Positions 1 to 64,000 of a DNA stretch of 64,000 nucleotides are shown here, in pieces. Position 1 is the stretch's first letter. Every line of letters begins with the position of its first letter. Made by a program: the position numbers and the translations under genes. Origin of the DNA: Flavobacterium haoranii (GTDB taxonomy: Bacteria > Bacteroidota > Bacteroidia > Flavobacteriales > Flavobacteriaceae); the NCBI RefSeq assembly GCF_009363055.1, contig NZ_CP045292.1:2604001-2668000 (forward strand), read 5' to 3'. The notes beneath the pieces are model-generated. The model was not told the origin of the DNA. It did not search any database and saw only the letters and a list, made by a program, of their open reading frames with translations.

Positions 1-1
1 T

Positions 2-289
2 GAAAAGTTAGAATTACAAATATATACACAATATAGTGCGAAGAAAGATTATGAAGATTTACCAGAAGAAGAAAGAGGAAAGCCAGAAATTTATGCCATT
101 GATGGTAATGGAAATCCTTATTCTCCGGGTTGGTACACCTTAAATCTAAAAACTGATTATAAGTTTAATAAAACGTTTAATGTAACAGCTGGTTTAGAAA
201 ATATTACCGATCAACGTTATCGACCTTATAGTTCTGGATTAGTAGCACCAGGAAGAAATTTTATTGTTGGTGTTAGAGCAAAATTTTAA
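2..289 (+). CDS. TonB-dependent receptor, C-terminal fragment (5' end outside window)
   Basis: This is an open frame from the window edge to a TAA at 287-289, covering the last 95 residues of a large outer-membrane receptor. The segment YTLNLKTDYKFNKTFNVTAGLENITDQRYRPYSSGL is the usual last strands of a TonB-dependent receptor barrel: the 'GLENITDQRYRPYSS' stretch (N-[IL]-[TF]-D-x-x-Y-R) is the family signature near the C-terminus, and the chain ends in an aromatic residue (AKF-stop), as expected for recognition by the BAM complex. Substrate cannot be inferred from this part. It is followed directly by a bidirectional terminator shared with the convergent accD. The family call is secure; the specific receptor type is unknown. 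Confidence 0.85.
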   Translation, partial: EKLELQIYTQYSAKKDYEDLPEEERGKPEIYAIDGNGNPYSPGWYTLNLKTDYKFNKTFNVTAGLENITDQRYRPYSSGLVAPGRNFIVGVRAKF

Positions 290-298
290 AAAAAGAAA

Positions 299-322
299 AT
301 CCCGCTTTTGCGGGATTTTTTT
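299..322. terminator. Bidirectional intrinsic terminator between TonB receptor and accD
   Basis: A perfect 7-bp stem ATCCCGC / GCGGGAT (299-305 with 310-316) around a TTTT loop, with an A-rich run before it and a T-run after it. It can end transcripts from both the + strand receptor and the - strand accD, whose stop codon lies inside its T-run. Confidence 0.85.
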
Positions 323-1178
323 ATGATCTAATTTCGTTGTTTTCGATTAAGTCAATATACAAGTTAATTCTATCTTTTAATTCTTTTCTATGCACAATAA
401 AGTCTAAGAAACCGTGCTCTAATAAGAATTCTGAAGTTTGGAAACCATCAGGTAAATCTTTTCCAGTTGTGTCTTTTACAACACGCGGGCCAGCAAAACC
501 AATTAAAGCTCCAGGTTCTCCAATATTAATATCTCCTAACATGGCATAAGATGCAGTAGTTCCTCCAGTTGTAGGATCAGTACATAAAGAGATGTAAGGA
601 ATTTTAGCTTCAGCTAATTGCGCTAATTTTGCAGAAGTTTTAGCTAACTGCATTAACGAATAAGCTGCTTCCATCATACGAGCTCCACCAGATTTAGAAA
701 TCATTACAAAAGGAACTTTATTTTCAATAGCATAATCAATAGCTCTTGCGATTTTTTCACCTACAACAGCACCCATTGAACCACCAATAAAAGCAAAATC
801 CATACAAGCAACAACTAAATCTTTTCCTTTAGATTTTCCAACTCCCGTTCTAACGGCATCTTTCAAATTAGTTTTTGCCATTACATCTTTTAAACGCTCG
901 TTGTATTTTTTTGTATCCTCAAACTTTAAAGGATCTTTAGATGTCATTTTTGCATCTAATTCTTTGAACTTATTGTCGTCAAATAAAATTTGAAAATATT
1001 CAGCACTACCAATTCTTACATGAAAATCATCTTCTGGACTAACCCAAAGGTTTTTCGCTAATTCTTCAGTATCAATAATTTTTCCTGTAGGCGATTTGTA
1101 CCAAAGACCTTTAGGAACGTCTTTTTTCTCTTCAGTTGGTGTTTGAATCCCTTTTTCTTTTCTTTTAAACCAAGCCAT
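321..1178 (-). CDS. accD: Acetyl-CoA carboxylase carboxyltransferase subunit beta, zinc-ribbon cysteines lost
   Basis: AccD pairs with AccA to transfer the carboxyl group from carboxybiotin to acetyl-CoA, giving malonyl-CoA for fatty acid synthesis in the cytoplasm. The 285-residue length is normal. The crotonase-like core is clear: a [14 protein letters not shown] motif near residue 134, SGGARMMEA near 164, and [16 protein letters not shown] near 202, followed by an [15 protein letters not shown] stretch. The N-terminal domain that normally carries a CxxC...CxxC zinc ribbon keeps its shape ([13 protein letters not shown]...[14 protein letters not shown]), but the four cysteine positions read S29, G32, S47 and D50. 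From memory, other flavobacterial AccD proteins share this change, so it is probably a lineage trait and not damage. Transcribed after fbaA on the same strand with a 70-bp gap. Confidence 0.95.
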
Positions 1179-1205
1179 AATTTGTTTCTTGTTTTATTGT
1201 TAATG

Positions 1206-1241
1206 GTTTATAGTTTTTGGTTTTAATGATGAACTATAAAC
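1206..1241. repeat. AT-rich inverted repeat between fbaA and accD
   Basis: GTTTATAGTT (1206-1215) is the exact inverse complement of AACTATAAAC (1232-1241), separated by 16 bases. There is no G+C core or clean T-run, so it is unlikely to be a strong terminator. It resembles the low-complexity 'actataaac' words seen ahead of several start codons in this window. Confidence 0.55.
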
Positions 1242-1248
1242 AATAAAC

Positions 1249-2316
1249 TTATAAAGTATTAACGTTGTTTAAATCGGCAAAAGCTTGTTCTAATCTTTGA
1301 TTAAAAGTAACTTCCCCTTTTCTTACCCAAGCTCTTGGGTCATAGAATTTTTTATTTGGACTCTCTGGACCTTCGGGGTTACCAATTTGTGTTCTTAAAT
1401 AATCGATTTTTTCGTTCATGTAATCACGAATACCTTCTGTAAATGCAAATTGTAAGTCAGTATCAATGTTCATTTTGATTACACCATAAGAAATTGCCTC
1501 TCTAATTTCTTCTAAAGTAGAACCAGAACCACCGTGGAAAACAAAATCAACTGGATTTGCACCTGTGTTGTATTTGTTTTGAACGTATTCTTGAGAATTT
1601 CTTAAAATTTTTGGAGTTAATTTTACGTTTCCTGGTTTATAAACACCGTGAACGTTTCCGAAAGCTGCAGCAATAGTAAATTTAGGACTTACTTTCATTA
1701 ATTCTTCATAAGCAAAAGCAACTTCTTCTGGTTGTGTATATAGTTTTGAGCTGTCAACATCAGAGTTGTCAACACCATCTTCTTCACCACCTGTAATTCC
1801 TAATTCAATTTCTAGAGTCATCCCTATTTTGCTCATTCTTTCTAAATATTTTTTAGAAATTTCAATATTTTCAGCTAAAGGTTCTTCAGATAAATCAATC
1901 ATGTGTGAACTGAATAGTGATTTTCCTGTTTCAGCAAAGTGTTTTTCTGAAGCATCTAATAAACCATCAATCCATGGTAATAAATTTTTTGCACAGTGGT
2001 CAGTATGTAAAATTACTGTTGCGCCATACGCTTCTGCAAGAGTATGAATATGTTTTGCGCCTGCAACAGCACCTAAGATTGCAGCTCTTTGATTTTCATT
2101 ACTTAATCCTTTTCCCGCATTAAATTGTGCTCCACCATTTGAAAACTGAATAATAACTGGAGCATTAAGTTTTGCAGCAGTTTCAAGAACACCGTTAATT
2201 GTACTCGATCCAACAACATTTACAGCAGGTAAGGCAAAACCTTTTGCCTTTGCATAATTAAATATTTCTTGAACTTGATCTCCAGTAGCAACGCCCGGTT
2301 TAATATTGTGACTCAT
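1249..2316 (-). CDS. fbaA: Class II fructose-bisphosphate aldolase
   Basis: Zinc-dependent aldolase of glycolysis and gluconeogenesis, interconverting fructose 1,6-bisphosphate with dihydroxyacetone phosphate and glyceraldehyde 3-phosphate. The length (355 residues from the chosen start) matches the class IIA (E. coli FbaA-like) enzymes. Metal and catalytic motifs are visible: HTDHCAK near residue 104, EIELGITGGEEDG near 174, GNVHGVYKPG near 230 and FHGGSGS near 270, followed by KMNIDTD. The frame is open further upstream to 2385, but MSHNIKPGV at 2316 is the family start, and the longer version would run into the upstream barrel gene. Confidence in function is high. Confidence 0.95.
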   Translation of the reverse strand: MSHNIKPGVATGDQVQEIFNYAKAKGFALPAVNVVGSSTINGVLETAAKLNAPVIIQFSNGGAQFNAGKGLSNENQRAAILGAVAGAKHIHTLAEAYGATVILHTDHCAKNLLPWIDGLLDASEKHFAETGKSLFSSHMIDLSEEPLAENIEISKKYLERMSKIGMTLEIELGITGGEEDGVDNSDVDSSKLYTQPEEVAFAYEELMKVSPKFTIAAAFGNVHGVYKPGNVKLTPKILRNSQEYVQNKYNTGANPVDFVFHGGSGSTLEEIREAISYGVIKMNIDTDLQFAFTEGIRDYMNEKIDYLRTQIGNPEGPESPNKKFYDPRAWVRKGEVTFNQRLEQAFADLNNVNTL

Positions 2317-2362
2317 AGTAAATTGTTTTTGGTTTAGTCTGCAAAAATAAGAATTAAAAAAA

Positions 2363-4939
2363 TTAGAAAGGATAATTAATACCAAAATTTAAAACTGTTT
2401 TTGCTAAACTTACATCTTTGAACCATCTTTCTCCTTCAATCTTAGCAGGATTGTACATTTTGTAACCAAAATCTAGTCGGAAAATGAAATAATTAAAGTC
2501 ATATCGGAATCCTATACCCGAACCAACAGCTAAATCTTTAAAGGATTCTAATCCGTTGAAAGTGTAATTAGTATCTTTAACATTGTCGAAAATGTTCCAA
2601 ATGTTTCCAATATCGGTGAAAAGTGCACCATTTAATTGACCTAGGATATTATATCTAAATTCGGTGCTTAAACCTAATTTCATGTTGGCTTCATTAAAAT
2701 CGAATAAACTGCCGCTTTTTCCAGGGCCTAAACTGTAGGCTTGCCAACCACGATTATCGTTAGAGCCACCTGCAAAATAACTTCGCGAAAAAGGAATTGA
2801 TGAACCGTTTCCGTAAGGAATTGCAATACCACCAAAAGTTCTCATGGCAAAACTATTTTTCTTTCCTAAATTCCAATGTTTTACATACTCAACTTCTCCT
2901 TTGATGTATTGAGCATATTCAATACCAAATAATGTTTTATTACCTGAAGCACTTGTTCCATCTTCTTTTTTAACGGTTCCACCAATTAATGATAACAAAT
3001 TACCAGCTGATTCAAGTTTCGCTCTAAAGTTGTAATAGTTTCTGTCGGTTAGCCCAAATTTTGTTGATCTATTGAATGTAAAACTTGATGAAACAATAAG
3101 GTTGTCTTCAATTAGCCTTAAATATCTTTCATAAATACTTGAAACCGATTTATATTCTTCGTTGTTTGGATTTAAAGAAGTTTGGTTGTTTAAAACTTCC
3201 TCCATAAAACTAATAGCTCCTGTTTGTGTTAAATCGCCATTTGCGTTAACATTATCAGGATTTGTATTGTAAGTGTCTGCAATAAAATTTAGTCTACTGT
3301 AAGAATTTTGATAAACATTGAAATAATTGGCTACATTCAAATTTCGGACATAATTTATGCCAATAAGTTCAAATTTGTAATGATTTCGATTGTTTGTAGT
3401 AGACCAATTATAATTAATTCCTCCAGATAAACTTTGTTTGTCTAGACCAATGTTGTTTTGAATGGCAAAACCAACATTGATTTGAGTTGAAGGAAACATT
3501 TCCTTTTTAATTATTGAGGTTGTTTTTAATGGGAAAAATATTCTTGGAAAACTTAATTTTACTGTTCCACCATATTCTGAAATATTGAAGAAAGTATTGT
3601 TTGGATTCGCTAAATCTTGAGAAGAACCAATATTACCTTTACCTGAAATTTCTAAAATTTCGGCTCCTCTAAATAAATTTCTAAAAGTGAATCCCATACC
3701 GCCAGTTATACCAAAATCTTGTATGTTAGAATGGGTAAAATCTATGTAAGGCGACCAACTGTATTTTTTTCTTGGAACCAAATAAACATTGGCAATTAAA
3801 TTTTCTTTTCCATTAATAGTGTCTTCTACATATTCAATAGTTGGAAAGTTGAAAACTTTTAAATTATTGATTGCGGTTGAGGTTAGTTTTCGTTTATCGT
3901 CGCTAAATAAATCACCTTTGTTTATAAAAACCGCATCTGTTAATGCTTTCGGTTTATAATTTAATTTTCCGTTACTATAAATGGTGTAATCTCTAAAGTT
4001 GACACTATCATTAACAGTTATATTGTTTCTTTTTGAACCATTTGTAAAAATATTAACTTGACTAATTTTGAAAATTTTAAATGGCTCTTTTACAATAGTG
4101 TCTCCTTTTTTAACACTTCTGTTTTCTATTCGCGTAATCGCATTTAATTTATAAGTTTTATGCGGATTTAAAGTGTCGTAAATGTCATAACCAACATTGT
4201 TAACTTGAAAATGATAAACCCCATTATTTCTGAAATAATTAGTAATGCGAGCTCTTTCATTATCAAAATTTTCGAGGTTAAAAACATCGCCTTTTTTCAG
4301 TAAAGATCTCTTTTCAATTGTCGTATATAAACTATCTAGTTTAGGTGTTTCAATTTCTCTAGAAAGTGTATCTAAAGTATAAGCTCTTCCTGTGTTTATG
4401 GTGTAAGTTACTTTTCCTTTTTTATGTCCAGTAGAATCTATTTTGTTTTTTACTTCAACATCAAAAAAACCTTTGTAATAAGTATAATAACTTTTTAATT
4501 TACTAGTAGATTTGTCTGCTTTTTTAGCGTCAATAATTACAGGTGGTTCTCCTGTTCTTTTTAAGAAACTACTTAAACCGGAAACAAAGAATGATTGACT
4601 TAATCGATCCACCTGTTTTTCAGATAATAGCTTTGCTAAGTTTTTTCTTCTATTTGGTTTGCGATTTAACCAAGCATAATATGAGCTATCGGCATTTTCT
4701 TTTGCTAAATTGTAAAGATTTAATCGTAATGGAAAACCAAGAATTGAACTATTCTTCTTTTGATAAAGTAAACTCTCAATTTTTTCATTTTTTATAATGG
4801 TATCGTTTACAGAAATTATATTTTTGGTAAGTAGTTGTTTGTCTTCTGGAACTTTCTTTGTAGAAGTACAAGAAGAATAAAGTGCTACAAATAGAAATAG
4901 TATTGCTATTTTTGGTAAAAAATTTCTCAAGATAATCAT
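2363..4939 (-). CDS. BamA/TamA-family outer-membrane barrel with lipoprotein signal (TamL-like)
   Basis: This is an 858-residue Omp85-superfamily protein. The N-terminus is a lipoprotein signal peptide with the lipobox LYSSC (predicted lipidated C24), then 'TSTKKVPEDKQLLTKN', a conserved start in Bacteroidota members. A periplasmic region of POTRA-like segments follows (for example VNNVGYDIYDTLNPHKTYKLNAITRIENRS). The C-terminal half is a barrel with the Omp85 motif SRSYFAGGSNDNRGWQAYSLGPG near residue 720 and a terminal FGINYPF. In Bacteroidota, lipid-anchored TamA homologues are called TamL and work with TamB in envelope biogenesis. No tamB is adjacent here, so assignment to TamL rather than another Omp85 paralogue is an inference. 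Convergent or divergent neighbours: fbaA downstream, trmH upstream on the other strand. Confidence 0.85.
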   Translation of the reverse strand: MIILRNFLPKIAILFLFVALYSSCTSTKKVPEDKQLLTKNIISVNDTIIKNEKIESLLYQKKNSSILGFPLRLNLYNLAKENADSSYYAWLNRKPNRRKNLAKLLSEKQVDRLSQSFFVSGLSSFLKRTGEPPVIIDAKKADKSTSKLKSYYTYYKGFFDVEVKNKIDSTGHKKGKVTYTINTGRAYTLDTLSREIETPKLDSLYTTIEKRSLLKKGDVFNLENFDNERARITNYFRNNGVYHFQVNNVGYDIYDTLNPHKTYKLNAITRIENRSVKKGDTIVKEPFKIFKISQVNIFTNGSKRNNITVNDSVNFRDYTIYSNGKLNYKPKALTDAVFINKGDLFSDDKRKLTSTAINNLKVFNFPTIEYVEDTINGKENLIANVYLVPRKKYSWSPYIDFTHSNIQDFGITGGMGFTFRNLFRGAEILEISGKGNIGSSQDLANPNNTFFNISEYGGTVKLSFPRIFFPLKTTSIIKKEMFPSTQINVGFAIQNNIGLDKQSLSGGINYNWSTTNNRNHYKFELIGINYVRNLNVANYFNVYQNSYSRLNFIADTYNTNPDNVNANGDLTQTGAISFMEEVLNNQTSLNPNNEEYKSVSSIYERYLRLIEDNLIVSSSFTFNRSTKFGLTDRNYYNFRAKLESAGNLLSLIGGTVKKEDGTSASGNKTLFGIEYAQYIKGEVEYVKHWNLGKKNSFAMRTFGGIAIPYGNGSSIPFSRSYFAGGSNDNRGWQAYSLGPGKSGSLFDFNEANMKLGLSTEFRYNILGQLNGALFTDIGNIWNIFDNVKDTNYTFNGLESFKDLAVGSGIGFRYDFNYFIFRLDFGYKMYNPAKIEGERWFKDVSLAKTVLNFGINYPF

Positions 4940-4965
4940 TATAGTTAGTCAAAAATACAACTTTT

Positions 4966-5693
4966 ATGCTAAGTAAAAATCAAATTAAAATAATAACGAG
5001 TTTATCTCAAAAAAATATAGAAAACAGCATCAATTATTTATTGCTGAAGGTAAAAAAGTTATTGAAGAATTATTGCCAAATTTTGATTTAGAATGGTTGT
5101 TTTGCGTTGGAGATTTAAATTTTAAAAATGTAGATAAAAATAAAGTTTATCAAGTAACCGATACTGAAATTAAGAAAATTAGTGTTTTAACTACCGCGAC
5201 TAATTGTTTGGCAGTTTTTAGAATTCCTGAAGAAAGAGAAAATAAAGAATTAAAAGGCTTAATTGTAGCTTTAGATGATATTCGCGATCCAGGGAATTTA
5301 GGAACAATTATTCGTTTATGCGATTGGTTTGGAATAGAAACACTTTTATGCTCTGAAGAAACTGTTGATGTTTATAATCCAAAAGTAGTGCAGGCAACTA
5401 TGGGTTCAATTTCTAGAGTAAATGTTGTTTATGGAAATATTGTAGAAATTTTAAAAACTACTTCGTTACCAGTTTTTGGGACTTTTATGGATGGAGAGAA
5501 TATTTATAAAAAAGAGCTACCTAAAGAAGGTATAATAGTAATGGGAAATGAAGCTAATGGCATCTCAGTTGAAATTGAAAAAATTGCAAAAAATAAAATA
5601 TCAATTCCTAGGTTTGGAAAACTTCAAGCTACAGAAAGTCTGAATGTTGCTACAGCTACAGCAATTATTCTAAGTGAATTTAGACGGAATTAA
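4966..5693 (+). CDS. TrmH/SpoU-family RNA 2'-O-methyltransferase, frameshifted near N-terminus
   Basis: SPOUT methyltransferase acting on RNA ribose using SAM. The trefoil-knot motifs are intact: VALDDIRDPGNLGTIIRLCDWFG (motif 1), VVMGNEANGIS-like 'IIVMGNEANGIS' (motif 2) and IPRFGKLQATESLNVATATAIILSEF (motif 3). The natural start is the ATG at 4966 (MLSKNQIKIITSLSQK...), but the frame breaks after codon 16. The run of A at 5009-5015 has 7 bases where 8 would restore '...SQKKYRKQHQLFIAEGKKVIEELLPN' into the long downstream frame. As read, only a TTG-initiated frame from 5073 is open. One missing base in a homopolymer points to a sequencing error, though slippage or real loss is possible. It ends convergently with porT, sharing TTAA. 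Confidence 0.85.
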
Positions 5694-6382
5694 TGAAATG
5701 CAAAATTGATAAAAAAGCCTCTAGTTTGCATACTACCTACGTTTCCTGTCCATGGACTGTTTGGATCATTGTCGCGAATTAATTCATCTTTTGTACTAAA
5801 TACACCTCTAATAGATGGAGAAAATTTGAAATATTCAAAATAAATATCAACGCCAACACCAATTTCGTAAAAAGAAGACCATTTTGTCATTCTAAATCTT
5901 TGACTGTAATTATCGTCTTTCGCTTCCGAATTACTTCCCATATTTAATGCAGTTGATAATCCACCAATTAAATAAGGTTTTATATTTCCAGTTCTTTTTG
6001 CAGAAAATTTTAATAACGCTGGAAAAAATATATAAGTAGATTTTACTTCTCTTAACGCATCTCTTTCTTCGGTGAAATTAGGAAAAGTAAGATTTCGTTG
6101 TGTAATGTAAAGTCCAGGTTCAAAACGAAAATCTAAGTGATTTGTTAAACGTAAATTACCTATTAATCCTACGTTGAAACCAATTTGAGATTGTACTTCA
6201 ACATCTTTGGTAACCGACAAATAATCGAATTTGAAATCTAAATTATTAAATCCAAGATAATATCCCCAATGTACACGTTGCTTATCAAAGTTTTCTTTGT
6301 TAATAAGCGGATCTTTGCCAAATAAACCAAATTGAGCAAATGCAGATGATGATAGTAATAATAGGAATAAAATCTTCTTCAT
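5690..6382 (-). CDS. porT: PorT/SprT-like outer-membrane protein of the type IX secretion system
   Basis: A 230-residue protein with a signal peptide (MKKILFLLLLSSSAFAQ) and an 8-stranded-type beta-barrel pattern: HWGYYLGFNNLDF, FRFEPGLYITQRNLTF, YIFFPALLKFSAKR and a terminal GFFINFAFH. The PorT family is required for T9SS secretion and gliding in F. johnsoniae and P. gingivalis, and in flavobacteria it sits directly after the menaquinone methyltransferase gene, as here (1-bp gap). The frame is open upstream to 6421 inside menG, but the signal peptide sets the start at 6382. The barrel call is firm; the PorT identity rests on length, motif pattern and the menG linkage. Confidence 0.8.
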   Translation of the reverse strand: MKKILFLLLLSSSAFAQFGLFGKDPLINKENFDKQRVHWGYYLGFNNLDFKFDYLSVTKDVEVQSQIGFNVGLIGNLRLTNHLDFRFEPGLYITQRNLTFPNFTEERDALREVKSTYIFFPALLKFSAKRTGNIKPYLIGGLSTALNMGSNSEAKDDNYSQRFRMTKWSSFYEIGVGVDIYFEYFKFSPSIRGVFSTKDELIRDNDPNSPWTGNVGSMQTRGFFINFAFH

Positions 6383-6383
6383 G

Positions 6384-7115
6384 TTATTTTTTTGAAGCAT
6401 GATAAATAGTTGCCACGCCAAAAGTTTGTGGTAAATGCTTTACTTCTATAAACCCAACTTTTCTCAAAATATTGTTTAAGGCTTCACCAAAAGGAAATTC
6501 ATTTGCTGAATCTGATAAATATTTATAAGCAACTTTGTCTTTAGAAAATAATTTTCCAATAGCTGGTAAAATGTAGCTCGTATAAAAAGCATAACCTTGT
6601 TTGTAAGGAAACTTTGTAGGAACTGAAGTTTCTAAGATTACAAAAATTCCGTTAGGTTTTAAAACTCTTAAAATTTCGGCTAACCCTTTTTCTAAAGTTT
6701 CAAAATTTCTAACGCCAAAAGCTACTGTAATGGCATCAAAATGATTGTCAGGAAACGGAATATTTTCGCTGTCGCCTAAAACCATTTCTATTTTAGAATC
6801 TAATTCTTTTTCTTTGATTTTTTTTTCCCCAACTTCTAGCATTCCAGCAGAAATATCTAATCCTACTATTTTCTCAGCAGAAGTATTGGTCATTAAAATG
6901 GCTAAATCTCCAGTTCCAGTTGCGATATCAAGAACTGTTTTTGGGTTTTTAGCTGCAACTAATTTCAAAACTTTTTTGCGCCACTTTACATCAATTCCAA
7001 ATGAAATTACGCGGTTTAAGCCGTCGTAGTTTCCCGAAATAGTATCAAACATTTGAGCTACTTGTTCTTTTTTACCAAGTGATGAGTCTTTATATGGCGT
7101 AATATTTTTTGACAT
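6384..7115 (-). CDS. menG: Demethylmenaquinone methyltransferase (UbiE/MenG)
   Basis: SAM-dependent C-methyltransferase performing the last step of menaquinone synthesis, the quinone used by Bacteroidota. Class I methyltransferase motifs are clear: TVLDIATGTGDLAI near residue 57 (motif I), IVGLDISAGMLEVG near 83, and FDAITVAFGVRNFETLEKGLAEILRVLKPNG, the UbiE signature block. The N-terminus KKEQVAQMFDTISGNYDGLNRVISFGIDVKWRKK is typical. MSKNITPYKDS at 7115 is preferred to the in-frame ATG at 7136, since homologues begin there. About 243 residues, normal length. Directly followed by porT. UbiE-type ubiquinone synthesis is not expected in this lineage. Confidence 0.95.
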   Translation of the reverse strand: MSKNITPYKDSSLGKKEQVAQMFDTISGNYDGLNRVISFGIDVKWRKKVLKLVAAKNPKTVLDIATGTGDLAILMTNTSAEKIVGLDISAGMLEVGEKKIKEKELDSKIEMVLGDSENIPFPDNHFDAITVAFGVRNFETLEKGLAEILRVLKPNGIFVILETSVPTKFPYKQGYAFYTSYILPAIGKLFSKDKVAYKYLSDSANEFPFGEALNNILRKVGFIEVKHLPQTFGVATIYHASKK

Positions 7116-7165
7116 TTTATTTTTTTTGATAGGCAAAAATACAACTATTTAAGTTATACTTAAAA

Positions 7166-7677
7166 TTACTTTCTTATGTAAGTTAGGTATGTAAAGTTAA
7201 ATTGATGTTTTTCGTCTTTAGGGTGATATTCTTCTTCAATTAATTTCCAGTCATTTCCATCTATTTCAGGAAAAAAGTATCAGCTTCAACTTCAGTATGA
7301 ACTCGAGTTAATTCAATTTTATTGGCAATATTTATCGATTGTTTATAGATTTCGCCACCACCAATAATAAAAACTTCCTCATTTTCGGGCTTCTCGACTC
7401 CGCTCGAAGTGACGGCGATTTTAATTGCATCTTCAATACTTTCTACAACAATGCAACCTTCGGGAACCGGATAGTCTTTTTGACGTGTAATAATTACATG
7501 TGTTCTATTTGGTAATGGTTTTGGAAAACTTTCAAAAGTTTTGCGCCCCATAATTATAAAGTGGCCAGAAGTTAAAGTTTTAAAGCGCTTAAAATCATCG
7601 GGTAAATGCCAAACTAAATCATTGTCTTTGCCTAAAGCATTATTTTCTGCCGCTGCGGCTATAATGGTTAAAATCAT
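7166..7677 (-). CDS. folA: Dihydrofolate reductase, frameshifted near C-terminus and with a repeat-derived insertion
   Basis: NADPH-dependent reduction of dihydrofolate to tetrahydrofolate. Motifs are plain: IIAAAAENNALGKDNDLVWHLPDDFKRFK at the N-terminus (the catalytic acid D27 and the WHLP loop), IIMGRKTFESFPKPLPNRTHVIITR, and EEVFIIGGGEIYKQS. As read, the frame stops early at 7261. The A-run at 7271-7276 has 6 bases where 7 would continue ADTFFPEIDGNDWKLIEEE to ...FTYLTYIRK and a stop at 7166, a normal ~170-residue DHFR. A missing homopolymer base is therefore likely. Between residues ~83 and 98, 'AVTSSGVEKPEN' is encoded by a dispersed palindromic repeat (7390-7413). The start overlaps the kinase stop as TAATG, implying translational coupling. 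Confidence 0.92.
7390..7413. repeat. GTCA-headed imperfect palindromic repeat inside folA
   Basis: On the - strand the element starts GTCACTTCGAGCGGAGTC and ends GAGAAG; CTTCGA and TCGAGAAG form an imperfect palindrome. It is related in design to the elements at 26072, 43111 and 50136, which also begin GTCA and contain a near-palindromic CTGA/TCAG or TCGA core. Its G+C content is higher than the surroundings. It adds residues to a surface position of DHFR. Confidence 0.6.
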
Positions 7678-8291
7678 TAGAATAAACCGTTTATTTCAGC
7701 ATCAATTCTATTGATAATATTTCCCAAATCTTCAGGATTATCAACAAAATTAATGTTGTCTACATCTATAATTAATAATTTCCCTTTATCGTAAGTTTGA
7801 ACCCAGGCTTCATAACGCTCATTTAAACGACTTAAATAATCGATAGAAATGCTGTTTTCATAATCGCGACCTCTTTTGTGAATTTGGCTTACTAAATTAG
7901 GTATCGAACTTCTTAAGTAAATTAACAAATCAGGAGCACCAACTAAATCTTCCATTAGCTCAAATAATGAAATGTAATTATTGAAATCTCTGTTCGTCAT
8001 TAATCCCATTGTATGCAAGTTGGGCGCAAAAATATGCGCATCTTCGTATATGGTTCTGTCTTGAATAGTTGTTTTTCCCGTTTCTCTAATTTGAAGAACT
8101 TGTCTAAAACGACTATTCAAGAAGTAAATTTGAAGATTAAAACTCCAACGCTCCATTTGATTGTAAAAGTCATCTAAATAAGGGTTGTCTACAACGTCTT
8201 CAAAATGTGCTTCCCACTTAAAATGTTTGGCTAAAAGCCTAGTAAGGGTTGTTTTTCCAGCACCAATATTTCCAGCAACAGCAATATGCAT
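7677..8291 (-). CDS. Deoxynucleoside kinase (deoxyadenosine/deoxyguanosine kinase family)
   Basis: Phosphorylates deoxynucleosides in nucleotide salvage. The P-loop is IAVAGNIGAGKTTLTRLLAKHF at residues 3-24. Further family motifs are the substrate-binding FEDVVDNPYLDDFYNQMERWSFNLQIYFLNSRF, the QDRTIYEDAHIFA motif (ERS/DRT catalytic region) near residue 78, and the lid IHKRGRDYENSI near residue 137. 204 residues is typical. Coupled by TAATG junctions on both sides: it follows the unknown secreted protein and precedes folA, a common flavobacterial order that links DNA precursor supply with folate reduction. Base specificity cannot be fixed from the sequence. Confidence 0.9.
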   Translation of the reverse strand: MHIAVAGNIGAGKTTLTRLLAKHFKWEAHFEDVVDNPYLDDFYNQMERWSFNLQIYFLNSRFRQVLQIRETGKTTIQDRTIYEDAHIFAPNLHTMGLMTNRDFNNYISLFELMEDLVGAPDLLIYLRSSIPNLVSQIHKRGRDYENSISIDYLSRLNERYEAWVQTYDKGKLLIIDVDNINFVDNPEDLGNIINRIDAEINGLF

Positions 8292-9066
8292 TATGGTAAT
8301 TTTATTTTATAATTAATAACAAAGTTGTTGGTAAAAATAGACAAAATTCCATCTTTATAACAAAAATTTGAAAAGGTATTTTTATCAACAACAATTTCAT
8401 ATGTTTTATTGTTAGGGAAATAGAAAATTTTTTGATTTTTTGAGTATAAATAATCATTTTGGCTAATTATTTCATAATTTTCAGCATCTGGAATTTTTTC
8501 GTAAGAATTTATTTTGCCAAAATAATTAATACTAAAAAGTTCATTTTCTTCATTGAGCCAGTAGAAATTATTGTAGCTTGAACGAGTTAATTTTATTTTT
8601 TCGTTTAGTGGATTTGAGATGAGCTGGAATTTGTTTTCAATTAAATTAAATAAACCAAATTTCATAGAATTGGTGTCAAAAAACCATAAAGAGTTTTGTC
8701 TTGATAATCCAATAGTTTCCCATATTAAACCAAAGTTGTTTCCATTTACTTGTGTGGTTTCGTTTAACTGATTGTCAAGTAAGACAATGGTGTTGAAATC
8801 TTTATAGAACAAAACTATTTGTAACGGATTTTGAATATCTACAAAGGTTATTTTGCCTAAAGTTAAGTTTTGATATGAAATGCTTTTGTTGTTATTTACT
8901 TTTACTAAGGTGTTTTTTTTAATGAAATAATAATTTTTATAAGCATCAGTTCCAATAAATTTTTCTGCTTCAAATGGGATAGAATCTATAATAGTTGTCT
9001 GAATTACTTCTTGCGAAAAGCAAATAAAAGTGAATAGTAAAAAAAATAATTAAAAAATTTAGGCAT
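8291..9066 (-). CDS. Uncharacterised secreted protein, frameshifted in signal peptide
   Basis: Not recognised as a named family. From 8291 to about 9050 the frame is open and gives a secreted-looking protein: hydrophobic leader ...FLLFTFICFSQEVIQ, then IIDSIPFEAEKFIGTDAYKNYYFIKKNTLVK and repeated short units alternating beta-strand-like motifs with W, F and Y (IWETIGLSRQNSLWFFDTNSMKFGLFNLIENKF), consistent with a beta-propeller. The only plausible ATG (9066, MPKFFNYFF) is in another frame. The A-run at 9039-9046 has 8 bases where 9 would join the two. Its stop overlaps the kinase ATG (TAATG). As read, the first ATG in the long frame is at 8812. It heads the kinase-folA operon. Confidence 0.7.
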
Positions 9067-9187
9067 CTATTTAATCCATTTTTGTTTTGAACAGTCTAAA
9101 GTACTATTTTAACTCTTAAAATCTATAAATTATTGTAACAAATAACGCTTTTGTTAGTCTTTTAATATATAAATAAATTTTACTGTA

Positions 9188-10075
9188 ATGAAAAAAATAC
9201 TTTACATCTTTTTTATTAGTCTTTTAACAGTTTCTGTTGACGCTCAAAACTTTCAAGGAATGGCAGTTTACGAATCTAAAACAAGTACTGCTGAAATGAT
9301 GAAAAACATGCCAAAACCAAAAGATGTAACTCCAGAAATGCAAAAAGGCATGGAGGAACGTTTGAAAAAAATGTTTGAGAGAACCTATGTTTTAAATTTT
9401 GATAAAACTACATCAATCTACAAAGAAGAAGAAAAATTAGATGCGCCTGGTCAAAGTAATCAAGGGGCGCGAATGATGATGAGCATGACAGGAAATGGAG
9501 GAACTAATTTCAAAAATGTAAAAGAGAAAAGATATGTTGTAGATAAAGAAGTTTTTGGAAAACAATTCTTAATTAAAGATACTTTGACTAATTTTAATTG
9601 GAAAATGGAAAGTGAAACAAGACAAATTGGAAATTATACTTGTTTTAAAGCCACTGCTGTAGTTCCTGTTTCCGATTCCGATTTTAGAAGTTTTAGATTT
9701 AGAGGAAATAAGGAAAATAGTGAAGTGAAAAAAGATTCTGCAAGTTCATCAAAAACGAATTTTATGGATCAAATAGAAAAACCAAAAGAGAAAACGGTTG
9801 TAGCTTGGTATGCTCCTGAAATTCCAGTAAATCAAGGTCCAGAAAATTATTGGGGATTACCAGGTTTAATTTTAGAAGTAAATGATGGAAGCACTACTAT
9901 TTTGTGTTCTAAAATTGTACTAAATTCTAAAGAAAGAGTTGAAATTAAAGAACCAAATAAAGGTAAAGAAGTTTCGCAAAAAGAGTTTGACGAAACTTTA
10001 AAAGCAAAAATAGAAGAAATGCAGGAAATGTTTCGTAATAATAGAGGTGGGGGACACGGTTTTGGTCCAAGATAA
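9188..10075 (+). CDS. GLPGLI family protein
   Basis: A 295-residue secreted protein with signal peptide (MKKILYIFFISLLTVSVDAQ). The family-defining motif is present as NYWGLPGLILEVNDG near residue 220, preceded by the usual WYAPEIPVNQGPENYWG. Two other family blocks are visible: 'VYESKTS' near the N-terminus and 'YTCFKATAVV' near residue 155. The C-terminus is rich in Gly and ends GGGHGFGPR. Function of the family is unknown. It is very often followed by a carboxypeptidase-regulatory-domain outer-membrane protein, as here (6-bp gap), so the two probably form one envelope unit. Confidence 0.88.
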   Translation: MKKILYIFFISLLTVSVDAQNFQGMAVYESKTSTAEMMKNMPKPKDVTPEMQKGMEERLKKMFERTYVLNFDKTTSIYKEEEKLDAPGQSNQGARMMMSMTGNGGTNFKNVKEKRYVVDKEVFGKQFLIKDTLTNFNWKMESETRQIGNYTCFKATAVVPVSDSDFRSFRFRGNKENSEVKKDSASSSKTNFMDQIEKPKEKTVVAWYAPEIPVNQGPENYWGLPGLILEVNDGSTTILCSKIVLNSKERVEIKEPNKGKEVSQKEFDETLKAKIEEMQEMFRNNRGGGHGFGPR

Positions 10076-10081
10076 TCGTAT

Positions 10082-12781
10082 ATGAAAAAAATTCTATTTC
10101 TATTGACAATGGTATTAAGTTGTAATGCTTTTGCTCAAAATATAAAGTTCGAGGGTTTTGTTAAAGATTCATTAGGGAATGGATTAGATATGGCGAATGT
10201 AATGGCTGTAAATAATCAAACAAAAGCTATGGATTCTTATGCTATTACAAATGAAAAAGGAAAGTACTTTTTAACCTTAAAAGCAAATACACCTTACACT
10301 ATTAAAGCGAGTTATATCGGTTTTTCTTCTTACGAGAAAAACGTTACTACAAGTTCTCAAAATATGACTTATGATATAAGTATGAGTCAGGGTGTGCAGT
10401 TAAAAGATGTTGAAGTTGTGTATGAAATGCCTGTAACAATTTCTGGAGATACTATTGTGTATAATTCCGATTCTTTTACAAATGGAACTGAACGTAAACT
10501 GGAAGATGTATTAAAAAAGCTTCCGGGAGTTGAGGTTAATAAAGACGGAGAAATTCAAGTTGAAGGGAAAACAGTTCAAAAAGTAATGGTCGAAGGAAAA
10601 GATTTTTTTGATGGCGATACTAAAATTGCTACAAAAAACATTCCTGCAGATGCATTAGACAAAATTCAAGTACTTCGTAATTACAATGAAGTTTCTAATT
10701 TAAAAGGTTTGGAGAATAATTCTAATGAAAATATAGCTATTAATATCAAATTAAAGGAAGGTAAAAAGAATTTTTGGTTTGGAGATATTAGCGCTGGTAT
10801 TGGAGTTGGACACGAAGAAGATCGATATATTGTAAATCCTAAGTTGTTTTATTATAGTCCAAAATACAGTATAAATGTAATTGGAAATATTAATAATATT
10901 GGCGAACTTCCTTTAACCATGCGCGATTATTTTAAATTCACAGGAGGATTTAAAAACATGATGCAAAAAGGAGGTTCTGCTTTTAATGTTTCTTCAAATG
11001 ATTTAGGGATTTTAGGATTACGAAACGATCAAGCAGCTAATATTGATACAAAATTTGGTGCGGCTAATTTTAGTTATAATCCTTCAAAATCTTGGACATT
11101 AAGCGGTTTCGGGATTTTCTTGGGAAATAAAACAAATATTGTAACTAATAGTGTTAACGATTTGCCAGAAGGTGCTTCAACAAATGATAAAGAAACACGA
11201 AACGAAGTATCGGAACAACAAAGTAATTTAGGGATTTTTAAACTAAGTTCGAGTTATGTTCCTTCTACAAAAGTTCATTTTGATTATGATGTTTTTTCTA
11301 AATTTTCTAATCAAAAAGAAGACCAACAAGTTATTTCTTCAGAAATTGGAGAAATCTATACAAACAAAGAACAAAAACCGTTTAGCATCAATCAGAACTT
11401 AAATTATTATTATACGCTAAACGATAAAAATGTTTTTGCTTTTGAAACCCAACATTTATTTCAACAAGAAGACCCGTTTTATAATGCAAATTTAGAAACA
11501 CTTCCTTTTGCACTTTCGGGTTATGATACTACTCAAAATAGAGATGATATTTCTCAAAACCGTTTTGTAAAAACCAATAAGTTAGACGCTAAATTCGATT
11601 ATTATTACATGCTAACACCAAAGAGTAATATTAATCTAACTTTAGGAAATACCTATTCGTATCAAAATTTTGATTCTTCTATCTTTCAAATTCTCGATAA
11701 TGGAAATGTCAATAATCTAGATGATGAGGCAAATACAAATAATGTAGATTATAGTTTTAACGATGTTTTTTTAGGATTGCATTATAAGTTTTTAATAGGA
11801 GAATTTACATTTAATCCAGGTGTAAGTTTGCATCATTATAATACTAAGGATTCACAATTAGGAACAGATCATACTACAAATTTTAATAGAATATTGCCTG
11901 ATGTTTTTGCGCAATGGCAAATAAAAAAATCGGAAACATTAACCTATAACTTTTCCCTAACTAATAATTTTACCGATATAGTTAAACTTTCTGAAGGTTA
12001 TGTGTTTTCAAATTACAATAGTTTATTTAGCGGGAATAGATATTTAGAAAATTCACTTTCACAAGTACATAGCCTAAGATATTTTAAATATAATATGTTT
12101 AATTTCGAAAATATATTTGCGGCTTTAAATTACACAAAACAAGTAGATGCGGTTAAAAACAAGGCTTTGTTAACAAGTATTAATCAAGTTTCAACCGCAG
12201 TAAATATGAATTCTAATTTTGCTGATGAAACTTTTACCGCAGCAGGAAACTACGGAAGATCATTTAAAAAATATTACAAAGCTTCAGCAGGTTTAAGTTT
12301 AAATTGGAGTAAGTTTAATAACATTCGTGTTTTCCCAACTGAAGAAGTGGTGCAAACAACTGAATCGTTTACTCAAAATTATAATGTTAGTTTTTCTACA
12401 AATTATAAAAAGCTTCCTAATTTAAGTTTAAAATATGGTTTTACTATTAACGATAACTCAAGTGACGTTTTCTATACCGATAATCCCTCGGTCGAATTAG
12501 AATATTACTTTTTAGATGCTTTTTCTTTTGTTTCAGAATACAGTTATTATCATAATAGAAATAAAGGTAAAACTATCGATTCTGAATACGATTTCTTATC
12601 GGCTAGTGTAATGTATCAAAAGAAAAATAGTAAATGGGAATGGAAATTATCCGGAACCAATTTGCTAGAAACAAAAGGATTAAATTCTAATAGTTTCAAT
12701 CAATTAGGCGGAACTAGTAGTTTTTCTAGTTATGTGGTCCAACCAAGATATATTATTCTAAGTTTAAAATATAATTTATAA
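10082..12781 (+). CDS. Outer-membrane beta-barrel protein with CarboxypepD-regulatory-like domain (TonB-receptor-like)
   Basis: An 899-residue protein: signal peptide (MKKILFLLTMVLSCNAFAQ), then an Ig-like CarboxypepD_reg domain (GFVKDSLGNGLDMANVMAVN...YTIKASYIGFSSYEKNVT), then a plug-like region (RKLEDVLKKLPGVEVNKDGEIQVEGKTVQKVMVEGKDFF), then a long barrel ending in YIILSLKYNL. The plug segment with 'LKKLPGVEV...G...V..V.VdGK.FF' is characteristic of the GLPGLI-linked receptor-like barrels. No clear TonB box can be assigned. It follows the GLPGLI gene in the same operon and ends at a strong terminator. The transported ligand is unknown. Confidence 0.85.
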   Translation: MKKILFLLTMVLSCNAFAQNIKFEGFVKDSLGNGLDMANVMAVNNQTKAMDSYAITNEKGKYFLTLKANTPYTIKASYIGFSSYEKNVTTSSQNMTYDISMSQGVQLKDVEVVYEMPVTISGDTIVYNSDSFTNGTERKLEDVLKKLPGVEVNKDGEIQVEGKTVQKVMVEGKDFFDGDTKIATKNIPADALDKIQVLRNYNEVSNLKGLENNSNENIAINIKLKEGKKNFWFGDISAGIGVGHEEDRYIVNPKLFYYSPKYSINVIGNINNIGELPLTMRDYFKFTGGFKNMMQKGGSAFNVSSNDLGILGLRNDQAANIDTKFGAANFSYNPSKSWTLSGFGIFLGNKTNIVTNSVNDLPEGASTNDKETRNEVSEQQSNLGIFKLSSSYVPSTKVHFDYDVFSKFSNQKEDQQVISSEIGEIYTNKEQKPFSINQNLNYYYTLNDKNVFAFETQHLFQQEDPFYNANLETLPFALSGYDTTQNRDDISQNRFVKTNKLDAKFDYYYMLTPKSNINLTLGNTYSYQNFDSSIFQILDNGNVNNLDDEANTNNVDYSFNDVFLGLHYKFLIGEFTFNPGVSLHHYNTKDSQLGTDHTTNFNRILPDVFAQWQIKKSETLTYNFSLTNNFTDIVKLSEGYVFSNYNSLFSGNRYLENSLSQVHSLRYFKYNMFNFENIFAALNYTKQVDAVKNKALLTSINQVSTAVNMNSNFADETFTAAGNYGRSFKKYYKASAGLSLNWSKFNNIRVFPTEEVVQTTESFTQNYNVSFSTNYKKLPNLSLKYGFTINDNSSDVFYTDNPSVELEYYFLDAFSFVSEYSYYHNRNKGKTIDSEYDFLSASVMYQKKNSKWEWKLSGTNLLETKGLNSNSFNQLGGTSSFSSYVVQPRYIILSLKYNL

Positions 12782-12786
12782 AAAAA

Positions 12787-12811
12787 AGGAGCTTTAAAAG
12801 CTCCTTTTTTT
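12787..12811. terminator. Bidirectional terminator between outer-membrane barrel gene and metK
   Basis: AGGAGCTTTAAAAGCTCCT is a near-perfect palindrome flanked by an A-run on the left and a T-run on the right, placed between convergent genes whose stops lie within a few bases of it. Confidence 0.9.
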
Positions 12812-14060
12812 ATGTATGAAATACTTCTTTAATTTTATCTACAAAGTCTAATTTTTCCCAAGTAAATAATTCAACTTCTGTTGTAACAGTTTCTCCGCTT
12901 GGCGAAGTAAAAGTTTTGGATACAATTTCAGGAGTTCTTCCCATGTGTCCGTAAGCAGCTGTTTCACTATAAATTGGATTACGTAGTTTTAAACGTTGTT
13001 CAATGAAATAAGGTCTCATGTCAAAAATTTCGGCAACCTTTTTAGCAATTTCACCGTCGTTTAAAGCCACTTTTGCAGTTCCATAAGTGTTAACATAGAT
13101 GTTTGTCGGTTCTGCGACACCAATAGCGTAAGAAACCTGAACTAAAACTTCATCAGCAACACCTGCAGCAACTAAGTTTTTAGCAATATGACGAGTTGCG
13201 TAAGCAGCAGAACGGTCTACTTTACTTGGATCTTTACCAGAAAAAGCACCACCACCATGAGCTCCTTTTCCGCCGTAAGTATCAACGATAATTTTTCTTC
13301 CAGTTAAACCAGTATCTCCATGTGGTCCGCCAATTACGAATTTCCCGGTTGGATTAATGTGATATTTAATATCGCTATTGAACAAATGTGCATATTGCTC
13401 ATTTTTAGCAATAACTCTAGGAATCAAAATTTCAATTATATCTTTTTTGATTTTAGCTAACATCGTTGGTTCGTCAGCAAACTCATCATGTTGTGTAGAA
13501 ACCACAATGGCATCTATACGAACCGGTTTGTTATCATCAGAATATTCTAAAGTAACTTGCGCTTTAGCATCGGGTCTTAAATAAGTAATAGCTGAATTTT
13601 CTCTTCGTAAAGCAGCTAATTCTTGTAAAAGTTGGTGAGATAATTTCAAGGCAAGTGGCATGTATTCTTCAGTTTCGCTAGTTGCATAACCAAACATCAT
13701 TCCTTGGTCACCAGCACCTTGTTCTTCTTTACTAGCTCTGTCAACACCTTGATTAATATCTTGAGATTGTTCGTGAATAGCAGATAGAACACCACATGAG
13801 TTAGCTTCAAACATGTATTCGCTTTTCGTGTAACCAATTTTCTTGATTACATCTCTAGCAATTTGTTGAACATCTAAATAAGTTTTTGATTTAACTTCAC
13901 CAGCTAAAATAACTTGACCAGTAGTAACTAGAGTTTCACAAGCTACTTTTGACTCTGCGTCAAAGGCTAAAAAGTTATCAATTAATGCATCTGAAATTTG
14001 ATCCGCAATTTTATCCGGATGTCCTTCACTAACAGATTCTGACGTAAATAAATAAGCCAT
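12810..14060 (-). CDS. metK: S-adenosylmethionine synthetase
   Basis: Makes SAM from methionine and ATP. 416 residues; the three-domain MetK signatures are complete: [20 protein letters not shown] at residues 9-28 (ATP/methionine site), [12 protein letters not shown] near 116, [21 protein letters not shown] near 253, and [20 protein letters not shown] (P-loop-like, near 278). No insertions or damage. It stands alone on the - strand, with a 122-nt leader that carries a SAM-II-like riboswitch starting just after a good promoter; end-product feedback by SAM on metK is therefore likely. It is the link between the methionine genes to its right and the methyl-transfer enzymes. Confidence 0.97.
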
Positions 14061-14127
14061 AATAATTTAATTTATTAGATAAGTGAGGGAAAATTTATTG
14101 CAGGAAAAAGCTAAAAGGAGTAATTGT

Positions 14128-14178
14128 ACTGCTTTAGCATTTTTTTATGAGGTTGCAATCAGTTCAAATTTTTCCTCT
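14128..14178 (-). ncRNA. SAM-II-like riboswitch in the metK leader
   Basis: Read on the - strand: GAGG (P1 5' arm, plus 14174-14177), loop AAAAATTTGAACTGATTGCAA, CCTC (P1 3' arm, plus 14149-14152), then ATAAAAAAATGCTAAAG and CAGT. The ordered blocks 'TTGCAA - P1 strand - ATAAA - TGCTAAA' match what I recall of the SAM-II consensus. The loop ACTG (plus 14160-14163) can pair with the 3' CAGT (plus 14128-14131), giving the required H-type pseudoknot. P1 is only 4 bp, which is a weakness. The position, 67 nt before metK and immediately after its promoter, supports the call. Confidence 0.75.
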
Positions 14179-14188
14179 AATTAGGCTA

Positions 14189-14218
14189 CAAAGTTATGAA
14201 ATGGAAATGAAATCCAAA
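14189..14218 (-). promoter_or_regulatory. metK promoter (Bacteroidetes type)
   Basis: On the - strand: TTTG (plus 14215-14218), 18-nt spacer, TAACTTTG (plus 14189-14196), a full match to TTTG-N17-23-TAnnTTTG. The predicted transcript begins around 14182, so the riboswitch sits at its 5' end. Confidence 0.7.
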
Positions 14219-14371
14219 TATTTTTTTGAAAAAATTATGATTTATGTTCCTGTTAATGCTTTAGAGTGATAATATGAATTAGATTCATTTTCTGTGAGTT
14301 GCTTAAATAGCTTTAAAATTTCTATTAAATTAGGAAGGTTATGGTTTAATTGTGAAAATTTTGTTATAAGT

Positions 14372-14402
14372 TTTGATGTTTAAAGTAATTAAACTAATTT
14401 TA
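14372..14402 (+). promoter_or_regulatory. Promoter of the cysteine leader-cysE-cysM unit
   Basis: TTTG at 14372-14375, 19-nt spacer, TAATTTTA at 14395-14402 (7 of the consensus positions; last G is A). The leader ORF begins 21 nt downstream. The 170 bases to its left (14197-14371) are AT-rich and show nothing else that can be supported. Confidence 0.6.
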
Positions 14403-14422
14403 CAATACAAAATGAAGAAAAA

Positions 14423-14494
14423 ATGAGATTTACTTGTTGTAGCGCGTGTACTTGTATGGGGAAAACATCCGCAGAGGAACGCTATTGCATTTAG
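14423..14494 (+). CDS. Cysteine-rich leader peptide (attenuator) ahead of cysE-cysM
   Basis: A 23-codon ORF. Residues 5, 6, 9, 11 and 22 are Cys (TCCSACTC at 4-11, and YC near the end). Five Cys in 23 residues directly before the two genes of cysteine synthesis is the pattern of an amino-acid-sensing leader. The ORF contains GCAGAGG at 14471-14477, which is complementary to the 5' arm of the downstream terminator (CCTCTGT, 14519-14525, one G-U pair; extends to 8 bp with C14470-G14526). A ribosome stalled on the Cys codons at 14435-14455 would leave this segment free to block the terminator; a ribosome reaching the stop at 14492 would cover it. No direct evidence of translation. Confidence 0.75.
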   Translation: MRFTCCSACTCMGKTSAEERYCI

Positions 14495-14514
14495 TTAAAC
14501 AAACTTTATATATG

Positions 14515-14548
14515 AAAGCCTCTGTGAAAATCCACAGAGGCTTTTTTA
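14515..14548 (+). terminator. Attenuator terminator before cysE
   Basis: AAAGCCTCTGTG (14515-14526) pairs perfectly with CACAGAGGCTTT (14533-14544) around AAAATC, followed by T-rich sequence. It lies between the Cys leader stop and the cysE start (14573), so it must be read through for expression of cysE-cysM. Confidence 0.88.
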
Positions 14549-14572
14549 TTTTCAATCCTATTCGAAAAACAA

Positions 14573-15391
14573 ATGAAAAATAAACTAAAAGAATTATTTG
14601 ATTTCAAACAGCAACAACAGCTTTTTTTGTTTGATAAGTTCAAAGCAGAAATTTGGAGCGAAGAACTTTTTAAATGGTTGTTTTTAGCAGGTGAAGAAAG
14701 TTGTCGCTTTGATTTGTTTGAAGAAAAAGTAACCGAGTTGAAAAGTGAACTAACTATTTTTTTGAAGCAATTAAAAGTTGAAAAAGCTTCAGAAGTTACA
14801 GCTTCATTTTTTGAAGAATTACCAACTATTCACAAGCTTTTGCTGGCTGATTTAGATGCTATATTGGAGTTTGATCCGGCAGCAAAATCACGTAGTGAAG
14901 TGTTGATGTCTTATCCTGGTTTTTTTACCATAGTAGTTCATAGAATAGCCTACTTTTTTTGGAACAAAGAAGTGCCGGTTTTTCCAAGAGTTCTTTCAGA
15001 ATATGCACATTCTAAAACAGGAATAGATATTCATCCGGCGGCTAAAATTGGAGAGCGCTTTTTTATCGATCATGGAACGGGAGTAGTAATTGGCGAAACC
15101 GCAGAAATAGGAAACGATGTAAAAATTTATCAGGGAGTTACGCTTGGAGCTTTAAGTGTAAGCAAAGACAAAGCCGAGCAAAAAAGACATCCGACTATTG
15201 AAGATGGTGTGATTATTTATGCGAATGCAACCATTTTAGGAGGGAAAACAATCGTAGGAAAAGGTTCCGTAATTGGCGGAAATGTTTGGTTAACCGAAAG
15301 TGTTCCTTCTCAAACTTTGGTTTTTCATAAAAGTGAAGTCATTGTGAAAGATAAAATCGATACCAGTAAAATAATCGATTTCAGTATATAA
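14573..15391 (+). CDS. cysE: Serine O-acetyltransferase
   Basis: Acetylates serine with acetyl-CoA to give O-acetylserine, the first committed step of cysteine synthesis. The N-terminal helical domain (residues 1-~135) is longer than the minimal SAT. The C-terminal left-handed beta-helix carries hexapeptide repeats: [44 protein letters not shown], with the catalytic [11 protein letters not shown] motif, then [22 protein letters not shown]. 272 residues. It is the first gene after the Cys attenuator and is followed 25 bp later by cysM, so the pair forms a two-gene cysteine operon. Confidence 0.95.
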
Positions 15392-15416
15392 TTGTAGAAT
15401 AATAAAACCAATAAAT

Positions 15417-16328
15417 ATGAAAGCAAATAATATTTTAGAAACTATCGGGAATACACCAGTAGTTAAATTGAACAAATTGTTTGGTGCTAATAAAAATGTA
15501 TTCATCAAACTAGAAAGAACAAATCCTGGAAATAGTATTAAAGACAGAATTGCTTTGGCAATGATTGAAGATGCTGAAGCTAAAGGTTTATTGAAACCGG
15601 ACAGCGTTATTGTTGAGCCTACTTCTGGTAATACGGGAATCGGACTGGCTTTAGTAGCTGCGGTGAAAGGATATAAAGTGATTTTAGTCATGCCAGAATC
15701 CATGAGTGTGGAACGAAGAAAATTGATGGAAATTTATGGAGCCGAATTTGATTTAACACCACGTGAAAAAGGAATGAAAGGTGCTATTGAACGCGCTGCC
15801 GAATTGGTAAAAGAAATTCCAAATGCATGGTCGCCTTCTCAATTTGATAATCCTGCCAATGTGGAAGTGCACCAACGAACAACTGCTCAAGAAATTTTAG
15901 CCGATTTTCCTGAAGGTGTAGATTACCTAATTACAGGCGTTGGAACAGGTGGACACATTACAGGTGTGGCTTCGGTTTTAAAAGAAAAATTTCCGAATGT
16001 AAAAGTAATCGCTGTAGAACCAGAAGCTTCGCCGGTGTTGAGTGGTGGTGAACCGGGACCGCATCCATTACAAGGAATTGGAGCTGGATTTTTTCCTAAA
16101 GTGTACAGACCTGAATTAATTGATGAAGTAATCACTGTGGGTAAAGACGAAGCGTTTGATTATGCTAGAAATATCGCCAAAGAAGAAGGAATTTTAGTCG
16201 GAATTTCAACAGGAGCTTCTTTAGCGGCAGTGTCTAAAAAAATCGAAAGCCTTCCGGATGATGCAGTCGTTTTAACATTCAACTACGACACGGGAGAGCG
16301 TTACCTTTCAATTGAAGGATTGTTTTAA
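15417..16328 (+). CDS. cysM: Cysteine synthase (O-acetylserine sulfhydrylase)
   Basis: PLP enzyme that replaces the acetyl group of O-acetylserine with sulfide to make cysteine. Motifs: [20 protein letters not shown] near residue 36 (PLP lysine in SIKDR), [15 protein letters not shown] near 64, [19 protein letters not shown] near 143, [12 protein letters not shown] near 172 and GISTGAS near 260. 303 residues is typical. The NPGNSIKDR wording leans to the CysM/CysK border, so the A or B isozyme name is not certain. Second gene of the cysteine operon; the methionine attenuator follows after 160 bp. Confidence 0.93.
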
Positions 16329-16461
16329 AGAGAAGTTCTCTTTTAATAGAATAATAATTTATTTAAACTAAACCTAAACGGTTTTAAAAACTATATTTTA
16401 GTTCAAAATAAGTAAAATTTAGAAAAAACAACTATTTATTTTTTTAAATAGAAAATAGTTC

Positions 16462-16469
16462 TAAATTTG
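16462..16469 (+). promoter_or_regulatory. Promoter -7 element of the methionine leader operon
   Basis: TAAATTTG, an exact TAnnTTTG match, 20 nt before the leader ATG. The -33 region is only T-rich (no clear TTTG). Predicted leader transcripts would start only a dozen bases before the ORF. Confidence 0.55.
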
Positions 16470-16489
16470 CCTTGTAAAAAAACGAAAAA

Positions 16490-16558
16490 ATGAAATTAAC
16501 TATGTGCAATATGTGTATGATGATGTGGAACAATCCGCAGAGGAACACTATGGCATAA
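16490..16558 (+). CDS. Methionine-rich leader peptide (attenuator) ahead of metY-metX-thrA-metZ
   Basis: A 22-codon ORF in which residues 1, 5, 8, 10, 11, 12 and 21 are Met and 6 and 9 are Cys (TMCNMCMMMW at 4-13). It precedes an operon making methionine from aspartate semialdehyde. The segment GCAGAGG at 16537-16543, within the ORF and after the Met run, is the exact complement of CCTCTGC (16594-16600), the 5' arm of the next terminator. Stalling at the Met codons (16502-16527) would free it to form an antiterminator. Nucleotide similarity to the Cys leader is obvious, including the ATG context and the block ATCCGCAGAGGAAC, but the two are read in different frames over that block. Translation is unproven. 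Confidence 0.78.
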   Translation: MKLTMCNMCMMMWNNPQRNTMA

Positions 16559-16590
16559 AGTAACTATTTTTCAAAAAACTATAATCCATA

Positions 16591-16618
16591 AAACCTCTGC
16601 TTTTGCAGAGGTTTTTTT
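16591..16618 (+). terminator. Attenuator terminator before the methionine operon
   Basis: AAACCTCTGC (16591-16600), TTTT loop, GCAGAGGTTT (16605-16614), then a T-run. A perfect 10-bp stem 33 nt after the Met leader stop. No other terminator separates it from metY at 16738. Confidence 0.9.
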
Positions 16619-16637
16619 ATAATTAAAACTCATAAAA

Positions 16638-16688
16638 ATGAAAGTGTATTTGCCGAGGCGATGTTGCCGAATGTGTTGCCTAGACTAG
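16638..16688 (+). CDS. Possible second mini-ORF with CCRMCC motif between attenuator and metY
   Basis: A 16-codon ORF (MKVYLPRRCCRMCCLD) with four Cys and two Met, beginning 20 nt after the attenuator T-run and ending 49 nt before metY. CCTAGA and TCTAGG (16679-16696) form a 6-bp hairpin over its stop codon, but with no T-run. It could be a second sulfur-sensing leader acting on translation, or chance. No homology recognised. Confidence 0.3.
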   Translation: MKVYLPRRCCRMCCLD

Positions 16689-16737
16689 ACTCTAGGAGAA
16701 TAAAATCAATAATACATTCATTAAAAAATAAAAAATT

Positions 16738-18030
16738 ATGAGCACACAAAAATTTGCAACAAACGCCCTTCACGCAGGTTATGACGTGAAACAAAATAGA
16801 GGAACAAGAGCTATTCCAATTTATCAAACTACATCGTATGTTTTTAACGATGCAGATCATGCCGCTAATTTATTTGGTTTAGCAGAACCCGGTTATATTT
16901 ATACAAGATTAAACAATCCAACGAATGATGTTTTGGAACAACGTTTAGCAGCACTAGAAGGAGGAATTGGAGCGGTGGTAACTGCATCGGGAGCTTCGGC
17001 TATTTCTACCACTTTACTAACTTTACTAAAAACGGGCGATCATATTGTGGCTTCCAATAGTTTATATGGCGGAACCTATAATTTACTGAATGTTACATTG
17101 CCAAGACTAGGAATTACGACCACTTTTGTAGATCCTTCGGATGCTAAAAACTTTACCGATGCGGCTCAAGACAATACCAGAGCATTTTTCGCAGAAACTT
17201 TAGGAAATCCAAAATTAGATATAATCGATCTAGAAACTATTGCTAGCGAAGCAAAAGCATTCAAAGTTCCATTTATAGTAGACAATACGGTACCTTCTCC
17301 TTATTTGTTAAACCCAATTCAGTTTGGAGCAGATATCGTCATTCATTCGTTGACCAAATATATTGGTGGAAACGGAACTTCATTAGGTGGTGTAATTATC
17401 GATGCCGGAAATTTTGACTGGAGCAGTGGAAAATTCCCCGAATTTACGGAGCCATCAGCAGGTTACCACGGATTAAAATATTATGAAGCGTTAGGAGCGG
17501 CTTCGTTTATAGCGAAAGCAAGAATTGAAGGATTACGTGATTTAGGAGCGGCATTAAGTCCGTTTAATGCATTCCAAATTTTACAAAGCTTAGAAACTTT
17601 GGAAATCCGAATCAAAAAACATAGTGAAAATGCTTTGGCTTTAGCAAAATGGTTAAGCGAACAAGACGAAGTAGCTTGGGTAAATTATCCAGGATTAAAA
17701 TCGAGTAAATATTACGATTTGGCGCAACAGTATTTACCAAAAGGGCAATCAGGAATTGTAACCTTCGGTCTAAAAGGTGGATTTGATGCAGCTAAAAAAG
17801 TGGCTAATGAAACGCAATTATTTTCTTTATTAGCGAATATTGGGGATACCAAATCGTTAATCATTCACCCAGCGAGTACAACTCACCAACAATTGACAGA
17901 AGAACAGCAAAAAACTACTGGCGTGACACAAGATTTAATTCGTTTGTCAGTTGGTTTAGAAGATATAGAAGATTTAAAATCCGATTTACAAGCGGTTTTT
18001 GAAAAACTTGCCGTAAATACAACAGTTTAG
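16738..18030 (+). CDS. metY: O-acetylhomoserine sulfhydrylase
   Basis: PLP-dependent Cys/Met metabolism enzyme; forms homocysteine from O-acetylhomoserine and sulfide. 430 residues, the longer length of MetY-type enzymes as opposed to ~390 for MetB/MetZ. Motifs: ATNALHAGYDVKQNRGTRAIPIYQTTSYVF at the start, ALEGGIGAVVTASGASA near 75, the PLP lysine block DIVIHSLTKYIGGNGTSLGGVI near 200, and SLIIHPASTTHQQLTEEQQ near 378. First structural gene after the Met attenuator. A hairpin follows its stop. Function assigned by length and the co-transcribed MetX acetyltransferase. Confidence 0.93.
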   Translation: MSTQKFATNALHAGYDVKQNRGTRAIPIYQTTSYVFNDADHAANLFGLAEPGYIYTRLNNPTNDVLEQRLAALEGGIGAVVTASGASAISTTLLTLLKTGDHIVASNSLYGGTYNLLNVTLPRLGITTTFVDPSDAKNFTDAAQDNTRAFFAETLGNPKLDIIDLETIASEAKAFKVPFIVDNTVPSPYLLNPIQFGADIVIHSLTKYIGGNGTSLGGVIIDAGNFDWSSGKFPEFTEPSAGYHGLKYYEALGAASFIAKARIEGLRDLGAALSPFNAFQILQSLETLEIRIKKHSENALALAKWLSEQDEVAWVNYPGLKSSKYYDLAQQYLPKGQSGIVTFGLKGGFDAAKKVANETQLFSLLANIGDTKSLIIHPASTTHQQLTEEQQKTTGVTQDLIRLSVGLEDIEDLKSDLQAVFEKLAVNTTV

Positions 18031-18045
18031 ATTTTTGTTTGTTTG

Positions 18046-18086
18046 AAGACTGCCGATAGAAAACCTACCTAAAGGCAGTCTTTTTT
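18046..18086 (+). terminator. Hairpin with T-run between metY and metX
   Basis: AAGACTGCC (18046-18054) pairs exactly with GGCAGTCTT (18074-18082), 19-base loop, followed by TTTT. It could act as a partial terminator reducing expression of metX-thrA-metZ relative to metY, or stabilise the metY 3' end. Confidence 0.6.
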
Positions 18087-18096
18087 AAAAAGTAAG

Positions 18097-19062
18097 ATGA
18101 GTTATATTCAAAAAATAGTGTTCGAGGATTTCCAATTGCAAAATGGAGTGTTGCAATCAAAGGTTATTCTTTCTTATCAATTGTTCGGGCAGTCTATTGG
18201 AACAGCGCCTTTAGTTTTGGTAAATCATGCGTTAACAGGCAATTCGCAAGTTATTGGAGAAAATGGTTGGTGGGAATCTTTAATTGGAGAACAAAAGACA
18301 ATTAATACAAATAAGTATACAGTTTTAGTTTTCAACATTCCAGGAAATGGTTATCAAGATGAAAATAATCTAATTGAAAACTATCAAGATTTTACCACTT
18401 ATGATATTGCTAATTTATTTTGGAAAGGAATCGATTCGTTTAAAGTGAATCAAGTTTTTGCAGTCATTGGCGGAAGTTTAGGTGGAGCAATTGCGTGGGA
18501 AATGGCAGCGATTCGACCAAAAGCGATTGCGAATTTAATTCCGGTAGCAACAAATTGGAAAGCTTCTGATTGGTTGATTGGAAATGTGTTAATTCAAGAT
18601 TTGATTCTGAATAATTCCAAAAATCCAATTCACGATGCACGAATTCACGCCATGTTATTGTACCGAACACCTGAATCATTGCAAGATAAATTCAATACAA
18701 AATTGCAAAGTGCAGAAGGATTATTTCAAGTAGAAAGTTGGTTGTTGCATCACGGAGAAAAATTGCAAAACAGATTTCAACTTTCGGCATACAAACTGAT
18801 GAATCATTTGTTGAAAACTACCGATATTTTTAGAAATCGCAACCAATCTGAAGTTATAAAAAACATTACGTCAAACATTCATTTAGTAAGCGTTGATAAC
18901 GATTATTTTTTTACGGCAAACGAAATCAAAACTGCTTTTCAGGAAATCAAAAACTACAAAAACAATGCATTTTATCACGAAATCAAATCTATTCACGGGC
19001 ACGATGCTTTCTTGATAGAATTTGAACAACTAAACAACATACTTAAACCTATATTCAATTAA
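18097..19062 (+). CDS. metX: Homoserine O-acetyltransferase-like alpha/beta hydrolase
   Basis: Activates homoserine for sulfhydrylation. Alpha/beta-hydrolase fold with oxyanion segment VLVNHALTGNSQV near residue 42, nucleophile elbow VIGGSLGGAIAWEMA near 132 (Ser in GGSLGG), acidic residue region LVSVDNDYFF near 265 and catalytic His in IHGHDAFL near 303. At 321 residues it is shorter than classical MetX (~370), lacking part of the lid, as in other flavobacterial members. Sits between metY and thrA. Acyl donor (acetyl versus succinyl) is inferred from the metY partner. Confidence 0.88.
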   Translation: MSYIQKIVFEDFQLQNGVLQSKVILSYQLFGQSIGTAPLVLVNHALTGNSQVIGENGWWESLIGEQKTINTNKYTVLVFNIPGNGYQDENNLIENYQDFTTYDIANLFWKGIDSFKVNQVFAVIGGSLGGAIAWEMAAIRPKAIANLIPVATNWKASDWLIGNVLIQDLILNNSKNPIHDARIHAMLLYRTPESLQDKFNTKLQSAEGLFQVESWLLHHGEKLQNRFQLSAYKLMNHLLKTTDIFRNRNQSEVIKNITSNIHLVSVDNDYFFTANEIKTAFQEIKNYKNNAFYHEIKSIHGHDAFLIEFEQLNNILKPIFN

Positions 19063-19070
19063 AATTCACG

Positions 19071-21482
19071 ATGAAAATATTAAAATTTGGCGGAAAATCA
19101 TTAGCAAACGGAGAAGGATTGCAAAAGGTAATTCAAACGATTGCTCAAAAATATTTCAATAACGAACCTATCGCGGTTGTGGTTTCTGCAAGAGGAAATG
19201 CAACTGACGAATTGGTAATATTACTAAAGAAAGCGCAAGCTAAAATTGAGTTTCAAAACGATTTTGAACAATTTAAAAAATACCAATTAGAAGGTTTAAA
19301 AGAAAATATCTTTGAAGAAGAATTTACAGTAATTCAAAAGTTATTAGAAGGTGTTTCGCTTTTAGGAGATTATAGCGATAAAATTAAAGATCAAGTTATT
19401 GCTTATGGCGAAATTTTATCAGCAAAATATGTCGCTTATGTTTTAAATGAAAACAGTATTAAAGCACAATTTGTCGATTCACGCCAATTAATTAAAACCG
19501 ATGCAAATTTTGGAAATGCACAACCAATAGAAGCTACTTCAAAGCAAAATGTATTGGAATATTTCGTTAAAAATGGTGATAAAGTAAATATTATTACAGG
19601 TTTTATCGGTTCAACTGTGCTTAACGAAACAACAACTTTAGGCAGAAATGGTAGTAATTATACGGCTTCTTTAATTGCTAATTATCTAAATGCAGAAGAG
19701 TTTCAAAATTATACGCATGTTGATGGGATTTTTACTGCTAATCCTGATTTGGTAGCAGATGCTAAGAAAATAGAGCGTTTGTCTTTTAACGAAGCAAATG
19801 AGTTAGCGAATTTTGGGGCACAAATTTTACATGCCAAAACCATTATTCCTTTGGTGGAAAAGAATATTCCGTTACGTATTTTAAACACGTTTAATCCTGA
19901 AAATAACGGAACATTAATTACTTCAGAACAAACTAACGAAGGAATTAAATCGCTTTCAGTTTTAACAAATGTATCGCTAATCAATTTAGAAGGAAGAGGT
20001 TTGCTAGGGAAAACTGGAGTTGATGCTCGAATTTTCAGTGTAATGGCAGAAAACGATATTAGTGTAAGTATTATTTCTCAAGGTTCTTCAGAAAGAGGAA
20101 TTGGTTTAGTGGTAAGTTCTGATAAGGCTTCAAAAGCTTTAGTAGGATTAGAAAAAGAATTTGAAAATGATTTCTATACAAAAGATGTAAACAAAATTAC
20201 GGTTAACGATAATATTGCAGTTATTTCAATCATTGGGCAAGATTTAACGAATTTCCACAAACCTTATACGGCTTTAATCCGAAATAAAATCACACCTATT
20301 TTATTAAACAATACGGTTACGGGTAGAAATATCAGTTTGGTAATCAGTAAAGAGGAATTCAAACGCGCATTAAACGTAATTCATGGTGAAGTTTTTGGTG
20401 TGGCAAAAAAAATCAACATTGCTATTTTTGGACATGGAACTGTTGGTGGAACTTTAATTAACCAAATTTTAGAATCAGCAAAAAATATCGAAAAACGAAA
20501 AGGAATTAAACTGAATGTGTTTGCGATTGCAAATTCTAAAGAAGTATTGTTGAATAAATTTGGAATAGGCGAAAACTGGAAAGCGGTATTAGAAGATAAA
20601 GGTCAAGAATATAAAGTAGAAGATATTATTGCTTACGCGAAAGAACATCATTTAGAAAATTTAATCGCAATTGATAATACGGCAAGTGCTACTTTTATAG
20701 AGAATTACATTGCTTTGGCAGAAAATAGTTTCGATTTAATTTCGTCTAATAAAGTAGCCAATACTGTAAGTTATGATTTCTATAAAAAACTTCGAAAAGT
20801 ATTAGCTGAAAATCAAAAGGAATATTTGTATGAAACTAATGTTGGTGCAGGTTTGCCATTGATTGATACGATTAAATTACTGCATTTATCAGGTGAAAAT
20901 ATAACCAAAATCAAAGGTGTTTTCTCTGGAACATTGAGTTATTTGTTTAATAATTTTTCAGTTCAAGACAAGAAATTCAGCGAAGTTTTAAAAGAAGCAA
21001 TCGATAATGGATTTACAGAACCCGATCCAAGAGAAGATTTAAACGGAAATGACGTTGGTAGAAAGTTATTAATCTTGGCTCGCGAATTGGATTTGCAAAA
21101 TGAGTTTGACGAAATTAAAATTCAAAACTTAATTCCAGAAGCTTTACGCGAAGGAAGTGCTGCAAGTTTCTTAGATAAATTAACTGAATTAGACGGAATT
21201 TATGATGAAATAAAAGCTTCAAAAAAATCGGATGAAGTATTGCGTTATATCGGTGAATTATCGGGCGATTTACAACAAGATAAAGGAAATTTAGAAGTAA
21301 AATTAGTTTCCGTTTCAGTAAGTTCAGCTTTAGGTTCGCTTAAAGGTTCCGATTCTATTTTCGAAATTTATACAGAATCTTACGGAGAACAGCCTATCGT
21401 TATTCAAGGAGCTGGAGCTGGAGCTTCGGTAACAGCAAGAGGCGTTTTTGGTGATATTTTAAGACTTTCCGAAAAAAAATAA
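19071..21482 (+). CDS. thrA: Bifunctional aspartate kinase / homoserine dehydrogenase
   Basis: Catalyses the first and third steps from aspartate to homoserine. N-terminal kinase: MKILKFGGKSLANGEGL, then NIITGFIGST...TTLGRNGSNYTASLIA near 172-205. Central ACT region: LINLEGRGLLGKTGVDARIFSVMAENDISVSIISQGSSE near 300. C-terminal dehydrogenase: INIAIFGHGTVGGTLINQI near 448, TNVGAGLPLIDTIKLL near 600, FSGTLSYLFNN, and EPDPREDLNGNDVGRKLLILARE near 655. 803 residues. 8 bp after metX and 8 bp before metZ; here it serves methionine supply, and would also provide homoserine for threonine. ACT domains predict amino acid feedback. Confidence 0.96.
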   Translation: MKILKFGGKSLANGEGLQKVIQTIAQKYFNNEPIAVVVSARGNATDELVILLKKAQAKIEFQNDFEQFKKYQLEGLKENIFEEEFTVIQKLLEGVSLLGDYSDKIKDQVIAYGEILSAKYVAYVLNENSIKAQFVDSRQLIKTDANFGNAQPIEATSKQNVLEYFVKNGDKVNIITGFIGSTVLNETTTLGRNGSNYTASLIANYLNAEEFQNYTHVDGIFTANPDLVADAKKIERLSFNEANELANFGAQILHAKTIIPLVEKNIPLRILNTFNPENNGTLITSEQTNEGIKSLSVLTNVSLINLEGRGLLGKTGVDARIFSVMAENDISVSIISQGSSERGIGLVVSSDKASKALVGLEKEFENDFYTKDVNKITVNDNIAVISIIGQDLTNFHKPYTALIRNKITPILLNNTVTGRNISLVISKEEFKRALNVIHGEVFGVAKKINIAIFGHGTVGGTLINQILESAKNIEKRKGIKLNVFAIANSKEVLLNKFGIGENWKAVLEDKGQEYKVEDIIAYAKEHHLENLIAIDNTASATFIENYIALAENSFDLISSNKVANTVSYDFYKKLRKVLAENQKEYLYETNVGAGLPLIDTIKLLHLSGENITKIKGVFSGTLSYLFNNFSVQDKKFSEVLKEAIDNGFTEPDPREDLNGNDVGRKLLILARELDLQNEFDEIKIQNLIPEALREGSAASFLDKLTELDGIYDEIKASKKSDEVLRYIGELSGDLQQDKGNLEVKLVSVSVSSALGSLKGSDSIFEIYTESYGEQPIVIQGAGAGASVTARGVFGDILRLSEKK

Positions 21483-21490
21483 ACAAACAA

Positions 21491-22672
21491 ATGAGCACAC
21501 AAAACAAACTAGGATTAGAAACACAAATTATTCGCACGCAAGTGGAACGAACAGAATTTCAAGAGCATTCCGTTCCGTTGTACTTAACGTCAAGCTTTAT
21601 ATTTGAAGACGCAGAAGATATGCGTGCTTCATTCGCCGAAGATAAGGAACGAAATTTATACAGTCGCTTTTCAAATCCAAATACTTCTGAATTTGTAGAG
21701 AAAATCTGTATCATGGAAGGAGCAGAAGATGGTTTTGCTTTTGCAACTGGTATGGCAGCAGTTTACGGAACATTAGCAACGTTGTTGAATGCGGGTGATC
21801 ACATTGTTTCTGTAGGAAGTGTTTTTGGTTCAACGCATACGTTGTTTACCAAATATTTTCCAAAATGGAATATTCAAACTACATATTTCGATGTAAATCA
21901 TCCGGAAGAAATTGAGTCTAAAATTCAAGAGAATACTAAAATTCTTTACGTAGAATCTCCAACTAACCCGGCGGTGGATATTTTGGATTTAGAATATTTA
22001 GGCAAAATTGCTAAAAAGCATAAGTTGATTTTTGTAGTCGATAACTGTTTCGCAACACCTTATTTGCAAAATCCAATACAATTTGGTGCTGATTTAGTAA
22101 TTCATTCTGCTACGAAATTGATTGATGGTCAAGGTCGAGTTTTAGGTGGAGTAACCGTTGGGCGTTCTGATTTAATTCGTGAAATTTATTTATTTTCTCG
22201 TAATACCGGACCCGCTTTGTCGCCTTTTAATGCTTGGGTGTTGTCAAAAAGTTTAGAAAACTTGCCAGTTCGTATCGAAAAACATTGCGAAAATGCTTTA
22301 AAAGTGGCCGAGTTTTTAGAAAATCATCCGAATGTCGCTTCTGTGAAATATCCATTTTTGAAATCGCATCCACAATATGAAGTAGCAAAACGACAAATGA
22401 AATTAGGTGGAAATATTGTGGCTTTTGAAATCAAAGGAGGAATCGAGGCAGGAAGACAATTTTTAGATAAAATCAAGTTGTGTTCGTTGTCAGCTAATTT
22501 AGGAGATACGCGTTCTATTGTTACGCATCCAGCTTCAACAACGCATAGCAAGTTAACAGAAGAAGAACGTTTAGCGGTTAGTATTACTGATGGTTTAGTC
22601 CGAATTTCTGTTGGATTAGAGACGGTTAGAGATGTAATTGCTGATTTGGATCAGGCTTTAAATCAGGTTTAG
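21491..22672 (+). CDS. metZ: Trans-sulfuration PLP enzyme (O-succinylhomoserine sulfhydrylase / cystathionine gamma-synthase type)
   Basis: Second Cys/Met-metabolism PLP enzyme of the operon, 393 residues. Motifs: YLTSSFIFEDAEDMRASFAEDKERNLYSRFSNPNTSEF near residue 32, EGAEDGFAFATGMAAVYGTLA near 75, PLP lysine in DLVIHSATKLIDGQGRVLGG near 201, and RSIVTHPASTTHSKLTEEER near 340. The 'YSRFSNPNTSEFVEK...EGAEDGFAFATGMAA' wording fits MetZ. With metY at the head of the same operon, the two may use different sulfur donors or acyl-homoserines. Exact reaction cannot be set from sequence alone. Last gene; 330 bp of regulatory sequence follow. Confidence 0.88.
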   Translation: MSTQNKLGLETQIIRTQVERTEFQEHSVPLYLTSSFIFEDAEDMRASFAEDKERNLYSRFSNPNTSEFVEKICIMEGAEDGFAFATGMAAVYGTLATLLNAGDHIVSVGSVFGSTHTLFTKYFPKWNIQTTYFDVNHPEEIESKIQENTKILYVESPTNPAVDILDLEYLGKIAKKHKLIFVVDNCFATPYLQNPIQFGADLVIHSATKLIDGQGRVLGGVTVGRSDLIREIYLFSRNTGPALSPFNAWVLSKSLENLPVRIEKHCENALKVAEFLENHPNVASVKYPFLKSHPQYEVAKRQMKLGGNIVAFEIKGGIEAGRQFLDKIKLCSLSANLGDTRSIVTHPASTTHSKLTEEERLAVSITDGLVRISVGLETVRDVIADLDQALNQV

Positions 22673-22762
22673 TACATTTTGGTTGTAAAAAGTTTAATTT
22701 TTTAAGTTGATGTAGAAATATATTCTAATAAAATGAGTTTGTATTTGTTTTTTTAGAATATG

Positions 22763-22793
22763 TTTCGAAAATAAAATAATAGTATTACTTTTG
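22763..22793 (+). promoter_or_regulatory. Promoter of the metH-metF unit
   Basis: TTTC (22763-22766), 19-nt spacer, TACTTTTG (22786-22793), one mismatch to the Bacteroidetes consensus. The riboswitch begins about 20 nt later. The stretch 22673-22762 shows nothing further. Confidence 0.6.
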
Positions 22794-22813
22794 CAGTGTT
22801 CATAGGTATAATG

Positions 22814-22953
22814 TTTGTTATCACGAAAGCTGGAGGGAATAGACCCTGCGAAAGCTTAGCAACCCTACACTTGTAGAAGGTGCTACATTCTATTTCGATT
22901 TTATCGGAAAAAGATAACGTTAGAATTTCTTTCTGGTTTTCTGCGATAACAAA
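22814..22953 (+). ncRNA. SAM-I-type riboswitch upstream of metH
   Basis: P1 is TTTGTTATC (22814-22822) with GATAACAAA (22945-22953). Inside are the conserved SAM-I blocks: TGGAGGGAATAGACCCTGCG, GAAAGCTTAGCAACCC, and AAGGTGCTACATTC. P2 pairs AGCT with AGCT, P3 is CTAC-ACTT-GTAG (22865-22876), and P4 is ATTCTA (22887-22892) with TAGAAT (22921-22926). No terminator follows within the 47 nt before the metH start, so control is probably at translation initiation, as suggested for many Bacteroidota riboswitches. Confidence 0.88.
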
Positions 22954-23000
22954 TTGAAAATAATGGTAGAGCTAGTATAGTTCTTAAGGAAGAAAGAAAA

Positions 23001-23990
23001 ATGTCAAAAATTCAAGAAGAAATTAAAAATAGAATTCTCGTACTCGATGGAGCTATGGGAACGATGTTGCAACGATATAAGTTTGAAGAAGAAGATTTTA
23101 GAGGCGAACGCTTTAAAGATTTTCCGCATCCTCTTAAAGGGAATAACGATTTGTTGTCACTTACGCAACCCGAAGCGGTAAAAGAAGTACATCGTTTGTA
23201 TTTTCAGGCTGGTGCTGATATTGTAGAAACCAATACTTTTTCAGGAACGACTATAGGAATGGCGGATTACCATATGGAAGATTTAGTTTACGAATTGAAT
23301 TTTCAATCGGCAAAAATCGCTCGTGAAGTTGCGGATGAATTTACCGATAAACCAAGATTTGTAGCAGGTTCTATCGGACCAACAAACAGAACGGCTTCAA
23401 TGTCACCAGATGTTAATGACCCAGGATTTCGTGCGGTGACTTTTGATGATTTAAAAGTTGCTTACAGACAACAAGTAGAAGCTTTAATTGATGGTGGATG
23501 TGATTTACTTTTAGTAGAAACCATTTTCGATACATTAAATGCTAAAGCGGCTTTGTTTGCTATCGAAGAAGTAAAAGAAGAACGCAATTTAGATATTCCG
23601 GTTATGGTTTCAGGAACAATTACAGATGCTTCTGGAAGAACTTTATCTGGTCAAACGGTAGAAGCATTTTTGATTTCTATTTCGCATATTCCTTTATTGA
23701 GTGTTGGGTTCAATTGTGCCCTTGGAGCTGATCAGTTAAAACCTTATTTAAAAGAGCTTGCTCATAATACACAATTGAATATTTCGGCACATCCAAATGC
23801 AGGACTACCAAATGCTTTTGGACAATATGACCAAACTCCTGAAGAAATGCAGGAATTAATCCGTGAGTATTTACAAGAAAATTTAATTAATATCATTGGA
23901 GGTTGCTGCGGTACAACTCCAGATCATATTAAATTAATAGCACAAGTTGCAAAAGAATTTAAGCCTAGAACAGTTGAAGTAGTAGCATAA
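23001..23990 (+). CDS. metH: Methionine synthase, homocysteine-binding module (split MetH, N-terminal half)
   Basis: The zinc-dependent homocysteine S-methyltransferase barrel of cobalamin-dependent methionine synthase as a separate 329-residue protein. Motifs: [27 protein letters not shown] at residue 12, [16 protein letters not shown] near 75, [13 protein letters not shown] near 170, and the zinc cysteines in [12 protein letters not shown] near 236 and [11 protein letters not shown] near 305. Its stop overlaps the start of the rest of metH as TAATG, so stoichiometric translation is expected. Controlled by the SAM-I riboswitch directly upstream. The split form is common in Bacteroidota. Confidence 0.94.
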
Positions 23991-26713
23991 TGACAGAGGT
24001 AGATTGTAATAAATATTTAAAATTATCAGGTTTAGAACCTTTGATCGTAACTCCAGAAACTAATTTTGTTAATGTTGGAGAACGTACTAATGTTACAGGT
24101 TCTAGAAAATTTCTTCGATTAATTAAAGAAGAAAAATACGATGAAGCGCTCGATATTGCGCGTGCTCAAGTTGAAGGTGGTGCGCAAATTATCGACGTAA
24201 ACATGGATGAAGGAATGTTAGATGGAGTTTACGCTATGACTAAATTCCTAAATCTAATTGCTGCCGAACCTGATATTGCTCGTGTTCCGGTAATGATTGA
24301 TAGTTCTAAATGGGAAATTATCGAGGCTGGTTTAAAAGTCATTCAAGGAAAAGGAGTAGTAAATTCTATTTCTTTAAAAGAAGGTGAGGAGACTTTTATT
24401 CATCATGCTAAATTAATCAAACGATATGGAGCCGCTGTAATCGTTATGGCTTTCGACGAAAATGGTCAAGCAGACACTTATGAAAGACGTATTGAAATTT
24501 GTAAACGTTCATATGATATTTTAGTAGAAAAAGTAGATTTTCCTGCTGAAGATATCATTTTTGATCCCAATATTTTTCCAGTCGCAACGGGAATGGAAGA
24601 GCACAAACTAAATGCTTTAGATTTCTTCCGAGCAACCAAATGGATTCGCGAAAATCTTCCGTATGCGCATGTTTCGGGCGGAGTTAGTAATGTGTCTTTT
24701 TCTTTCCGAGGCAACGATAAAGTGCGTGAAGCCATGCATTCGGCATTCTTATATCATGCTATTCAACACGGAATGACAATGGGAATTGTGAATCCTGAAA
24801 TGTTAGAAGTGTATGATGAAATTGATCCTATTTTATTAGAACATGTTGAAGATGTTTTATTAAATAGAAGAGAAGATGCTACAGAGCGTTTACTAGATTT
24901 AGCCGAAAGTTTCAAAGGTGATGTGAAATCGAATGAAAAAGCTATTGCCGGCTCGAGCGAAGCGAACAGGCGTAAGCAATGGCGAAATGGTTCGGTTCAA
25001 GAGCGATTGACGCATTCATTAGTAAAAGGAATCGACGAGTTTATTGAAATCGATATCGAAGAAGCACGTTTGTTGGCTTCAAAACCAATTGAAGTTATTG
25101 AAATCAATTTAATGGCAGGAATGAATGTGGTTGGAGATTTGTTTGGAAGCGGAAAAATGTTCTTGCCACAAGTAGTAAAATCAGCTCGTGTAATGAAAAA
25201 AGCGGTTGCTTATTTGCTTCCTTATATTGAAGCTTCAAAAGATGATGCTACTTCTTCAAGTGCTGGGAAAGTATTGATGGCAACGGTAAAAGGCGATGTT
25301 CATGATATTGGTAAAAACATTGTTTCAGTAGTTTTAGCTTGTAATAATTTCGAAATTATCGATTTGGGAGTTATGGTTCCGCCAGAAAAAATCATAGAAA
25401 CGGCTGTAAAAGAAAATGTTGATATTATTGGTTTAAGCGGATTGATTACGCCTTCATTAGATGAAATGGTGTATTTGGCTAAAGAAATGGATAAGCTGAA
25501 CATCAAAATCCCTGTTATGATTGGTGGTGCGACAACTTCGCGTGCGCATACAGCAGTAAAAATTGCACCAGAATATAAAGAAACAGTTGTTCACGTAAAT
25601 GATGCTTCTCGTGCGGTTACAGTTGCAACTAATCTATTACAACCAGATACTAAGACAAATTATGCTAAAGGACTTCGTGAAGAATATGATACACTTCGTG
25701 AAGGATATTTGAATAGAAGTCGCGAGAAAAATTTCTTATCAATTGAAGAAGCTCGTAAAAATAAATTTAAAATAGATTGGAATGCGAATCAGCCTGTGAA
25801 ACCAAATTTTGTTGGTACTAAAACAGTTGAGGTTGCACTTTCTGAATTGGTAGATTTTATCGATTGGACACCATTTTTTCAGTCATGGGAATTGTATGGG
25901 AAATTTCCAGCGATTTTAACAGATGAGGTTGTTGGAGAACAAGCTACTTCTTTATTTGCTGATGCTCAAAAAATGTTAGAGCAAATTATTGACGAAAAAT
26001 GGTTTGAAGCAAAAGGTGTTTTAGGAATTTTTCCTGCTAATACGGTGAACGACGATGACATAGAGGTAGTTTGTCAGACTGAGCTTGTCGAAGTCAAACA
26101 AACTATAAACTTTTTAACGCTTCGTCAACAATCGCAAAAAACGGTTGGAGCTCCAAATATCGCTTTGGCAGATTTTATTGCTCCAAAAGAAATTGGTAAA
26201 CAAGATTATATTGGGTGTTTCTGTGTGTCAACAGGTTTTGGAGTTGATGAAAAAGCTTTAGAATTTGAAAAACAATTAGACGATTACAATTCTATTTTAG
26301 TAAAAGCTTTAGGAGACAGATTAGCAGAGGCTTTTGCGGAATATTTACACTTGAAAGTTCGTAAAGAAATTTGGGGTTACGCTTCGGATGAGATTTTATC
26401 AAATGACGAATTAATCAAAGAACAATACAAAGGAATTCGTCCAGCACCAGGTTATCCTGCTTGTCCTGACCATTTAGAAAAACCAACGATTTGGAAATTA
26501 TTAAATGTTGAACAAGAAATAGGAGTAAAGTTAACCGAAAGTATGGCGATGTGGCCAGCAGCTTCGGTTTCAGGTTATTATTTCGCCAATCCACAAAGCA
26601 AATATTTTGGATTAGGAAAAATAAAAAAAGATCAATTAGAAGATTACGCCAAAAGAAGAAATATTAGTATTGAGAAAGCCGAAAAATGGCTGTCACCAAA
26701 TTTAGCAGATTAA
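23990..26713 (+). CDS. metH: Cobalamin-dependent methionine synthase, pterin/B12/activation modules (split MetH, C-terminal part)
   Basis: Transfers methyl from methyl-tetrahydrofolate via cobalamin to homocysteine. Order of domains: pterin-binding barrel ([18 protein letters not shown] near residue 26; [15 protein letters not shown] near 187), helical cap, B12-binding domain with [31 protein letters not shown] near 430 (the DxHxxG cobalt ligand), and the activation domain near 620-907 with [19 protein letters not shown] and [15 protein letters not shown]. 907 residues. Two stretches look like repeat-derived insertions: '[11 protein letters not shown]' near residue 321 and '[12 protein letters not shown]' near 695, the latter encoded by the element at 26072. 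Followed by metF, which supplies its methyl donor. Confidence 0.95.
26072..26095. repeat. GTCA-headed palindromic repeat inside metH
   Basis: TGTCAGACTGAGCTTGTC followed by GAAGTC. Encodes CQTELVEV in the metH frame. Same design and same reading frame as the aroA element at 43111, which encodes CHAELVSAS. I recall near-identical sequences dispersed in flavobacterial genomes. Confidence 0.65.
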
Positions 26714-26714
26714 A

Positions 26715-27671
26715 ATGAAAGTTATAGATCATATAAATAATGCAAACGGAAAGACGTTGTTTTCTTTCGAAATTATTCCGCCTCAAAAAGGTTCAAGTAT
26801 TCAAGAACTCTACGATAATATTGATCCGTTAATGGAATTTAAACCGCCTTTTATTGATGTAACAACATCGCGTGAAGAATTTGTTTATAAAGACAAAGGA
26901 AACGGTTTGTTAGAAAGAAGAATTACTCGCATGCGCCCAGGAACTGTTGGTATTTGTGCTGCTATTCAACATAAATATAAAGTTGATACAGTGCCACATG
27001 TTTTATGTGGTGGTTTTTCAAGAGAAGAAACTGAATATCTATTGGTTGATTGTCAATATTTAGGTATAGATAACGTGATGGCTTTGCGTGGTGATGCTAT
27101 GAAAGGAGAGAAGTATTTTGAACCTTCAAAGGGTGGACATACTTACGCAACTGACCTTGTAAAACAAATTAAAGATTTAAACAAAGGAAAATATCTTCAT
27201 GAAGTAATTGAAACATCTAACAGTTCGGATTTTTGCATTGGTGTAGCTGGCTATCCTGAAAAGCATATTGAAGCGCCTTCTATGAACTATGATATGAAAT
27301 GGTTAAAGCAAAAAGTAGATGCAGGAGCCGATTATATTGTAACCCAAATGTTTTTTGATAACCAAAAGTATTTTGAATTTGTAGACAAAGCAAGAGCAGC
27401 TGGAATCAATGTTCCAATTATTCCAGGTATTAAACCAATTGCAACTAAAAGACATTTACAATTATTACCACAAGTTTTTAAAATTGATTTACCAGAAGAT
27501 TTGATTGACGCAGTATCAGATTGTAAAAATAATGAAGAAGTCCGTCAAGTAGGTGTAGAATGGGCAATTACACAGTCAAGAGAGCTTTTAGAGGCTAAAG
27601 TTCCAGTGTTACATTATTACTCTATGGGAAAATCTGATAACATTAAAAATATTGCATCATCAATATTTTAA
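26715..27671 (+). CDS. metF: Methylenetetrahydrofolate reductase
   Basis: FAD enzyme reducing 5,10-methylene-THF to 5-methyl-THF, the methyl donor for MetH. 318 residues, with FSFEIIPPQKGSSIQEL at the start (catalytic Glu in FEIIPP), FIDVTTSREEF near 51, NVMALRGDAMKGEKYF near 126, DFCIGVAGYPEKHIEAPS near 178, and GADYIVTQMFFDNQKYFEF near 212. Starts 1 bp after the metH stop, so it is the last gene of the riboswitch-controlled unit. A strong terminator follows. Confidence 0.96.
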   Translation: MKVIDHINNANGKTLFSFEIIPPQKGSSIQELYDNIDPLMEFKPPFIDVTTSREEFVYKDKGNGLLERRITRMRPGTVGICAAIQHKYKVDTVPHVLCGGFSREETEYLLVDCQYLGIDNVMALRGDAMKGEKYFEPSKGGHTYATDLVKQIKDLNKGKYLHEVIETSNSSDFCIGVAGYPEKHIEAPSMNYDMKWLKQKVDAGADYIVTQMFFDNQKYFEFVDKARAAGINVPIIPGIKPIATKRHLQLLPQVFKIDLPEDLIDAVSDCKNNEEVRQVGVEWAITQSRELLEAKVPVLHYYSMGKSDNIKNIASSIF

Positions 27672-27673
27672 TA

Positions 27674-27700
27674 AAAAACCTTCTTCATGAAGGTTTTTTT
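27674..27700 (+). terminator. Terminator after metF
   Basis: AAAAAACCTTC (27674-27684) pairs with GAAGGTTTTTT (27690-27700) around TTCAT. Confidence 0.9.
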
Positions 27701-27703
27701 ATG

Positions 27704-27986
27704 TTCTAATAACATTCTCTTAATTTACCTACATTAAGTTTGTCAAAATATCGACAACTTACATTAAAATCAGATTAAGTGTATTTTTCAAAATAATTTA
27801 AAGTTTGTGTTAAAATCGTATTTATTATTTTGTTTTTTACTCTTAAAAAATTAATTGGACTAATAAATTCTTAAAAATTTAGTTAAAAAATTATCTGATT
27901 AATGAAGGCTTGTGATTTTTTTGAAAAAATATTTTTTAAAGTAATAAAAAAAGTCGTAATTTAGGAATACTTAAAAGCCAGATGTT
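27704..27986. other. AT-rich intergenic stretch, no gene seen
   Basis: About 280 bases without a supported ORF or repeat. A weak promoter-like pair, TTTG (27804-27807) with TTATTTTG (27825-27832) at 17-nt spacing, lies 155 nt before the next gene. Nothing else can be supported. Confidence 0.4.
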
Positions 27987-28376
27987 ATGAAGAAATTACT
28001 TTACACTTTCGTTATTTTGTTTGTAGCGAATATTACTTTCGCTGGGGAACTTGATTCAATTTTATCTGAAGCTAGAACTTTAAAAGCAAAAAAAGACTAT
28101 ACAGAGGCCATCAAAACTTTTGAGAAGTATATAAAGTTGGCTAAAAACGAAAATTTGAAAGACGTTTATGTAGAAATTGCAAATTGTAATTTTTATTTAG
28201 GGAAAAAAGATATAGCTGTAAAGTATATAAAAAAAGCTATAACAGATTATGGTTTTAAAGAGAGTGATTTTATTTATAACCCAGCAATCGATGCGCAATT
28301 ATCTGACTATGCTTTAGCCCAAGTTTATGATGAATTAGACAAATTACAAAATAGGTACTTAGCTACTAACGATTAA
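27987..28376 (+). CDS. Small exported TPR-like protein
   Basis: A 129-residue protein with signal peptide MKKLLYTFVILFVANITFAG. The mature part contains TPR-like helix pairs: ILSEARTLKAKKDYTEAIKTFEKYIKLAKNENLKDVYVEIANCNFYLGKKDIAVKYIKKAI. It has no catalytic signature and no assigned function. It stands alone between a 280-bp AT-rich gap and a bidirectional terminator shared with gldA. Possibly a periplasmic adaptor. Confidence 0.7.
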   Translation: MKKLLYTFVILFVANITFAGELDSILSEARTLKAKKDYTEAIKTFEKYIKLAKNENLKDVYVEIANCNFYLGKKDIAVKYIKKAITDYGFKESDFIYNPAIDAQLSDYALAQVYDELDKLQNRYLATND

Positions 28377-28380
28377 AAAA

Positions 28381-28410
28381 ATGAGTGTTTTAAAACACTC
28401 ATTTTTTTTT
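28381..28410. terminator. Bidirectional terminator between TPR gene and gldA
   Basis: ATGAGTGTTTTAAAACACTC followed by AT and a T-run; a perfect 11-bp palindrome (28381-28402) with A-run on the left. The gldA stop lies inside it. Confidence 0.88.
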
Positions 28411-29301
28411 GGTCTTTTCTCTAAAAATGTCCTCAAGTTTTTTAGTCTTTTTAGACATTTGTAAAATCTTTAAATTATTAGCTTGGGCAAAGTCAAATAC
28501 TTTTGGTCTCATATCTTCTAAAGATTCAAAAGTTAATTCCCAATTTATATTATCTGAGGTTTGTTTGTTAATTAGATTTTCAAATTCAATCAAAGTTTCA
28601 TCTATTAAAATATCAAATTCAACTTCTATAATTTGATGTTCAATTTCATTTTTGGTTAAAGATTGAAGCGATTTATCTTCTACAAGTTCTCCTTTATTAA
28701 TAATGATAACTCTATCACAAATGGCTTCCACTTCTTGCATAATGTGTGTTGAAAGAAAGACAGTTTTATTTTTTCCAACATTTTTAATCAATTCTCTAAT
28801 TTCAACTAATTGATTTGGATCTAATCCTGTTGTTGGTTCATCTAAAATTAAAACTTCTGGATCGTGTAATAAAGCACAAGCTAACCCTACTCTTTGTCTA
28901 TATCCTTTTGAAAGTTGACCAATTTTTTTATGACTTTCTGGAGTTAACCCAGTTAATGCAATTACTTCATCAATTCTTGAAGAGGAAACTTTATATACAT
29001 CTGCATTAAAAGCTAAGTATTCTCTAATGTATAAATCTAAATATAATGGATTATGTTCTGGTAAATAGCCAACGGATTTTTGAACATCTTTTGACTGAGT
29101 CAAAACATCAAAACCATTTACTTCTGCTTTTCCTTCATCAGCTGAAAGATAAGTAGTTAAAATTTTCATTAAAGTAGATTTTCCAGCGCCATTTGGACCC
29201 AAAAATCCAACAATTTCACCTTTTTTTATTGTAAAAGAAATCGAATCTAGGGCTTTTTGGTCACCATAAAATTTAGAGATGTTTTCAACTACTATCGACA
29301 T
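28399..29301 (-). CDS. gldA: Gliding-motility-type ABC transporter ATP-binding protein GldA
   Basis: ABC ATPase of 300 residues. Walker A GFLGPNGAGKSTLMKIL near residue 32, Q-loop region VGYLPEHNPLYLDLYIREYLAFNADVY near 77, signature QLSKGYRQRVGLACALLHDP near 128, Walker B EVLILDEPTTGLDP near 150, H-loop STHIMQEVEAICDRVIIINKG. The N-terminus MSIVVENISKFYGDQKALDSISF and the C-terminal KTKKLEDIFREKTKK match GldA, needed for gliding in F. johnsoniae. Its membrane partners GldF and GldG are not in this window, which is the usual arrangement. The function in this strain as gliding or another export role is inferred. Confidence 0.9.
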   Translation of the reverse strand: MSIVVENISKFYGDQKALDSISFTIKKGEIVGFLGPNGAGKSTLMKILTTYLSADEGKAEVNGFDVLTQSKDVQKSVGYLPEHNPLYLDLYIREYLAFNADVYKVSSSRIDEVIALTGLTPESHKKIGQLSKGYRQRVGLACALLHDPEVLILDEPTTGLDPNQLVEIRELIKNVGKNKTVFLSTHIMQEVEAICDRVIIINKGELVEDKSLQSLTKNEIEHQIIEVEFDILIDETLIEFENLINKQTSDNINWELTFESLEDMRPKVFDFAQANNLKILQMSKKTKKLEDIFREKTKKK

Positions 29302-29317
29302 ATTGATTACTTTTTAG

Positions 29318-29325
29318 CAAATGTA
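29318..29325 (-). promoter_or_regulatory. gldA -7 element
   Basis: CAAATGTA on the + strand, which is TACATTTG on the - strand, 17 nt before the gldA ATG. No clear TTTG at the proper distance. Confidence 0.45.
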
Positions 29326-29419
29326 AAAAAATAACTTACATATAAATAATATTAAAGTATGTTAAAAAATCTATTTTGTTTAATAAAAATAGTAAATTTG
29401 TTAAACAAAAAATTTAATT

Positions 29420-30075
29420 ATGGCAACTAAAAAGAAAAAATAACATCCGAAACAATTTCAGATAATTACATTGAATTTGTTCTTACAAATGGAAAAATGC
29501 CAAATTCAGTTTATGAATTTGCAAAAAGTAATGGTTTTGAAGAAGCTGAATTTTATCAATTTTTTGCGTCTTTTGAACAAATTGAACAAGATTTTTTCAA
29601 ACAAATGTTCAATTACACTTTTTCAATGATTCAAAAATCAGACGATTATGAAGCTTATGATGCAAAACAGAAATTGTCGGTTTTTTATTTTACTTTTTTT
29701 GAAGTAGCAACAGCAAATAGAAGTTTTGTAAATTATCTATTGGTTCAAGAAAAGAATAAATTAAAATCGTTATCTAAACTAAAATCACTTAGAACTTCTT
29801 ATTTGGAATTTGCGAAAGCGATTTTAGAGAATCCAATTAAATCAGATATTGAAAGGTTCAATAAAGTGCAAAGTAGAGTTTTAGTTGAAGGAGCTTGGGC
29901 TCAGTTTTTAGCAATTTTAAAATATTGGTTAGATGATACTTCACCAAATTTTGAAAAAACAGATGTTTTTATTGAAAAATCGGTGAAAGCAAGCTTTGAT
30001 GTTTTGTATAATGTGCCTTTTGAAAGCGTTTTAGATTTTGGAAAATTTCTTTGGAAAGAGAAAATGAATATGTAA
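29420..30075 (+). CDS. TetR-family transcriptional regulator, frameshifted in HTH region
   Basis: The ATG at 29420 gives MATKKK and then hits a stop. The A-run at 29435-29440 has 6 bases; 7 would join it to ITSETISDNYIEFVLTNG and the downstream frame (PNSVYEFAKSNGFEEAEFYQFFASFEQIEQDFFKQMF), which is the helix-turn-helix of a TetR-type regulator. The C-terminal part to residue ~217 is helical with no recognised ligand motif. As read, the first in-frame ATG is at 29497. An exact TAAATTTG -7 element lies at 29393-29400. Followed 10 bp later by the ABC1 kinase gene, which it may regulate or work with. Confidence 0.75.
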
Positions 30076-30085
30076 TTAGAAAGAA

Positions 30086-31393
30086 ATGAAAAAAATTGAT
30101 TCCATTCCAACCAATAAAATTGAACGTGTTGCCAAATTGGTTACAACAGGAGCAAAAGTTGGTGGAAATTACTTAAAATATTATGGCGAAAAAGTCATAA
30201 ATCCTTCGTTAACCAAAGATAAATTGCACGAAGAAAACGCAACGGATATTTACGATGGATTAAAAGAACTCAAAGGAAGTGCACTGAAAGTTGCTCAAAT
30301 GCTCAGCATGGAAAAAAACCTTTTGCCCAAATCGTATGTAGAAAAATTTTCATTATCGCAATTTTCTGTGCCTCCTTTATCAGCACCATTGGTTCGTAAA
30401 ACATTTAAAAATTATTTCAAGCAATATCCAGAGGATTTATTCGATTCTTTTTCTCCCGACTCCATAAATGCAGCAAGTATTGGTCAAGTACACCAAGCGG
30501 AAAAAGACGGAAAAAAATTAGCAGTTAAAATTCAATATCCTGGTGTTCGAGATAGTATTAAAACGGATATTGCTTTGGTAAAACCAGTAGCAGTTAGAAT
30601 GTTTAATTTACAAGGAACTTCTGATGAATATTTTCAAGAAGTGGAAGATAAATTAACGGAAGAAACAGATTATCAATTAGAACTTTCGCAAAGTGAACAA
30701 ACAAGAAAAGATTGTGCTGTTATTGAAAATTTAAAGTTTCCAAAATACTATCCTGAATATTCTTGTGAACGAATCATCACCATGGATTGGATGAAAGGTG
30801 TGCATCTTTCTGAGTTTTGTGAAAAGGAAACTTCACAAGAAAAAAGAGATAAAATTGGGCAAACTTTATGGAATTTTTACATGTTCCAAATTCATAAATT
30901 GAAAAAATTTCATGCCGATCCACATCCAGGAAACTTTTTAGTAGATGAAAATGCGAACTTAATCGCGATTGATTTTGGTTGTATGAAAGAAATTCCAGAT
31001 TCGTTTTACAAACCGTATTTTGAAGTAGCTACTCCAGAAGCACTTGCGGATAAAGAATATTTCGAAGCAAAATTATACGAATTAGAAATTTTAAAAGAAA
31101 CCGATTCAGTTAAAGAGAAAGAGTTTTTCTCTAAAATGTTTCACGAATTATTATCGGTTTTTACACAACCCGTCCAAGCGGAAGAATTCGATTTTTCAAA
31201 CCCAACATTTTTTGCACAAATCGCTGCATTAAGTGAGAAGTTTTCAAATGATAAAACACTTCGAAAAATGAACGGAAGTAGAGGTTCGAAACACTTTATA
31301 TATGTAAACCGAACATTTTTTGGTTTGTACAACTTAATGTTCGATATAAAAGCAAAAATAAAAGTAAACGATTTTGAAAAATATTTAAAATAA
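30086..31393 (+). CDS. ABC1/UbiB (AarF) family atypical kinase
   Basis: 435-residue member of the UbiB/ADCK atypical kinase family. Hallmarks: KGSALKVAQMLSME near residue 58 (the KxGQ-type inhibitory region), the alanine-rich loop SINAASIGQVHQAEKDGKKLAVKIQYPG near 128, EEVEDKLTEETDYQLE near 190, catalytic FHADPHPGNFLVD near 272 and the DFG motif IAIDFGCMKEIP near 289. Ubiquinone is not made in this lineage, so a role in quinone synthesis is doubtful; lipid-related or isoprenoid roles have been proposed for the family. Co-directional with the TetR gene and upstream of the photolyase cluster. Confidence 0.9.
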   Translation: MKKIDSIPTNKIERVAKLVTTGAKVGGNYLKYYGEKVINPSLTKDKLHEENATDIYDGLKELKGSALKVAQMLSMEKNLLPKSYVEKFSLSQFSVPPLSAPLVRKTFKNYFKQYPEDLFDSFSPDSINAASIGQVHQAEKDGKKLAVKIQYPGVRDSIKTDIALVKPVAVRMFNLQGTSDEYFQEVEDKLTEETDYQLELSQSEQTRKDCAVIENLKFPKYYPEYSCERIITMDWMKGVHLSEFCEKETSQEKRDKIGQTLWNFYMFQIHKLKKFHADPHPGNFLVDENANLIAIDFGCMKEIPDSFYKPYFEVATPEALADKEYFEAKLYELEILKETDSVKEKEFFSKMFHELLSVFTQPVQAEEFDFSNPTFFAQIAALSEKFSNDKTLRKMNGSRGSKHFIYVNRTFFGLYNLMFDIKAKIKVNDFEKYLK

Positions 31394-31398
31394 ATTGT

Positions 31399-31422
31399 CC
31401 CCTTGAGGGGACTTTAGGGGTG
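31399..31422. repeat. CCCC-TTGA-GGGG repeat between ABC1 kinase and DUF2256
   Basis: CCCCTTGAGGGG (a 4-bp G:C hairpin) followed by ACTTTAGGGGTG. Unusually G+C-rich for this genome. I recall very similar 'CCCCTTTAGGGG...TTAGGGG' words dispersed in Bacteroidota genomes. Confidence 0.5.
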
Positions 31423-31427
31423 TAAAA

Positions 31428-31577
31428 ATGAATAAAAATTCATTTAAAGGCAATAAATCCTATTTACCAACTAAGGTTTGTTTAGTTTGTGAGCGACCTT
31501 TTTCATGGCGAAAAAAATGGGCAAAGAATTGGGAGGAAGTCAAATATTGTAGTGATGCATGTAGAAAAAAGAAATAA
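31428..31577 (+). CDS. DUF2256 small zinc-ribbon protein
   Basis: A 49-residue protein beginning MNKNSFKGNKSYLPTKVC. Two cysteine pairs are visible, CLVC (residues 18-21) and CSDAC (42-46), with SWRKKWAKNWEEVKYCSD between, which is the DUF2256 pattern. Function unknown. The family is repeatedly found next to cryptochrome/photolyase genes, as here, and its stop overlaps the CRY-DASH start by 23 bp, suggesting translational coupling. Confidence 0.88.
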   Translation: MNKNSFKGNKSYLPTKVCLVCERPFSWRKKWAKNWEEVKYCSDACRKKK

Positions 31578-32868
31578 AAAAATACTTTGGTTTCGAAATA
31601 ATCTTCGAACACACGATGCTTCTTATTGGAAATATATTGCTCCAGAGGATGAAGTAATTGCGGTGTATTGCATTGAACCGAATTGGTTACAACCAACTTG
31701 TTATGGTTGGAAGAAAATGGAAGTTTTCCGTGCAAAATTTTTATTAGAAACACTACATGTATTACAAGTAAATCTTTCCAAATTTGGTATTCAATTATAT
31801 GTTTTTCAAAAAACAGCATCGGAAGCATTTCGAGATATTTACAATGAATTCCCATTCGATACAATTATTTCTCAAAACGAATGGACTTCTGAAGAACGTG
31901 CCATAGAAAATGAAATTAAAACAACATTTCTAAATGTAAATTGGAATACATTTTATGATCAATTTTTAATTCATCCTGAAGATTTATCTTTTTCAATACA
32001 AGATTTACCAAATGTTTTCACAACTTATCGTAAAAAAGTAGAACAAAGTTGGAATGTTAAAAATTGTATTGAACTTCCAAATGAAAAATTTACTTCAGTC
32101 GAGTTATCTTTTTCAAAAGAAATTCCAACAGTAGAAGATTTAGGTTATGCATCGATATCAATAGATCATCGTTCCGCATTTCCATTTCAAGGAGGAGAGA
32201 ATAGTGCTTTAAAGCATTTGAAAAATTACATTTGGGAATTTCAACAAATAAAAACCTACAAAGAAACACGCAACGAACTTGTTGGTGTAAATTATAGTAC
32301 AAAATTTTCTGCTTGGTTGGCAAATGGATCTCTTTCACCAAGAATAATTTATCAGGAAATCAGAAAATTTGAAGAAGAAGTAATAGCAAACGAATCAACC
32401 TATTGGGTTTTGTTTGAATTATTGTGGCGCGATTTTTTCAAATGTGTAAGTTTAAAATTTGGCGATGCATTGTTTTACCAAAGTGGGATTTTAGATAGAA
32501 AGTATCATTGGAAACAAAACCCAACGATAATTCAAAATTGGATAGATGGTAAAACAGAATATGATTTTGTAAATGCCAACATGCTTGAATTGAAATTAAC
32601 AGGCTGGATGAGTAATCGTGGCCGACAAAATGTGGCGAGCTATTTTGCAAAAGAAAAAGAACAAGATTGGCGCATAGGTGCGAGTTACTTTGAGTCTATG
32701 TTGATTGACTACGATGTGCATTCCAATTATGGAAATTGGAATTATCTAGCAGGTGTAGGGAACGATCCTCGTGATCGAAAATTCAATATCGATTTACAAG
32801 CTAAAAATTACGATAGTTTTCATGTTTTTCGCAATTTATGGTTAACTAAAAATAAAGTAGAAGTATGA
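31555..32868 (+). CDS. CRY-DASH type cryptochrome / deoxyribodipyrimidine photolyase
   Basis: 437 residues from MHVEKRNKKILWFRNNLRTHD. A longer GTG-initiated frame from 31489 would lie almost entirely within DUF2256 and lacks the family start. N-terminal antenna-binding Rossmann domain (EVIAVYCIEP...FDTIISQNEWTSEERAIENEI), C-terminal FAD domain: FELLWRDFFKC near 300, LTGWMSNRGRQNVASYFAKE near 353 and DYDVHSNYGNWNYLAGVGNDPRD near 393. The 'NYGNWNYLAGVGNDPR' motif is diagnostic for the DASH clade, which repairs CPD in single-stranded DNA. Ends 4 bp into the next photolyase gene (ATGA overlap). Confidence 0.92.
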   Translation: MHVEKRNKKILWFRNNLRTHDASYWKYIAPEDEVIAVYCIEPNWLQPTCYGWKKMEVFRAKFLLETLHVLQVNLSKFGIQLYVFQKTASEAFRDIYNEFPFDTIISQNEWTSEERAIENEIKTTFLNVNWNTFYDQFLIHPEDLSFSIQDLPNVFTTYRKKVEQSWNVKNCIELPNEKFTSVELSFSKEIPTVEDLGYASISIDHRSAFPFQGGENSALKHLKNYIWEFQQIKTYKETRNELVGVNYSTKFSAWLANGSLSPRIIYQEIRKFEEEVIANESTYWVLFELLWRDFFKCVSLKFGDALFYQSGILDRKYHWKQNPTIIQNWIDGKTEYDFVNANMLELKLTGWMSNRGRQNVASYFAKEKEQDWRIGASYFESMLIDYDVHSNYGNWNYLAGVGNDPRDRKFNIDLQAKNYDSFHVFRNLWLTKNKVEV

Positions 32869-34391
32869 TTTTACGTATTATTTTAGGCGACCAACTCAAC
32901 CCAAATCATTCTTGGTTTAAAGAAAAAAATCAAGAAAATTATCTATATGCGATGATGGAATTGCGTTCGGAAACGGATTATGTAATGCATCATTACAAAA
33001 AAGTGATGGCGTTTTTCGATGCGATGCGAAATTTTCACCATTGGTTACAAACTCAAAAACTAAATACAGTTTATTATAAACTCACCGATAAAGAAAACAA
33101 ACAGAGTTTTACTGAAAATATTCAGTTTTTAATTGATAAATACAACATTGAAGAAGTTCATTATCAATTTCCAGATGAAAAAAGATTGTATGATGAATTC
33201 AAAGAACTAAAAACTAATAGTTCAATTGCTGTAAAAGCTTTTGATAGTGAACATTTTTATTGTTCATTACAAGAATTAGCGGAATTTGGAAAAGAAAAGA
33301 AATACGAACTACTAGAAAATTTTTATCGTTATGTAAGGAAGAAACATCATGTTTTACTTGAAAATGAAAAACCATTAGGCGGAAAATGGAATTATGATAC
33401 AGAAAATCGTAACAAATGGAAAGAAGCATTTAAGGTTCCAAAAGTCTTAACCTTTGATAATTCAGTTGATGAAATTATTACCGATTTAGAAGTAGCAAAA
33501 ATTGAAACGTTCGGTCAAAAAACTAAGATTTCTCAATTTCCAAATTCTAGAGAACAAGCATTAGCGCAGTTCGATTATTTTTTAAAGTATCTGTTGCCTC
33601 ATTTTGGGACGTATCAAGACGCTATGCATACTGAAGAAGTAATGCTTTTTCATTCAAATTTATCATTTGCTTTGAATGTAAAAATGATAAGTCCGAAAGA
33701 AATTGTAGAGAAAACCGAAGCTTATTTTTATGAAAACCAAGATGCAATCGAATTAGCACAAGTAGAAGGTTTTATTCGTCAAATAATTGGTTGGCGCGAA
33801 TATGTTCGCATGATGTATTGGAATCATTTCGATACAATGAAAAATGGAAATTTTTTAAATCACAATCGAAAATTGCCTGATGTTTATTGGACGGGAAAAT
33901 CAAAAATGAATTGTGTAGCAAATTGTGCTCAAAACTCCTTAGACAATGGATATGCACATCATATTCAGCGGTTAATGGTTTTAGGAAATTTTGCTTTGTT
34001 GATGGAAACCCAACCCGATGAGGTAGATGCATGGTATTTAGGAGTTTATGCTGATGCAATTGAATGGGTTCAATTACCAAATACGCGTGGCATGAGTCAG
34101 TTTGCTGATGGTGGAAAAATAGCGACTAAACCTTATGTATCTTCTGGAAATTATATCGACAAAATGAGTAATTATTGCTCTGATTGTAGTTACGATAAGA
34201 AAACGAAGTATGAAGAAAATAGCTGTCCGTTTAATAGTTTATACTGGAATTTTTTAGATCGAAACAGAGAAAAGTTACAAGAGAATAGAAGGATGAAAAT
34301 GATGTATGCACTGTTGCATAAAATGGATAAAACGGAATTGTCAAAAGCTTTAAAACGAGCAAACCATTTATTAGAAACTAGAAATTTTTAA
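32865..34391 (+). CDS. Iron-sulfur bacterial cryptochrome/photolyase (FeS-BCP, (6-4) photolyase type)
   Basis: 508 residues. Starts MILRIILGDQLNPNHSWF, typical of the PhrB/CryB clade. The C-terminal domain contains four cysteines that can bind [4Fe-4S]: one in NCVANCAQNSLDNGYAHHIQRLM near residue 350, then YCSDCSYDKKT near 437 and SCPFNSLYWNF near 453. FAD-site region IIGWREYVRMMYW near 307 and VYADAIEWVQLPNTRGMSQFADGG near 390. Clade members repair (6-4) photoproducts and use lumazine-type antenna. Both photolyases overlapping in one operon suggests joint repair of CPD and (6-4) lesions. Confidence 0.9.
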   Translation: MILRIILGDQLNPNHSWFKEKNQENYLYAMMELRSETDYVMHHYKKVMAFFDAMRNFHHWLQTQKLNTVYYKLTDKENKQSFTENIQFLIDKYNIEEVHYQFPDEKRLYDEFKELKTNSSIAVKAFDSEHFYCSLQELAEFGKEKKYELLENFYRYVRKKHHVLLENEKPLGGKWNYDTENRNKWKEAFKVPKVLTFDNSVDEIITDLEVAKIETFGQKTKISQFPNSREQALAQFDYFLKYLLPHFGTYQDAMHTEEVMLFHSNLSFALNVKMISPKEIVEKTEAYFYENQDAIELAQVEGFIRQIIGWREYVRMMYWNHFDTMKNGNFLNHNRKLPDVYWTGKSKMNCVANCAQNSLDNGYAHHIQRLMVLGNFALLMETQPDEVDAWYLGVYADAIEWVQLPNTRGMSQFADGGKIATKPYVSSGNYIDKMSNYCSDCSYDKKTKYEENSCPFNSLYWNFLDRNREKLQENRRMKMMYALLHKMDKTELSKALKRANHLLETRNF

Positions 34392-34395
34392 GATT

Positions 34396-34671
34396 TTGGA
34401 ACTAAATATTGAGCAAATAGATCGAATTATTGAAATGGCTTGGGAAGATAGAACACCTTTTGAAGCAATAGAATTTCAGTTTGGATTACCTGAAAAAGAA
34501 GTCATTAAATTAATGCGAACCGAATTAAAGCGTTCTTCTTTCAATCGTTGGCGCAAACGAGTAAATTCTGGCGTAAGTCAAAAGCATTTACACAAACGCA
34601 ATCCAGAAATAAATCGATTCAAATGTACCTTACAAAGACAAATAACAGGAAATAAAATAAGCAAAAGATGA
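34396..34671 (+). CDS. TIGR03643 / DUF2805 family protein
   Basis: 91 residues, with IEQIDRIIEMAWEDRTPFEAIEFQFGLPEKEVIKLMR at the N-terminus and a basic, Arg/Lys-rich C-terminus (RWRKRVNSGVSQKHLHKRNPEINRFKCTLQRQITGNKISKR). The first part could fold as a helix-turn-helix. The start is not an ATG; TTG at 34396 is the first useful one, 5 bp after the photolyase stop. The family is associated with photolyase clusters in marine and soil Bacteroidota. Function unknown. Overlaps the SDR gene by 4 bp. Confidence 0.85.
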   Translation: MELNIEQIDRIIEMAWEDRTPFEAIEFQFGLPEKEVIKLMRTELKRSSFNRWRKRVNSGVSQKHLHKRNPEINRFKCTLQRQITGNKISKR

Positions 34672-35351
34672 AAACATATTTAATAATTGGCGGAAGCAAA
34701 GGAATTACAAAAGAAGTAGTAAAACTACTTTCAGCAAATGGTGACTTTTGCTACATGATTTCGCAAACAAAACCCGATTTTGATTACAACGGCGAACATT
34801 TTTCATTAAATGTATTACAAGAGGAATTACCGCAATTGCCTCAATTAGACGGAATCGTTTATGGAGTAGGAACTATTAATTTAAAACCGTTTAATAGGTT
34901 GACGAATGAAGATTACAAAAACGATATGGAGGTCAATTTTTTTGGCGCAGTAAAAGTTATCCAAAATTATTTGCCTAGTTTAAAAGCTTCTGATAGTGCT
35001 AGTATAGTATTGTTCAGTTCAGTAGCGGCACAACGAGGTATGCCATTTCATGCCAGTATTGCAGCAGCAAAAGGAGCCGTAGAAGGTTTTACAAAAAGTC
35101 TTGCGGCAGAGTTGGCTCCAAAAATTAGAGTAAATGCCATTGCGCCATCAATTGTAAATACGCCTTTAGCTTCGGGAATTTTACGAAATGAAAAAATTGT
35201 AGAAAACATGGAGGCAAAACACCCACTTAAACGAATTTTACAACCCGAAGACGTGGCACAAACGGTTAAGTTTCTTTTAGGAGACGATTCAAAAGGAATA
35301 ACAGGGCAAATATTCATTCAAGATAACGGATTAATTTCTCTGAGTTATTGA
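34668..35351 (+). CDS. Short-chain dehydrogenase/reductase
   Basis: 227 residues, Rossmann fold. Cofactor motif YLIIGGSKGITKEVVKLL (residues 3-20, variant of TGxxxGxG), DGIVYGVG (NNAG-like) near 62, the active-site Ser in VLFSSVAAQRGMPFHASIAAAKGAVEGF near 115-142. The canonical YxxxK is HASIAAAKG here: the tyrosine position appears replaced (SIAAAK), so catalysis may be altered. C-terminus includes RVNAIAPSIVNTPL near 150 and GQIFIQDNGLISL. In the photolyase operon; substrate unknown, possibly pterin-related given folE next door. Confidence 0.8.
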   Translation: MKTYLIIGGSKGITKEVVKLLSANGDFCYMISQTKPDFDYNGEHFSLNVLQEELPQLPQLDGIVYGVGTINLKPFNRLTNEDYKNDMEVNFFGAVKVIQNYLPSLKASDSASIVLFSSVAAQRGMPFHASIAAAKGAVEGFTKSLAAELAPKIRVNAIAPSIVNTPLASGILRNEKIVENMEAKHPLKRILQPEDVAQTVKFLLGDDSKGITGQIFIQDNGLISLSY

Positions 35352-35381
35352 TCTTTTTAGTAATACAAAAAAACAAATGCT

Positions 35382-36068
35382 ATGACAAAGAATCCGAATA
35401 CCAAAAATCTGAATTTAGTTCAATTTTCATCAGATGAAATTGGAGATAATCACATGTTCACAACAATTGAAACACCTTTAAAAAAAGATGCTTTTTTAAT
35501 GTCGGATGACGAAAAGAAAGAGAAGATTTCTTTCCATTTTAAAGAAATAATGGAAATTTTAGGGCTTGATTTAACCGATGATTCTTTGAAAGGAACACCT
35601 GATCGAGTAGCTAAAATGTATGTTGAAGAAATTTTCTCAGGATTAAAGCCAGAAAATAAACCAAAGGTTGCACTTTTTGAAAATAAATACCAGTACAATC
35701 AAATGTTGGTTGAAAAAGATATCACGTTTTATTCAAATTGCGAACATCATTTTGTGCCAATTTATGGTAAAGTACATGTTGCTTATATTTCTAACGGAAC
35801 TGTGATTGGGTTATCTAAAATTAATAGAATTGTGCAATATTTTGCAAAACGACCACAAGTGCAAGAACGATTAACCATGCAAATTGCGAATGAGCTAAAA
35901 TCAATTTTAAATACAGAAGATATTGCTGTTATTATAGATGCTAAACATTTATGCGTTTCTTCAAGAGGAATTCAAGACGATACTTCTGCAACTGTAACAA
36001 ACTACTTTGGAGGTGCATTTGAAGAACAACACAAAGTAGATACCTTATTAAAATTTATTAAAAATTAG
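35382..36068 (+). CDS. folE: GTP cyclohydrolase I
   Basis: Converts GTP to dihydroneopterin triphosphate, the first step in folate and pterin synthesis. 228 residues; the zinc motif SNCEHHFVPIYGKVHVAYI near residue 119, the LSKINRIVQYFAKRPQVQERLTMQIA segment near 145, and AKHLCVSSRGIQDDTSATVTNYFGG near 190 complete the family. The ~40-residue N-terminal tail is longer than usual. As the last gene of the photolyase operon it could supply pterin (methenyl-THF) antenna for CRY-DASH, an inference from position. Confidence 0.95.
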   Translation: MTKNPNTKNLNLVQFSSDEIGDNHMFTTIETPLKKDAFLMSDDEKKEKISFHFKEIMEILGLDLTDDSLKGTPDRVAKMYVEEIFSGLKPENKPKVALFENKYQYNQMLVEKDITFYSNCEHHFVPIYGKVHVAYISNGTVIGLSKINRIVQYFAKRPQVQERLTMQIANELKSILNTEDIAVIIDAKHLCVSSRGIQDDTSATVTNYFGGAFEEQHKVDTLLKFIKN

Positions 36069-36090
36069 ATTAGCAATTCAATTTAATTTC

Positions 36091-36098
36091 TATATTTG
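36091..36098 (+). promoter_or_regulatory. Promoter -7 element of the aromatic leader operon
   Basis: TATATTTG, an exact TAnnTTTG match, 19 nt before the leader ATG; a weak TTAG lies 17 nt further upstream. Confidence 0.55.
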
Positions 36099-36116
36099 CT
36101 TAACTGAAAATAACAG

Positions 36117-36206
36117 ATGAAAAATTTCGTAACATATTTTAACAACTTTTATTATTTCTTTTTCTGGAGAGAAAAGGGATTGTTGTTATGCTATGTTAAA
36201 AAGTAA
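36117..36206 (+). CDS. Phe/Tyr/Trp-rich leader peptide (attenuator) ahead of pheA operon
   Basis: A 29-codon ORF with 6 Phe, 4 Tyr and 1 Trp, concentrated in YFNNFYYFFFW (residues 7-17). It sits directly before genes for phenylalanine and tyrosine synthesis. GGGATTGTTGT at 36176-36186, just after the aromatic run and still inside the ORF, is the exact complement of ACAACAATCCC at 36234-36244, which includes the 5' arm of the following terminator. Stalling at the aromatic codons would leave that 11-nt segment free to form an antiterminator. The three Leu codons after the run (GLLL) could be incidental. Translation is unproven. Confidence 0.82.
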   Translation: MKNFVTYFNNFYYFFFWREKGLLLCYVKK

Positions 36207-36238
36207 TTGAGCTAGAAAAATATAAAAATATATACAAC

Positions 36239-36270
36239 AATCCCGAGGTAATACTTCGGGATTTTTTTTT
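36239..36270 (+). terminator. Attenuator terminator before pheA
   Basis: AATCCCGA (36239-36246) pairs with TCGGGATT (36256-36263), followed by nine T. Only 6 nt separate the T-run from the pheA ATG, so this terminator also lies where initiation takes place. Confidence 0.88.
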
Positions 36271-36276
36271 GGATTT

Positions 36277-37104
36277 ATGGAAAGTAAAATCGCAATTCAA
36301 GGTATTAAAGGGTCATTCCATCATCAAGTTGTTTTAGAATACTATAAACAAGATTTAAATATTGATGAATGTTTAACTTTTGAAGATTTGGCTAAAAGCT
36401 TGAGCAACGGGAAAAGTAAACAAGCCGTAATGGCGATAGAAAATTCTATTGCCGGATCTATTATTCCTAATTATGCGTTAATTGACAAGAATAATTTTCA
36501 AATAATAGGAGAGTATTTTATTCCAATTCAGCAAAATATGATGGTCTTGGAAGGTCAAAATATCGATGACATTAAAGAAGTTCATTCGCATCCTATGGCG
36601 TTGTTACAGTGTATGGATTTTTTACAAAAATATCCACATATCAAATTAGTAGAAGATAAAGATACAGCTGAAACTGCTCAAAGAATTTCAACTCAAAAAT
36701 TACTTGGAATTGCGGCAATAGCAAGTCAAGCAGCAGCAAAAATGTATCAATTAGATATCATTGCACCATCTATCCAAACGATTAAAAACAACATGACACG
36801 CTTCGTGATTTTGTCTAAAGATAAATTAGAAATACCAAAAGAAGAAATTAGTAAAGCTTCTTTAAAATTTCAATTAAATCACAAAAGAGGAAGTTTGGCA
36901 GCGATGTTAAATGTAATGAGCGATTGTAAACTGAATTTAACCAAAATACAGTCGATGCCTATAATTGAGACACCTTTTAAATATTCTTTTTTCGTCGATG
37001 TAACTTTCGATAATTATGAAGATTATGAAAAAGCAAAATCCATTATAAAAATAATGGCCGAAGATTTTAAAGTTTTAGGAGAATATAAAAATAACCCAGT
37101 ATGA
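36277..37104 (+). CDS. pheA: Prephenate dehydratase
   Basis: Converts prephenate to phenylpyruvate. 275 residues, no chorismate mutase domain attached. N-terminal PDT domain: IAIQGIKGSFHHQVVLEYY at 5, VMAIENSIAGSIIPNYALI near 52, QNMMVLEGQNIDDIKEVHSHPMALLQC near 87, AAIASQAAAKMYQLDIIAPSIQTIKNNMTRF near 147 (the TRF motif). C-terminal ACT-like part: KFQLNHKRGSLAAMLNVMSDCKLNLTKIQSMPI near 206, implying Phe feedback. First gene after the aromatic attenuator; overlaps the aminotransferase by 4 bp. Confidence 0.95.
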   Translation: MESKIAIQGIKGSFHHQVVLEYYKQDLNIDECLTFEDLAKSLSNGKSKQAVMAIENSIAGSIIPNYALIDKNNFQIIGEYFIPIQQNMMVLEGQNIDDIKEVHSHPMALLQCMDFLQKYPHIKLVEDKDTAETAQRISTQKLLGIAAIASQAAAKMYQLDIIAPSIQTIKNNMTRFVILSKDKLEIPKEEISKASLKFQLNHKRGSLAAMLNVMSDCKLNLTKIQSMPIIETPFKYSFFVDVTFDNYEDYEKAKSIIKIMAEDFKVLGEYKNNPV

Positions 37105-38273
37105 TAACTACAGCAAATAGATTGCAAACGGTACAGGAATACTACTTTTCAAGAAAACTGAAAGAAGTTGCACAAATGGTGCAAGAAGGAAAACCTGTTA
37201 TCAATTTAGGAATCGGAAGCCCAGATTTAGCTCCCGATGCATCTATAGTAGATGCAATAGTAGAAAGTATGACACATGAAAAGGCGCATCAGTATCAAAG
37301 TTATCAAGGCTTGCTCGAACTTCGCCAAGGAATGAAAAACTTTTATGAGAAATGGTATGGAGTAACATTAAATCCGGCTACTGAAATTTTACCTTTAATG
37401 GGATCTAAAGAAGGGATTATGCATATTTCTATGGCTTTTTTAAATGCCGGAGATGAAGTTTTAATTCCAAATCCAGGCTATCCTACCTATGCTTCAGTTA
37501 CCAATTTGGTTGAAGGAAAAGCTGTTTTTTATGATTTGTTACAAGACAAAAATTGGGAGCCCGATTTTGAAGCTTTAGAAAAATTAGATTTATCAAAAGT
37601 AAAATTAATGTGGGTTGGTTATCCGCATATGCCAACAGGAGCTAAAGGAACAAAATCACTTTTCGAAAAGTTGGTGGCTTTTGCAAAAAAGCATCACATA
37701 ATTTTGGTAAATGATAATCCTTATAGTTTTGTTTTAAACGACAATCCACAATCCATATTGAGTGTCTCTGGCGCAAAAGAGGTTTGTTTAGAACTGAATT
37801 CTTTAAGTAAAACTTTCAATATGGCAGGTTGGCGTATAGGAATGGTTTGTGGTAATGAAAAATTTATTGAAGCTATTTTAAAAGTAAAGAGTAATATGGA
37901 TAGCGGAATGTTTTATGGAATTCAAAAAGGAGCTGTTAAAGCTTTGGATTTGCCAAAAGAATGGTTTAATAATTTGAACAAAGTTTATGAAAATAGAAGA
38001 AAATTAGTTTTCAAATTAGCTGATAAGTTAGGTTGTACTTACGATAAAAAATCAGTTGGTTTGTTTGTTTGGGCAAAGCTTCCTGATGGTTATGACTCAG
38101 AAGATTTTATAGATAAAGTGTTGCAGGATAAACATATTTTTATAACGCCTGGAGTTATTTTTGGGAGTAATGGTGCAAACTATATTCGTTTTTCATTATG
38201 CTCTAATGAAAGCCAACTCGAAGAAGCTATTAATAGAATTAAATTATCATTAGACTTAAAAGTAGCCTTATAA
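37101..38273 (+). CDS. Aminotransferase class I/II (aromatic or prephenate aminotransferase)
   Basis: 390 residues, PLP fold type I. PLP features: LGIGSPDLAPDASIVDA near residue 36, PLMGSKEGIMHISMAFLNAGDEVLIPNPGYPTY near 96-130, LMWVGYPHMPTGAKG near 171, the Schiff-base lysine in LNSLSKTFNMAGWRIGMVCG near 234, and IRFSLCSNESQLEEAI at the C-terminus. Located between pheA and tyrA, so transamination of phenylpyruvate, hydroxyphenylpyruvate or prephenate is likely. Whether it acts on prephenate (arogenate route) cannot be read directly. Confidence 0.88.
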   Translation: MITTANRLQTVQEYYFSRKLKEVAQMVQEGKPVINLGIGSPDLAPDASIVDAIVESMTHEKAHQYQSYQGLLELRQGMKNFYEKWYGVTLNPATEILPLMGSKEGIMHISMAFLNAGDEVLIPNPGYPTYASVTNLVEGKAVFYDLLQDKNWEPDFEALEKLDLSKVKLMWVGYPHMPTGAKGTKSLFEKLVAFAKKHHIILVNDNPYSFVLNDNPQSILSVSGAKEVCLELNSLSKTFNMAGWRIGMVCGNEKFIEAILKVKSNMDSGMFYGIQKGAVKALDLPKEWFNNLNKVYENRRKLVFKLADKLGCTYDKKSVGLFVWAKLPDGYDSEDFIDKVLQDKHIFITPGVIFGSNGANYIRFSLCSNESQLEEAINRIKLSLDLKVAL

Positions 38274-38275
38274 AT

Positions 38276-39133
38276 ATGAAAGTTTTTGTTATTGGTGTAG
38301 GTTTAATTGGTGGTTCTTTGGCAAAAGATTTCAAAAAACATTTGGAAGATGTTACCATTTTTGGAATCGATTTAAATGAAGAAAATTTAAATAAAGCAAT
38401 CGAATTAGGAGTTGTTGACGAAAAGGCTCATTTAAATGATGTTGCACAAGCCGATTGCGTTATTTTATCAGTTCCTGTAGATGTAAGTTCAGTAATTATT
38501 GAAGATGTTCTAAATTTAGTTAAAGACGATGCTATTGTGTTTGATGTAGGTTCAACCAAATTTCAAATTTGTAAGCAGGTTAGAAATCATCCTAAAAGAA
38601 GAAATTTTTTAGCAACACATCCAATTGCAGGAACTGAGTTCTCTGGCGCCGAAGCCGCTTTAGAAGGTTTGTTTGAAGGAAAGGTTAATATAATTTCTGA
38701 AGTAGAAAAAACAGCTTTTAAATTACAAGAATGGGCTTTAGAAGTGTTTAAAAAAATTGGAATGCGAATTCGGTACATGGATCCAGTAGCACATGATAAG
38801 CACATTGCCTACGTTTCGCACTTATCACACATTAGTTCATTTATGCTAGGAAAAACAGTTATTGAAAAAGAACAAAATGAACGCGATATTTTCGATTTAG
38901 CAGGAAGTGGATTTGAAAGTACGGTTCGTTTAGCAAAGAGTTCACCTCAAATGTGGACGCCAATTTTTAAACAGAATAAAGCATTTGTTTTGGAATCATT
39001 AGAAGAATACATTGTAAATTTGAATAATTTTAAAAATTTTATTCAACAAGATGATTACCAGGCAGTTCATGATGAAATGCTAAATACAAATAGAATAAAA
39101 GAAATATTAAACGGAATAAATAAAAAGAAATAA
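38276..39133 (+). CDS. tyrA: Prephenate dehydrogenase
   Basis: Oxidative decarboxylation of prephenate to 4-hydroxyphenylpyruvate. 285 residues. NAD(P) site MKVFVIGVGLIGGSLAKDF at 1-19 (GxGxxG), then DCVILSVPVDVSSVIIEDV near 61, DVGSTKFQICK near 91, FLATHPIAGTEFSGAEAA near 110 (catalytic His in THPIAG), and HDKHIAYVSHLSHISSFML near 172. No ACT domain, so control is expected through the attenuator and pheA. Two bp after the aminotransferase. Confidence 0.94.
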   Translation: MKVFVIGVGLIGGSLAKDFKKHLEDVTIFGIDLNEENLNKAIELGVVDEKAHLNDVAQADCVILSVPVDVSSVIIEDVLNLVKDDAIVFDVGSTKFQICKQVRNHPKRRNFLATHPIAGTEFSGAEAALEGLFEGKVNIISEVEKTAFKLQEWALEVFKKIGMRIRYMDPVAHDKHIAYVSHLSHISSFMLGKTVIEKEQNERDIFDLAGSGFESTVRLAKSSPQMWTPIFKQNKAFVLESLEEYIVNLNNFKNFIQQDDYQAVHDEMLNTNRIKEILNGINKKK

Positions 39134-39140
39134 ATAAGCT

Positions 39141-40223
39141 ATGGAAAATAATAAACAATTAAGAACTTGGTTAGATGAATTCAATTTAAATCATCCTTTA
39201 GTAATTGCTGGACCATGTAGTGCCGAGACTGAAGATCAAGTATTAAAAATTGCTCACGAATTAAAAGATTCTGATGTTTCAATCTTTAGAGCGGGAATAT
39301 GGAAACCAAGAACACGTCCTGGTGGATTTGAGGGAGTTGGAGCTATTGGATTAAAATGGTTACAAAAGGCAAAAGCAGAAACAGGACTTTTAATGGCGAC
39401 TGAAGTGGCAACAGCAGCTCACGTTCAATTGGCTCTAGAACACGATGTTGATGTATTGTGGATTGGAGCAAGAACCACAGTAAATCCTTTCGCTGTTCAA
39501 GAAGTTGCTGATGCATTAAGAGGAACCGATAAAATTGTTTTGTTAAAAAATCCTGTAAATCCTGATTTATCTTTATGGTTAGGAGGATTAGAGCGTTTGT
39601 ATAATGCAGATATTAAGAAACTTGGAGTTATTCACCGCGGTTTTTCGACTTATGAAAAAACTAAATACAGAAACAATCCTGAGTGGCAAATTGCTATTGA
39701 GCTACAAAATCGTTTTCCTGATTTACCGTTGATTTGTGATCCATCTCATATTACTGGGAAAAGAGATATGATTCAAGATGTTTCGCAACAAGCATTAGAT
39801 TTAAATTTTGATGGATTAATTATTGAAACACACATAGATCCAGATAATGCTTGGAGTGATGCCGCACAACAAGTAACCCCAACCACTTTAAAGCAAATTT
39901 TCAAAGATTTAAAAGTTCGTAAAGAAACAGATGAAGCAGATGATTACAACTCAAGGTTAGCTAAACTGAGAACTCAAATCGATGAATATGATGAAAAAAT
40001 ATTAGAGATTTTAGGCGGAAGAATGAAAATTGCGGATCAAATAGGTTTATTAAAAAAGGAAAAAAACGTAGCAATTTTACAAAACAAGCGTTGGAATGAA
40101 ATCCTAGGAAAAATGATTCTTGATGGAGAAAGTAAAGGTTTAAGTGAAGAATTTGTATTGCAAATGTTTAAAGCTATTCACCAAGAAAGTATTAATCACC
40201 AAGAAAAAGTATATAAAAAATAA
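39141..40223 (+). CDS. aroF: Bifunctional DAHP synthase / chorismate mutase
   Basis: Joins the first step of the shikimate pathway to the branch point. Residues 1-~260: type I-beta DAHP synthase, PLVIAGPCSAETEDQVLKIA near 19, FRAGIWKPRTRPGGFEGVG near 50, WIGARTTVNPFAVQEVADAL near 112, VHRGFSTYEK-like VIHRGFSTYEKTKYRN near 164 and LICDPSHITGKRDMI near 194. Residues ~270-355: AroQ-type mutase, KLRTQIDEYDEKILEILGGRMKIADQIGLLKKEKNVAILQNKRW. Fusion of this type is typical in Bacteroidota and allows prephenate-linked feedback. Last of the four aromatic genes. Confidence 0.94.
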   Translation: MENNKQLRTWLDEFNLNHPLVIAGPCSAETEDQVLKIAHELKDSDVSIFRAGIWKPRTRPGGFEGVGAIGLKWLQKAKAETGLLMATEVATAAHVQLALEHDVDVLWIGARTTVNPFAVQEVADALRGTDKIVLLKNPVNPDLSLWLGGLERLYNADIKKLGVIHRGFSTYEKTKYRNNPEWQIAIELQNRFPDLPLICDPSHITGKRDMIQDVSQQALDLNFDGLIIETHIDPDNAWSDAAQQVTPTTLKQIFKDLKVRKETDEADDYNSRLAKLRTQIDEYDEKILEILGGRMKIADQIGLLKKEKNVAILQNKRWNEILGKMILDGESKGLSEEFVLQMFKAIHQESINHQEKVYKK

Positions 40224-40231
40224 ATAGGTAG

Positions 40232-40239
40232 TATATTTG
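40232..40239 (+). promoter_or_regulatory. rsgA promoter -7 element
   Basis: TATATTTG, exact TAnnTTTG match, 67 nt before rsgA. No -33 TTTG at good spacing. Confidence 0.5.
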
Positions 40240-40271
40240 CAGAAATAAGTTAAGTTAGATTTTAGAAAAAA

Positions 40272-40302
40272 TTCTAATTTCTAACTTCTAATTTCTAACT
40301 TT
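40272..40302. repeat. Imperfect tandem TTCTAATTTCTAAC repeats before rsgA
   Basis: Two-and-a-bit copies of TTCTAATTTCTAAC-like units immediately before the rsgA ATG. The A-run AGAAAAAATTCTAA to the left makes a short hairpin possible. One of several low-complexity elements found ahead of start codons in this window. Confidence 0.55.
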
Positions 40303-40305
40303 TAC

Positions 40306-41259
40306 ATGACAGGAATTGTTTATAAATCTACCGGAAGTTGGTATGTAGTTAAAGCCGATAATGATGAACTTTTTAATTGTAGAATTAAAGGTAAGTTTAG
40401 AATTAAAGGTATTAAAAGTACAAACCCAATTGCTGTTGGCGATGTGGTAGATTTTGAGTTAGACAAATCTTCAGATGAGGTTTACGGAGTAATTCATAAT
40501 ATTCACGAACGAAAGAATTACATCATCCGAAAATCTGTAAACTTATCAAAGCAAACACATATTATTGCTTCAAATATTGATGTGGTTTTTTTATTGGTCA
40601 CTATCAATAATCCTGTAACTACAACAAGTTTTATAGATCGTTTTTTAGTTACTGCTGAAGCTTACGGTATTGAAGCGGTTTTAGTATTTAATAAAATTGA
40701 TACTCTCGATGAAGTTTCAATAGATGAACAATTATATCTGCAAGTTATTTATTCTGAAATTGGATACCAATGCTTAAGAGTTTCTGCAAAAGAAGAAAAA
40801 GGGATAGATTCGTTGAAAGCGCTTATGAAAGACAGAGTTTCAATGTTTTCTGGACATTCTGGTGTAGGGAAATCTACTTTAGTAAATGCTTTGGAACCAA
40901 ATTTAAACTTAAAAACAGCTGAAATTTCAGAACAACACCAACAAGGTCAGCATACCACAACTTTTGCTGAAATGTATGACTTGAGTTTTGGAGCTAAAAT
41001 TATTGATACACCTGGAATCCGCGGTTTTGGAATGGTAGATATGGAGCCTGAAGAAATTGGTGACTATTTTCCCGAATTTTTTGCTTTAAAAGAGCACTGT
41101 AAATTCAATAATTGTCTTCACAAAGAAGAACCACATTGTGCCGTTAAAGAAGCATTAGATAATGATGAAATTGCTTGGTCTCGTTATCAAAGTTATTTGC
41201 AAATTTTAGCTGGTGACGATGAGATTTATAGACAAAACAATTTCGAAAAAGAAAACTAA
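40306..41259 (+). CDS. rsgA: Ribosome small-subunit-dependent GTPase A
   Basis: Circularly permuted GTPase that assists late 30S assembly. 317 residues: N-terminal OB fold (MTGIVYKSTGSWYVVKADND...GDVVDFELD), then G4 motif VLVFNKIDTLDE near residue 125 before G1 FSGHSGVGKSTLVNALEP near 182 and G3 IIDTPGIRGFG near 231, the permuted order diagnostic for RsgA/YjeQ. C-terminal zinc domain EHCKFNNCLHKEEPHCAVKEAL near 262. Followed by dtd after 29 bp and the MazG-like gene. Confidence 0.96.
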   Translation: MTGIVYKSTGSWYVVKADNDELFNCRIKGKFRIKGIKSTNPIAVGDVVDFELDKSSDEVYGVIHNIHERKNYIIRKSVNLSKQTHIIASNIDVVFLLVTINNPVTTTSFIDRFLVTAEAYGIEAVLVFNKIDTLDEVSIDEQLYLQVIYSEIGYQCLRVSAKEEKGIDSLKALMKDRVSMFSGHSGVGKSTLVNALEPNLNLKTAEISEQHQQGQHTTTFAEMYDLSFGAKIIDTPGIRGFGMVDMEPEEIGDYFPEFFALKEHCKFNNCLHKEEPHCAVKEALDNDEIAWSRYQSYLQILAGDDEIYRQNNFEKEN

Positions 41260-41288
41260 AAAAATACTTTTTAGAAATTATTCAAATT

Positions 41289-41741
41289 ATGAAAATTGTT
41301 ATTCAAAGAACCTTAGAAGCATCTGTAACTATTGAAGGAGAAAAAGTGGCTTTAATAGAAAAAGGACTTTTAGTTTTGGTTGGTATTGAAGATGCAGATA
41401 AAGAAGAGGATAGTAATTGGCTAGCTTCAAAAATTGTAAATATGAGAATTTTTCCAGACGAAAATGATGTAATGAATAAATCTATTATCGACGCTAATGG
41501 AGATATTATCATTGTAAGTCAATTTACATTGCACGCTTCTACAAAAAAAGGAAATAGACCAAGCTATATTAAAGCAGCAAAGCCAGATTTTGCTATTCCA
41601 ATGTATGAAAAGTTCGTAGCCCAAATTGAACAGGAGTTAGGTAAAAAAGTACAAACCGGTCGTTTTGGAGCCGATATGAAAGTGGCTCTAGTAAATGATG
41701 GTCCGGTTACTATAATTATAGATTCAAAAAATAAAGAATAA
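41289..41741 (+). CDS. dtd: D-aminoacyl-tRNA deacylase
   Basis: Removes D-amino acids, and glycine, from mischarged tRNA. 150 residues: MKIVIQRTLEASVTIEGE at the start, SQFTLHASTKKGNRPSYIKAAKPD near residue 77 (active-site SQFTL), and TGRFGADMKVALVNDGPVTIIID near 121 (the cross-subunit Gly-cis-Pro type motif region, NDGPVT). Stop is adjacent to the next start with no gap. No unusual features. Confidence 0.96.
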   Translation: MKIVIQRTLEASVTIEGEKVALIEKGLLVLVGIEDADKEEDSNWLASKIVNMRIFPDENDVMNKSIIDANGDIIIVSQFTLHASTKKGNRPSYIKAAKPDFAIPMYEKFVAQIEQELGKKVQTGRFGADMKVALVNDGPVTIIIDSKNKE

Positions 41742-42068
41742 ATGAACATCAAAAACGCACAATTAGACGTCGATAATTGGATTAAAGAACACGGCGTTCG
41801 TTACTTTAACGAATTGACTAATATGGCACAACTAACGGAAGAAGTTGGTGAAGTAGCCCGAATTATCGCGCGTCGTTATGGTGAACAATCGGAAAAAGAA
41901 AGTGATAAAAACAAAGATTTAGGTGAAGAATTAGCCGATGTTGTTTTTGTGGTGTTATGTTTAGCCAATCAAACGGGAGTTGACTTACAAGCAGCTTTCG
42001 ACAAGAAAATGGATTTGAAGACAAAACGTGATCACGATCGTCATCATAATAATAATAAACTTAAATAG
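41742..42068 (+). CDS. MazG-like nucleotide pyrophosphohydrolase
   Basis: 108 residues, all-alpha NTP-pyrophosphatase. Metal-binding EEVGEVARIIARRYGEQ near residue 30 and EELADVVFVVLCLANQTGVDL near 65 supply the ExxE...ExxD set. C-terminus is His/Asn-rich (HDRHHNNNK). Family members hydrolyse non-canonical or excess NTPs (house cleaning). Directly after dtd, so quality control functions are grouped. Confidence 0.9.
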   Translation: MNIKNAQLDVDNWIKEHGVRYFNELTNMAQLTEEVGEVARIIARRYGEQSEKESDKNKDLGEELADVVFVVLCLANQTGVDLQAAFDKKMDLKTKRDHDRHHNNNKLK

Positions 42069-42163
42069 GGTTAATGGCAAAGGTTTATAGGTATAAGTTA
42101 ACTTGTTGATGTTGAAATTTCTTTACCTTTAACCTATTACCCATCACCCTTTACCCATAAAAT

Positions 42164-42490
42164 ATGAACTGGATTTTACTAATCATAGCCGGATTATTTG
42201 AAGTCGGTTTTGCTAGTTGTTTAGGTAAAGCCAAAGAAACTTCTGGGCAAACCATGTGGCTTTGGTATTTGGGCTTCTTAGTTTGTCTAACCATCAGCAT
42301 GGTATTATTAGTAAAAGTGACCAAAGATATTCCAATTGGGACAGCTTATGCCGTTTGGACAGGAATTGGAGCTGTAGGAAGCGTTTTAGTCGGGATTTTT
42401 GTTTTCAAAGAACCGGCAACGTTCTGGCGAATATTCTTCCTAATGACATTAATTGCCTCTATCGTTGGATTAAAATACGTTTCTGAATAA
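42164..42490 (+). CDS. sugE: SMR family exporter of SugE/Gdx type
   Basis: 108 residues with four predicted transmembrane helices (LLIIAGLFEVGFASCL, MWLWYLGFLVCLTISMVLLV, IGTAYAVWTGIGAVGSVLVGIFV, FWRIFFLMTLIASIVGLKYV). The membrane-embedded Glu (LFEVGF) and the GTAYAVWTGIGAVG signature are present; AYAVWTGIGAVG matches the Gdx subgroup that exports guanidinium. No guanidine riboswitch is visible upstream; the 95-bp gap before it holds CCTTTAACC-like low-complexity words. Stop overlaps the aroA start as TAATG. Confidence 0.88.
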   Translation: MNWILLIIAGLFEVGFASCLGKAKETSGQTMWLWYLGFLVCLTISMVLLVKVTKDIPIGTAYAVWTGIGAVGSVLVGIFVFKEPATFWRIFFLMTLIASIVGLKYVSE

Positions 42491-43737
42491 TGAATTTACA
42501 CTTACAAAAATCGGAAGTCAAAAATCAAGAATTAAAAGTTACAATAACGGGTAGTAAATCTGAAACCAATAGATTATTGCTTCTACAGGCGTTGTTTCCT
42601 AATTTGACTATAGATAATATTTCCAATTCAGATGATAGTAAAGTAATGATAGAAGCAATCAAAAAACTGTCAACTGTCAACTGTCAACTGTCAACTGAAA
42701 TAGACGTACATCACGCGGGAACCGCAATGCGATTTCTTACGGCATTTTTTGCAATTCAGGAAGAGAAAGAAGTGGTGCTGACGGGTTCTTCTCGAATGAA
42801 AGAACGTCCGATTAAAATTTTAGTCGAAGCGTTGCAACAATTGGGAGCGGAAATTTCGTATGTGGAAAATGAAGGTTTTCCGCCTATAAAAATCAAAGGA
42901 AAAAAACTAACACAAAACAAAGTTTCATTACCTGCGAATGTAAGTAGCCAATACATTTCGGCTTTGTTGTTGATTGCTCCAAAGTTAGAAAACGGATTGG
43001 AATTAACATTAGAAGGCGAAATTACTTCGGTTCCTTATATCAAAATGACGTTAACTTTGCTAAATGAAATTGGTGTAGCAACTACTTTTGAAAATAAAAA
43101 AATTACAGTTTGTCATGCTGAACTAGTTTCAGCATCTAAATTAACCGTCGAATCCGACTGGAGTTCAGTTTCCTATTGGTATTCTATTGTGGCTTTATCC
43201 GAAATTGGAACGCAAATAACCTTATCGAGCTACAAGAAAAACAGCTTACAAGGCGATGCCGCTTTAGCAGGAATTTATCAAGATTTTGGAGTAGAAACCA
43301 TTTTCAACGAAAACAATACAATCACAATTTCAAAAGTAAAAGCCCATAACCTTTTACCTTTTACCTATAACCTAAAAGATTGTCCCGACATTGCTCAAAC
43401 TATTGCAGTAACTTGCTTTGGTTTAGGGATAGGTTGTGATTTATATGGTTTACATACGTTAAAAATCAAAGAAACCGATCGTTTGGAAGCTTTAAAAGCT
43501 GAGTTGTCTAAATTAGGAGCTGCTATTTCAGTAACTGACGAATCGTTGCATTTAAAACCTTCGACTTTTATAAGTGAAAATGTTTCAATAAAGACATATC
43601 AAGATCATAGAATGGCAATGGCTTTTGCTCCGCTTGCTCTTCGTGTTCCAATTAGTATTGAAGAAGCTGAAGTAGTTTCGAAATCGTATCCTGATTTTTG
43701 GAATGACTTAAAATCGGTAGGTTTTCAAATGGATTAA
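42490..43737 (+). CDS. aroA: 3-phosphoshikimate 1-carboxyvinyltransferase (EPSP synthase) with repeat insertions
   Basis: Sixth step of the shikimate pathway, the target of glyphosate. Motifs: VTITGSKSETNRLLLLQALF near residue 17, HHAGTAMRFLTAFFA near 74 (GTAMRF), RMKERPIKILVEALQQLGAEI near 101, KVSLPANVSSQYISALLL near 141, KETDRLEALKAELSKLGA near 326 and YQDHRMAMAFAPLALR near 368. 415 residues. Three stretches look like inserted repeats: 'STVNCQLSTE' (7-bp tandem repeat), 'VCHAELVSASK' (GTCA palindrome), and 'AHNLLPFTYNLK' (CCTTTTACC-type words). All keep the frame open. It is separate from the main aromatic operon and coupled to sugE. Confidence 0.94.
   Translation: MNLHLQKSEVKNQELKVTITGSKSETNRLLLLQALFPNLTIDNISNSDDSKVMIEAIKKLSTVNCQLSTEIDVHHAGTAMRFLTAFFAIQEEKEVVLTGSSRMKERPIKILVEALQQLGAEISYVENEGFPPIKIKGKKLTQNKVSLPANVSSQYISALLLIAPKLENGLELTLEGEITSVPYIKMTLTLLNEIGVATTFENKKITVCHAELVSASKLTVESDWSSVSYWYSIVALSEIGTQITLSSYKKNSLQGDAALAGIYQDFGVETIFNENNTITISKVKAHNLLPFTYNLKDCPDIAQTIAVTCFGLGIGCDLYGLHTLKIKETDRLEALKAELSKLGAAISVTDESLHLKPSTFISENVSIKTYQDHRMAMAFAPLALRVPISIEEAEVVSKSYPDFWNDLKSVGFQMD
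42667..42697. repeat. 7-bp tandem repeat inside aroA
   Basis: CTGTCAA repeated four times (42667-42694) plus CTG. Unit length is not a multiple of three, so any change in copy number would shift the aroA frame unless by three units. Confidence 0.85.
43111..43137. repeat. GTCA-headed palindromic repeat inside aroA
   Basis: TGTCATGCTGAACTAG followed by TTTCAGCATCT; ATGCTGAA and TTTCAGCAT make the palindrome. Encodes CHAELVSAS. Same class as 26072 and 50136. Confidence 0.65.
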
Positions 43738-43769
43738 TTTTATTTTTCTTAAAATAAATCTCAATTTAC

Positions 43770-43801
43770 TTGACAACCCCTATTTGCAGATTGTATATTT
43801 G
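43770..43801 (+). promoter_or_regulatory. queA promoter
   Basis: TTG (43770-43772) in ACTTGAC, 21-nt spacer, TATATTTG (43794-43801), an exact -7 match. Followed by a duplicated 'TCTTAATACT' word before the ATG. Confidence 0.55.
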
Positions 43802-43861
43802 CATTCGTTTTGAGTTAAAGAATTATCTTAATACTCAAAACTTTAATCTTAATACTTAAAA

Positions 43862-44911
43862 ATGAAGTTGTCACATTTTAATTTTAACTTACCAGCTGAG
43901 TTATTAGCTGAGTTTCCTGCAGAAAATAGAGATGAATCTCGTTTAATGGTAGTACACCGTAAAACAGGACAAATTGAGCACAAAATGTTCAAAGATATCA
44001 TCGATTATTTTGACGATGGAGATGTAATGGTATTGAATAATACTAAAGTTTTCCCGGCTCGTTTATATGGTAATAAAGAAAAAACAGGTGCTCGTATTGA
44101 AGTTTTCTTGTTAAGAGAATTAAATGCAGAACAACGTTTATGGGATGTTTTAGTAGATCCTGCTCGTAAAATTAGAATTGGAAATAAATTATACTTCGGT
44201 GATGACGATTCATTAGTAGCTGAAGTTATTGATAATACTACATCAAGAGGTAGAACTTTACGTTTCTTGTATGATGGTTCTTATGAAGAATTTCGTCAAA
44301 AATTAGTAGATCTAGGAGAAACTCCAATTCCTAAATATATTAACCGTGAAGTAACTCCTGAAGATGCAGATCGTTACCAAACTATTTATGCAAAAGAAGA
44401 AGGTGCAGTGGCAGCTCCAACTGCTGGTTTACACTTTTCTAAACACTTAATGAAACGTTTGGAAATTAAAGGAATCAACTTTGCAGAAGTAACTTTACAC
44501 GTAGGTTTAGGAACTTTCAATCCAGTTGAAGTAGAAGATTTATCGAAACATAAAATGGATTCGGAAGAAATGGTAATTACTCAAGAAGCTTGTGATATTG
44601 TGAACCAAGCAAAAGCTAAAAAAAGTAAAGTATGTTGTATTGGAACAACTTCTATGCGCGCTATGGAAAGTTCAGTTTCTTCTATGAAAACCTTAAATCC
44701 TTATGTAGGATGGACCAATAAATTTATTTATCCACCTTACGATTTTAGTATTGCAGATGCTATGGTTACTAATTTCCATACTCCAAAATCGACTTTATTA
44801 ATGATGATTTCTGCTTTCTGTGGACACGATTTAATGAAGAAAGCTTATGACGAAGCTGTAAAAGAAGGATATAAATTTTACTCTTACGGAGATGCAATGT
44901 TAATATTATAA
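43862..44911 (+). CDS. queA: tRNA preQ1 ribosyltransferase-isomerase
   Basis: Transfers ribosyl from SAM to preQ1 in tRNA, making epoxyqueuosine. 349 residues: [31 protein letters not shown] at the start, [30 protein letters not shown] near residue 53, [17 protein letters not shown] near 182, [19 protein letters not shown] near 206, and [19 protein letters not shown] near 300. Ends at a terminator. QueE, making an earlier queuosine precursor, lies at 52.2 kb, so this genome builds queuosine de novo. Confidence 0.96.
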
Positions 44912-44935
44912 CGAATTTTATTTTTAAATTTATAA

Positions 44936-44964
44936 AAAAAGCTGTCTTTTTTGACAGCTTTTTT
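44936..44964 (+). terminator. Terminator after queA
   Basis: AAAAAGCTGTC (44936-44946), loop of six T, GACAGCTTTTTT (44953-44964). Confidence 0.88.
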
Positions 44965-45021
44965 AATTATATTGTATTTCTTTGGTTAAATTTATAAAAT
45001 AAAAATAATTATTTAAGGTTT

Positions 45022-46314
45022 ATGAACTTTAAAAACGAAAGAGAGTTCGCTCAAAAACTTGATAGACAAGATAACTTAGCAAAATATAGAGACGAATTTA
45101 TATTTCCTAAGGTTAATGGTAAAGAAGTAATTTATTTTGTTGGTAATTCATTAGGCTTACAACCGAAAAGAGCTCGTAAGTATGTAGACGAAGTAATGGA
45201 TGATTGGGCCAACTTAGCTGTAGAAGGACATTTTTATGCAGAAAAACCTTGGTGGGATTATCATGAACGTTTCTGTCAACCATTAAGCGAAATAGTGGGA
45301 GCTAAGCCTACAGAAGTTGGTGTAATGAATACGTTAACAGTAAACCTACATCTGTTAATGGTTTCGTTTTACCAACCTACACAAAAGAAATATAAAATTA
45401 TTTGTGAAGAAAAAGCATTTCCTTCTGATCAATATCTAATACAAAGTCAAGTTGGTTTTCATGCCAAAACTGTTGGTTTCGATGTAAATGATGCTATTGT
45501 TGAAATTAATAGAAGAGAAGGAGAAGCTAATATTAGAATTGAAGATATTTTGTCCAAAATTGATGAGGTTGGAGATGAGTTAGCTTTGGTTTTAATAGGA
45601 GGTGTTAATTATTATACCGGACAAGTTTTCGACATGAAAACAATAACGGAAGCAGGTCATAAAGTTGGTGCTTATGTTGGTTGGGATTTAGCACATGCTG
45701 CTGGAAATGTTGAGTTGAAACTTAATGAATGGGGAGTAGATTTTGCAGCTTGGTGTAGCTATAAATACATGAATTCAGGACCTGGAAACGTTTCGGGTTA
45801 TTTTGTACACGAAAAACATCATAACGACAAAGATTTAAGTCGTTTTGCGGGTTGGTATGGTCACAATAAAGAAAGACGTTTTTTAATGGAACCTCAATTT
45901 GATCCAGTTCATGGAGCAAACGGATGGCAAATTAGTAATTTACCTATTCTTTCAATGGCACCTTATTTAGCTTCAATCGAATTGTTTTCTGAAGTTGGAA
46001 TGCCAAGTTTAATTGCAAAGCGTAATTTATTAACGGCTTATCTTGAGTTCGTTTTACACGAAATTGATAAAGAAACACCAAACACACAATTTGAAATTAT
46101 AACACCAGAAAATCAAGAAGAAAGAGGTGCGCAATTATCGGTTTATTTGCATGGACAAGGAAAAGAGCTTTTTAATTATTTGATGAAAAATGGTGTCATT
46201 ACAGATTGGAGAGAACCAAATGTAATTCGATTAGCACCAGTACCTTTATATTGTTCTTTCGAAGATATGTATGAGTTTGGTCAAATACTAAAAACAGGAA
46301 TTTTAAATAACTAA
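45022..46314 (+). CDS. kynU: Kynureninase
   Basis: PLP enzyme cleaving kynurenine or 3-hydroxykynurenine to (hydroxy)anthranilate and alanine. 430 residues: FVGNSLGLQPKRARKYVDEVMDDW near residue 33, GHFYAEKPWWDYHERF near 63, the PLP lysine in AAWCSYKYMNSGPGNVSGYFVHE near 244, and WYGHNKERRFLMEPQFDPVHGANGWQISN near 278. First gene of the kynurenine cluster, which ends with kmo at 50.1 kb. Tryptophan dioxygenase and formamidase genes are not in the window. Confidence 0.95.
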   Translation: MNFKNEREFAQKLDRQDNLAKYRDEFIFPKVNGKEVIYFVGNSLGLQPKRARKYVDEVMDDWANLAVEGHFYAEKPWWDYHERFCQPLSEIVGAKPTEVGVMNTLTVNLHLLMVSFYQPTQKKYKIICEEKAFPSDQYLIQSQVGFHAKTVGFDVNDAIVEINRREGEANIRIEDILSKIDEVGDELALVLIGGVNYYTGQVFDMKTITEAGHKVGAYVGWDLAHAAGNVELKLNEWGVDFAAWCSYKYMNSGPGNVSGYFVHEKHHNDKDLSRFAGWYGHNKERRFLMEPQFDPVHGANGWQISNLPILSMAPYLASIELFSEVGMPSLIAKRNLLTAYLEFVLHEIDKETPNTQFEIITPENQEERGAQLSVYLHGQGKELFNYLMKNGVITDWREPNVIRLAPVPLYCSFEDMYEFGQILKTGILNN

Positions 46315-46324
46315 TTTAACGAAT

Positions 46325-46963
46325 ATGGGACATTTTATTGCAGAGGAATGGAGAGATTTAGATGCAGAGTATGTAACGGCAAAAAAATATTTTGTATCCA
46401 ATTTAGGTAGAATAAAAAGTTGTTTCAGAGACGACGAAGAGAATTGTACAATATTAAAAGGTGGATTAACAGATGGATTCCCTAGAATTTCATTCTCAGT
46501 TATTCAAAAGGAGGGAAAAGCTAAACAGAAGCATGTCTTAATTCATCATTTAGTGGCTAAATTATTTATTCCTAAAGCAAATAATGAAGCCTTAACGCAT
46601 GTTATTCATTTAGATTTTGATCGTAAAAATAATCGAGTCGATAATTTAAAATGGGTTACACGAGAAGAAATGTTTGCGCATGTTCATAAAAGCCCAGTTG
46701 CTAAAGAAAGTCTTAAAAAAGTACAAGAATTTAATAGACAAAGTAACGGACATAAACTTACAGTTACTGAAGTTATACGTTTAAAAAAGAAATTATTAGA
46801 TCCAAATAGAAAAACACGCTACAAAATTTTAGCAAAACAATTTGGGGTTTCAATGATGGCATTACAAAGAATTAAAACAGGTGAAAATTGGGGGCACATA
46901 AAAGTGGAGTTTCCAGAAAAACCAGTAATTAAAGAACAAGATTATGACAACAAAACAAGATAA
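46325..46963 (+). CDS. NUMOD4/HNH-type DNA-binding protein (copy 1)
   Basis: 212 residues. N-terminal NUMOD4-like motif EEWRDLDAEYVTAKKYFVSNLGRIKS (residues 7-32), central HNH_3-like region LIHHLVAKLFIP...THVIHLDFDRKNNRVDNLKWVT, and C-terminal helix-turn-helix LTVTEVIRLKKKLLDPNRKTRYKILAKQFGVSMMALQRIKTGENWGHI. The canonical 'NHxDGNxxNN' core reads IHLDFDRKNN: the His is kept but the preceding N/D and following G are replaced. Activity as a nuclease is therefore doubtful. Overlaps the arginase-family gene by 20 bp. A paralogue with the same core change lies at 48085. Regulator or domesticated homing nuclease are both possible. Confidence 0.8.
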   Translation: MGHFIAEEWRDLDAEYVTAKKYFVSNLGRIKSCFRDDEENCTILKGGLTDGFPRISFSVIQKEGKAKQKHVLIHHLVAKLFIPKANNEALTHVIHLDFDRKNNRVDNLKWVTREEMFAHVHKSPVAKESLKKVQEFNRQSNGHKLTVTEVIRLKKKLLDPNRKTRYKILAKQFGVSMMALQRIKTGENWGHIKVEFPEKPVIKEQDYDNKTR

Positions 46964-48023
46964 AATAAATAATTTCGATCCTAGTCAACCAGGATTAGAA
47001 GATGCATCAGTTTTTGGATTACCATTTACTGCAGAAGAAAGTGAAATTGTAATAGTACCAGTGCCATGGGAAGTAACAGTAAGTTATGGGGCTGGTGCTT
47101 CTCTTGGACCAGATGCGGTTTTAGAAGCCTCATATCAAGTAGATCTCTTGCATCAAGAATTCCCAGAGCTTTGGAAACTTGGAATTTTTATGGACGAAGC
47201 ACCAAAAAAAATGAAAAAGAATTCCAAAAAATTTAAAAAGTTAGCACAACCTATTATTGAGGCATTAGAAAAAGGTAAATTAATAGAAAATCATCCAGGA
47301 TTACAACAAGATTTAGATACTATCAATTATGCATGTGCCGATATGGTTGAAACAATCAAACAACAAACTTTAAAATGGTTAGATAAAGGAAAGTTAGTAG
47401 CTTTATTAGGTGGCGACCATAGCACTCCATTAGGCTATTACCAAGCTTTAGCTGAAAAACACAGTGATTTTGGATTGTTGCATTTAGATGCACATATGGA
47501 TTTAAGAATTGCTTATGAAGGCTTTGCTTATTCTCATGCTTCAGTTATGTATAACGCTTTACAAATTCCAAATATTACTAAAATTGTTCAAATTGGAATA
47601 CGCGATTTTTGCGAACAAGAAGTTGGGGTAGTAAAAAATGAAAATGGAAGAGTTGTAGTTCATACTGACATGGATATGAAGAAAGAAGAATTTGAAGGGA
47701 AAACTTGGAAACAAAAATGTGACGAGTTAATTGAACAACTTCCAGAAAAAGTATGCATTTCTTTTGATATAGACGGAATGTATCCTTGGTATTGTCCAAA
47801 TACAGGAACTCCAGTTCCAGGTGGTTTTTCTTTTGAACAAGCTACCTATTTGTTTAGTAAACTAGCTAAATCAAACAAAAAAATTATTGGATTTGATCTT
47901 GTGGAAGTTGCTCCTGGAGATAATGATTGGGATGGGAATGTTGGCGCAAGAATGTTGTTTCATATGTGTGGGGTGTTAGCAAAATCACAAAATTTGAATG
48001 TTGGGGAACCTATAATTTTTTAG
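46944..48023 (+). CDS. Arginase/agmatinase (ureohydrolase) family protein
   Basis: 359 residues. Binuclear manganese site: LLGGDHSTPLGYYQA near residue 155 (GGDHS), LLHLDAHMDLRIAYEGFAYSHAS near 178 (DAHxD) and CISFDIDGMYPWYCPNTGTPVPGGFSFEQ near 272 (SFDxD). The usual 'DxxDP' is DGMYPW, and the N-terminal ~60 residues with a Lys-rich stretch (KKMKKNSKKFKKL) are unlike classical agmatinase. Substrates of the family are guanidino or formimino compounds, occasionally others. Its place between kynU and kmo makes a role in the kynurenine route conceivable, but that is only a positional inference. Confidence 0.88.
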   Translation: MTTKQDKINNFDPSQPGLEDASVFGLPFTAEESEIVIVPVPWEVTVSYGAGASLGPDAVLEASYQVDLLHQEFPELWKLGIFMDEAPKKMKKNSKKFKKLAQPIIEALEKGKLIENHPGLQQDLDTINYACADMVETIKQQTLKWLDKGKLVALLGGDHSTPLGYYQALAEKHSDFGLLHLDAHMDLRIAYEGFAYSHASVMYNALQIPNITKIVQIGIRDFCEQEVGVVKNENGRVVVHTDMDMKKEEFEGKTWKQKCDELIEQLPEKVCISFDIDGMYPWYCPNTGTPVPGGFSFEQATYLFSKLAKSNKKIIGFDLVEVAPGDNDWDGNVGARMLFHMCGVLAKSQNLNVGEPIIF

Positions 48024-48084
48024 TTTCAAAAAAAAGTGTACCTTTACATTCAACTAGCTGAATATTAACCAACTTTTAAACAAA

Positions 48085-48683
48085 ATGGGTCACTTTTTAA
48101 TAGAAGAGTGGCGCGAGTTTGTACCCGAATTTAAGACAAAAAGAAGTATTTTGTTTCAAATCATGGTAATTTGAAAACACGCGTCATTAAAGATGGAGTA
48201 GTTGTAGAAAAGCAACTCAAAGGTAGCATTATTGATGGATATCGTTACATCGGTTTTACAAGAATTGTAAATGGAGAGAGAAAAACGAATCATTTCTCTT
48301 TTCACTACATTGTGGGATTAGTTTTTTTAGAGCGAGATCCTAAAAAACACACCAATGTTATTCATCTTGATTATGATAGAATGAATAATGTTGTATCAAA
48401 TTTGCAATGGGCAACAAGGAAAGAAATGTTAGACCATGCAAAAAAGAGTCCTTTTGTTATTGAAGCTAAGAAAAAATTAATAGAATTTAATAGACAAAGA
48501 GATGGACACAAACTAACGGTTAATGATGTTAAACGATTGAAAGCTAAAATTTTTGATCCTAACAGAAAAACTAGATATAAAATACTTGCAAAGCAATTTG
48601 GTATTTCTGAAATGCAATTATACCGAATAAAATCGGGTGAAAATTGGGGACATATCAAAGTTGATGTAGAACAAAAGGGTTAA
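48085..48683 (+). CDS. NUMOD4/HNH-type DNA-binding protein (copy 2), frameshifted
   Basis: Begins MGHFLIEEWREFVPEFKTK at 48085, closely like copy 1, but then the frame breaks. The A-run at 48138-48142 has 5 bases where 6 would give KKYFVSNHGNLKTR and join the open downstream frame. The rest matches copy 1: HFSFHYIVGLVFL...TNVIHLDYDRMNNVVSNLQWAT, then LTVNDVKRLKAKIFDPNRKTRYKILAKQFGISEMQLYRIKSGENWGHIK. It has the same altered HNH core (IHLDYDRMNN). As read, only a TTG-start frame from 48171 is open. Ends in a terminator overlapping its own stop. Confidence 0.75.
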
Positions 48684-48700
48684 AAATTAACCCTTTTTTT
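48673..48700 (+). terminator. Terminator overlapping the stop of HNH copy 2
   Basis: AAAAGGGTTAA (48673-48683), AAA loop, TTAACCCTTTT (48687-48697), then T-run. The stop codon is part of the stem. Confidence 0.85.
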
Positions 48701-48735
48701 TATTTTAACCCTTTTTTGAAACAGAATAACTTCTT

Positions 48736-48773
48736 TTTGTTGTACTTAAACCAGTAAATATTCAGTATTTTTG
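48736..48773 (+). promoter_or_regulatory. kmo promoter
   Basis: TATTTTTG at 48766-48773, exact -7 match, with TTTG at 48736-48739 or TTG at 48740-48742 (spacing 26 or 23). The -7 element lies 16 nt before the ATG. Confidence 0.5.
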
Positions 48774-48789
48774 TGTAAATTAAATTAAT

Positions 48790-50130
48790 ATGCAAACTCC
48801 CAAAAAAATTGCAGTAGTAGGTGCTGGTTTGGTAGGTTCACTATTGGCAATTTATCTAAAAAGAGCAGGTCATATCGTGCACGTTTTTGATAGAAGTCCA
48901 GATATTAGAAATGTTCAGTTTTCAGGTCGTTCCATAAATTTAGTAATGTCGCAAAGAGGTTGGAAAGCTTTAGAACGATTAAACCTTCAACAAGAAATTC
49001 AAAAAATTGGTATTCCTGTAGATAAAAGAGCAATTCACATTGCAAATGAGGCTTTAAATTATCAGTTTTATGGTAAAGAAGGCGAGGCTATTTATTCACT
49101 TTCAAGAGGTGTTTTAAATAGAAAAATGATTGATTTAGCGGAAGCGGAAGGTGTTGAGTTTAAATTTGAACAAAAAATATGGGATGTTTCACTAGATTCA
49201 GCAACTTTACATCAAGGTGAAACGGAAAGAGGTGAGTGGTTCGATTTAGATTATGATATTGTTTTTGGTGCTGATGGTGCTTTTTCAAGAGTTCGTCATA
49301 GAATGCAACGTCAAAGTATGTTCAATTATTCTCAAGATTTCCTAAAAATTGGATATAAAGAACTTCACATTCCTGCAAACGAAGATGGTTCGCATAAACT
49401 AGATAAAAACTCTTTACATATTTGGCCTCGAGGCGAATTTATGTTAATGGCATTAGCAAATTTAGACGGAAGTTTTACGTGTACTTTATTTATGCCACAT
49501 GAAGGTGAAAATTCATTCGAAGAAATTCAAAATGTTTCAGATTTAAATACCTTTTTCGATAAACATTTTCCAGATACAAAGGCAATTATGCCGAAACTAG
49601 AAGAAGATTTCTTTAAAAATCCAACAAGTTATTTAGTGACCATGAAGTGTTTCCCTTGGACTTATAAAGATAAAGTTGCTCTAATTGGTGATGCTTGTCA
49701 TGCAATTGTGCCTTTTTATGGACATGGAATGAATGCTGGTTTTGAGGATATCACTATTTTGGTTGAAATGATTGAAAAATATGGTGATGATTGGGAAACT
49801 ATTTTCGAATCTTACCAAAATTCTAGAAAACCAAATGCAGATGCTATTGCTGAATTGTCATATCGAAATTTTATGGAAATGAGTTCTAAAACAGCAGACA
49901 TGAAGTTTCATTTGCAAAAGAAAATTGAAAAATGGTTTTCAGAAAAACATCCAGATAAATGGGTACCTCTTTATAGAAGAGTAACTTTTACGCATCAACC
50001 TTATGCTGAAGCTTTAGCTGAGGGCGATAAGCAAAATGCAATAATGCAAGAGATTTTAGCGATTGATAACATTGAAGAAATCTGGGAAACCGAACCTATA
50101 GAACATAGAATATTAGAATTATTAAAATAA
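48790..50130 (+). CDS. kmo: Kynurenine 3-monooxygenase
   Basis: FAD-dependent hydroxylation of kynurenine to 3-hydroxykynurenine. 446 residues, class A flavoprotein monooxygenase: Rossmann motif KIAVVGAGLVGSLLAIYLKRAGHIVHVFDRS at residues 6-36, GRSINLVMSQRGWKALERL near 47, DIVFGADGAFSRVR near 155, and the second FAD motif VALIGDACHAIVPFYGHGMNAGFEDITIL near 296. The 'GRSINLVMSQRG' and 'PFYGHGMNAGFEDI' blocks are specific to KMO. Its product is the preferred substrate of KynU upstream. Separated from the rest of the cluster by a terminator and own promoter. Confidence 0.94.
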   Translation: MQTPKKIAVVGAGLVGSLLAIYLKRAGHIVHVFDRSPDIRNVQFSGRSINLVMSQRGWKALERLNLQQEIQKIGIPVDKRAIHIANEALNYQFYGKEGEAIYSLSRGVLNRKMIDLAEAEGVEFKFEQKIWDVSLDSATLHQGETERGEWFDLDYDIVFGADGAFSRVRHRMQRQSMFNYSQDFLKIGYKELHIPANEDGSHKLDKNSLHIWPRGEFMLMALANLDGSFTCTLFMPHEGENSFEEIQNVSDLNTFFDKHFPDTKAIMPKLEEDFFKNPTSYLVTMKCFPWTYKDKVALIGDACHAIVPFYGHGMNAGFEDITILVEMIEKYGDDWETIFESYQNSRKPNADAIAELSYRNFMEMSSKTADMKFHLQKKIEKWFSEKHPDKWVPLYRRVTFTHQPYAEALAEGDKQNAIMQEILAIDNIEEIWETEPIEHRILELLK

Positions 50131-50134
50131 AAGA

Positions 50135-50205
50135 TTGTCATTCTGAATTAGTTTCAGCTTCTTTTTGTTTTATTTAAAGATTCTGAATCAAGTTCAGAAT
50201 GACAA
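50135..50205. repeat. Inverted pair of GTCA palindromic repeats between kmo and cupin gene
   Basis: TTGTCATTCTGAA (50135-50147) is the exact inverse complement of TTCAGAATGACAA (50193-50205). Each arm continues as a near-palindrome (TGAATTAGTTTCA; TGAATCAAGTTCA). It lies between convergent genes with no conventional T-run terminator, so it may serve as one. Confidence 0.7.
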
Positions 50206-50210
50206 AAATA

Positions 50211-50573
50211 TTATTCTTCCCTATTTACGTTTTCCATACTAAATGCTGGTGTGCAAATCGCAATATATTCGCATGGTTCCTCAAATGGATTTGAATATTG
50301 AACTCTTGTGTTTTTTTCAATTTTTATTGATTGCCCAGCTTCTAAAACAATAGTGTCTTCTTCAATAATAAATTGTTTTTTCCCTTTAATGATATAAGTG
50401 TATTCATCAAACTCTGGCGTTTGAAATGGTTCACTCCAATTAGGAGGTGCAATCATATGTGCAATTGAAATATTTTTATCATGAGTAGTAGCTAAGCCGA
50501 GATGTTCTTCAATTAATTTTCCATCATTTGTTGGTACAACAAATGGCGATTTTTGAACAATATACTTTTTCAT
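50211..50573 (-). CDS. Small cupin domain protein
   Basis: 120 residues, a single cupin fold. Cupin motif 1 is roughly NISIAHMIAPPNWSEPFQTPEFDEYTYIIKGKKQFII (residues 35-71) and motif 2 is GQSIKIEKNTRVQYSNPFEEPCEYIAICTPAF. Few of the usual metal-binding His residues remain (the G(X)5HXH core is replaced by PFQTPEFDEY), so metal binding is uncertain. Too short for 3-hydroxyanthranilate dioxygenase, despite lying opposite kmo. Translation is coupled to the upstream HerA-like gene if that gene's frame is restored (TAATG). Function unknown. Confidence 0.8.
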   Translation of the reverse strand: MKKYIVQKSPFVVPTNDGKLIEEHLGLATTHDKNISIAHMIAPPNWSEPFQTPEFDEYTYIIKGKKQFIIEEDTIVLEAGQSIKIEKNTRVQYSNPFEEPCEYIAICTPAFSMENVNREE

Positions 50574-52104
50574 TATTTCTTCATAATTTTTAAGAGTAAT
50601 CCCATTGCTCCTCTAATAAAAGTTGCACTTGTAAAAATTCGAACCAAACTTTTTGTTAACGGAGATTGAGAAGTACTTGTGTTTTTTGTAGACTTTTTAG
50701 AAGTTTTTTCTTTTTCCTTTTTTCTATTTCTTTTTCGGCAATAACTTGAGCAGTGTCTATTTTTTTATTCAAGATTTCATAAGCACTTTCACGGTCAATT
50801 ACTTCTTCGTATTTCTCGGCTAATTTAGATGTCTTGATACAATCTTCAATTTCATCTTGACTTAAAATATCCATTCTACTCATAGGCGCTCGCATCATTG
50901 TCGCCGCTAGTGGAGTTGGAATTCCTTTTTCATTTAAAGCTGTAACCAAAGCTTCGCCAATTCCAAGAGAAGTTAAGACTTCATCTGTCTTATAAAAATC
51001 AGATAACGGATAATTTTCAGCGGTCATTTTTATAGCTTTTCTATCATTAGCAGTAAATGCTCTTAATGCATGCTGAATTTTTAAACCTAATTGTGCTAAA
51101 ACGCCACTTGGAACATCCGTAGGATTTTGAGTAATGAAATAAACCCCAATTCCTTTCGAACGAATTAATTTAATAATTGTTTCAATTTGGTCTAATAAAA
51201 CTTTACTTGCATTATCAAAAATTAAATGTGCTTCATCAATAAATAGAACAAGTTCGGGTTGTTCGCTATCGCCTTTTTCAGGCATTGTGTTATAAATTTC
51301 AGCTAATAAACTTAACATAAATGTCGAAAACAACTTCGGTTTATCTTGAATGTCAGTTAGTCGAATGATATTAATATATCCGAAACCATTTTTGTCAATT
51401 CGCATTAAATCATCTATTTCAAAAGATTTTTCACCAAAAAACAAATCGGCATCTTGTTGTTCAAGTTCTATAACTTTTCTTAAAATAGTTCCTGTTGAAG
51501 CAGTCGAAATTCTACCATATTCAGCAGTAAACTCAGCTTTACCTTCTTCAGTTGCATACTGAATAACTTTTTTAAAATCTTTTAAATCTAAAAGAGGAAT
51601 TTTATGATCATCGCAATATTTAAAAACAACTGATACAATACTGGCTTGAGTGTCAGTTAAATCTAAGATTCGTGATAATAAAACTGGACCAAATTCTGAA
51701 ATAGTTGCTCTCAATCGAACTCCATTTTGCTCAGAAATACTCATTAATTCAACAGGAAAACCTTTTGTTTCATAAGGTAAACCAATTTTCTGATGACGTT
51801 CTGATATAAAAGGTTTTTCTTCTCCTGGTTTTGCAACTCCAGAAAAATCACCTTTAATATCCATCATTAAAACAGGAATCCCTTTTTGCGACAATTGTTC
51901 CGATAAAACTTGAATAGTTTTAGTTTTACCTGTTCCTGTTGCACCTGCAATAAGTCCGTGTCTATTTAATGTTTTTAAAGGAATATTTACTAAAATGTTT
52001 TGCATTACTTCGCTATCGAGTATTGCGCCACCAAGAGTTATAAAATCTCCTTTAAAAGAATATCCATCTATAATTTGTTTTGAAAAGTCTTCTTTTCTGC
52101 TCAT
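50573..52104 (-). CDS. HerA-like / DUF853 ATPase, frameshifted near C-terminus
   Basis: RecA-fold NTPase of the HerA/VirB4 type, predicted DNA translocase or resection-related. Walker A LIAGATGTGKTKTIQVL near residue 52, Walker B ELVLFIDEAHLIFDNA near 288, sensor FITQNPTDVPSGVLAQLGLKIQHALRAFT near 323. As read it stops at 50656 with '...KKKLLKSLQKTQVLLNLR'. The T-run at 50704-50709 (A-run on the coding strand) has 6 bases; with 7 the C-terminus becomes KKTSKKSTKNTSTSQSPLTK...FTSATFIRGAMGLLLKIMKK and ends at 50573, overlapping the cupin ATG as TAATG. That restored tail fits the DUF853 C-terminus, supporting a missing base. Confidence 0.85.
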
Positions 52105-52208
52105 TTAAGTTCTATTAAAATTCAAAAATACTTAATTTGAAAAGTAAAATCAATTTCTATAAATCAATATTTCTGAAATCTAAATCCTAAAATCTAATTT
52201 CTATATTG

Positions 52209-52216
52209 TAACTTTG
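52209..52216 (+). promoter_or_regulatory. queE promoter -7 element
   Basis: TAACTTTG, exact -7 match, 18 nt before the queE ATG. Upstream are TCTAAATCCTAAAATCTAATT low-complexity words and no clear -33 element. Confidence 0.5.
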
Positions 52217-52233
52217 CCCTCTAGATTAAAATT

Positions 52234-52866
52234 ATGCTGAAAAAAGAAATTCAACTAGCTGTAGATAAGGGAGAAATGTTGCCTTTAATGGAAGAGTTTT
52301 ATACAATTCAAGGAGAAGGTTATCATACAGGAACTGCGGCTTATTTTATAAGAATTGGTGGTTGCGATGTTGGGTGTCACTGGTGTGATGTTAAAGAAAG
52401 TTGGAATGCTGATTTACATCCGCCTACTTCAACCGAGCAAATTGTAGCCAATGCGAAGCAATATGCAGAAACTGTTGTTGTAACTGGTGGCGAACCATTA
52501 ACTTGGGACATGGAAGTTTTAACGACTAGATTGAAAAATGCTGGTTTGCGAGTTCATATAGAAACTTCAGGTGCTTATAAAGTAACTGGAAATTGGGATT
52601 GGTTTTGTTTATCGCCTAAGAAAACAAAATTGCCCGTACAAGAGGCTTATGATATTGCTCACGAATTGAAAGTAATTATTTATAATAAACACGATTTTCA
52701 GTTTGCTGAAGAACAAGCGGCAAAAATTAATAAGAATGCTATTTTATTTTTACAACCCGAGTGGAGTAAAAAAGAAGAAATGACGCCGTTAATTATCGAT
52801 TATGTTATGAAAAATCCGAAATGGAGAATTTCATTGCAAACACATAAATATTTGAATATACCATAA
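52234..52866 (+). CDS. queE: 7-carboxy-7-deazaguanine synthase
   Basis: Radical SAM enzyme in the queuosine precursor pathway, acting on 6-carboxytetrahydropterin. 210 residues. N-terminus: LPLMEEFYTIQGEGYHTGTAAYFIRIGGCDVGCHWCDVKESW, where the radical-SAM cysteines are in the compact C-x-x-x-C-x-x-C form of GCDVGCHWCD. Then VVVTGGEPLTWDMEVL near 83 and VHIETSGAYK near 107. Typical QueE length. Closed by a terminator. Together with folE (makes the pterin precursor) and queA in this window. Confidence 0.94.
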   Translation: MLKKEIQLAVDKGEMLPLMEEFYTIQGEGYHTGTAAYFIRIGGCDVGCHWCDVKESWNADLHPPTSTEQIVANAKQYAETVVVTGGEPLTWDMEVLTTRLKNAGLRVHIETSGAYKVTGNWDWFCLSPKKTKLPVQEAYDIAHELKVIIYNKHDFQFAEEQAAKINKNAILFLQPEWSKKEEMTPLIIDYVMKNPKWRISLQTHKYLNIP

Positions 52867-52867
52867 T

Positions 52868-52898
52868 AAAAAAGCCGATTTTAAAATCGGCTTTTTTT
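52868..52898. terminator. Bidirectional terminator between queE and purT
   Basis: AAAAAAGCCGATTTT directly followed by its inverse AAAATCGGCTTTTTT; a long perfect palindrome between convergent genes. Confidence 0.9.
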
Positions 52899-52913
52899 AT
52901 TTATAAAGTGTTT

Positions 52914-54082
52914 TTATTTGTTCACTTGTACTAATGAAGCAGCATCTTTTGCTTTTTCAACTACGTCTTTGACAGATGCATTTAAATTGTCATAAGTTAA
53001 AGCAACTCCCATTCTTCTGTATGGACGAGAAGTTGGTTTACCAAATAATCTAAAATCTGTTTTTGATAAAGCAGCAATTTTCTCAACTCCAGAAAAAGTT
53101 GGATTTTCTGAATGTTCCGATGCTAAAATAACAGCACTTGCACCCACTCTTTCTAAGGTGATTTCAGAAATTGGTAAGCCTAAAATAGCGCGTAAATGTA
53201 ATTCAAACTCATTAAAATTTTGAGTCCCTGCTAATGTTACCATTCCAGTATCGTGCGGACGTGGTGATAATTCAGAAAAATAAACACCTTCATTTGTTAA
53301 AAAGAATTCGACACCAAAAATTCCAGCTCCGCCAAGTGCTTCAGTTACTTTTTTTGCCATTTCTTGGGCTTCAGCAATGTCTTTGTCTGAAACTTTTGCA
53401 GGTTGCCAACTTTCTTGGTAATCACCACGTTCTTGTCGGTGACCAATTGGCGGGCAAAATAATGTAGGTTGTCCATTTTTTTGAGTCACAGTTAACAAAG
53501 TAATTTCCGAATGAAAATTTACAAATGCTTCAACTATAACTTCAATAATATCACCTCTAGAACCTTCAACTGCATAATTCCAAGCTTTTTCAATATCGCT
53601 TTCCGTTTTAATGGTTGATTGTCCTTTTCCAGATGAACTCATTAAAGGCTTTACAACGCAAGGAATTCCTACTTCAGTAACCGCTTTTTCTAATTCTTCT
53701 TTAGTAGTAGCATATCTATAATTTGCAGTTCGTAGTCCTAAATCTTTAGCAGCTAAATCGCGAATTGCTTTTCTATTCATGGTAAAGTTTGCCGCTTTTG
53801 CAGATGGTACAACTGTAAAACCTTGTTTTTCGTAGTCATAAAAACGCTCTGTACGAATTGCTTCTATTTCTGGAACTATAAAATCTGGTTGATGTTTGGC
53901 AACTATTCTGTCAAGTTCAGTTCCATCAAGCATGTTAATTACTTCAAATTCATGAGCAACTTGCATGGCGGGTGCATTTTCATAACTATCTACTGCAATA
54001 ACATATTGACCAATGCGTTGTGCAGCAATTACAAATTCTTTACCTAATTCTCCAGAACCTAATAATATTATTTTTTTCTCAT
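52914..54082 (-). CDS. purT: Formate-dependent phosphoribosylglycinamide formyltransferase (PurT), frameshifted at N-terminus
   Basis: ATP-grasp enzyme making formyl-GAR from formate in purine synthesis. The open part (from 53966 downstream) holds [52 protein letters not shown], then [34 protein letters not shown] and [25 protein letters not shown]. The expected Rossmann start ([36 protein letters not shown]) is present in the DNA upstream, starting at the ATG at 54082 (MRKK), but in another frame. The T-run at 54071-54077 has 7 bases, where 8 would restore it. A missing base in the read is the simplest cause. Full gene ~389 codons. Confidence 0.9.
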
Positions 54083-54183
54083 GTGTTGTTAATTTAAGTC
54101 AAAGTTCGTTGTTCAAAATTGAATATTCAACATTTTTAAAACTTGAAATGTTGTTTAACGAATGTAGAATATTGAATAAGTAT

Positions 54184-54247
54184 GCGTGAGGGATGGAAGT
54201 GGAGTACCATGTACAGCGAACAGCCCGACCCAGAATGGGGCACGCCC
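54184..54247. other. Structured GC-rich non-coding element before purT/after aminotransferase
   Basis: A 64-base stretch with much higher G+C than its surroundings, closed by GCGTG (54184-54188) and CACGC (54241-54245). Inside: GAGGGATGGAAG, a GTAC-CAT-GTAC hairpin, AGCGAACAGCCCGACCC and CCC-AGAAT-GGG. Contains no ORF. I recall similar 'GGATGGAAG...GCGAACAGCCCGA...' sequences recurring in flavobacterial intergenic regions. Not matched to a named RNA from memory with confidence. Confidence 0.5.
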
Positions 54248-54263
54248 AAATTTTAATAAAAAA

Positions 54264-54283
54264 GCCCTAAGTTTCCTTAGGGC
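54264..54283 (-). terminator. Terminator after the aminotransferase gene
   Basis: GCCCTAAG (54264-54271), TTTC loop, CTTAGGGC (54276-54283); on the - strand a T-run follows the stem (A-run on the + strand at 54257-54263). Confidence 0.85.
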
Positions 54284-54291
54284 ATATTTTG

Positions 54292-55479
54292 TTAAGCTAA
54301 AGCTTCCTTAATTCTTTTAATGGCTTCACGTAATAATTCTTCGCTCGTTGCATATGATAAACGAATACAGTTTGGATTTCCAAATGCATCACCTGTTACT
54401 GTTGCAACATTCGCCTCCGCTAGTATAAACATAGCAAAATCGTTAGCATCTTTAATTACTTGTCCTTTTACAGTTTTACCAAAATAAGAAGAAACATCTG
54501 GGAAGAAATAAAATGCACCTTCTGGCATATTTACTTTAAATCCCGGAATTTCGCTTAATAAATTATAAACTATATCTCTACGGTTAGCAAATGCTTCAAC
54601 CATATATTTAATTGCTGAAGGATCTGCTTCTACAGCTGCTTTTGTAGCACGTTGAGCAATAGAGTTAGCACCGCTTGTTACTTGACCTTGAATTTTATTA
54701 CAAGCTTTGGCAATAAATTCTGGAGCTCCCATGTATCCAATTCTCCATCCTGTCATAGCAAATGCTTTTGCAACACCATTTACGGTAATAGTTCTGTCTT
54801 CCATTCCAGGAATTGAACCAATACTACAATATGTTCCTACATAATTAATGTGTTCATAGATTTCATCTGAAACCACATAAATTTGAGGATATTTTTTTAA
54901 GACTTCTACTAAAGCTTCTAATTCAGCTTTACTATAAATCATACCTGATGGGTTACAAGGCGAACTGAACCACATCATTTTTGTTTTTGGTGTAATAGCT
55001 GCTTCTAATTGTGCAGCAGTCATTTTAAAATCACTTTCAATTGAAGTTGCAACTTCAACAGGAGTACCACCAGATAATTTTACAATTTCCGAATAACTTA
55101 CCCAGTATGGTGCTGGTAAAATTACTTCATCACCATCATTTAACATTACTTGTGCAATGTTGTATAAAGATTGTTTTGCACCAGTAGATACAACAATTTG
55201 AGATGGAGTATAATTTAAATTGTTATCGCGCTTAAATTTTTTACAGATTGATTCTTTTAAATCTACATATCCATCAACTGGTGGATAAGCGCTCCAATTG
55301 TCATCAATTGCTTGTTTTGCAGCTTCTTTAATAAAATCAGGAGTGTTAAAATCAGGTTCTCCTAAGCTTAGACTGATAATGTCTTTTCCTTGTGCTTTAA
55401 GCTCTCTTGCTAAAGCTGCCATAGCCAATGTTTGTGATACGGCTAAATTGTTAATTCTCTCAGATAATACAGAATTCAT
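54292..55479 (-). CDS. Pyridoxal-phosphate-dependent aminotransferase (aspartate aminotransferase Ib type)
   Basis: 395 residues: LSERINNLAVSQTLAMAALARELKAQGKDIISLSLGEPDFNTPDFIKEAA (residues 4-54), VSTGAKQSLYNIAQVMLNDGDEVILPAPYWVSYSEIV near 97, WFSSPCNPSGMIYSKAEL near 170, DEIYEHINYVG near 205, the PLP lysine in TVNGVAKAFAMTGWRIGYMGAP near 233, and C-terminal NCIRLSYATSEELLREAIKRI. It matches the Ib aspartate aminotransferases with broad acceptor range. On the - strand in tandem with a desaturase. Exact substrates unproven. Confidence 0.92.
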   Translation of the reverse strand: MNSVLSERINNLAVSQTLAMAALARELKAQGKDIISLSLGEPDFNTPDFIKEAAKQAIDDNWSAYPPVDGYVDLKESICKKFKRDNNLNYTPSQIVVSTGAKQSLYNIAQVMLNDGDEVILPAPYWVSYSEIVKLSGGTPVEVATSIESDFKMTAAQLEAAITPKTKMMWFSSPCNPSGMIYSKAELEALVEVLKKYPQIYVVSDEIYEHINYVGTYCSIGSIPGMEDRTITVNGVAKAFAMTGWRIGYMGAPEFIAKACNKIQGQVTSGANSIAQRATKAAVEADPSAIKYMVEAFANRRDIVYNLLSEIPGFKVNMPEGAFYFFPDVSSYFGKTVKGQVIKDANDFAMFILAEANVATVTGDAFGNPNCIRLSYATSEELLREAIKRIKEALA

Positions 55480-55503
55480 AGTTGTGTTGAAAACTTATAA
55501 TAA

Positions 55504-56613
55504 TTATGCTAATTGAGGATTTTTCCCCAGTTCTTTTAAATGTTTAAAATGCGAAGCAATAGCTTGGCGAGTTGTTTTGAATTCGTAATAAGGTAATTCA
55601 AACTCTTTTGCAGTTTGTTTTACAATTTCACCAATTTTAGAATAATGAATGTGACTAATATTTGGGAAAATATGATGTTCAATTTGATGGTTTAAACCTC
55701 CAGTATACCAATTCATCAACCAATTTTTAGGCGCAAAGTTGGCTGTTGTAAATAATTGATGAATAGCCCAAGTGTTTTCTATTTCATTACTTTCATTAGG
55801 AACAGGATTGCTTGTGTCTTCTACTACATGCGCTAATTGGAACACAACACTTAAAATTAATCCAGCTGTATAGTGCATTACTAAGAAACCTAAAAGTACT
55901 TTCCACCATATAATACCAAAGGCAATAGGTAAAACAATCCATATTGTAAAGTAAATAACTTTAGTAATAACTAAGGTCGTCCATTGAATAGATGGTTTTT
56001 TAAATTCACCATACGATAATTTTCTTCTTAAGTAGCGTTTCATTTGAAGAAAATCAGTAGTAATTGCCCAGTTGAAAGTTAGTAATCCGTATAAAAAAAC
56101 TGAGTAATAATGTTGAAATTTGTGAAAACGATACCATTTTGCATTAGGAGAAAAACGTATAATTTTTCCAGCATCTAAGTCTTCATCATGTCCAATAATA
56201 TTGGTGTAAGTGTGATGTAATACATTGTGTTGTACTTGCCAATTGTAAACATTTCCTGCTAGTATGTAAATACTACCTCCCATTATTTTATTTACCCAAT
56301 TCTTGGTTGAATAAGCACCATGATTACCATCGTGCATTACGTTCATTCCTACACCAGCCATTCCTATTCCAATAATTATATTTAAAACTAAATATGTCCA
56401 AAAGGGCATATCCATTGCTATAAGGAAAAAATAAGGTGTTAAAAAGATGGCAAACATTACAAAAGTTTTTAGATGTAATTGCCAATTTCCAGTTTTCTTA
56501 ATGTTGTTTTCTTTAAAATAATCGTTTACACGTTTGTTTAAGGTTCTGAAAAACTTAAGATTATCTGTTTTAGAAAATATAGGGGTCGTGTTATCCATAA
56601 TAGAAGTATTCAA
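55504..56613 (-). CDS. Membrane fatty acid desaturase
   Basis: 369-residue di-iron membrane desaturase. Three histidine boxes: HDGNHGAYS near residue 94, HNVLHHTYTN near 129 and NHQIEHHIFP near 310. Hydrophobic segments for about four transmembrane helices lie between (LKTFVMFAIFLTPYFFLIAM; TYLVLNIIIGIGMAGVGMNV; VIYFTIWIVLPIAFGIIWW; LLGFLVMHYTAGLILSVVF). The QxxHH third box is typical of acyl-lipid front-end or delta desaturases. An alternative start is the Met at residue 6. Regiochemistry cannot be told. Probably maintains membrane fluidity in the cold. Confidence 0.9.
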   Translation of the reverse strand: MNTSIMDNTTPIFSKTDNLKFFRTLNKRVNDYFKENNIKKTGNWQLHLKTFVMFAIFLTPYFFLIAMDMPFWTYLVLNIIIGIGMAGVGMNVMHDGNHGAYSTKNWVNKIMGGSIYILAGNVYNWQVQHNVLHHTYTNIIGHDEDLDAGKIIRFSPNAKWYRFHKFQHYYSVFLYGLLTFNWAITTDFLQMKRYLRRKLSYGEFKKPSIQWTTLVITKVIYFTIWIVLPIAFGIIWWKVLLGFLVMHYTAGLILSVVFQLAHVVEDTSNPVPNESNEIENTWAIHQLFTTANFAPKNWLMNWYTGGLNHQIEHHIFPNISHIHYSKIGEIVKQTAKEFELPYYEFKTTRQAIASHFKHLKELGKNPQLA

Positions 56614-56683
56614 ATTTTGCCAAAGATAAATATTATAATTATCTCTTAAACGAGAATTGCGATATTTTATGATTGAAAAATAG

Positions 56684-56691
56684 TATTTTTG
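56684..56691 (+). promoter_or_regulatory. rsmG promoter -7 element
   Basis: TATTTTTG, exact -7 match, 15 nt before the ATG; TTG at 56657-56659 gives spacing 24. Confidence 0.5.
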
Positions 56692-56706
56692 TGAAAATTT
56701 TATTTT

Positions 56707-57339
56707 ATGGAGGAAATCTTAAAACAATTCCCTAATTTATCTGAAAATCAGATTCATCAGTTTCAAAAGTTACAGTCGGTTTACGAAGAATGGAATGCAA
56801 AAATTAATGTAATTTCAAGAAAAGACATCGATGAATTATATACAAGACATGTTTTACATTCGTTAGGAATTGCAAAAATTATACAATTTGAACCAGGAAT
56901 GAAAATTATGGATGTAGGAACTGGTGGTGGTTTTCCTGGGATTCCATTGGCAATTTTATTTCCTGAAGTAAATTTTTATTTGATTGATGTAATTGCAAAA
57001 AAAATAAAAGTAGTTAATGAAGTCGTAAATGCTTTAGGACTAAAAAATGTAAAAGCCGAACAAAAAAGAGCCGAATTGGTTAAAGAAGAATTTGATTTTG
57101 TAGTAAGTAGAGCTGTTACAAATATGCCCGATTTTGTTAAATGGGTAAAAGATAAAACCAAGAAAGATTCAAAACATCCAGATTTTAAAAACGGAATTTT
57201 CTACTTAAAAGGAGGTGACTTAACAGAAGAATTATCTATTTATAAAAATGTACAATTGTATAATTTATCTGATTTTTTTAAAGATGAGTTTTTTGAAACC
57301 AAAAAAGTAGTCTATTTGCCAGTTAAATATAAAAAATAA
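56707..57339 (+). CDS. rsmG: 16S rRNA (guanine(527)-N7)-methyltransferase
   Basis: Methylates G527 of 16S rRNA; loss gives low-level streptomycin resistance. 210 residues: FQKLQSVYEEWNAKINVISRKDIDELYTRHVLHSLGI near residue 19, MKIMDVGTGGGFPGIPLAILFPEVNFYLIDVIAKKIKVVNEVV near 64 (motif I DVGTGGGFPGIPLAI), FDFVVSRAVTNMPDFVKWV near 124 and FYLKGGDL near 164. No anomalies. Convergent with the leucine-rich-repeat protein gene; a terminator sits between. Confidence 0.95.
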   Translation: MEEILKQFPNLSENQIHQFQKLQSVYEEWNAKINVISRKDIDELYTRHVLHSLGIAKIIQFEPGMKIMDVGTGGGFPGIPLAILFPEVNFYLIDVIAKKIKVVNEVVNALGLKNVKAEQKRAELVKEEFDFVVSRAVTNMPDFVKWVKDKTKKDSKHPDFKNGIFYLKGGDLTEELSIYKNVQLYNLSDFFKDEFFETKKVVYLPVKYKK

Positions 57340-58348
57340 AAAAAGCCCTTTTAAAAGGGCTTTTTTTATTTTTGAATAATTTATAATTGTATATTTTTTT
57401 ATTGCTATTTATTTTTAACAAATAAGTACCACTAGTAAAACCACTCAAATCTAAATTATAGATGTCTAAATTATTTAGTTTTGAAATATAAACCTTTTGA
57501 CCTAATAAATTATACACTTCAATTGTCGCATTTTCTAAAGTAGTAGTAAAACTTAGTGTAAAAATACCATTTGAAGGATTAGGTGCTATTGTAATGTTGT
57601 TTGTAGTAAAACTTTCATTACTCATAGCGCAATTATCTGTAACAATTACATTGGTTAACCCGCAACTGTTGTACAAATAATCTTCCATAGCGGCTTGCTC
57701 AAAACTATCGACGCATACATAGGTTAAATTAGGTGTATTATCCCAGCAACTGTTATAAATAGTATTAGAGGCCACATGTGGGTACCCATTATTTATTTTT
57801 ACAGTTACCATATTGATATTGTTATTACAAGCTAATCTTCTAAAAACAGGGTTGTTAGAAAAATCTAACTCGGTTACATCTAAATAACTACAAATACAAG
57901 TATCTAAAGCTGGTAAACTCGAAAAATTTACACTCGTTAATGGGTTACCCCCACAATTTATAAAATAAAATTGGGTTAAACCAGTTACATTTAGTTTTTG
58001 TAATTGATTATTGTTAACACCTAGCGTTTGTAAATTGGGTGAATGTGTAAAATCAGCATGGATAATTTGATTAGAACTAAGACCACAATACATTAAATTT
58101 ACAAAATATTCAATACCAGTCACATCGGTTACATTTCCTGGTGGAAGAGAAATAGTATAAATAGCCTCGGCTTCGCGTATATCTATTTCACCATTATCGT
58201 TAGCATCAATTTTAATTCCTCCACAAATAGGGTTTGAAGTCGAAGATTGTAGCAGAACGGCTTTAAAAACAGGGTCAGGAAAATTAATAATTTGAGCATT
58301 ACTATAACAACTTAGTAAAAAAACTATTAAAAAAATAAATTTTTTCAT
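57323..58348 (-). CDS. Leucine-rich-repeat protein with T9SS type A sorting domain, C-terminus probably frameshifted
   Basis: 341 residues as read. Signal peptide MKKFIFLIVFLLSCYSNAQ, then LRR-like units (LMYCGLSSNQI...LQTLGVNNNQLQKLNVTGLTQFYFINCGGNPLTSVNFSSLPAL), Cys-rich pieces, and a C-terminal T9SS CTD (ITIAPNPSNGIFTLSF, IEVYNLLGQKVYISKLNN, LDLSGFTSGTYLLKI). It is probably secreted or surface-attached by T9SS. The CTD should end shortly after YKLFKK; here it runs on through the terminator as NKKSPFKRAFFIFYI. The T-run 57369-57373 has 5 bases; 6 would stop at 57366 after KLFKK. Function of the passenger is unknown; the LRR suggests binding. Confidence 0.85.
   Translation of the reverse strand: MKKFIFLIVFLLSCYSNAQIINFPDPVFKAVLLQSSTSNPICGGIKIDANDNGEIDIREAEAIYTISLPPGNVTDVTGIEYFVNLMYCGLSSNQIIHADFTHSPNLQTLGVNNNQLQKLNVTGLTQFYFINCGGNPLTSVNFSSLPALDTCICSYLDVTELDFSNNPVFRRLACNNNINMVTVKINNGYPHVASNTIYNSCWDNTPNLTYVCVDSFEQAAMEDYLYNSCGLTNVIVTDNCAMSNESFTTNNITIAPNPSNGIFTLSFTTTLENATIEVYNLLGQKVYISKLNNLDIYNLDLSGFTSGTYLLKINSNKKIYNYKLFKNKKSPFKRAFFIFYI
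57341..57364. terminator. Bidirectional terminator between rsmG and LRR protein gene
   Basis: AAAAGCCCTTTT directly followed by AAAAGGGCTTTT; a perfect 24-base palindrome with A- and T-runs. As read, the LRR gene runs through it, which is itself a hint of a frameshift there. Confidence 0.9.
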
Positions 58349-58490
58349 AGTGTAATTTTTTTCATAAATAACAGGTTAATTTATTATGCATGCATAATAT
58401 ATTCGCAATATAATTTATGAAAAAAAATATTATTAGAAATTTTTTAAGTAAAAATCGATAAAATGCTAAAAATTATCGATTAAATTAATA

Positions 58491-58526
58491 AAAAAGCAGA
58501 GTTGAAATTTTTCAACTCTGCTTTTT
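58491..58526 (-). terminator. Terminator after pruA
   Basis: AAAAAGCAGAGTTGAA (58491-58506) and TTCAACTCTGCTTTTT (58511-58526), a perfect 16-bp stem with ATTT loop; works in both directions. The ~140 bases to its right, before the LRR protein start, are AT-rich with nothing supported. Confidence 0.9.
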
Positions 58527-58546
58527 AAATAAGTATATTTTTTTAT

Positions 58547-60172
58547 TTACCCTAAAAATGGATAACGATAATCTTCAGGAGTTACAAAAGTTTCTTTTAT
58601 TGTACGTGGAGAAACCCAACGTAATAAATTTAACATAGATCCAGCTTTATCGTTTGTTCCAGAAGCTCTAGCACCTCCAAAAGGTTGGTTTCCGACAACA
58701 GCACCCGTTGGTTTATCGTTTACATAGAAATTACCAGCACTATTTTCCAGTGCAATTGTAGCTTCTTCGATAGCATATCTATCTGTACTGAAAACCGCAC
58801 CTGTTAAGGCATATTCAGATGTAGTGTCAATTAATTCTAAAGTTTCGTTCCATTTAGAATCTTCGTAAACATAAATAGTTACAACTGGACCGAAAAGTTC
58901 AGTTTCCATTGTTTTGTATTTAGGATTTGTAGTAACAATTACTGTAGGTTCAATGAACCAGCCTTTAGATTTGTCGTAACCTCCACCTAAAATAATTTCT
59001 GCATCAGCATCTTGTTTAGCCTGATCAATATATGAAGCTAACTTATTGAATGAACCTTCATGAATTACAGCCGTAAAGAAATTAGACATATCTTCAGGAG
59101 AACCCATTTTCATTGAGTTAACATCAGTTTCTAATTGTGCTTTAACAGCTGGCCATAAACTACTTGGGATGTAAACACGAGAAGCAGCACTACATTTTTG
59201 GCCTTGGAATTCAAATGCTCCACGTACAATTCCTGTAACTACTTGCTTAACATTTGCAGATGGATGTGCTAAGATAAAATCTTTTCCTCCAGTTTCTCCA
59301 ACAATTCTTGGATAGGTTTTGTAATTATGAATGTTAGTTCCAATTTTTGCCCATAAATCTTTGAATACATGAGTGGATCCTGTAAAATGTAAACCAGCAA
59401 AATCAGGACTAGCTAGTAAAGTATCAGTAACCATAACAGGATCACCATAAATTACATTAATAACACCATCAGGTAAACCTGCTTCTTTGAAAATGTCGAT
59501 AATAACTTTTGCTGAGAAAATTTGACTATCACTTGGTTTCCAAACAACTACATTGCCCATCATGGCTGCACTTGAAGGTAAGTTTGCAGCAATTGCAGTA
59601 AAGTTGAATGGAGTAATTGCATATATAAATCCTTCTAAAGGTCTATGCTCAAGTCTGTTCCAAACAGAAGAATCTGAAACTGGTTGGTCGTTATAAATTT
59701 GCGACATATATTCTACGTTGAAACGTAAAAAGTCAATTAATTCACATGCGGCATCAATTTCTGCTTGGTGAATTGTTTTAGATTGTGCTATCATTGTTGC
59801 AGCATTAATCTTAGCGCGGTAAGGACCAGCTATTAACTCTGCAGCTTTTAAGAAAATTGCAGCACGATTTTCCCATGTCATTTTAGACCATTTTTTTCTT
59901 GCTTCTAAAGCTGTAGCAATAGCCTTTTCAACATGAGATTTCTCAGCTAAATGGTATTTTCCAACAATATGTTGGTGGTCATGTGGAGCCGACATGTTTT
60001 GAGTGTTGCCAGTTCTTATTTCTTCGCTACCTATATATAGAGGTACATCAATTTGTTCGTTCCACATTTTGCGGTATGCAGCTAACACTTGTTCTCTTTC
60101 AGGAGTTCCAGGAGCGTATGACTTTACAGGTTCGTTTACCGCTTTTGGAACATTAAAAAATCCTTTAGACAT
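58547..60172 (-). CDS. pruA: 1-pyrroline-5-carboxylate dehydrogenase
   Basis: Oxidises glutamate semialdehyde / P5C to glutamate in proline catabolism. 541 residues of the aldehyde dehydrogenase superfamily: AAELIAGPYRAKINAATMIAQSKTIHQAEIDAACELIDFLRFN near residue 110, EGFIYAITPFNFTAIAANLPSSAAMMGNVVVWKPSD near 175, LHFTGSTHVFKDLW near 260, VGETGGKDFILAHPSANV near 291 (catalytic Glu), FEFQGQKCSAASRVYIP near 318 (catalytic Cys), and ELFGPVVTIYVYEDSKW near 427. The long N-terminus and TGSTHVFK wording fit PruA. A -7 like TAAATTTG lies at 60209-60216 on its strand. Confidence 0.95.
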   Translation of the reverse strand: MSKGFFNVPKAVNEPVKSYAPGTPEREQVLAAYRKMWNEQIDVPLYIGSEEIRTGNTQNMSAPHDHQHIVGKYHLAEKSHVEKAIATALEARKKWSKMTWENRAAIFLKAAELIAGPYRAKINAATMIAQSKTIHQAEIDAACELIDFLRFNVEYMSQIYNDQPVSDSSVWNRLEHRPLEGFIYAITPFNFTAIAANLPSSAAMMGNVVVWKPSDSQIFSAKVIIDIFKEAGLPDGVINVIYGDPVMVTDTLLASPDFAGLHFTGSTHVFKDLWAKIGTNIHNYKTYPRIVGETGGKDFILAHPSANVKQVVTGIVRGAFEFQGQKCSAASRVYIPSSLWPAVKAQLETDVNSMKMGSPEDMSNFFTAVIHEGSFNKLASYIDQAKQDADAEIILGGGYDKSKGWFIEPTVIVTTNPKYKTMETELFGPVVTIYVYEDSKWNETLELIDTTSEYALTGAVFSTDRYAIEEATIALENSAGNFYVNDKPTGAVVGNQPFGGARASGTNDKAGSMLNLLRWVSPRTIKETFVTPEDYRYPFLG

Positions 60173-60274
60173 AATATTGTTAATTAAGAATTATATAATT
60201 TTAATGTACAAATTTACTAAAAAAATATAGTTTTTTTAGTAATAAAAGTAACTGAGTAAATTTTTGTAAGAAAA

Positions 60275-60661
60275 CTAATTAAGTGCAAAAGGAGCGCTTA
60301 ATTTAAATGTTGGAATTACAACTTGAAAACTTTTTGTTGAAGTAAAATTAATCATGTCGTAATGACCTTTCATCGCTCCAATAGGAGATGCTAACAAACA
60401 CCCTGAATTATAGATGTGCTTTTCACCTGGCTTGATTACTGGTTTTTTTCCAACAACACCTTCGCCATCAACAATCTCTATATTGTTTAGTGCATCGTAA
60501 ATTTCCCAATGTCTTGAGGTTAATTGAACAGAATCTTTACTCTGATTCTCAATTGTGATTTGGTAACTAAAAGCATAGTGAATCTTGTAGTTTTTGAAGT
60601 AAGTACCTTCAAAACTAGTAGAAACAGAAATCTTTATGCCTTTTGTAATTTGTGTTACCAT
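60275..60661 (-). CDS. apaG: ApaG domain protein
   Basis: 128 residues with the ApaG immunoglobulin-like fold: VSTSFEGTYFKNYKIHYAFSYQITIENQSKDSVQLTSRHWEIYDALNNIEIVDGEGVVGKKPVIKPGEKHIYNSGC. The RHWxI...GEGVVGxxPxIxPGxxxxYxSGC set is diagnostic. ApaG has been tied to Co2+/Mg2+ efflux and, genetically, to Ap4A metabolism, but the biochemical role is unclear. Overlaps the DUF3667 stop by 1 base, so the two are translated together. Confidence 0.92.
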   Translation of the reverse strand: MVTQITKGIKISVSTSFEGTYFKNYKIHYAFSYQITIENQSKDSVQLTSRHWEIYDALNNIEIVDGEGVVGKKPVIKPGEKHIYNSGCLLASPIGAMKGHYDMINFTSTKSFQVVIPTFKLSAPFALN

Positions 60662-61704
60662 TATTTTATCATTACGCCGAATACAAATGCAATAAACGTT
60701 ACGAAAAGAAAAGCTATTGCGAACAACGGATGTAAAATTAATAATTTAAATATTGTAATCCAACGACTAAACTGATAAAAATTTCTTAAAGAACGGTATA
60801 AATAGTATGGAAAAATTACCAAAAAGCACAAAAAAATCAGAATACCTGATAAATACTCGCTAAAAATTCCAATGATATTGAAAAGTATAAAACAGATGAA
60901 AATAAAGGTATAGAAGGAATAAACGAATATTAAATGTTCGGTATAATTGAGGTCTTTTTTGTAAAATACCAACCAAAAGATTATGGTTATAAATGGTAAA
61001 GAAAGAAAGATTAAAAAAGGTAATTTTTCGTAGAAATAATCTAAAATTTCTTTTTCAATTTCATTAGATTTAAAGGTTTTGGCTTTTAAGTATAAAAATT
61101 TATTTAATCTATTTTTTTGGAATTTAAGTGTTTCTAAAGCTTTTTCACTTGTAAGGTTTGGGTTTTTATTATAAAAATTCTTAAAACTTAGTATTTTGTA
61201 TTTTATTAACTTAAAAGAATTTTGACAATTTTCTTCTAATTTTTTTTCATTGTAGATAGAATCGGTGTGTAAATCTTTAAGTTTTTTTATTTCTGTTTTT
61301 TTAAGAAAAGTTGTTTCACAAATTATACTGTCTTTTTTTGTTTCTAAACTAAAATCGTCATTTTTATTTTCATTATGATTGATTTCTGTCAATGAAAAAC
61401 TCAAAAACAATAAAATTGAAACGCTTAAAAATAATCTAAACGGATTTGCAAAATTTGTTCTTTCTCCATTGTTAAATCTTTTTGCTAAAATTCCAGGTTT
61501 TGTAAAAATAGAAATGATTGAGTTTCTTAACTTAGAATCATAAGCATAAAAATTGGCAAAAAACTCTTCAATAAAATCGGAAAGTGTAATTTTTTTAGTT
61601 GAATTTAATTGGCCACAATAATGACAATATTTTTCGCTAAAATCAAGAGGTGTTTTACAATTTAAGCATTCGGTTCCTCTGTATTTAGAATCTTTTCTTC
61701 CCAT
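60661..61704 (-). CDS. DUF3667 membrane protein
   Basis: 347 residues. N-terminal zinc ribbon CLNCKTPLDFSEKYCHYCGQ (C-x-x-C...C-x-x-C, residues 14-33), then ITLSDFIEEFFANFYAYDSKLRNSIISIFTKPGILAKRFNNGERTNFANPFRLFLSVSILLFLSFSL, the DUF3667 block. The middle is Lys-rich and soluble, then several transmembrane helices: FLIFLSLPFITIIFWLVFY, HLIFVYSFYTFIFICFILFNIIGIF, ILIFLCFLVIFPYYLYRSL and LLILHPLFAIAFLFVTFIAFVFGV. Function unknown. Same strand and directly after the T9SS plug gene. Confidence 0.88.
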   Translation of the reverse strand: MGRKDSKYRGTECLNCKTPLDFSEKYCHYCGQLNSTKKITLSDFIEEFFANFYAYDSKLRNSIISIFTKPGILAKRFNNGERTNFANPFRLFLSVSILLFLSFSLTEINHNENKNDDFSLETKKDSIICETTFLKKTEIKKLKDLHTDSIYNEKKLEENCQNSFKLIKYKILSFKNFYNKNPNLTSEKALETLKFQKNRLNKFLYLKAKTFKSNEIEKEILDYFYEKLPFLIFLSLPFITIIFWLVFYKKDLNYTEHLIFVYSFYTFIFICFILFNIIGIFSEYLSGILIFLCFLVIFPYYLYRSLRNFYQFSRWITIFKLLILHPLFAIAFLFVTFIAFVFGVMIK

Positions 61705-62955
61705 TTAGTTGCGAATAAGTTCACTATTTATACTTGCTCTGCCAATCACTCTGTCATAGCGATCATTGTTGCCTCTGTAATAAACTAATGTTGTATAGAT
61801 GTTTTCAGTTTGGTAAAAATTACCATCAATAGCTTCTTTAAAATCTATAGCTCCATTTTTATCAGCAATAACATATTGATAGTTGTTATAACCCTGTTTT
61901 GCTAAGATTGCTTTTTCGTAAATTCCTTTTTCTTTATTGTAATCTAATTTGTATTCATCTGTTTTGGCATAACCATTAAACATTCCGTTTACATAAATAT
62001 TTTTGTCAGAAAAAAAGTCGGGAGCTTCAAGTGAAAAATACACCCAAGTATAATCAGATTCTATTTCACTGTTATCTACAGCTGATACATTTTTTACGTA
62101 AAAATTTCCATTAAAATCGGGAAAATATGTGTACACTTTGTTTTTTCTAGCTGCATTTAAATATAGATGCGAGTTGTAAATATCGCCTGCTGTTACTTGA
62201 GCTACCGTGTTGTTTGTAATTCTAATATTTGATGTGTCAAATATGTAAAATTCATTTCCGGCCCAAAATTGAGTTTCTTTATTATATCTGTAAATTAATT
62301 CGGAACCAATGGTGTACTGTGGTTTAATGTTGAATATAGCAGTATTCCAATTGCCATTTTGAAAAATGGCAACTTTTACATTTTGTTTTGGGTTTTGCAA
62401 AATGTTTTCTCCATAATTAATTGTCAATTCAACGTTTTGTTTTTCATTTATCGATTCAAAATCACGAGCTCTTCTTATTTTCATACTAACACCTAATAGG
62501 TCTTCATATATGACAAACTTTTTTGAAAAAATAATTTCTTGCTCATCATTGAAAATTTTTAGCATGTAGTTACCGCTTTTGGTAATTCTATTGAATTTAT
62601 TTGGAAAAACTTGCTTGTAATGCGAGTAAGGTTGTAATGTATTGTATGAATTTTGATAAGTCATAATTCTTTGATTGTCCATCCCTTGTAAATACTCGAC
62701 TTTTGAAAGGTTGGTTGGTGTCCAATCGTAGTTATATTGTGTAATAGTGTAGTAATAATCAGCTTCATTAGCATATAAATCATCAAACTGAATTTCGAAA
62801 CTTTCGCCTATTTGAAAAAATGGAAAAACACTATTTCCTTCCTGAAAAAAGGCAACAGTTTTTATGTTGAATGGAGGTGAAATTTCTTTTTCAATTTGTG
62901 CATTTATTGCAAAAAAAGTGAATACTAAAAATGTTGTGACAATTTTTTTAAACAT
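61705..62955 (-). CDS. Type IX secretion system plug protein (DUF5103 family)
   Basis: 416 residues from MFKKIVTTFLVFTFFAINAQ, a signal peptide; the frame is open to 63009 but without a signal in that extra part. Conserved DUF5103 features: IKTVAFFQEGNSVFPFFQIGESFEIQFDDLYANEADYYYTITQYNYDWTPTNLSKVEYLQGMDNQRI, and a C-terminal YYRGNNDRYDRVIGRASINS. In F. johnsoniae this family includes the Plug protein that caps the SprA translocon when PorV is absent. It lies directly upstream of a DUF3667 gene and diverges from nqrA. Plug assignment rests on family recall and not on an alignment. Confidence 0.85.
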   Translation of the reverse strand: MFKKIVTTFLVFTFFAINAQIEKEISPPFNIKTVAFFQEGNSVFPFFQIGESFEIQFDDLYANEADYYYTITQYNYDWTPTNLSKVEYLQGMDNQRIMTYQNSYNTLQPYSHYKQVFPNKFNRITKSGNYMLKIFNDEQEIIFSKKFVIYEDLLGVSMKIRRARDFESINEKQNVELTINYGENILQNPKQNVKVAIFQNGNWNTAIFNIKPQYTIGSELIYRYNKETQFWAGNEFYIFDTSNIRITNNTVAQVTAGDIYNSHLYLNAARKNKVYTYFPDFNGNFYVKNVSAVDNSEIESDYTWVYFSLEAPDFFSDKNIYVNGMFNGYAKTDEYKLDYNKEKGIYEKAILAKQGYNNYQYVIADKNGAIDFKEAIDGNFYQTENIYTTLVYYRGNNDRYDRVIGRASINSELIRN

Positions 62956-63079
62956 GCTATAAAGTAATGTGTTTGTGTAAAAGTAAGAAATCTTAAAAAG
63001 ATTTGACAAAAATTATGCTCAAGTCTGTAAAATTATCAATTTAGAATGAGTATAAATAATAAAATTAGCTTCTTATATT

Positions 63080-63112
63080 TTTGGTAACCATTGACCTAAT
63101 TATTTACATTTG
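63080..63112 (+). promoter_or_regulatory. nqrA promoter
   Basis: TTTG (63080-63083), 21-nt spacer, TACATTTG (63105-63112): a full Bacteroidetes-type match, 40 nt before the nqrA ATG. Confidence 0.7.
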
Positions 63113-63151
63113 TACGTTTTAAAAATTAGTACTAACCATATCTTCAATAAC

Positions 63152-64000
63152 ATGTCAAAAGACATTCGAATTAAAAAGGGTTTAGACCTTAAGTTGAAGG
63201 GTGAGGCAGCTCATGAAATAGCTACAGTAACCCGCTCGAAAGTCTATGCAATTAAGCCTTCCGATTTTCATGGTATTACACCTAAAATGGTGGTTAAAGA
63301 AGGTGCTACAGTTAAAGCCGGAGATGTTATTTTTTATTCAAAAAGTGACGAAGCGGTTAAATTTGTTTCTCCTGTAAGCGGAACTATTCAAGAAATTGTT
63401 CGTGGAGAAAAAAGAGTTATTCAAGCAATAAAAATTGTTGCTGATTCTCAAGATGTAGCAGTAGAGCATAGTAAAAAGAATCCAAAAGATTTATCAGAAA
63501 AAGAAGTAAAAGAACAATTGTTAGCTTCTGGTTGTTGGCCATTCATCAAGCAACGTCCTTATGACGTAATTGCAAATTCGGCTGATACTCCAAAAGCTAT
63601 TTTTGTATCCGGCATTAACTCAGCTCCATTAGCAGGTGATTTAAATTATGTTTTAGCGGATAAAAAAGAAGCTTTACAAGCTGGTTTTGAGGCGTTAAAA
63701 AAATTGACTGCAGGAAAAGTTCATGTAACTGTTGATGCAAAATCAAGCTTTCTTCCTTCTGTAGATGGAGTAGTTGTTCATAAAGGTGCAGGAAAACATC
63801 CAGTAGGATTAGTTTCTACACAAATTGCGGCTATTGATCCATTAAACAAAGGAGAGCGTGTTTGGGTTGTTCAAATAGAAGATGTTGTTACTATTGGAGA
63901 ATTATTCTTAAATGGTAAAGTTAATTTTGAAAAAACAGTAGCTTTAACAGGTACAGGTTTCGAAAAACCATCTTATGTAAAAGTAATTTCAGGTGCTCAA
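63152..64000 (+). CDS. nqrA: Na+-translocating NADH:quinone reductase subunit A, partial (3' end outside window)
   Basis: The frame is open from the ATG at 63152 to the window edge, 283 codons. Start: MSKDIRIKKGLDLKLKGEA, typical of NqrA. Further motifs: FHGITPKMVVKEGATVKAGDVIFYSKSDEAVKFVSPVSGTIQEIVRGEKRVIQAI (lipoyl-like/barrel-sandwich fold, residues 40-~95), LLASGCWPFIKQRPYDVIAN near 126, and GLVSTQIAAIDPLNKGERVWVVQIEDV near 228. NqrA binds quinone on the cytoplasmic side of the complex. Full length would be ~450 residues; nqrBCDEF should follow. Its presence implies sodium-motive respiration with menaquinone, made by menG at 6.4 kb. Confidence 0.95.
   Translation, partial: MSKDIRIKKGLDLKLKGEAAHEIATVTRSKVYAIKPSDFHGITPKMVVKEGATVKAGDVIFYSKSDEAVKFVSPVSGTIQEIVRGEKRVIQAIKIVADSQDVAVEHSKKNPKDLSEKEVKEQLLASGCWPFIKQRPYDVIANSADTPKAIFVSGINSAPLAGDLNYVLADKKEALQAGFEALKKLTAGKVHVTVDAKSSFLPSVDGVVVHKGAGKHPVGLVSTQIAAIDPLNKGERVWVVQIEDVVTIGELFLNGKVNFEKTVALTGTGFEKPSYVKVISGAQ

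Follow-up and report, generated by a model that had tools for sequence, protein, structure and literature searches.

Cysteine- and methionine-codon leaders of Flavobacterium form a family of putative transcription attenuators in which a conserved antiterminator block is read in different frames

The window, that is the whole stretch of 64,000 nucleotides analysed here (Flavobacterium haoranii, assembly GCF_009363055.1, contig NZ_CP045292.1, positions 2,604,001 to 2,668,000 of the forward strand), contains a sulfur amino-acid cluster. Two short leader ORFs, one with a run of Cys codons and the other with a run of Met codons, precede genes of this cluster (Table 1), and in both cases an intrinsic terminator lies between the leader ORF and the first gene. 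The Met leader is followed by genes for the O-acetylhomoserine sulfhydrylase (OAHS), for a metX-like protein that does not reach the cut-off of its family, for a bifunctional aspartate kinase/homoserine dehydrogenase and for another protein of the sulfhydrylase/CGS type. The cluster also includes metK, encoded on the minus strand and preceded by a SAM-II riboswitch, as well as a SAM riboswitch at position 22815. In each leader, the control codons are predicted to pair with the end of the block shared by the two leaders (1:2 hairpin). The inner stem of this hairpin is TGGGGA:TCCGCA with one G:G mismatch in the Cys leader and TGTGGA:TCCGCA in the Met leader. A further short ORF, MKVYLPRRCCRMCCLD, is present at positions 16638-16688 between the Met terminator and OAHS, and is possibly a further Cys-sensing leader without terminator; its PRRCCRMC core and its DNA recur in L035, L036, L122, L125, L127, L134, L138, L150 and L155. 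Around position 36175 of the + strand, the Phe/Tyr-rich short ORF MKNFVTYFNNFYYFFFWREKGLLLCYVKK, followed by a terminator, represents a candidate Phe leader.

Table 1. Leader features and first genes of the two transcription units in the window.
Feature	Position	Strand	Basis
Cys leader peptide ORF, 23 codons, MRFTCCSACTCMGKTSAEERYCI	14423..14494	+	ATG 14423, stop ends 14494
Control Cys codons 5, 6, 9 and 11 of the Cys leader	14435-14455	+	sequence
Shared block, Cys leader (antiterminator strand GCAGAGG at 14471-14477)	14467..14490	+	sequence; terminator-arm pairing
Predicted 1:2 hairpin, Cys leader: control codons (about 14438-14447) with block end	14438..14489	+	folding, family comparison
Intrinsic terminator, Cys leader: 13-bp stem, U run	14514..14547	+	sequence, folding
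cysE, serine O-acetyltransferase, first gene after the Cys leader	14573..15391	+	NF041874 above cut-off, TIGR01172 below cut-off
cysK, cysteine synthase A	15417..16328	+	TIGR01139
Met leader peptide ORF, 22 codons, MKLTMCNMCMMMWNNPQRNTMA	16490..16558	+	ATG 16490, stop ends 16558
Control Met codons 5, 8 and 10-12 of the Met leader; Cys codons 6 and 9	16502-16525 (Met codons)	+	sequence
Shared block, Met leader (antiterminator strand GCAGAGG at 16537-16543)	16533..16556	+	sequence; terminator-arm pairing
Predicted 1:2 hairpin, Met leader: TGCAATA (16505-16511) with TATGGCA (16549-16555)	16505..16555	+	folding, family comparison
Intrinsic terminator, Met leader: 11-bp stem, U run	16590..16618	+	sequence, folding
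metY-type O-acetylhomoserine sulfhydrylase (OAHS), first operon gene after the Met leader	16738..18030	+	TIGR01326

The shared block, ATCCGCAGAGGAAC[G/A]CTAT[T/G]GCAT, is identical at 22 of its 24 nt between the Cys and Met leaders. Its pattern displays exactly two matches in the 2.87 Mb genome, and the reversed control none. A slightly shorter pattern, with at most one mismatch, has no match in 396 other genomes of the family, only two of which are of the same genus. Both leaders and the block are found where an earlier note, made from the letters of the window, had placed them, except that its block coordinates were one base too high. The same note held the two leaders to be homologous, and this is borne out by a profile trained on 67 OAHS leaders, with all terminators, the window itself and its four near relatives excluded. 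In the window this profile ranks the Met leader first (E 1.8e-18) and the Cys leader second (E 1.2e-8), followed by a place with an E of 2.8. Other Cys leaders are recovered as well: L038 (E 1.5e-12), L035 (E 1.2e-9) and L036 (E 1.3e-5).

A covariance model (R1) was built from 29 leaders. Both window leaders, which are part of this training set, match it at 124.7 and 101.2 bits, and both possess a GCAGAGG block complementary to the terminator, which together define the family of leaders A. With E <= 1e-4 per genome, R1 has matches in 221 of 299 genomes of Flavobacterium, some of which supplied training leaders. A threshold of E <= 0.01 would give 242 of the 299 genomes and is too lax, given that five further matches pass it in the window's own genome alone. 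With the stricter threshold, matches were detected in 28 of 299 genomes of a draw from the family (two of genus Flavobacterium; 22 of 236 genera), and in 16 of 296 genomes of a draw from the phylum, all 16 belonging to Flavobacterium (1 of 139 genera). Judged by these matches, the leaders are a family present in most Flavobacterium and scattered in other genera of its family. For inspection, 30 loci and 100 stretches were taken from the best-scoring R1 matches listed, and loci from a separate set were added. Removal of 11 duplicates and of 16 matches scoring below 60 bits reduced the resulting 173 R1 matches to 146 distinct leaders.

Most of the identified targets of the family are sulfur amino-acid genes, namely metY/OAHS, metX-like genes, cysE-cysK and CysH/CysD-type genes, and Met-type leaders with the same block are located upstream of OAHS in many Flavobacterium. 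Gene naming was checked by Pfam on single examples, and the names "CysH-like" and "CysD-like" were given by length and by eye since both match PF01507. In addition, 24 of 139 inspected leaders are directly upstream of a TonB-receptor-like gene, which is not biosynthetic (L215, L221, L223, L226, L234, L235, L237, L276 and others); the example checked with Pfam contains a TonB plug domain.

Several other leaders were observed alongside the family. A second leader, 'B', is found upstream of OAHS, with a peptide of the type ..MMCC.MM.MCIP..CCQK, the antiterminator GCCAAAAG and the terminator CCTTTTGG..CCAAAAGG. It is situated after leader A, or alone near the gene, so that tandem attenuators would precede one operon at several loci (leader B: L118, L120, L121, L123, L124, L128, L132, L136, L137, L141 and others). 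Leaders with other antiterminator sequences and runs of five or six Cys codons occur upstream of cysE-like genes in L043, L052 and L079 (MAGs labelled Bacteroidales and Saprospiraceae). In the window's own genome, the leader peptide MNNILNNTWWWINLRRMS precedes a TrpE-like gene and MKNLFIIIAAIIIVIPQLQRIGI a class IV aminotransferase gene (IlvE-like), both with a terminator (G000:C1:602312-602452, minus strand, and 1573613-1573747, plus strand; compare L176 and L178). Homology of these Trp and Ile leaders to the present family is not claimed, because they score 45.3 and 40.9 bits with R1 and a place that does not resemble a leader scores 41.4 bits.

The control codons are maintained in a single frame. 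Among the 146 leaders, 144 have an ATG at the model position, and codons 2-13 are without stop in all 144. The mean number of Cys and Met codons in this stretch is 5.03 in frame; the two alternative frames average 1.97 and 0.15, and a stop interrupts them in 115 and 64 of the 144 leaders, respectively. In 129 of 138 leaders, 8 or 9 nt separate the end of the last control codon from TCCGCAGAGG. The codon content follows the function of the target. Outside the window clade, residues 5-13 comprise on average 3.18 Cys and 1.94 Met in leaders before cys genes (n=17), and 1.99 Cys and 3.27 Met in leaders before met genes (n=80); leaders of the first group thus have more Cys (p 4e-8) and fewer Met (p 2e-6), p values that ignore the relatedness of the sequences. 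Cys and Met codons are mixed in many members and the window clade is the most specialised, with 4.00 Cys and 1.20 Met in its Cys leaders (n=5) and 1.80 Cys and 5.00 Met in its Met leaders (n=5). The motif TAnnTTTG, which we take to be the Bacteroidetes -7 element, occurs within 70 nt upstream of the ATG in 46 of 145 leaders but not in any control stretch. In the window, it is present before the Met leader, and the Cys leader shows only a near match. The AAAAAATG starts of the leaders agree with the preference for upstream adenines described for F. johnsoniae mRNAs, which are without Shine-Dalgarno sequence according to PMC6847099.

The strand GCAGAGG had been proposed in the earlier note as the antiterminator, and its covariation with the terminator supports this. 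Of 181 distinct leaders, 179 have a terminator, although the search model itself contained the terminator. The mean helix between block and terminator is 6.43 in 179 leaders, a value reached in none of 1000 swaps of the terminator arms between leaders, which give 6.09 on average. For the 24 leaders with a variant terminator arm, the mean is 6.08, and exchanging the arms within this group lowers it to 4.98, with none of 1000 swaps as high. Examples of covariation are GCAGCG with CGCTGC (L288, L296) and GCAAGGG with CCCTTGC (L290, L304); 8 of the 24 variant terminators pair with the block over at most five bases. The 1:2 helix TGCAATA:TATTGCA is more weakly supported across the family than the pairing of antiterminator and terminator. 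Its mean is 6.28 versus 6.08 on swapping (115 leaders; 0 of 2000), and 5.80 versus 5.59 for the 60 non-consensus variants (2 of 2000), which would pair better with the consensus strand (6.37 of 7). In the alignment, 93.1% of the cells of this helix are paired and 14 changes on both sides were counted versus 4.9 in shuffles (0 of 500). Shuffles do match two other measures: 58 of 500 reach the number of pairs with a change on both sides, and 116 that of further pair types. The helix is weakened in many members, including by an A:G mismatch in the window's Met leader.

Folding from the block onwards gives -26.1 kcal/mol (Cys leader) and -22.3 kcal/mol (Met leader) for the terminator state, and -14.6 and -15.7 kcal/mol, respectively, for the forced antiterminator. 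The part of the Cys leader that precedes the terminator folds no better than shuffles (z 0.02). When the 3' arm of the terminator is omitted, the Cys leader is predicted to fold into the antiterminator (-17.4) without any ribosome. Since the antiterminator would then form before the 3' arm, the default of the untranslated Cys leader may be read-through, and this predicted fold runs against the simplest picture of attenuation.

The distance between the ATG and the block is 44 nt in the Cys leader and 43 nt in the Met leader, as the earlier note had counted, and the block is thus decoded in different frames. The note had warned that the difference of one nucleotide could come from a missing homopolymer base, at GGGGAAAA of the Cys leader, as it claimed such losses elsewhere in the assembly. 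The same 44 and 43 nt are nevertheless found in all five assemblies with both leaders, i.e. the window, L035 (a Flavobacterium sp. MAG), L036/L200 (an F. haoranii MAG), L038 (a Bacteroidia MAG, where the Met-type leader precedes a metX-like gene rather than OAHS) and L187 (G564). The bases after GGGGA vary among several of these five, and both frames are encountered throughout the genus. The offset is therefore not a homopolymer error of this assembly; the independent assemblies rule out this source, to which we assign practically no probability. They also show that the pair is not restricted to the window, a case for which the note had allowed, as four relatives carry both copies with the block.

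Frames were counted in leaders having the block, within three mismatches, at offset 43-48 from the ATG; 7 of the 146 leaders were without it, which leaves 139. The block is read as TCC GCA GAG (SAE) in 89 of them, as CCG CAG AGG (PQR) in 49 and as CGC AGA G (RR) in one. By first downstream gene, the PQR and SAE readings number 38 and 33 for OAHS, 4 and 4 for metX-like genes, 2 and 8 for CysH-like genes and 1 and 8 for unknown genes. For cysE there are 3 PQR, 7 SAE and the single RR. The only leader before a CysD-like gene is PQR, and SAE is the only reading before CGS-like (2), ThrA-like (2) and TonB-receptor-like (24) genes and in the one leader without gene in its stretch. The earlier note had tied the frame shift to a change of amino-acid specificity. 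These counts rule out the frame as a mark of specificity, since it does not track the target gene, as the almost even division before OAHS illustrates. An OAHS tree (70 rows) has 4 changes of frame on the best topology, and the strongly supported branches alone force only one. By eye, the Cys leaders and some Met leaders seem to take up the extra base in the apical loop of their inner hairpin (TGNGGA:TCCGCA), and in others it resembles a bulged C (TGTCGGA, TGCCGGA).

The earlier note had deduced from the change of frame that selection acts on the block as RNA, and the larger set of leaders strengthens this view. GCAGAGG, inside the leader ORF, is read in all three frames, for which reason we place its conservation at the RNA level. 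The nine bases TCCGCAGAG are 0.89-1.00 identical within each frame class, with third codon positions on a par with the first and second. The last G is 0.84 identical in the PQR class and only 0.25 in the SAE class. Conservation of the block as a peptide, for nascent-chain arrest or as a functional microprotein, could be suggested by the tails, which are alike within one frame class (PQR..IA and SAE..I[VA]). However, the same nucleotides encode SAE, PQR or RR in different species, the third codon positions are 0.94-1.00 identical except for the last G of the PQR class at 0.84 (in rows preselected for a block with at most three mismatches), and block and terminator change together. The three frames rule out conservation at the peptide level, and we consider that explanation extremely improbable. 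A single frame is thus maintained across the control codons, and beyond them any frame occurs.

It had also been proposed that one of the two window attenuators arose from the other. A recent duplication in this lineage, the Cys leader deriving from the Met leader or the reverse by point changes and a frame shift, would fit their homology and their distance of 2 kb. The clade Cys leaders also score higher with the Met than with the Cys training leaders (29.7 versus 23.8 bits for the window), although whole-profile scores lean to Met without separating the two sets (67 and 17 training leaders). The nearest relatives outside the clade are split, however. For each of the five clade Cys leaders, the nearest is a leader before a CysH-type gene with CMGKISAE.. 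in the same SAE frame (L205, or L205 and L242 tied). For all five clade Met leaders it is an OAHS leader, four having WNNPQR and that of L038 having WKISAE. Moreover, leaders before both cys and met genes are present in other genomes, e.g. G428 (L188, L155), G593 (L173, L192) and G672 (L195, L239). A recent duplication is thus unlikely and the proposed derivation is not supported. Because the nearest relatives differ, the Cys/Met paralogs are, with moderate confidence, probably older than the window clade. In L035, CysE is 96% identical to that of the window and OAHS only 83%, so that an exchange of part of the cluster may have occurred in this MAG contig or in its lineage. A metabolite-binding riboswitch or a T-box, in place of a leader read by ribosomes, could be imagined from the SAM-II and SAM-I riboswitches of the same cluster. 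This is very unlikely: no Rfam family reaches its gathering score at either leader, where matches up to E 1 remain far below it, and the ORF is open with in-frame Cys/Met runs in 144 of 144 leaders.

We regard the two leaders, with high confidence, as paralogous ribosome-mediated transcription attenuators of one family. Comparison of the leaders shows their homology, the one open frame of the control codons, the covariation of antiterminator and terminator and the freedom of the frame; that ribosomes stall, in what order the steps follow and that the genes respond to Cys and Met is what we infer. A shortage of charged Cys-tRNA (or Met-tRNA) would stall the ribosome on the Cys or Met codons, the last of which ends about 8-9 nt before TCCGCAGAGG. 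A ribosome in this place would mask the 5' strand of the 1:2 hairpin without reaching GCAGAGG. The latter, left unpaired, would bind the 5' arm of the terminator, and the polymerase would read through into cysE-cysK in one case and into OAHS and the rest of its operon in the other. With an ample supply of the amino acid, the ribosome would reach the stop just past the block, and cover or release the block, and the terminator would form. The block would be kept as RNA, and the frame used by the passing ribosome would be irrelevant. By our estimate, a ribosome at the stop codon would cover GCAGAGG only partly, which counts against this explanation, as do the weakened 1:2 helices, the short pairing of 8 variant terminators and the 24 leaders upstream of a TonB-receptor-like gene.

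The mechanism itself is of a known kind. The ribosome-mediated transcription attenuators of Escherichia coli and Salmonella include the trp, his, leu, thr and phe leaders. Like these, the present leaders have a short ORF with a run of regulating codons, a predicted alternative pairing of the type 1:2, 2:3 and 3:4 and a terminator with a U run. They differ from them by the Met and mixed Cys/Met codons, by an antiterminator strand located within the ORF and read in varying frames, by an A-rich start without Shine-Dalgarno sequence and by the absence of an Rfam leader match at gathering score. A Met-codon leader is odd in itself, because starting its translation also needs methionine. According to PMC8632094, the uORFC-8-2 motif of the cysS leader of Rhodobacterales likewise combines tandem Cys codons in an upstream ORF with an intrinsic terminator, but concerns another phylum and gene, with the Cys codons usually at positions 14 and 15. 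Another published leader ORF with Cys codons also precedes cys genes, without a conserved terminator hairpin; its authors suggest Rho dependence and report that methionine operons of Actinobacteria lack a conserved upstream RNA structure. Attenuation in Flavobacterium is not new as such, since the excerpts of PMC9723704 report 'strong clues' for it upstream of amino-acid operons of F. psychrophilum; the examples given there, as conserved structured elements, are pheA, hisG and others, and these excerpts contain neither cys or met cases nor an analysis of block or frame. The present family is not described in the accessible parts of PMC9723704, PMC7366714, PMC2965389, PMC8632094, PMC1262725 and PMC6847099. 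Among the matches listed in literature searches on leader-peptide attenuation (Bacteroidetes, Flavobacterium, cysteine, methionine), as far as their text was accessible, neither this family, nor Met or mixed Cys/Met coding, nor a frame-free antiterminator was found. The matches listed for Met-codon attenuators include no example, those for Met leaders being unrelated medical work.

The 139 homologous leaders, with three frames and several target genes, constitute a dense natural experiment that separates constraint at the RNA level from constraint at the peptide level. We tentatively propose, at somewhat less than even confidence, that one RNA chassis, made of the control-codon strand, the frame-free antiterminator block and the terminator, is a modular attenuator that has spread across Flavobacterium genes for sulfur amino acids. 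By a change of the upstream codons only, it would sense Cys, Met or both through one stalled ribosome, and it would include Met-codon attenuators. The leaders suggest how an attenuator may be re-aimed between amino acids, and they add a Cys/Met leader family to a phylum for which little attenuation is described in the literature searched.
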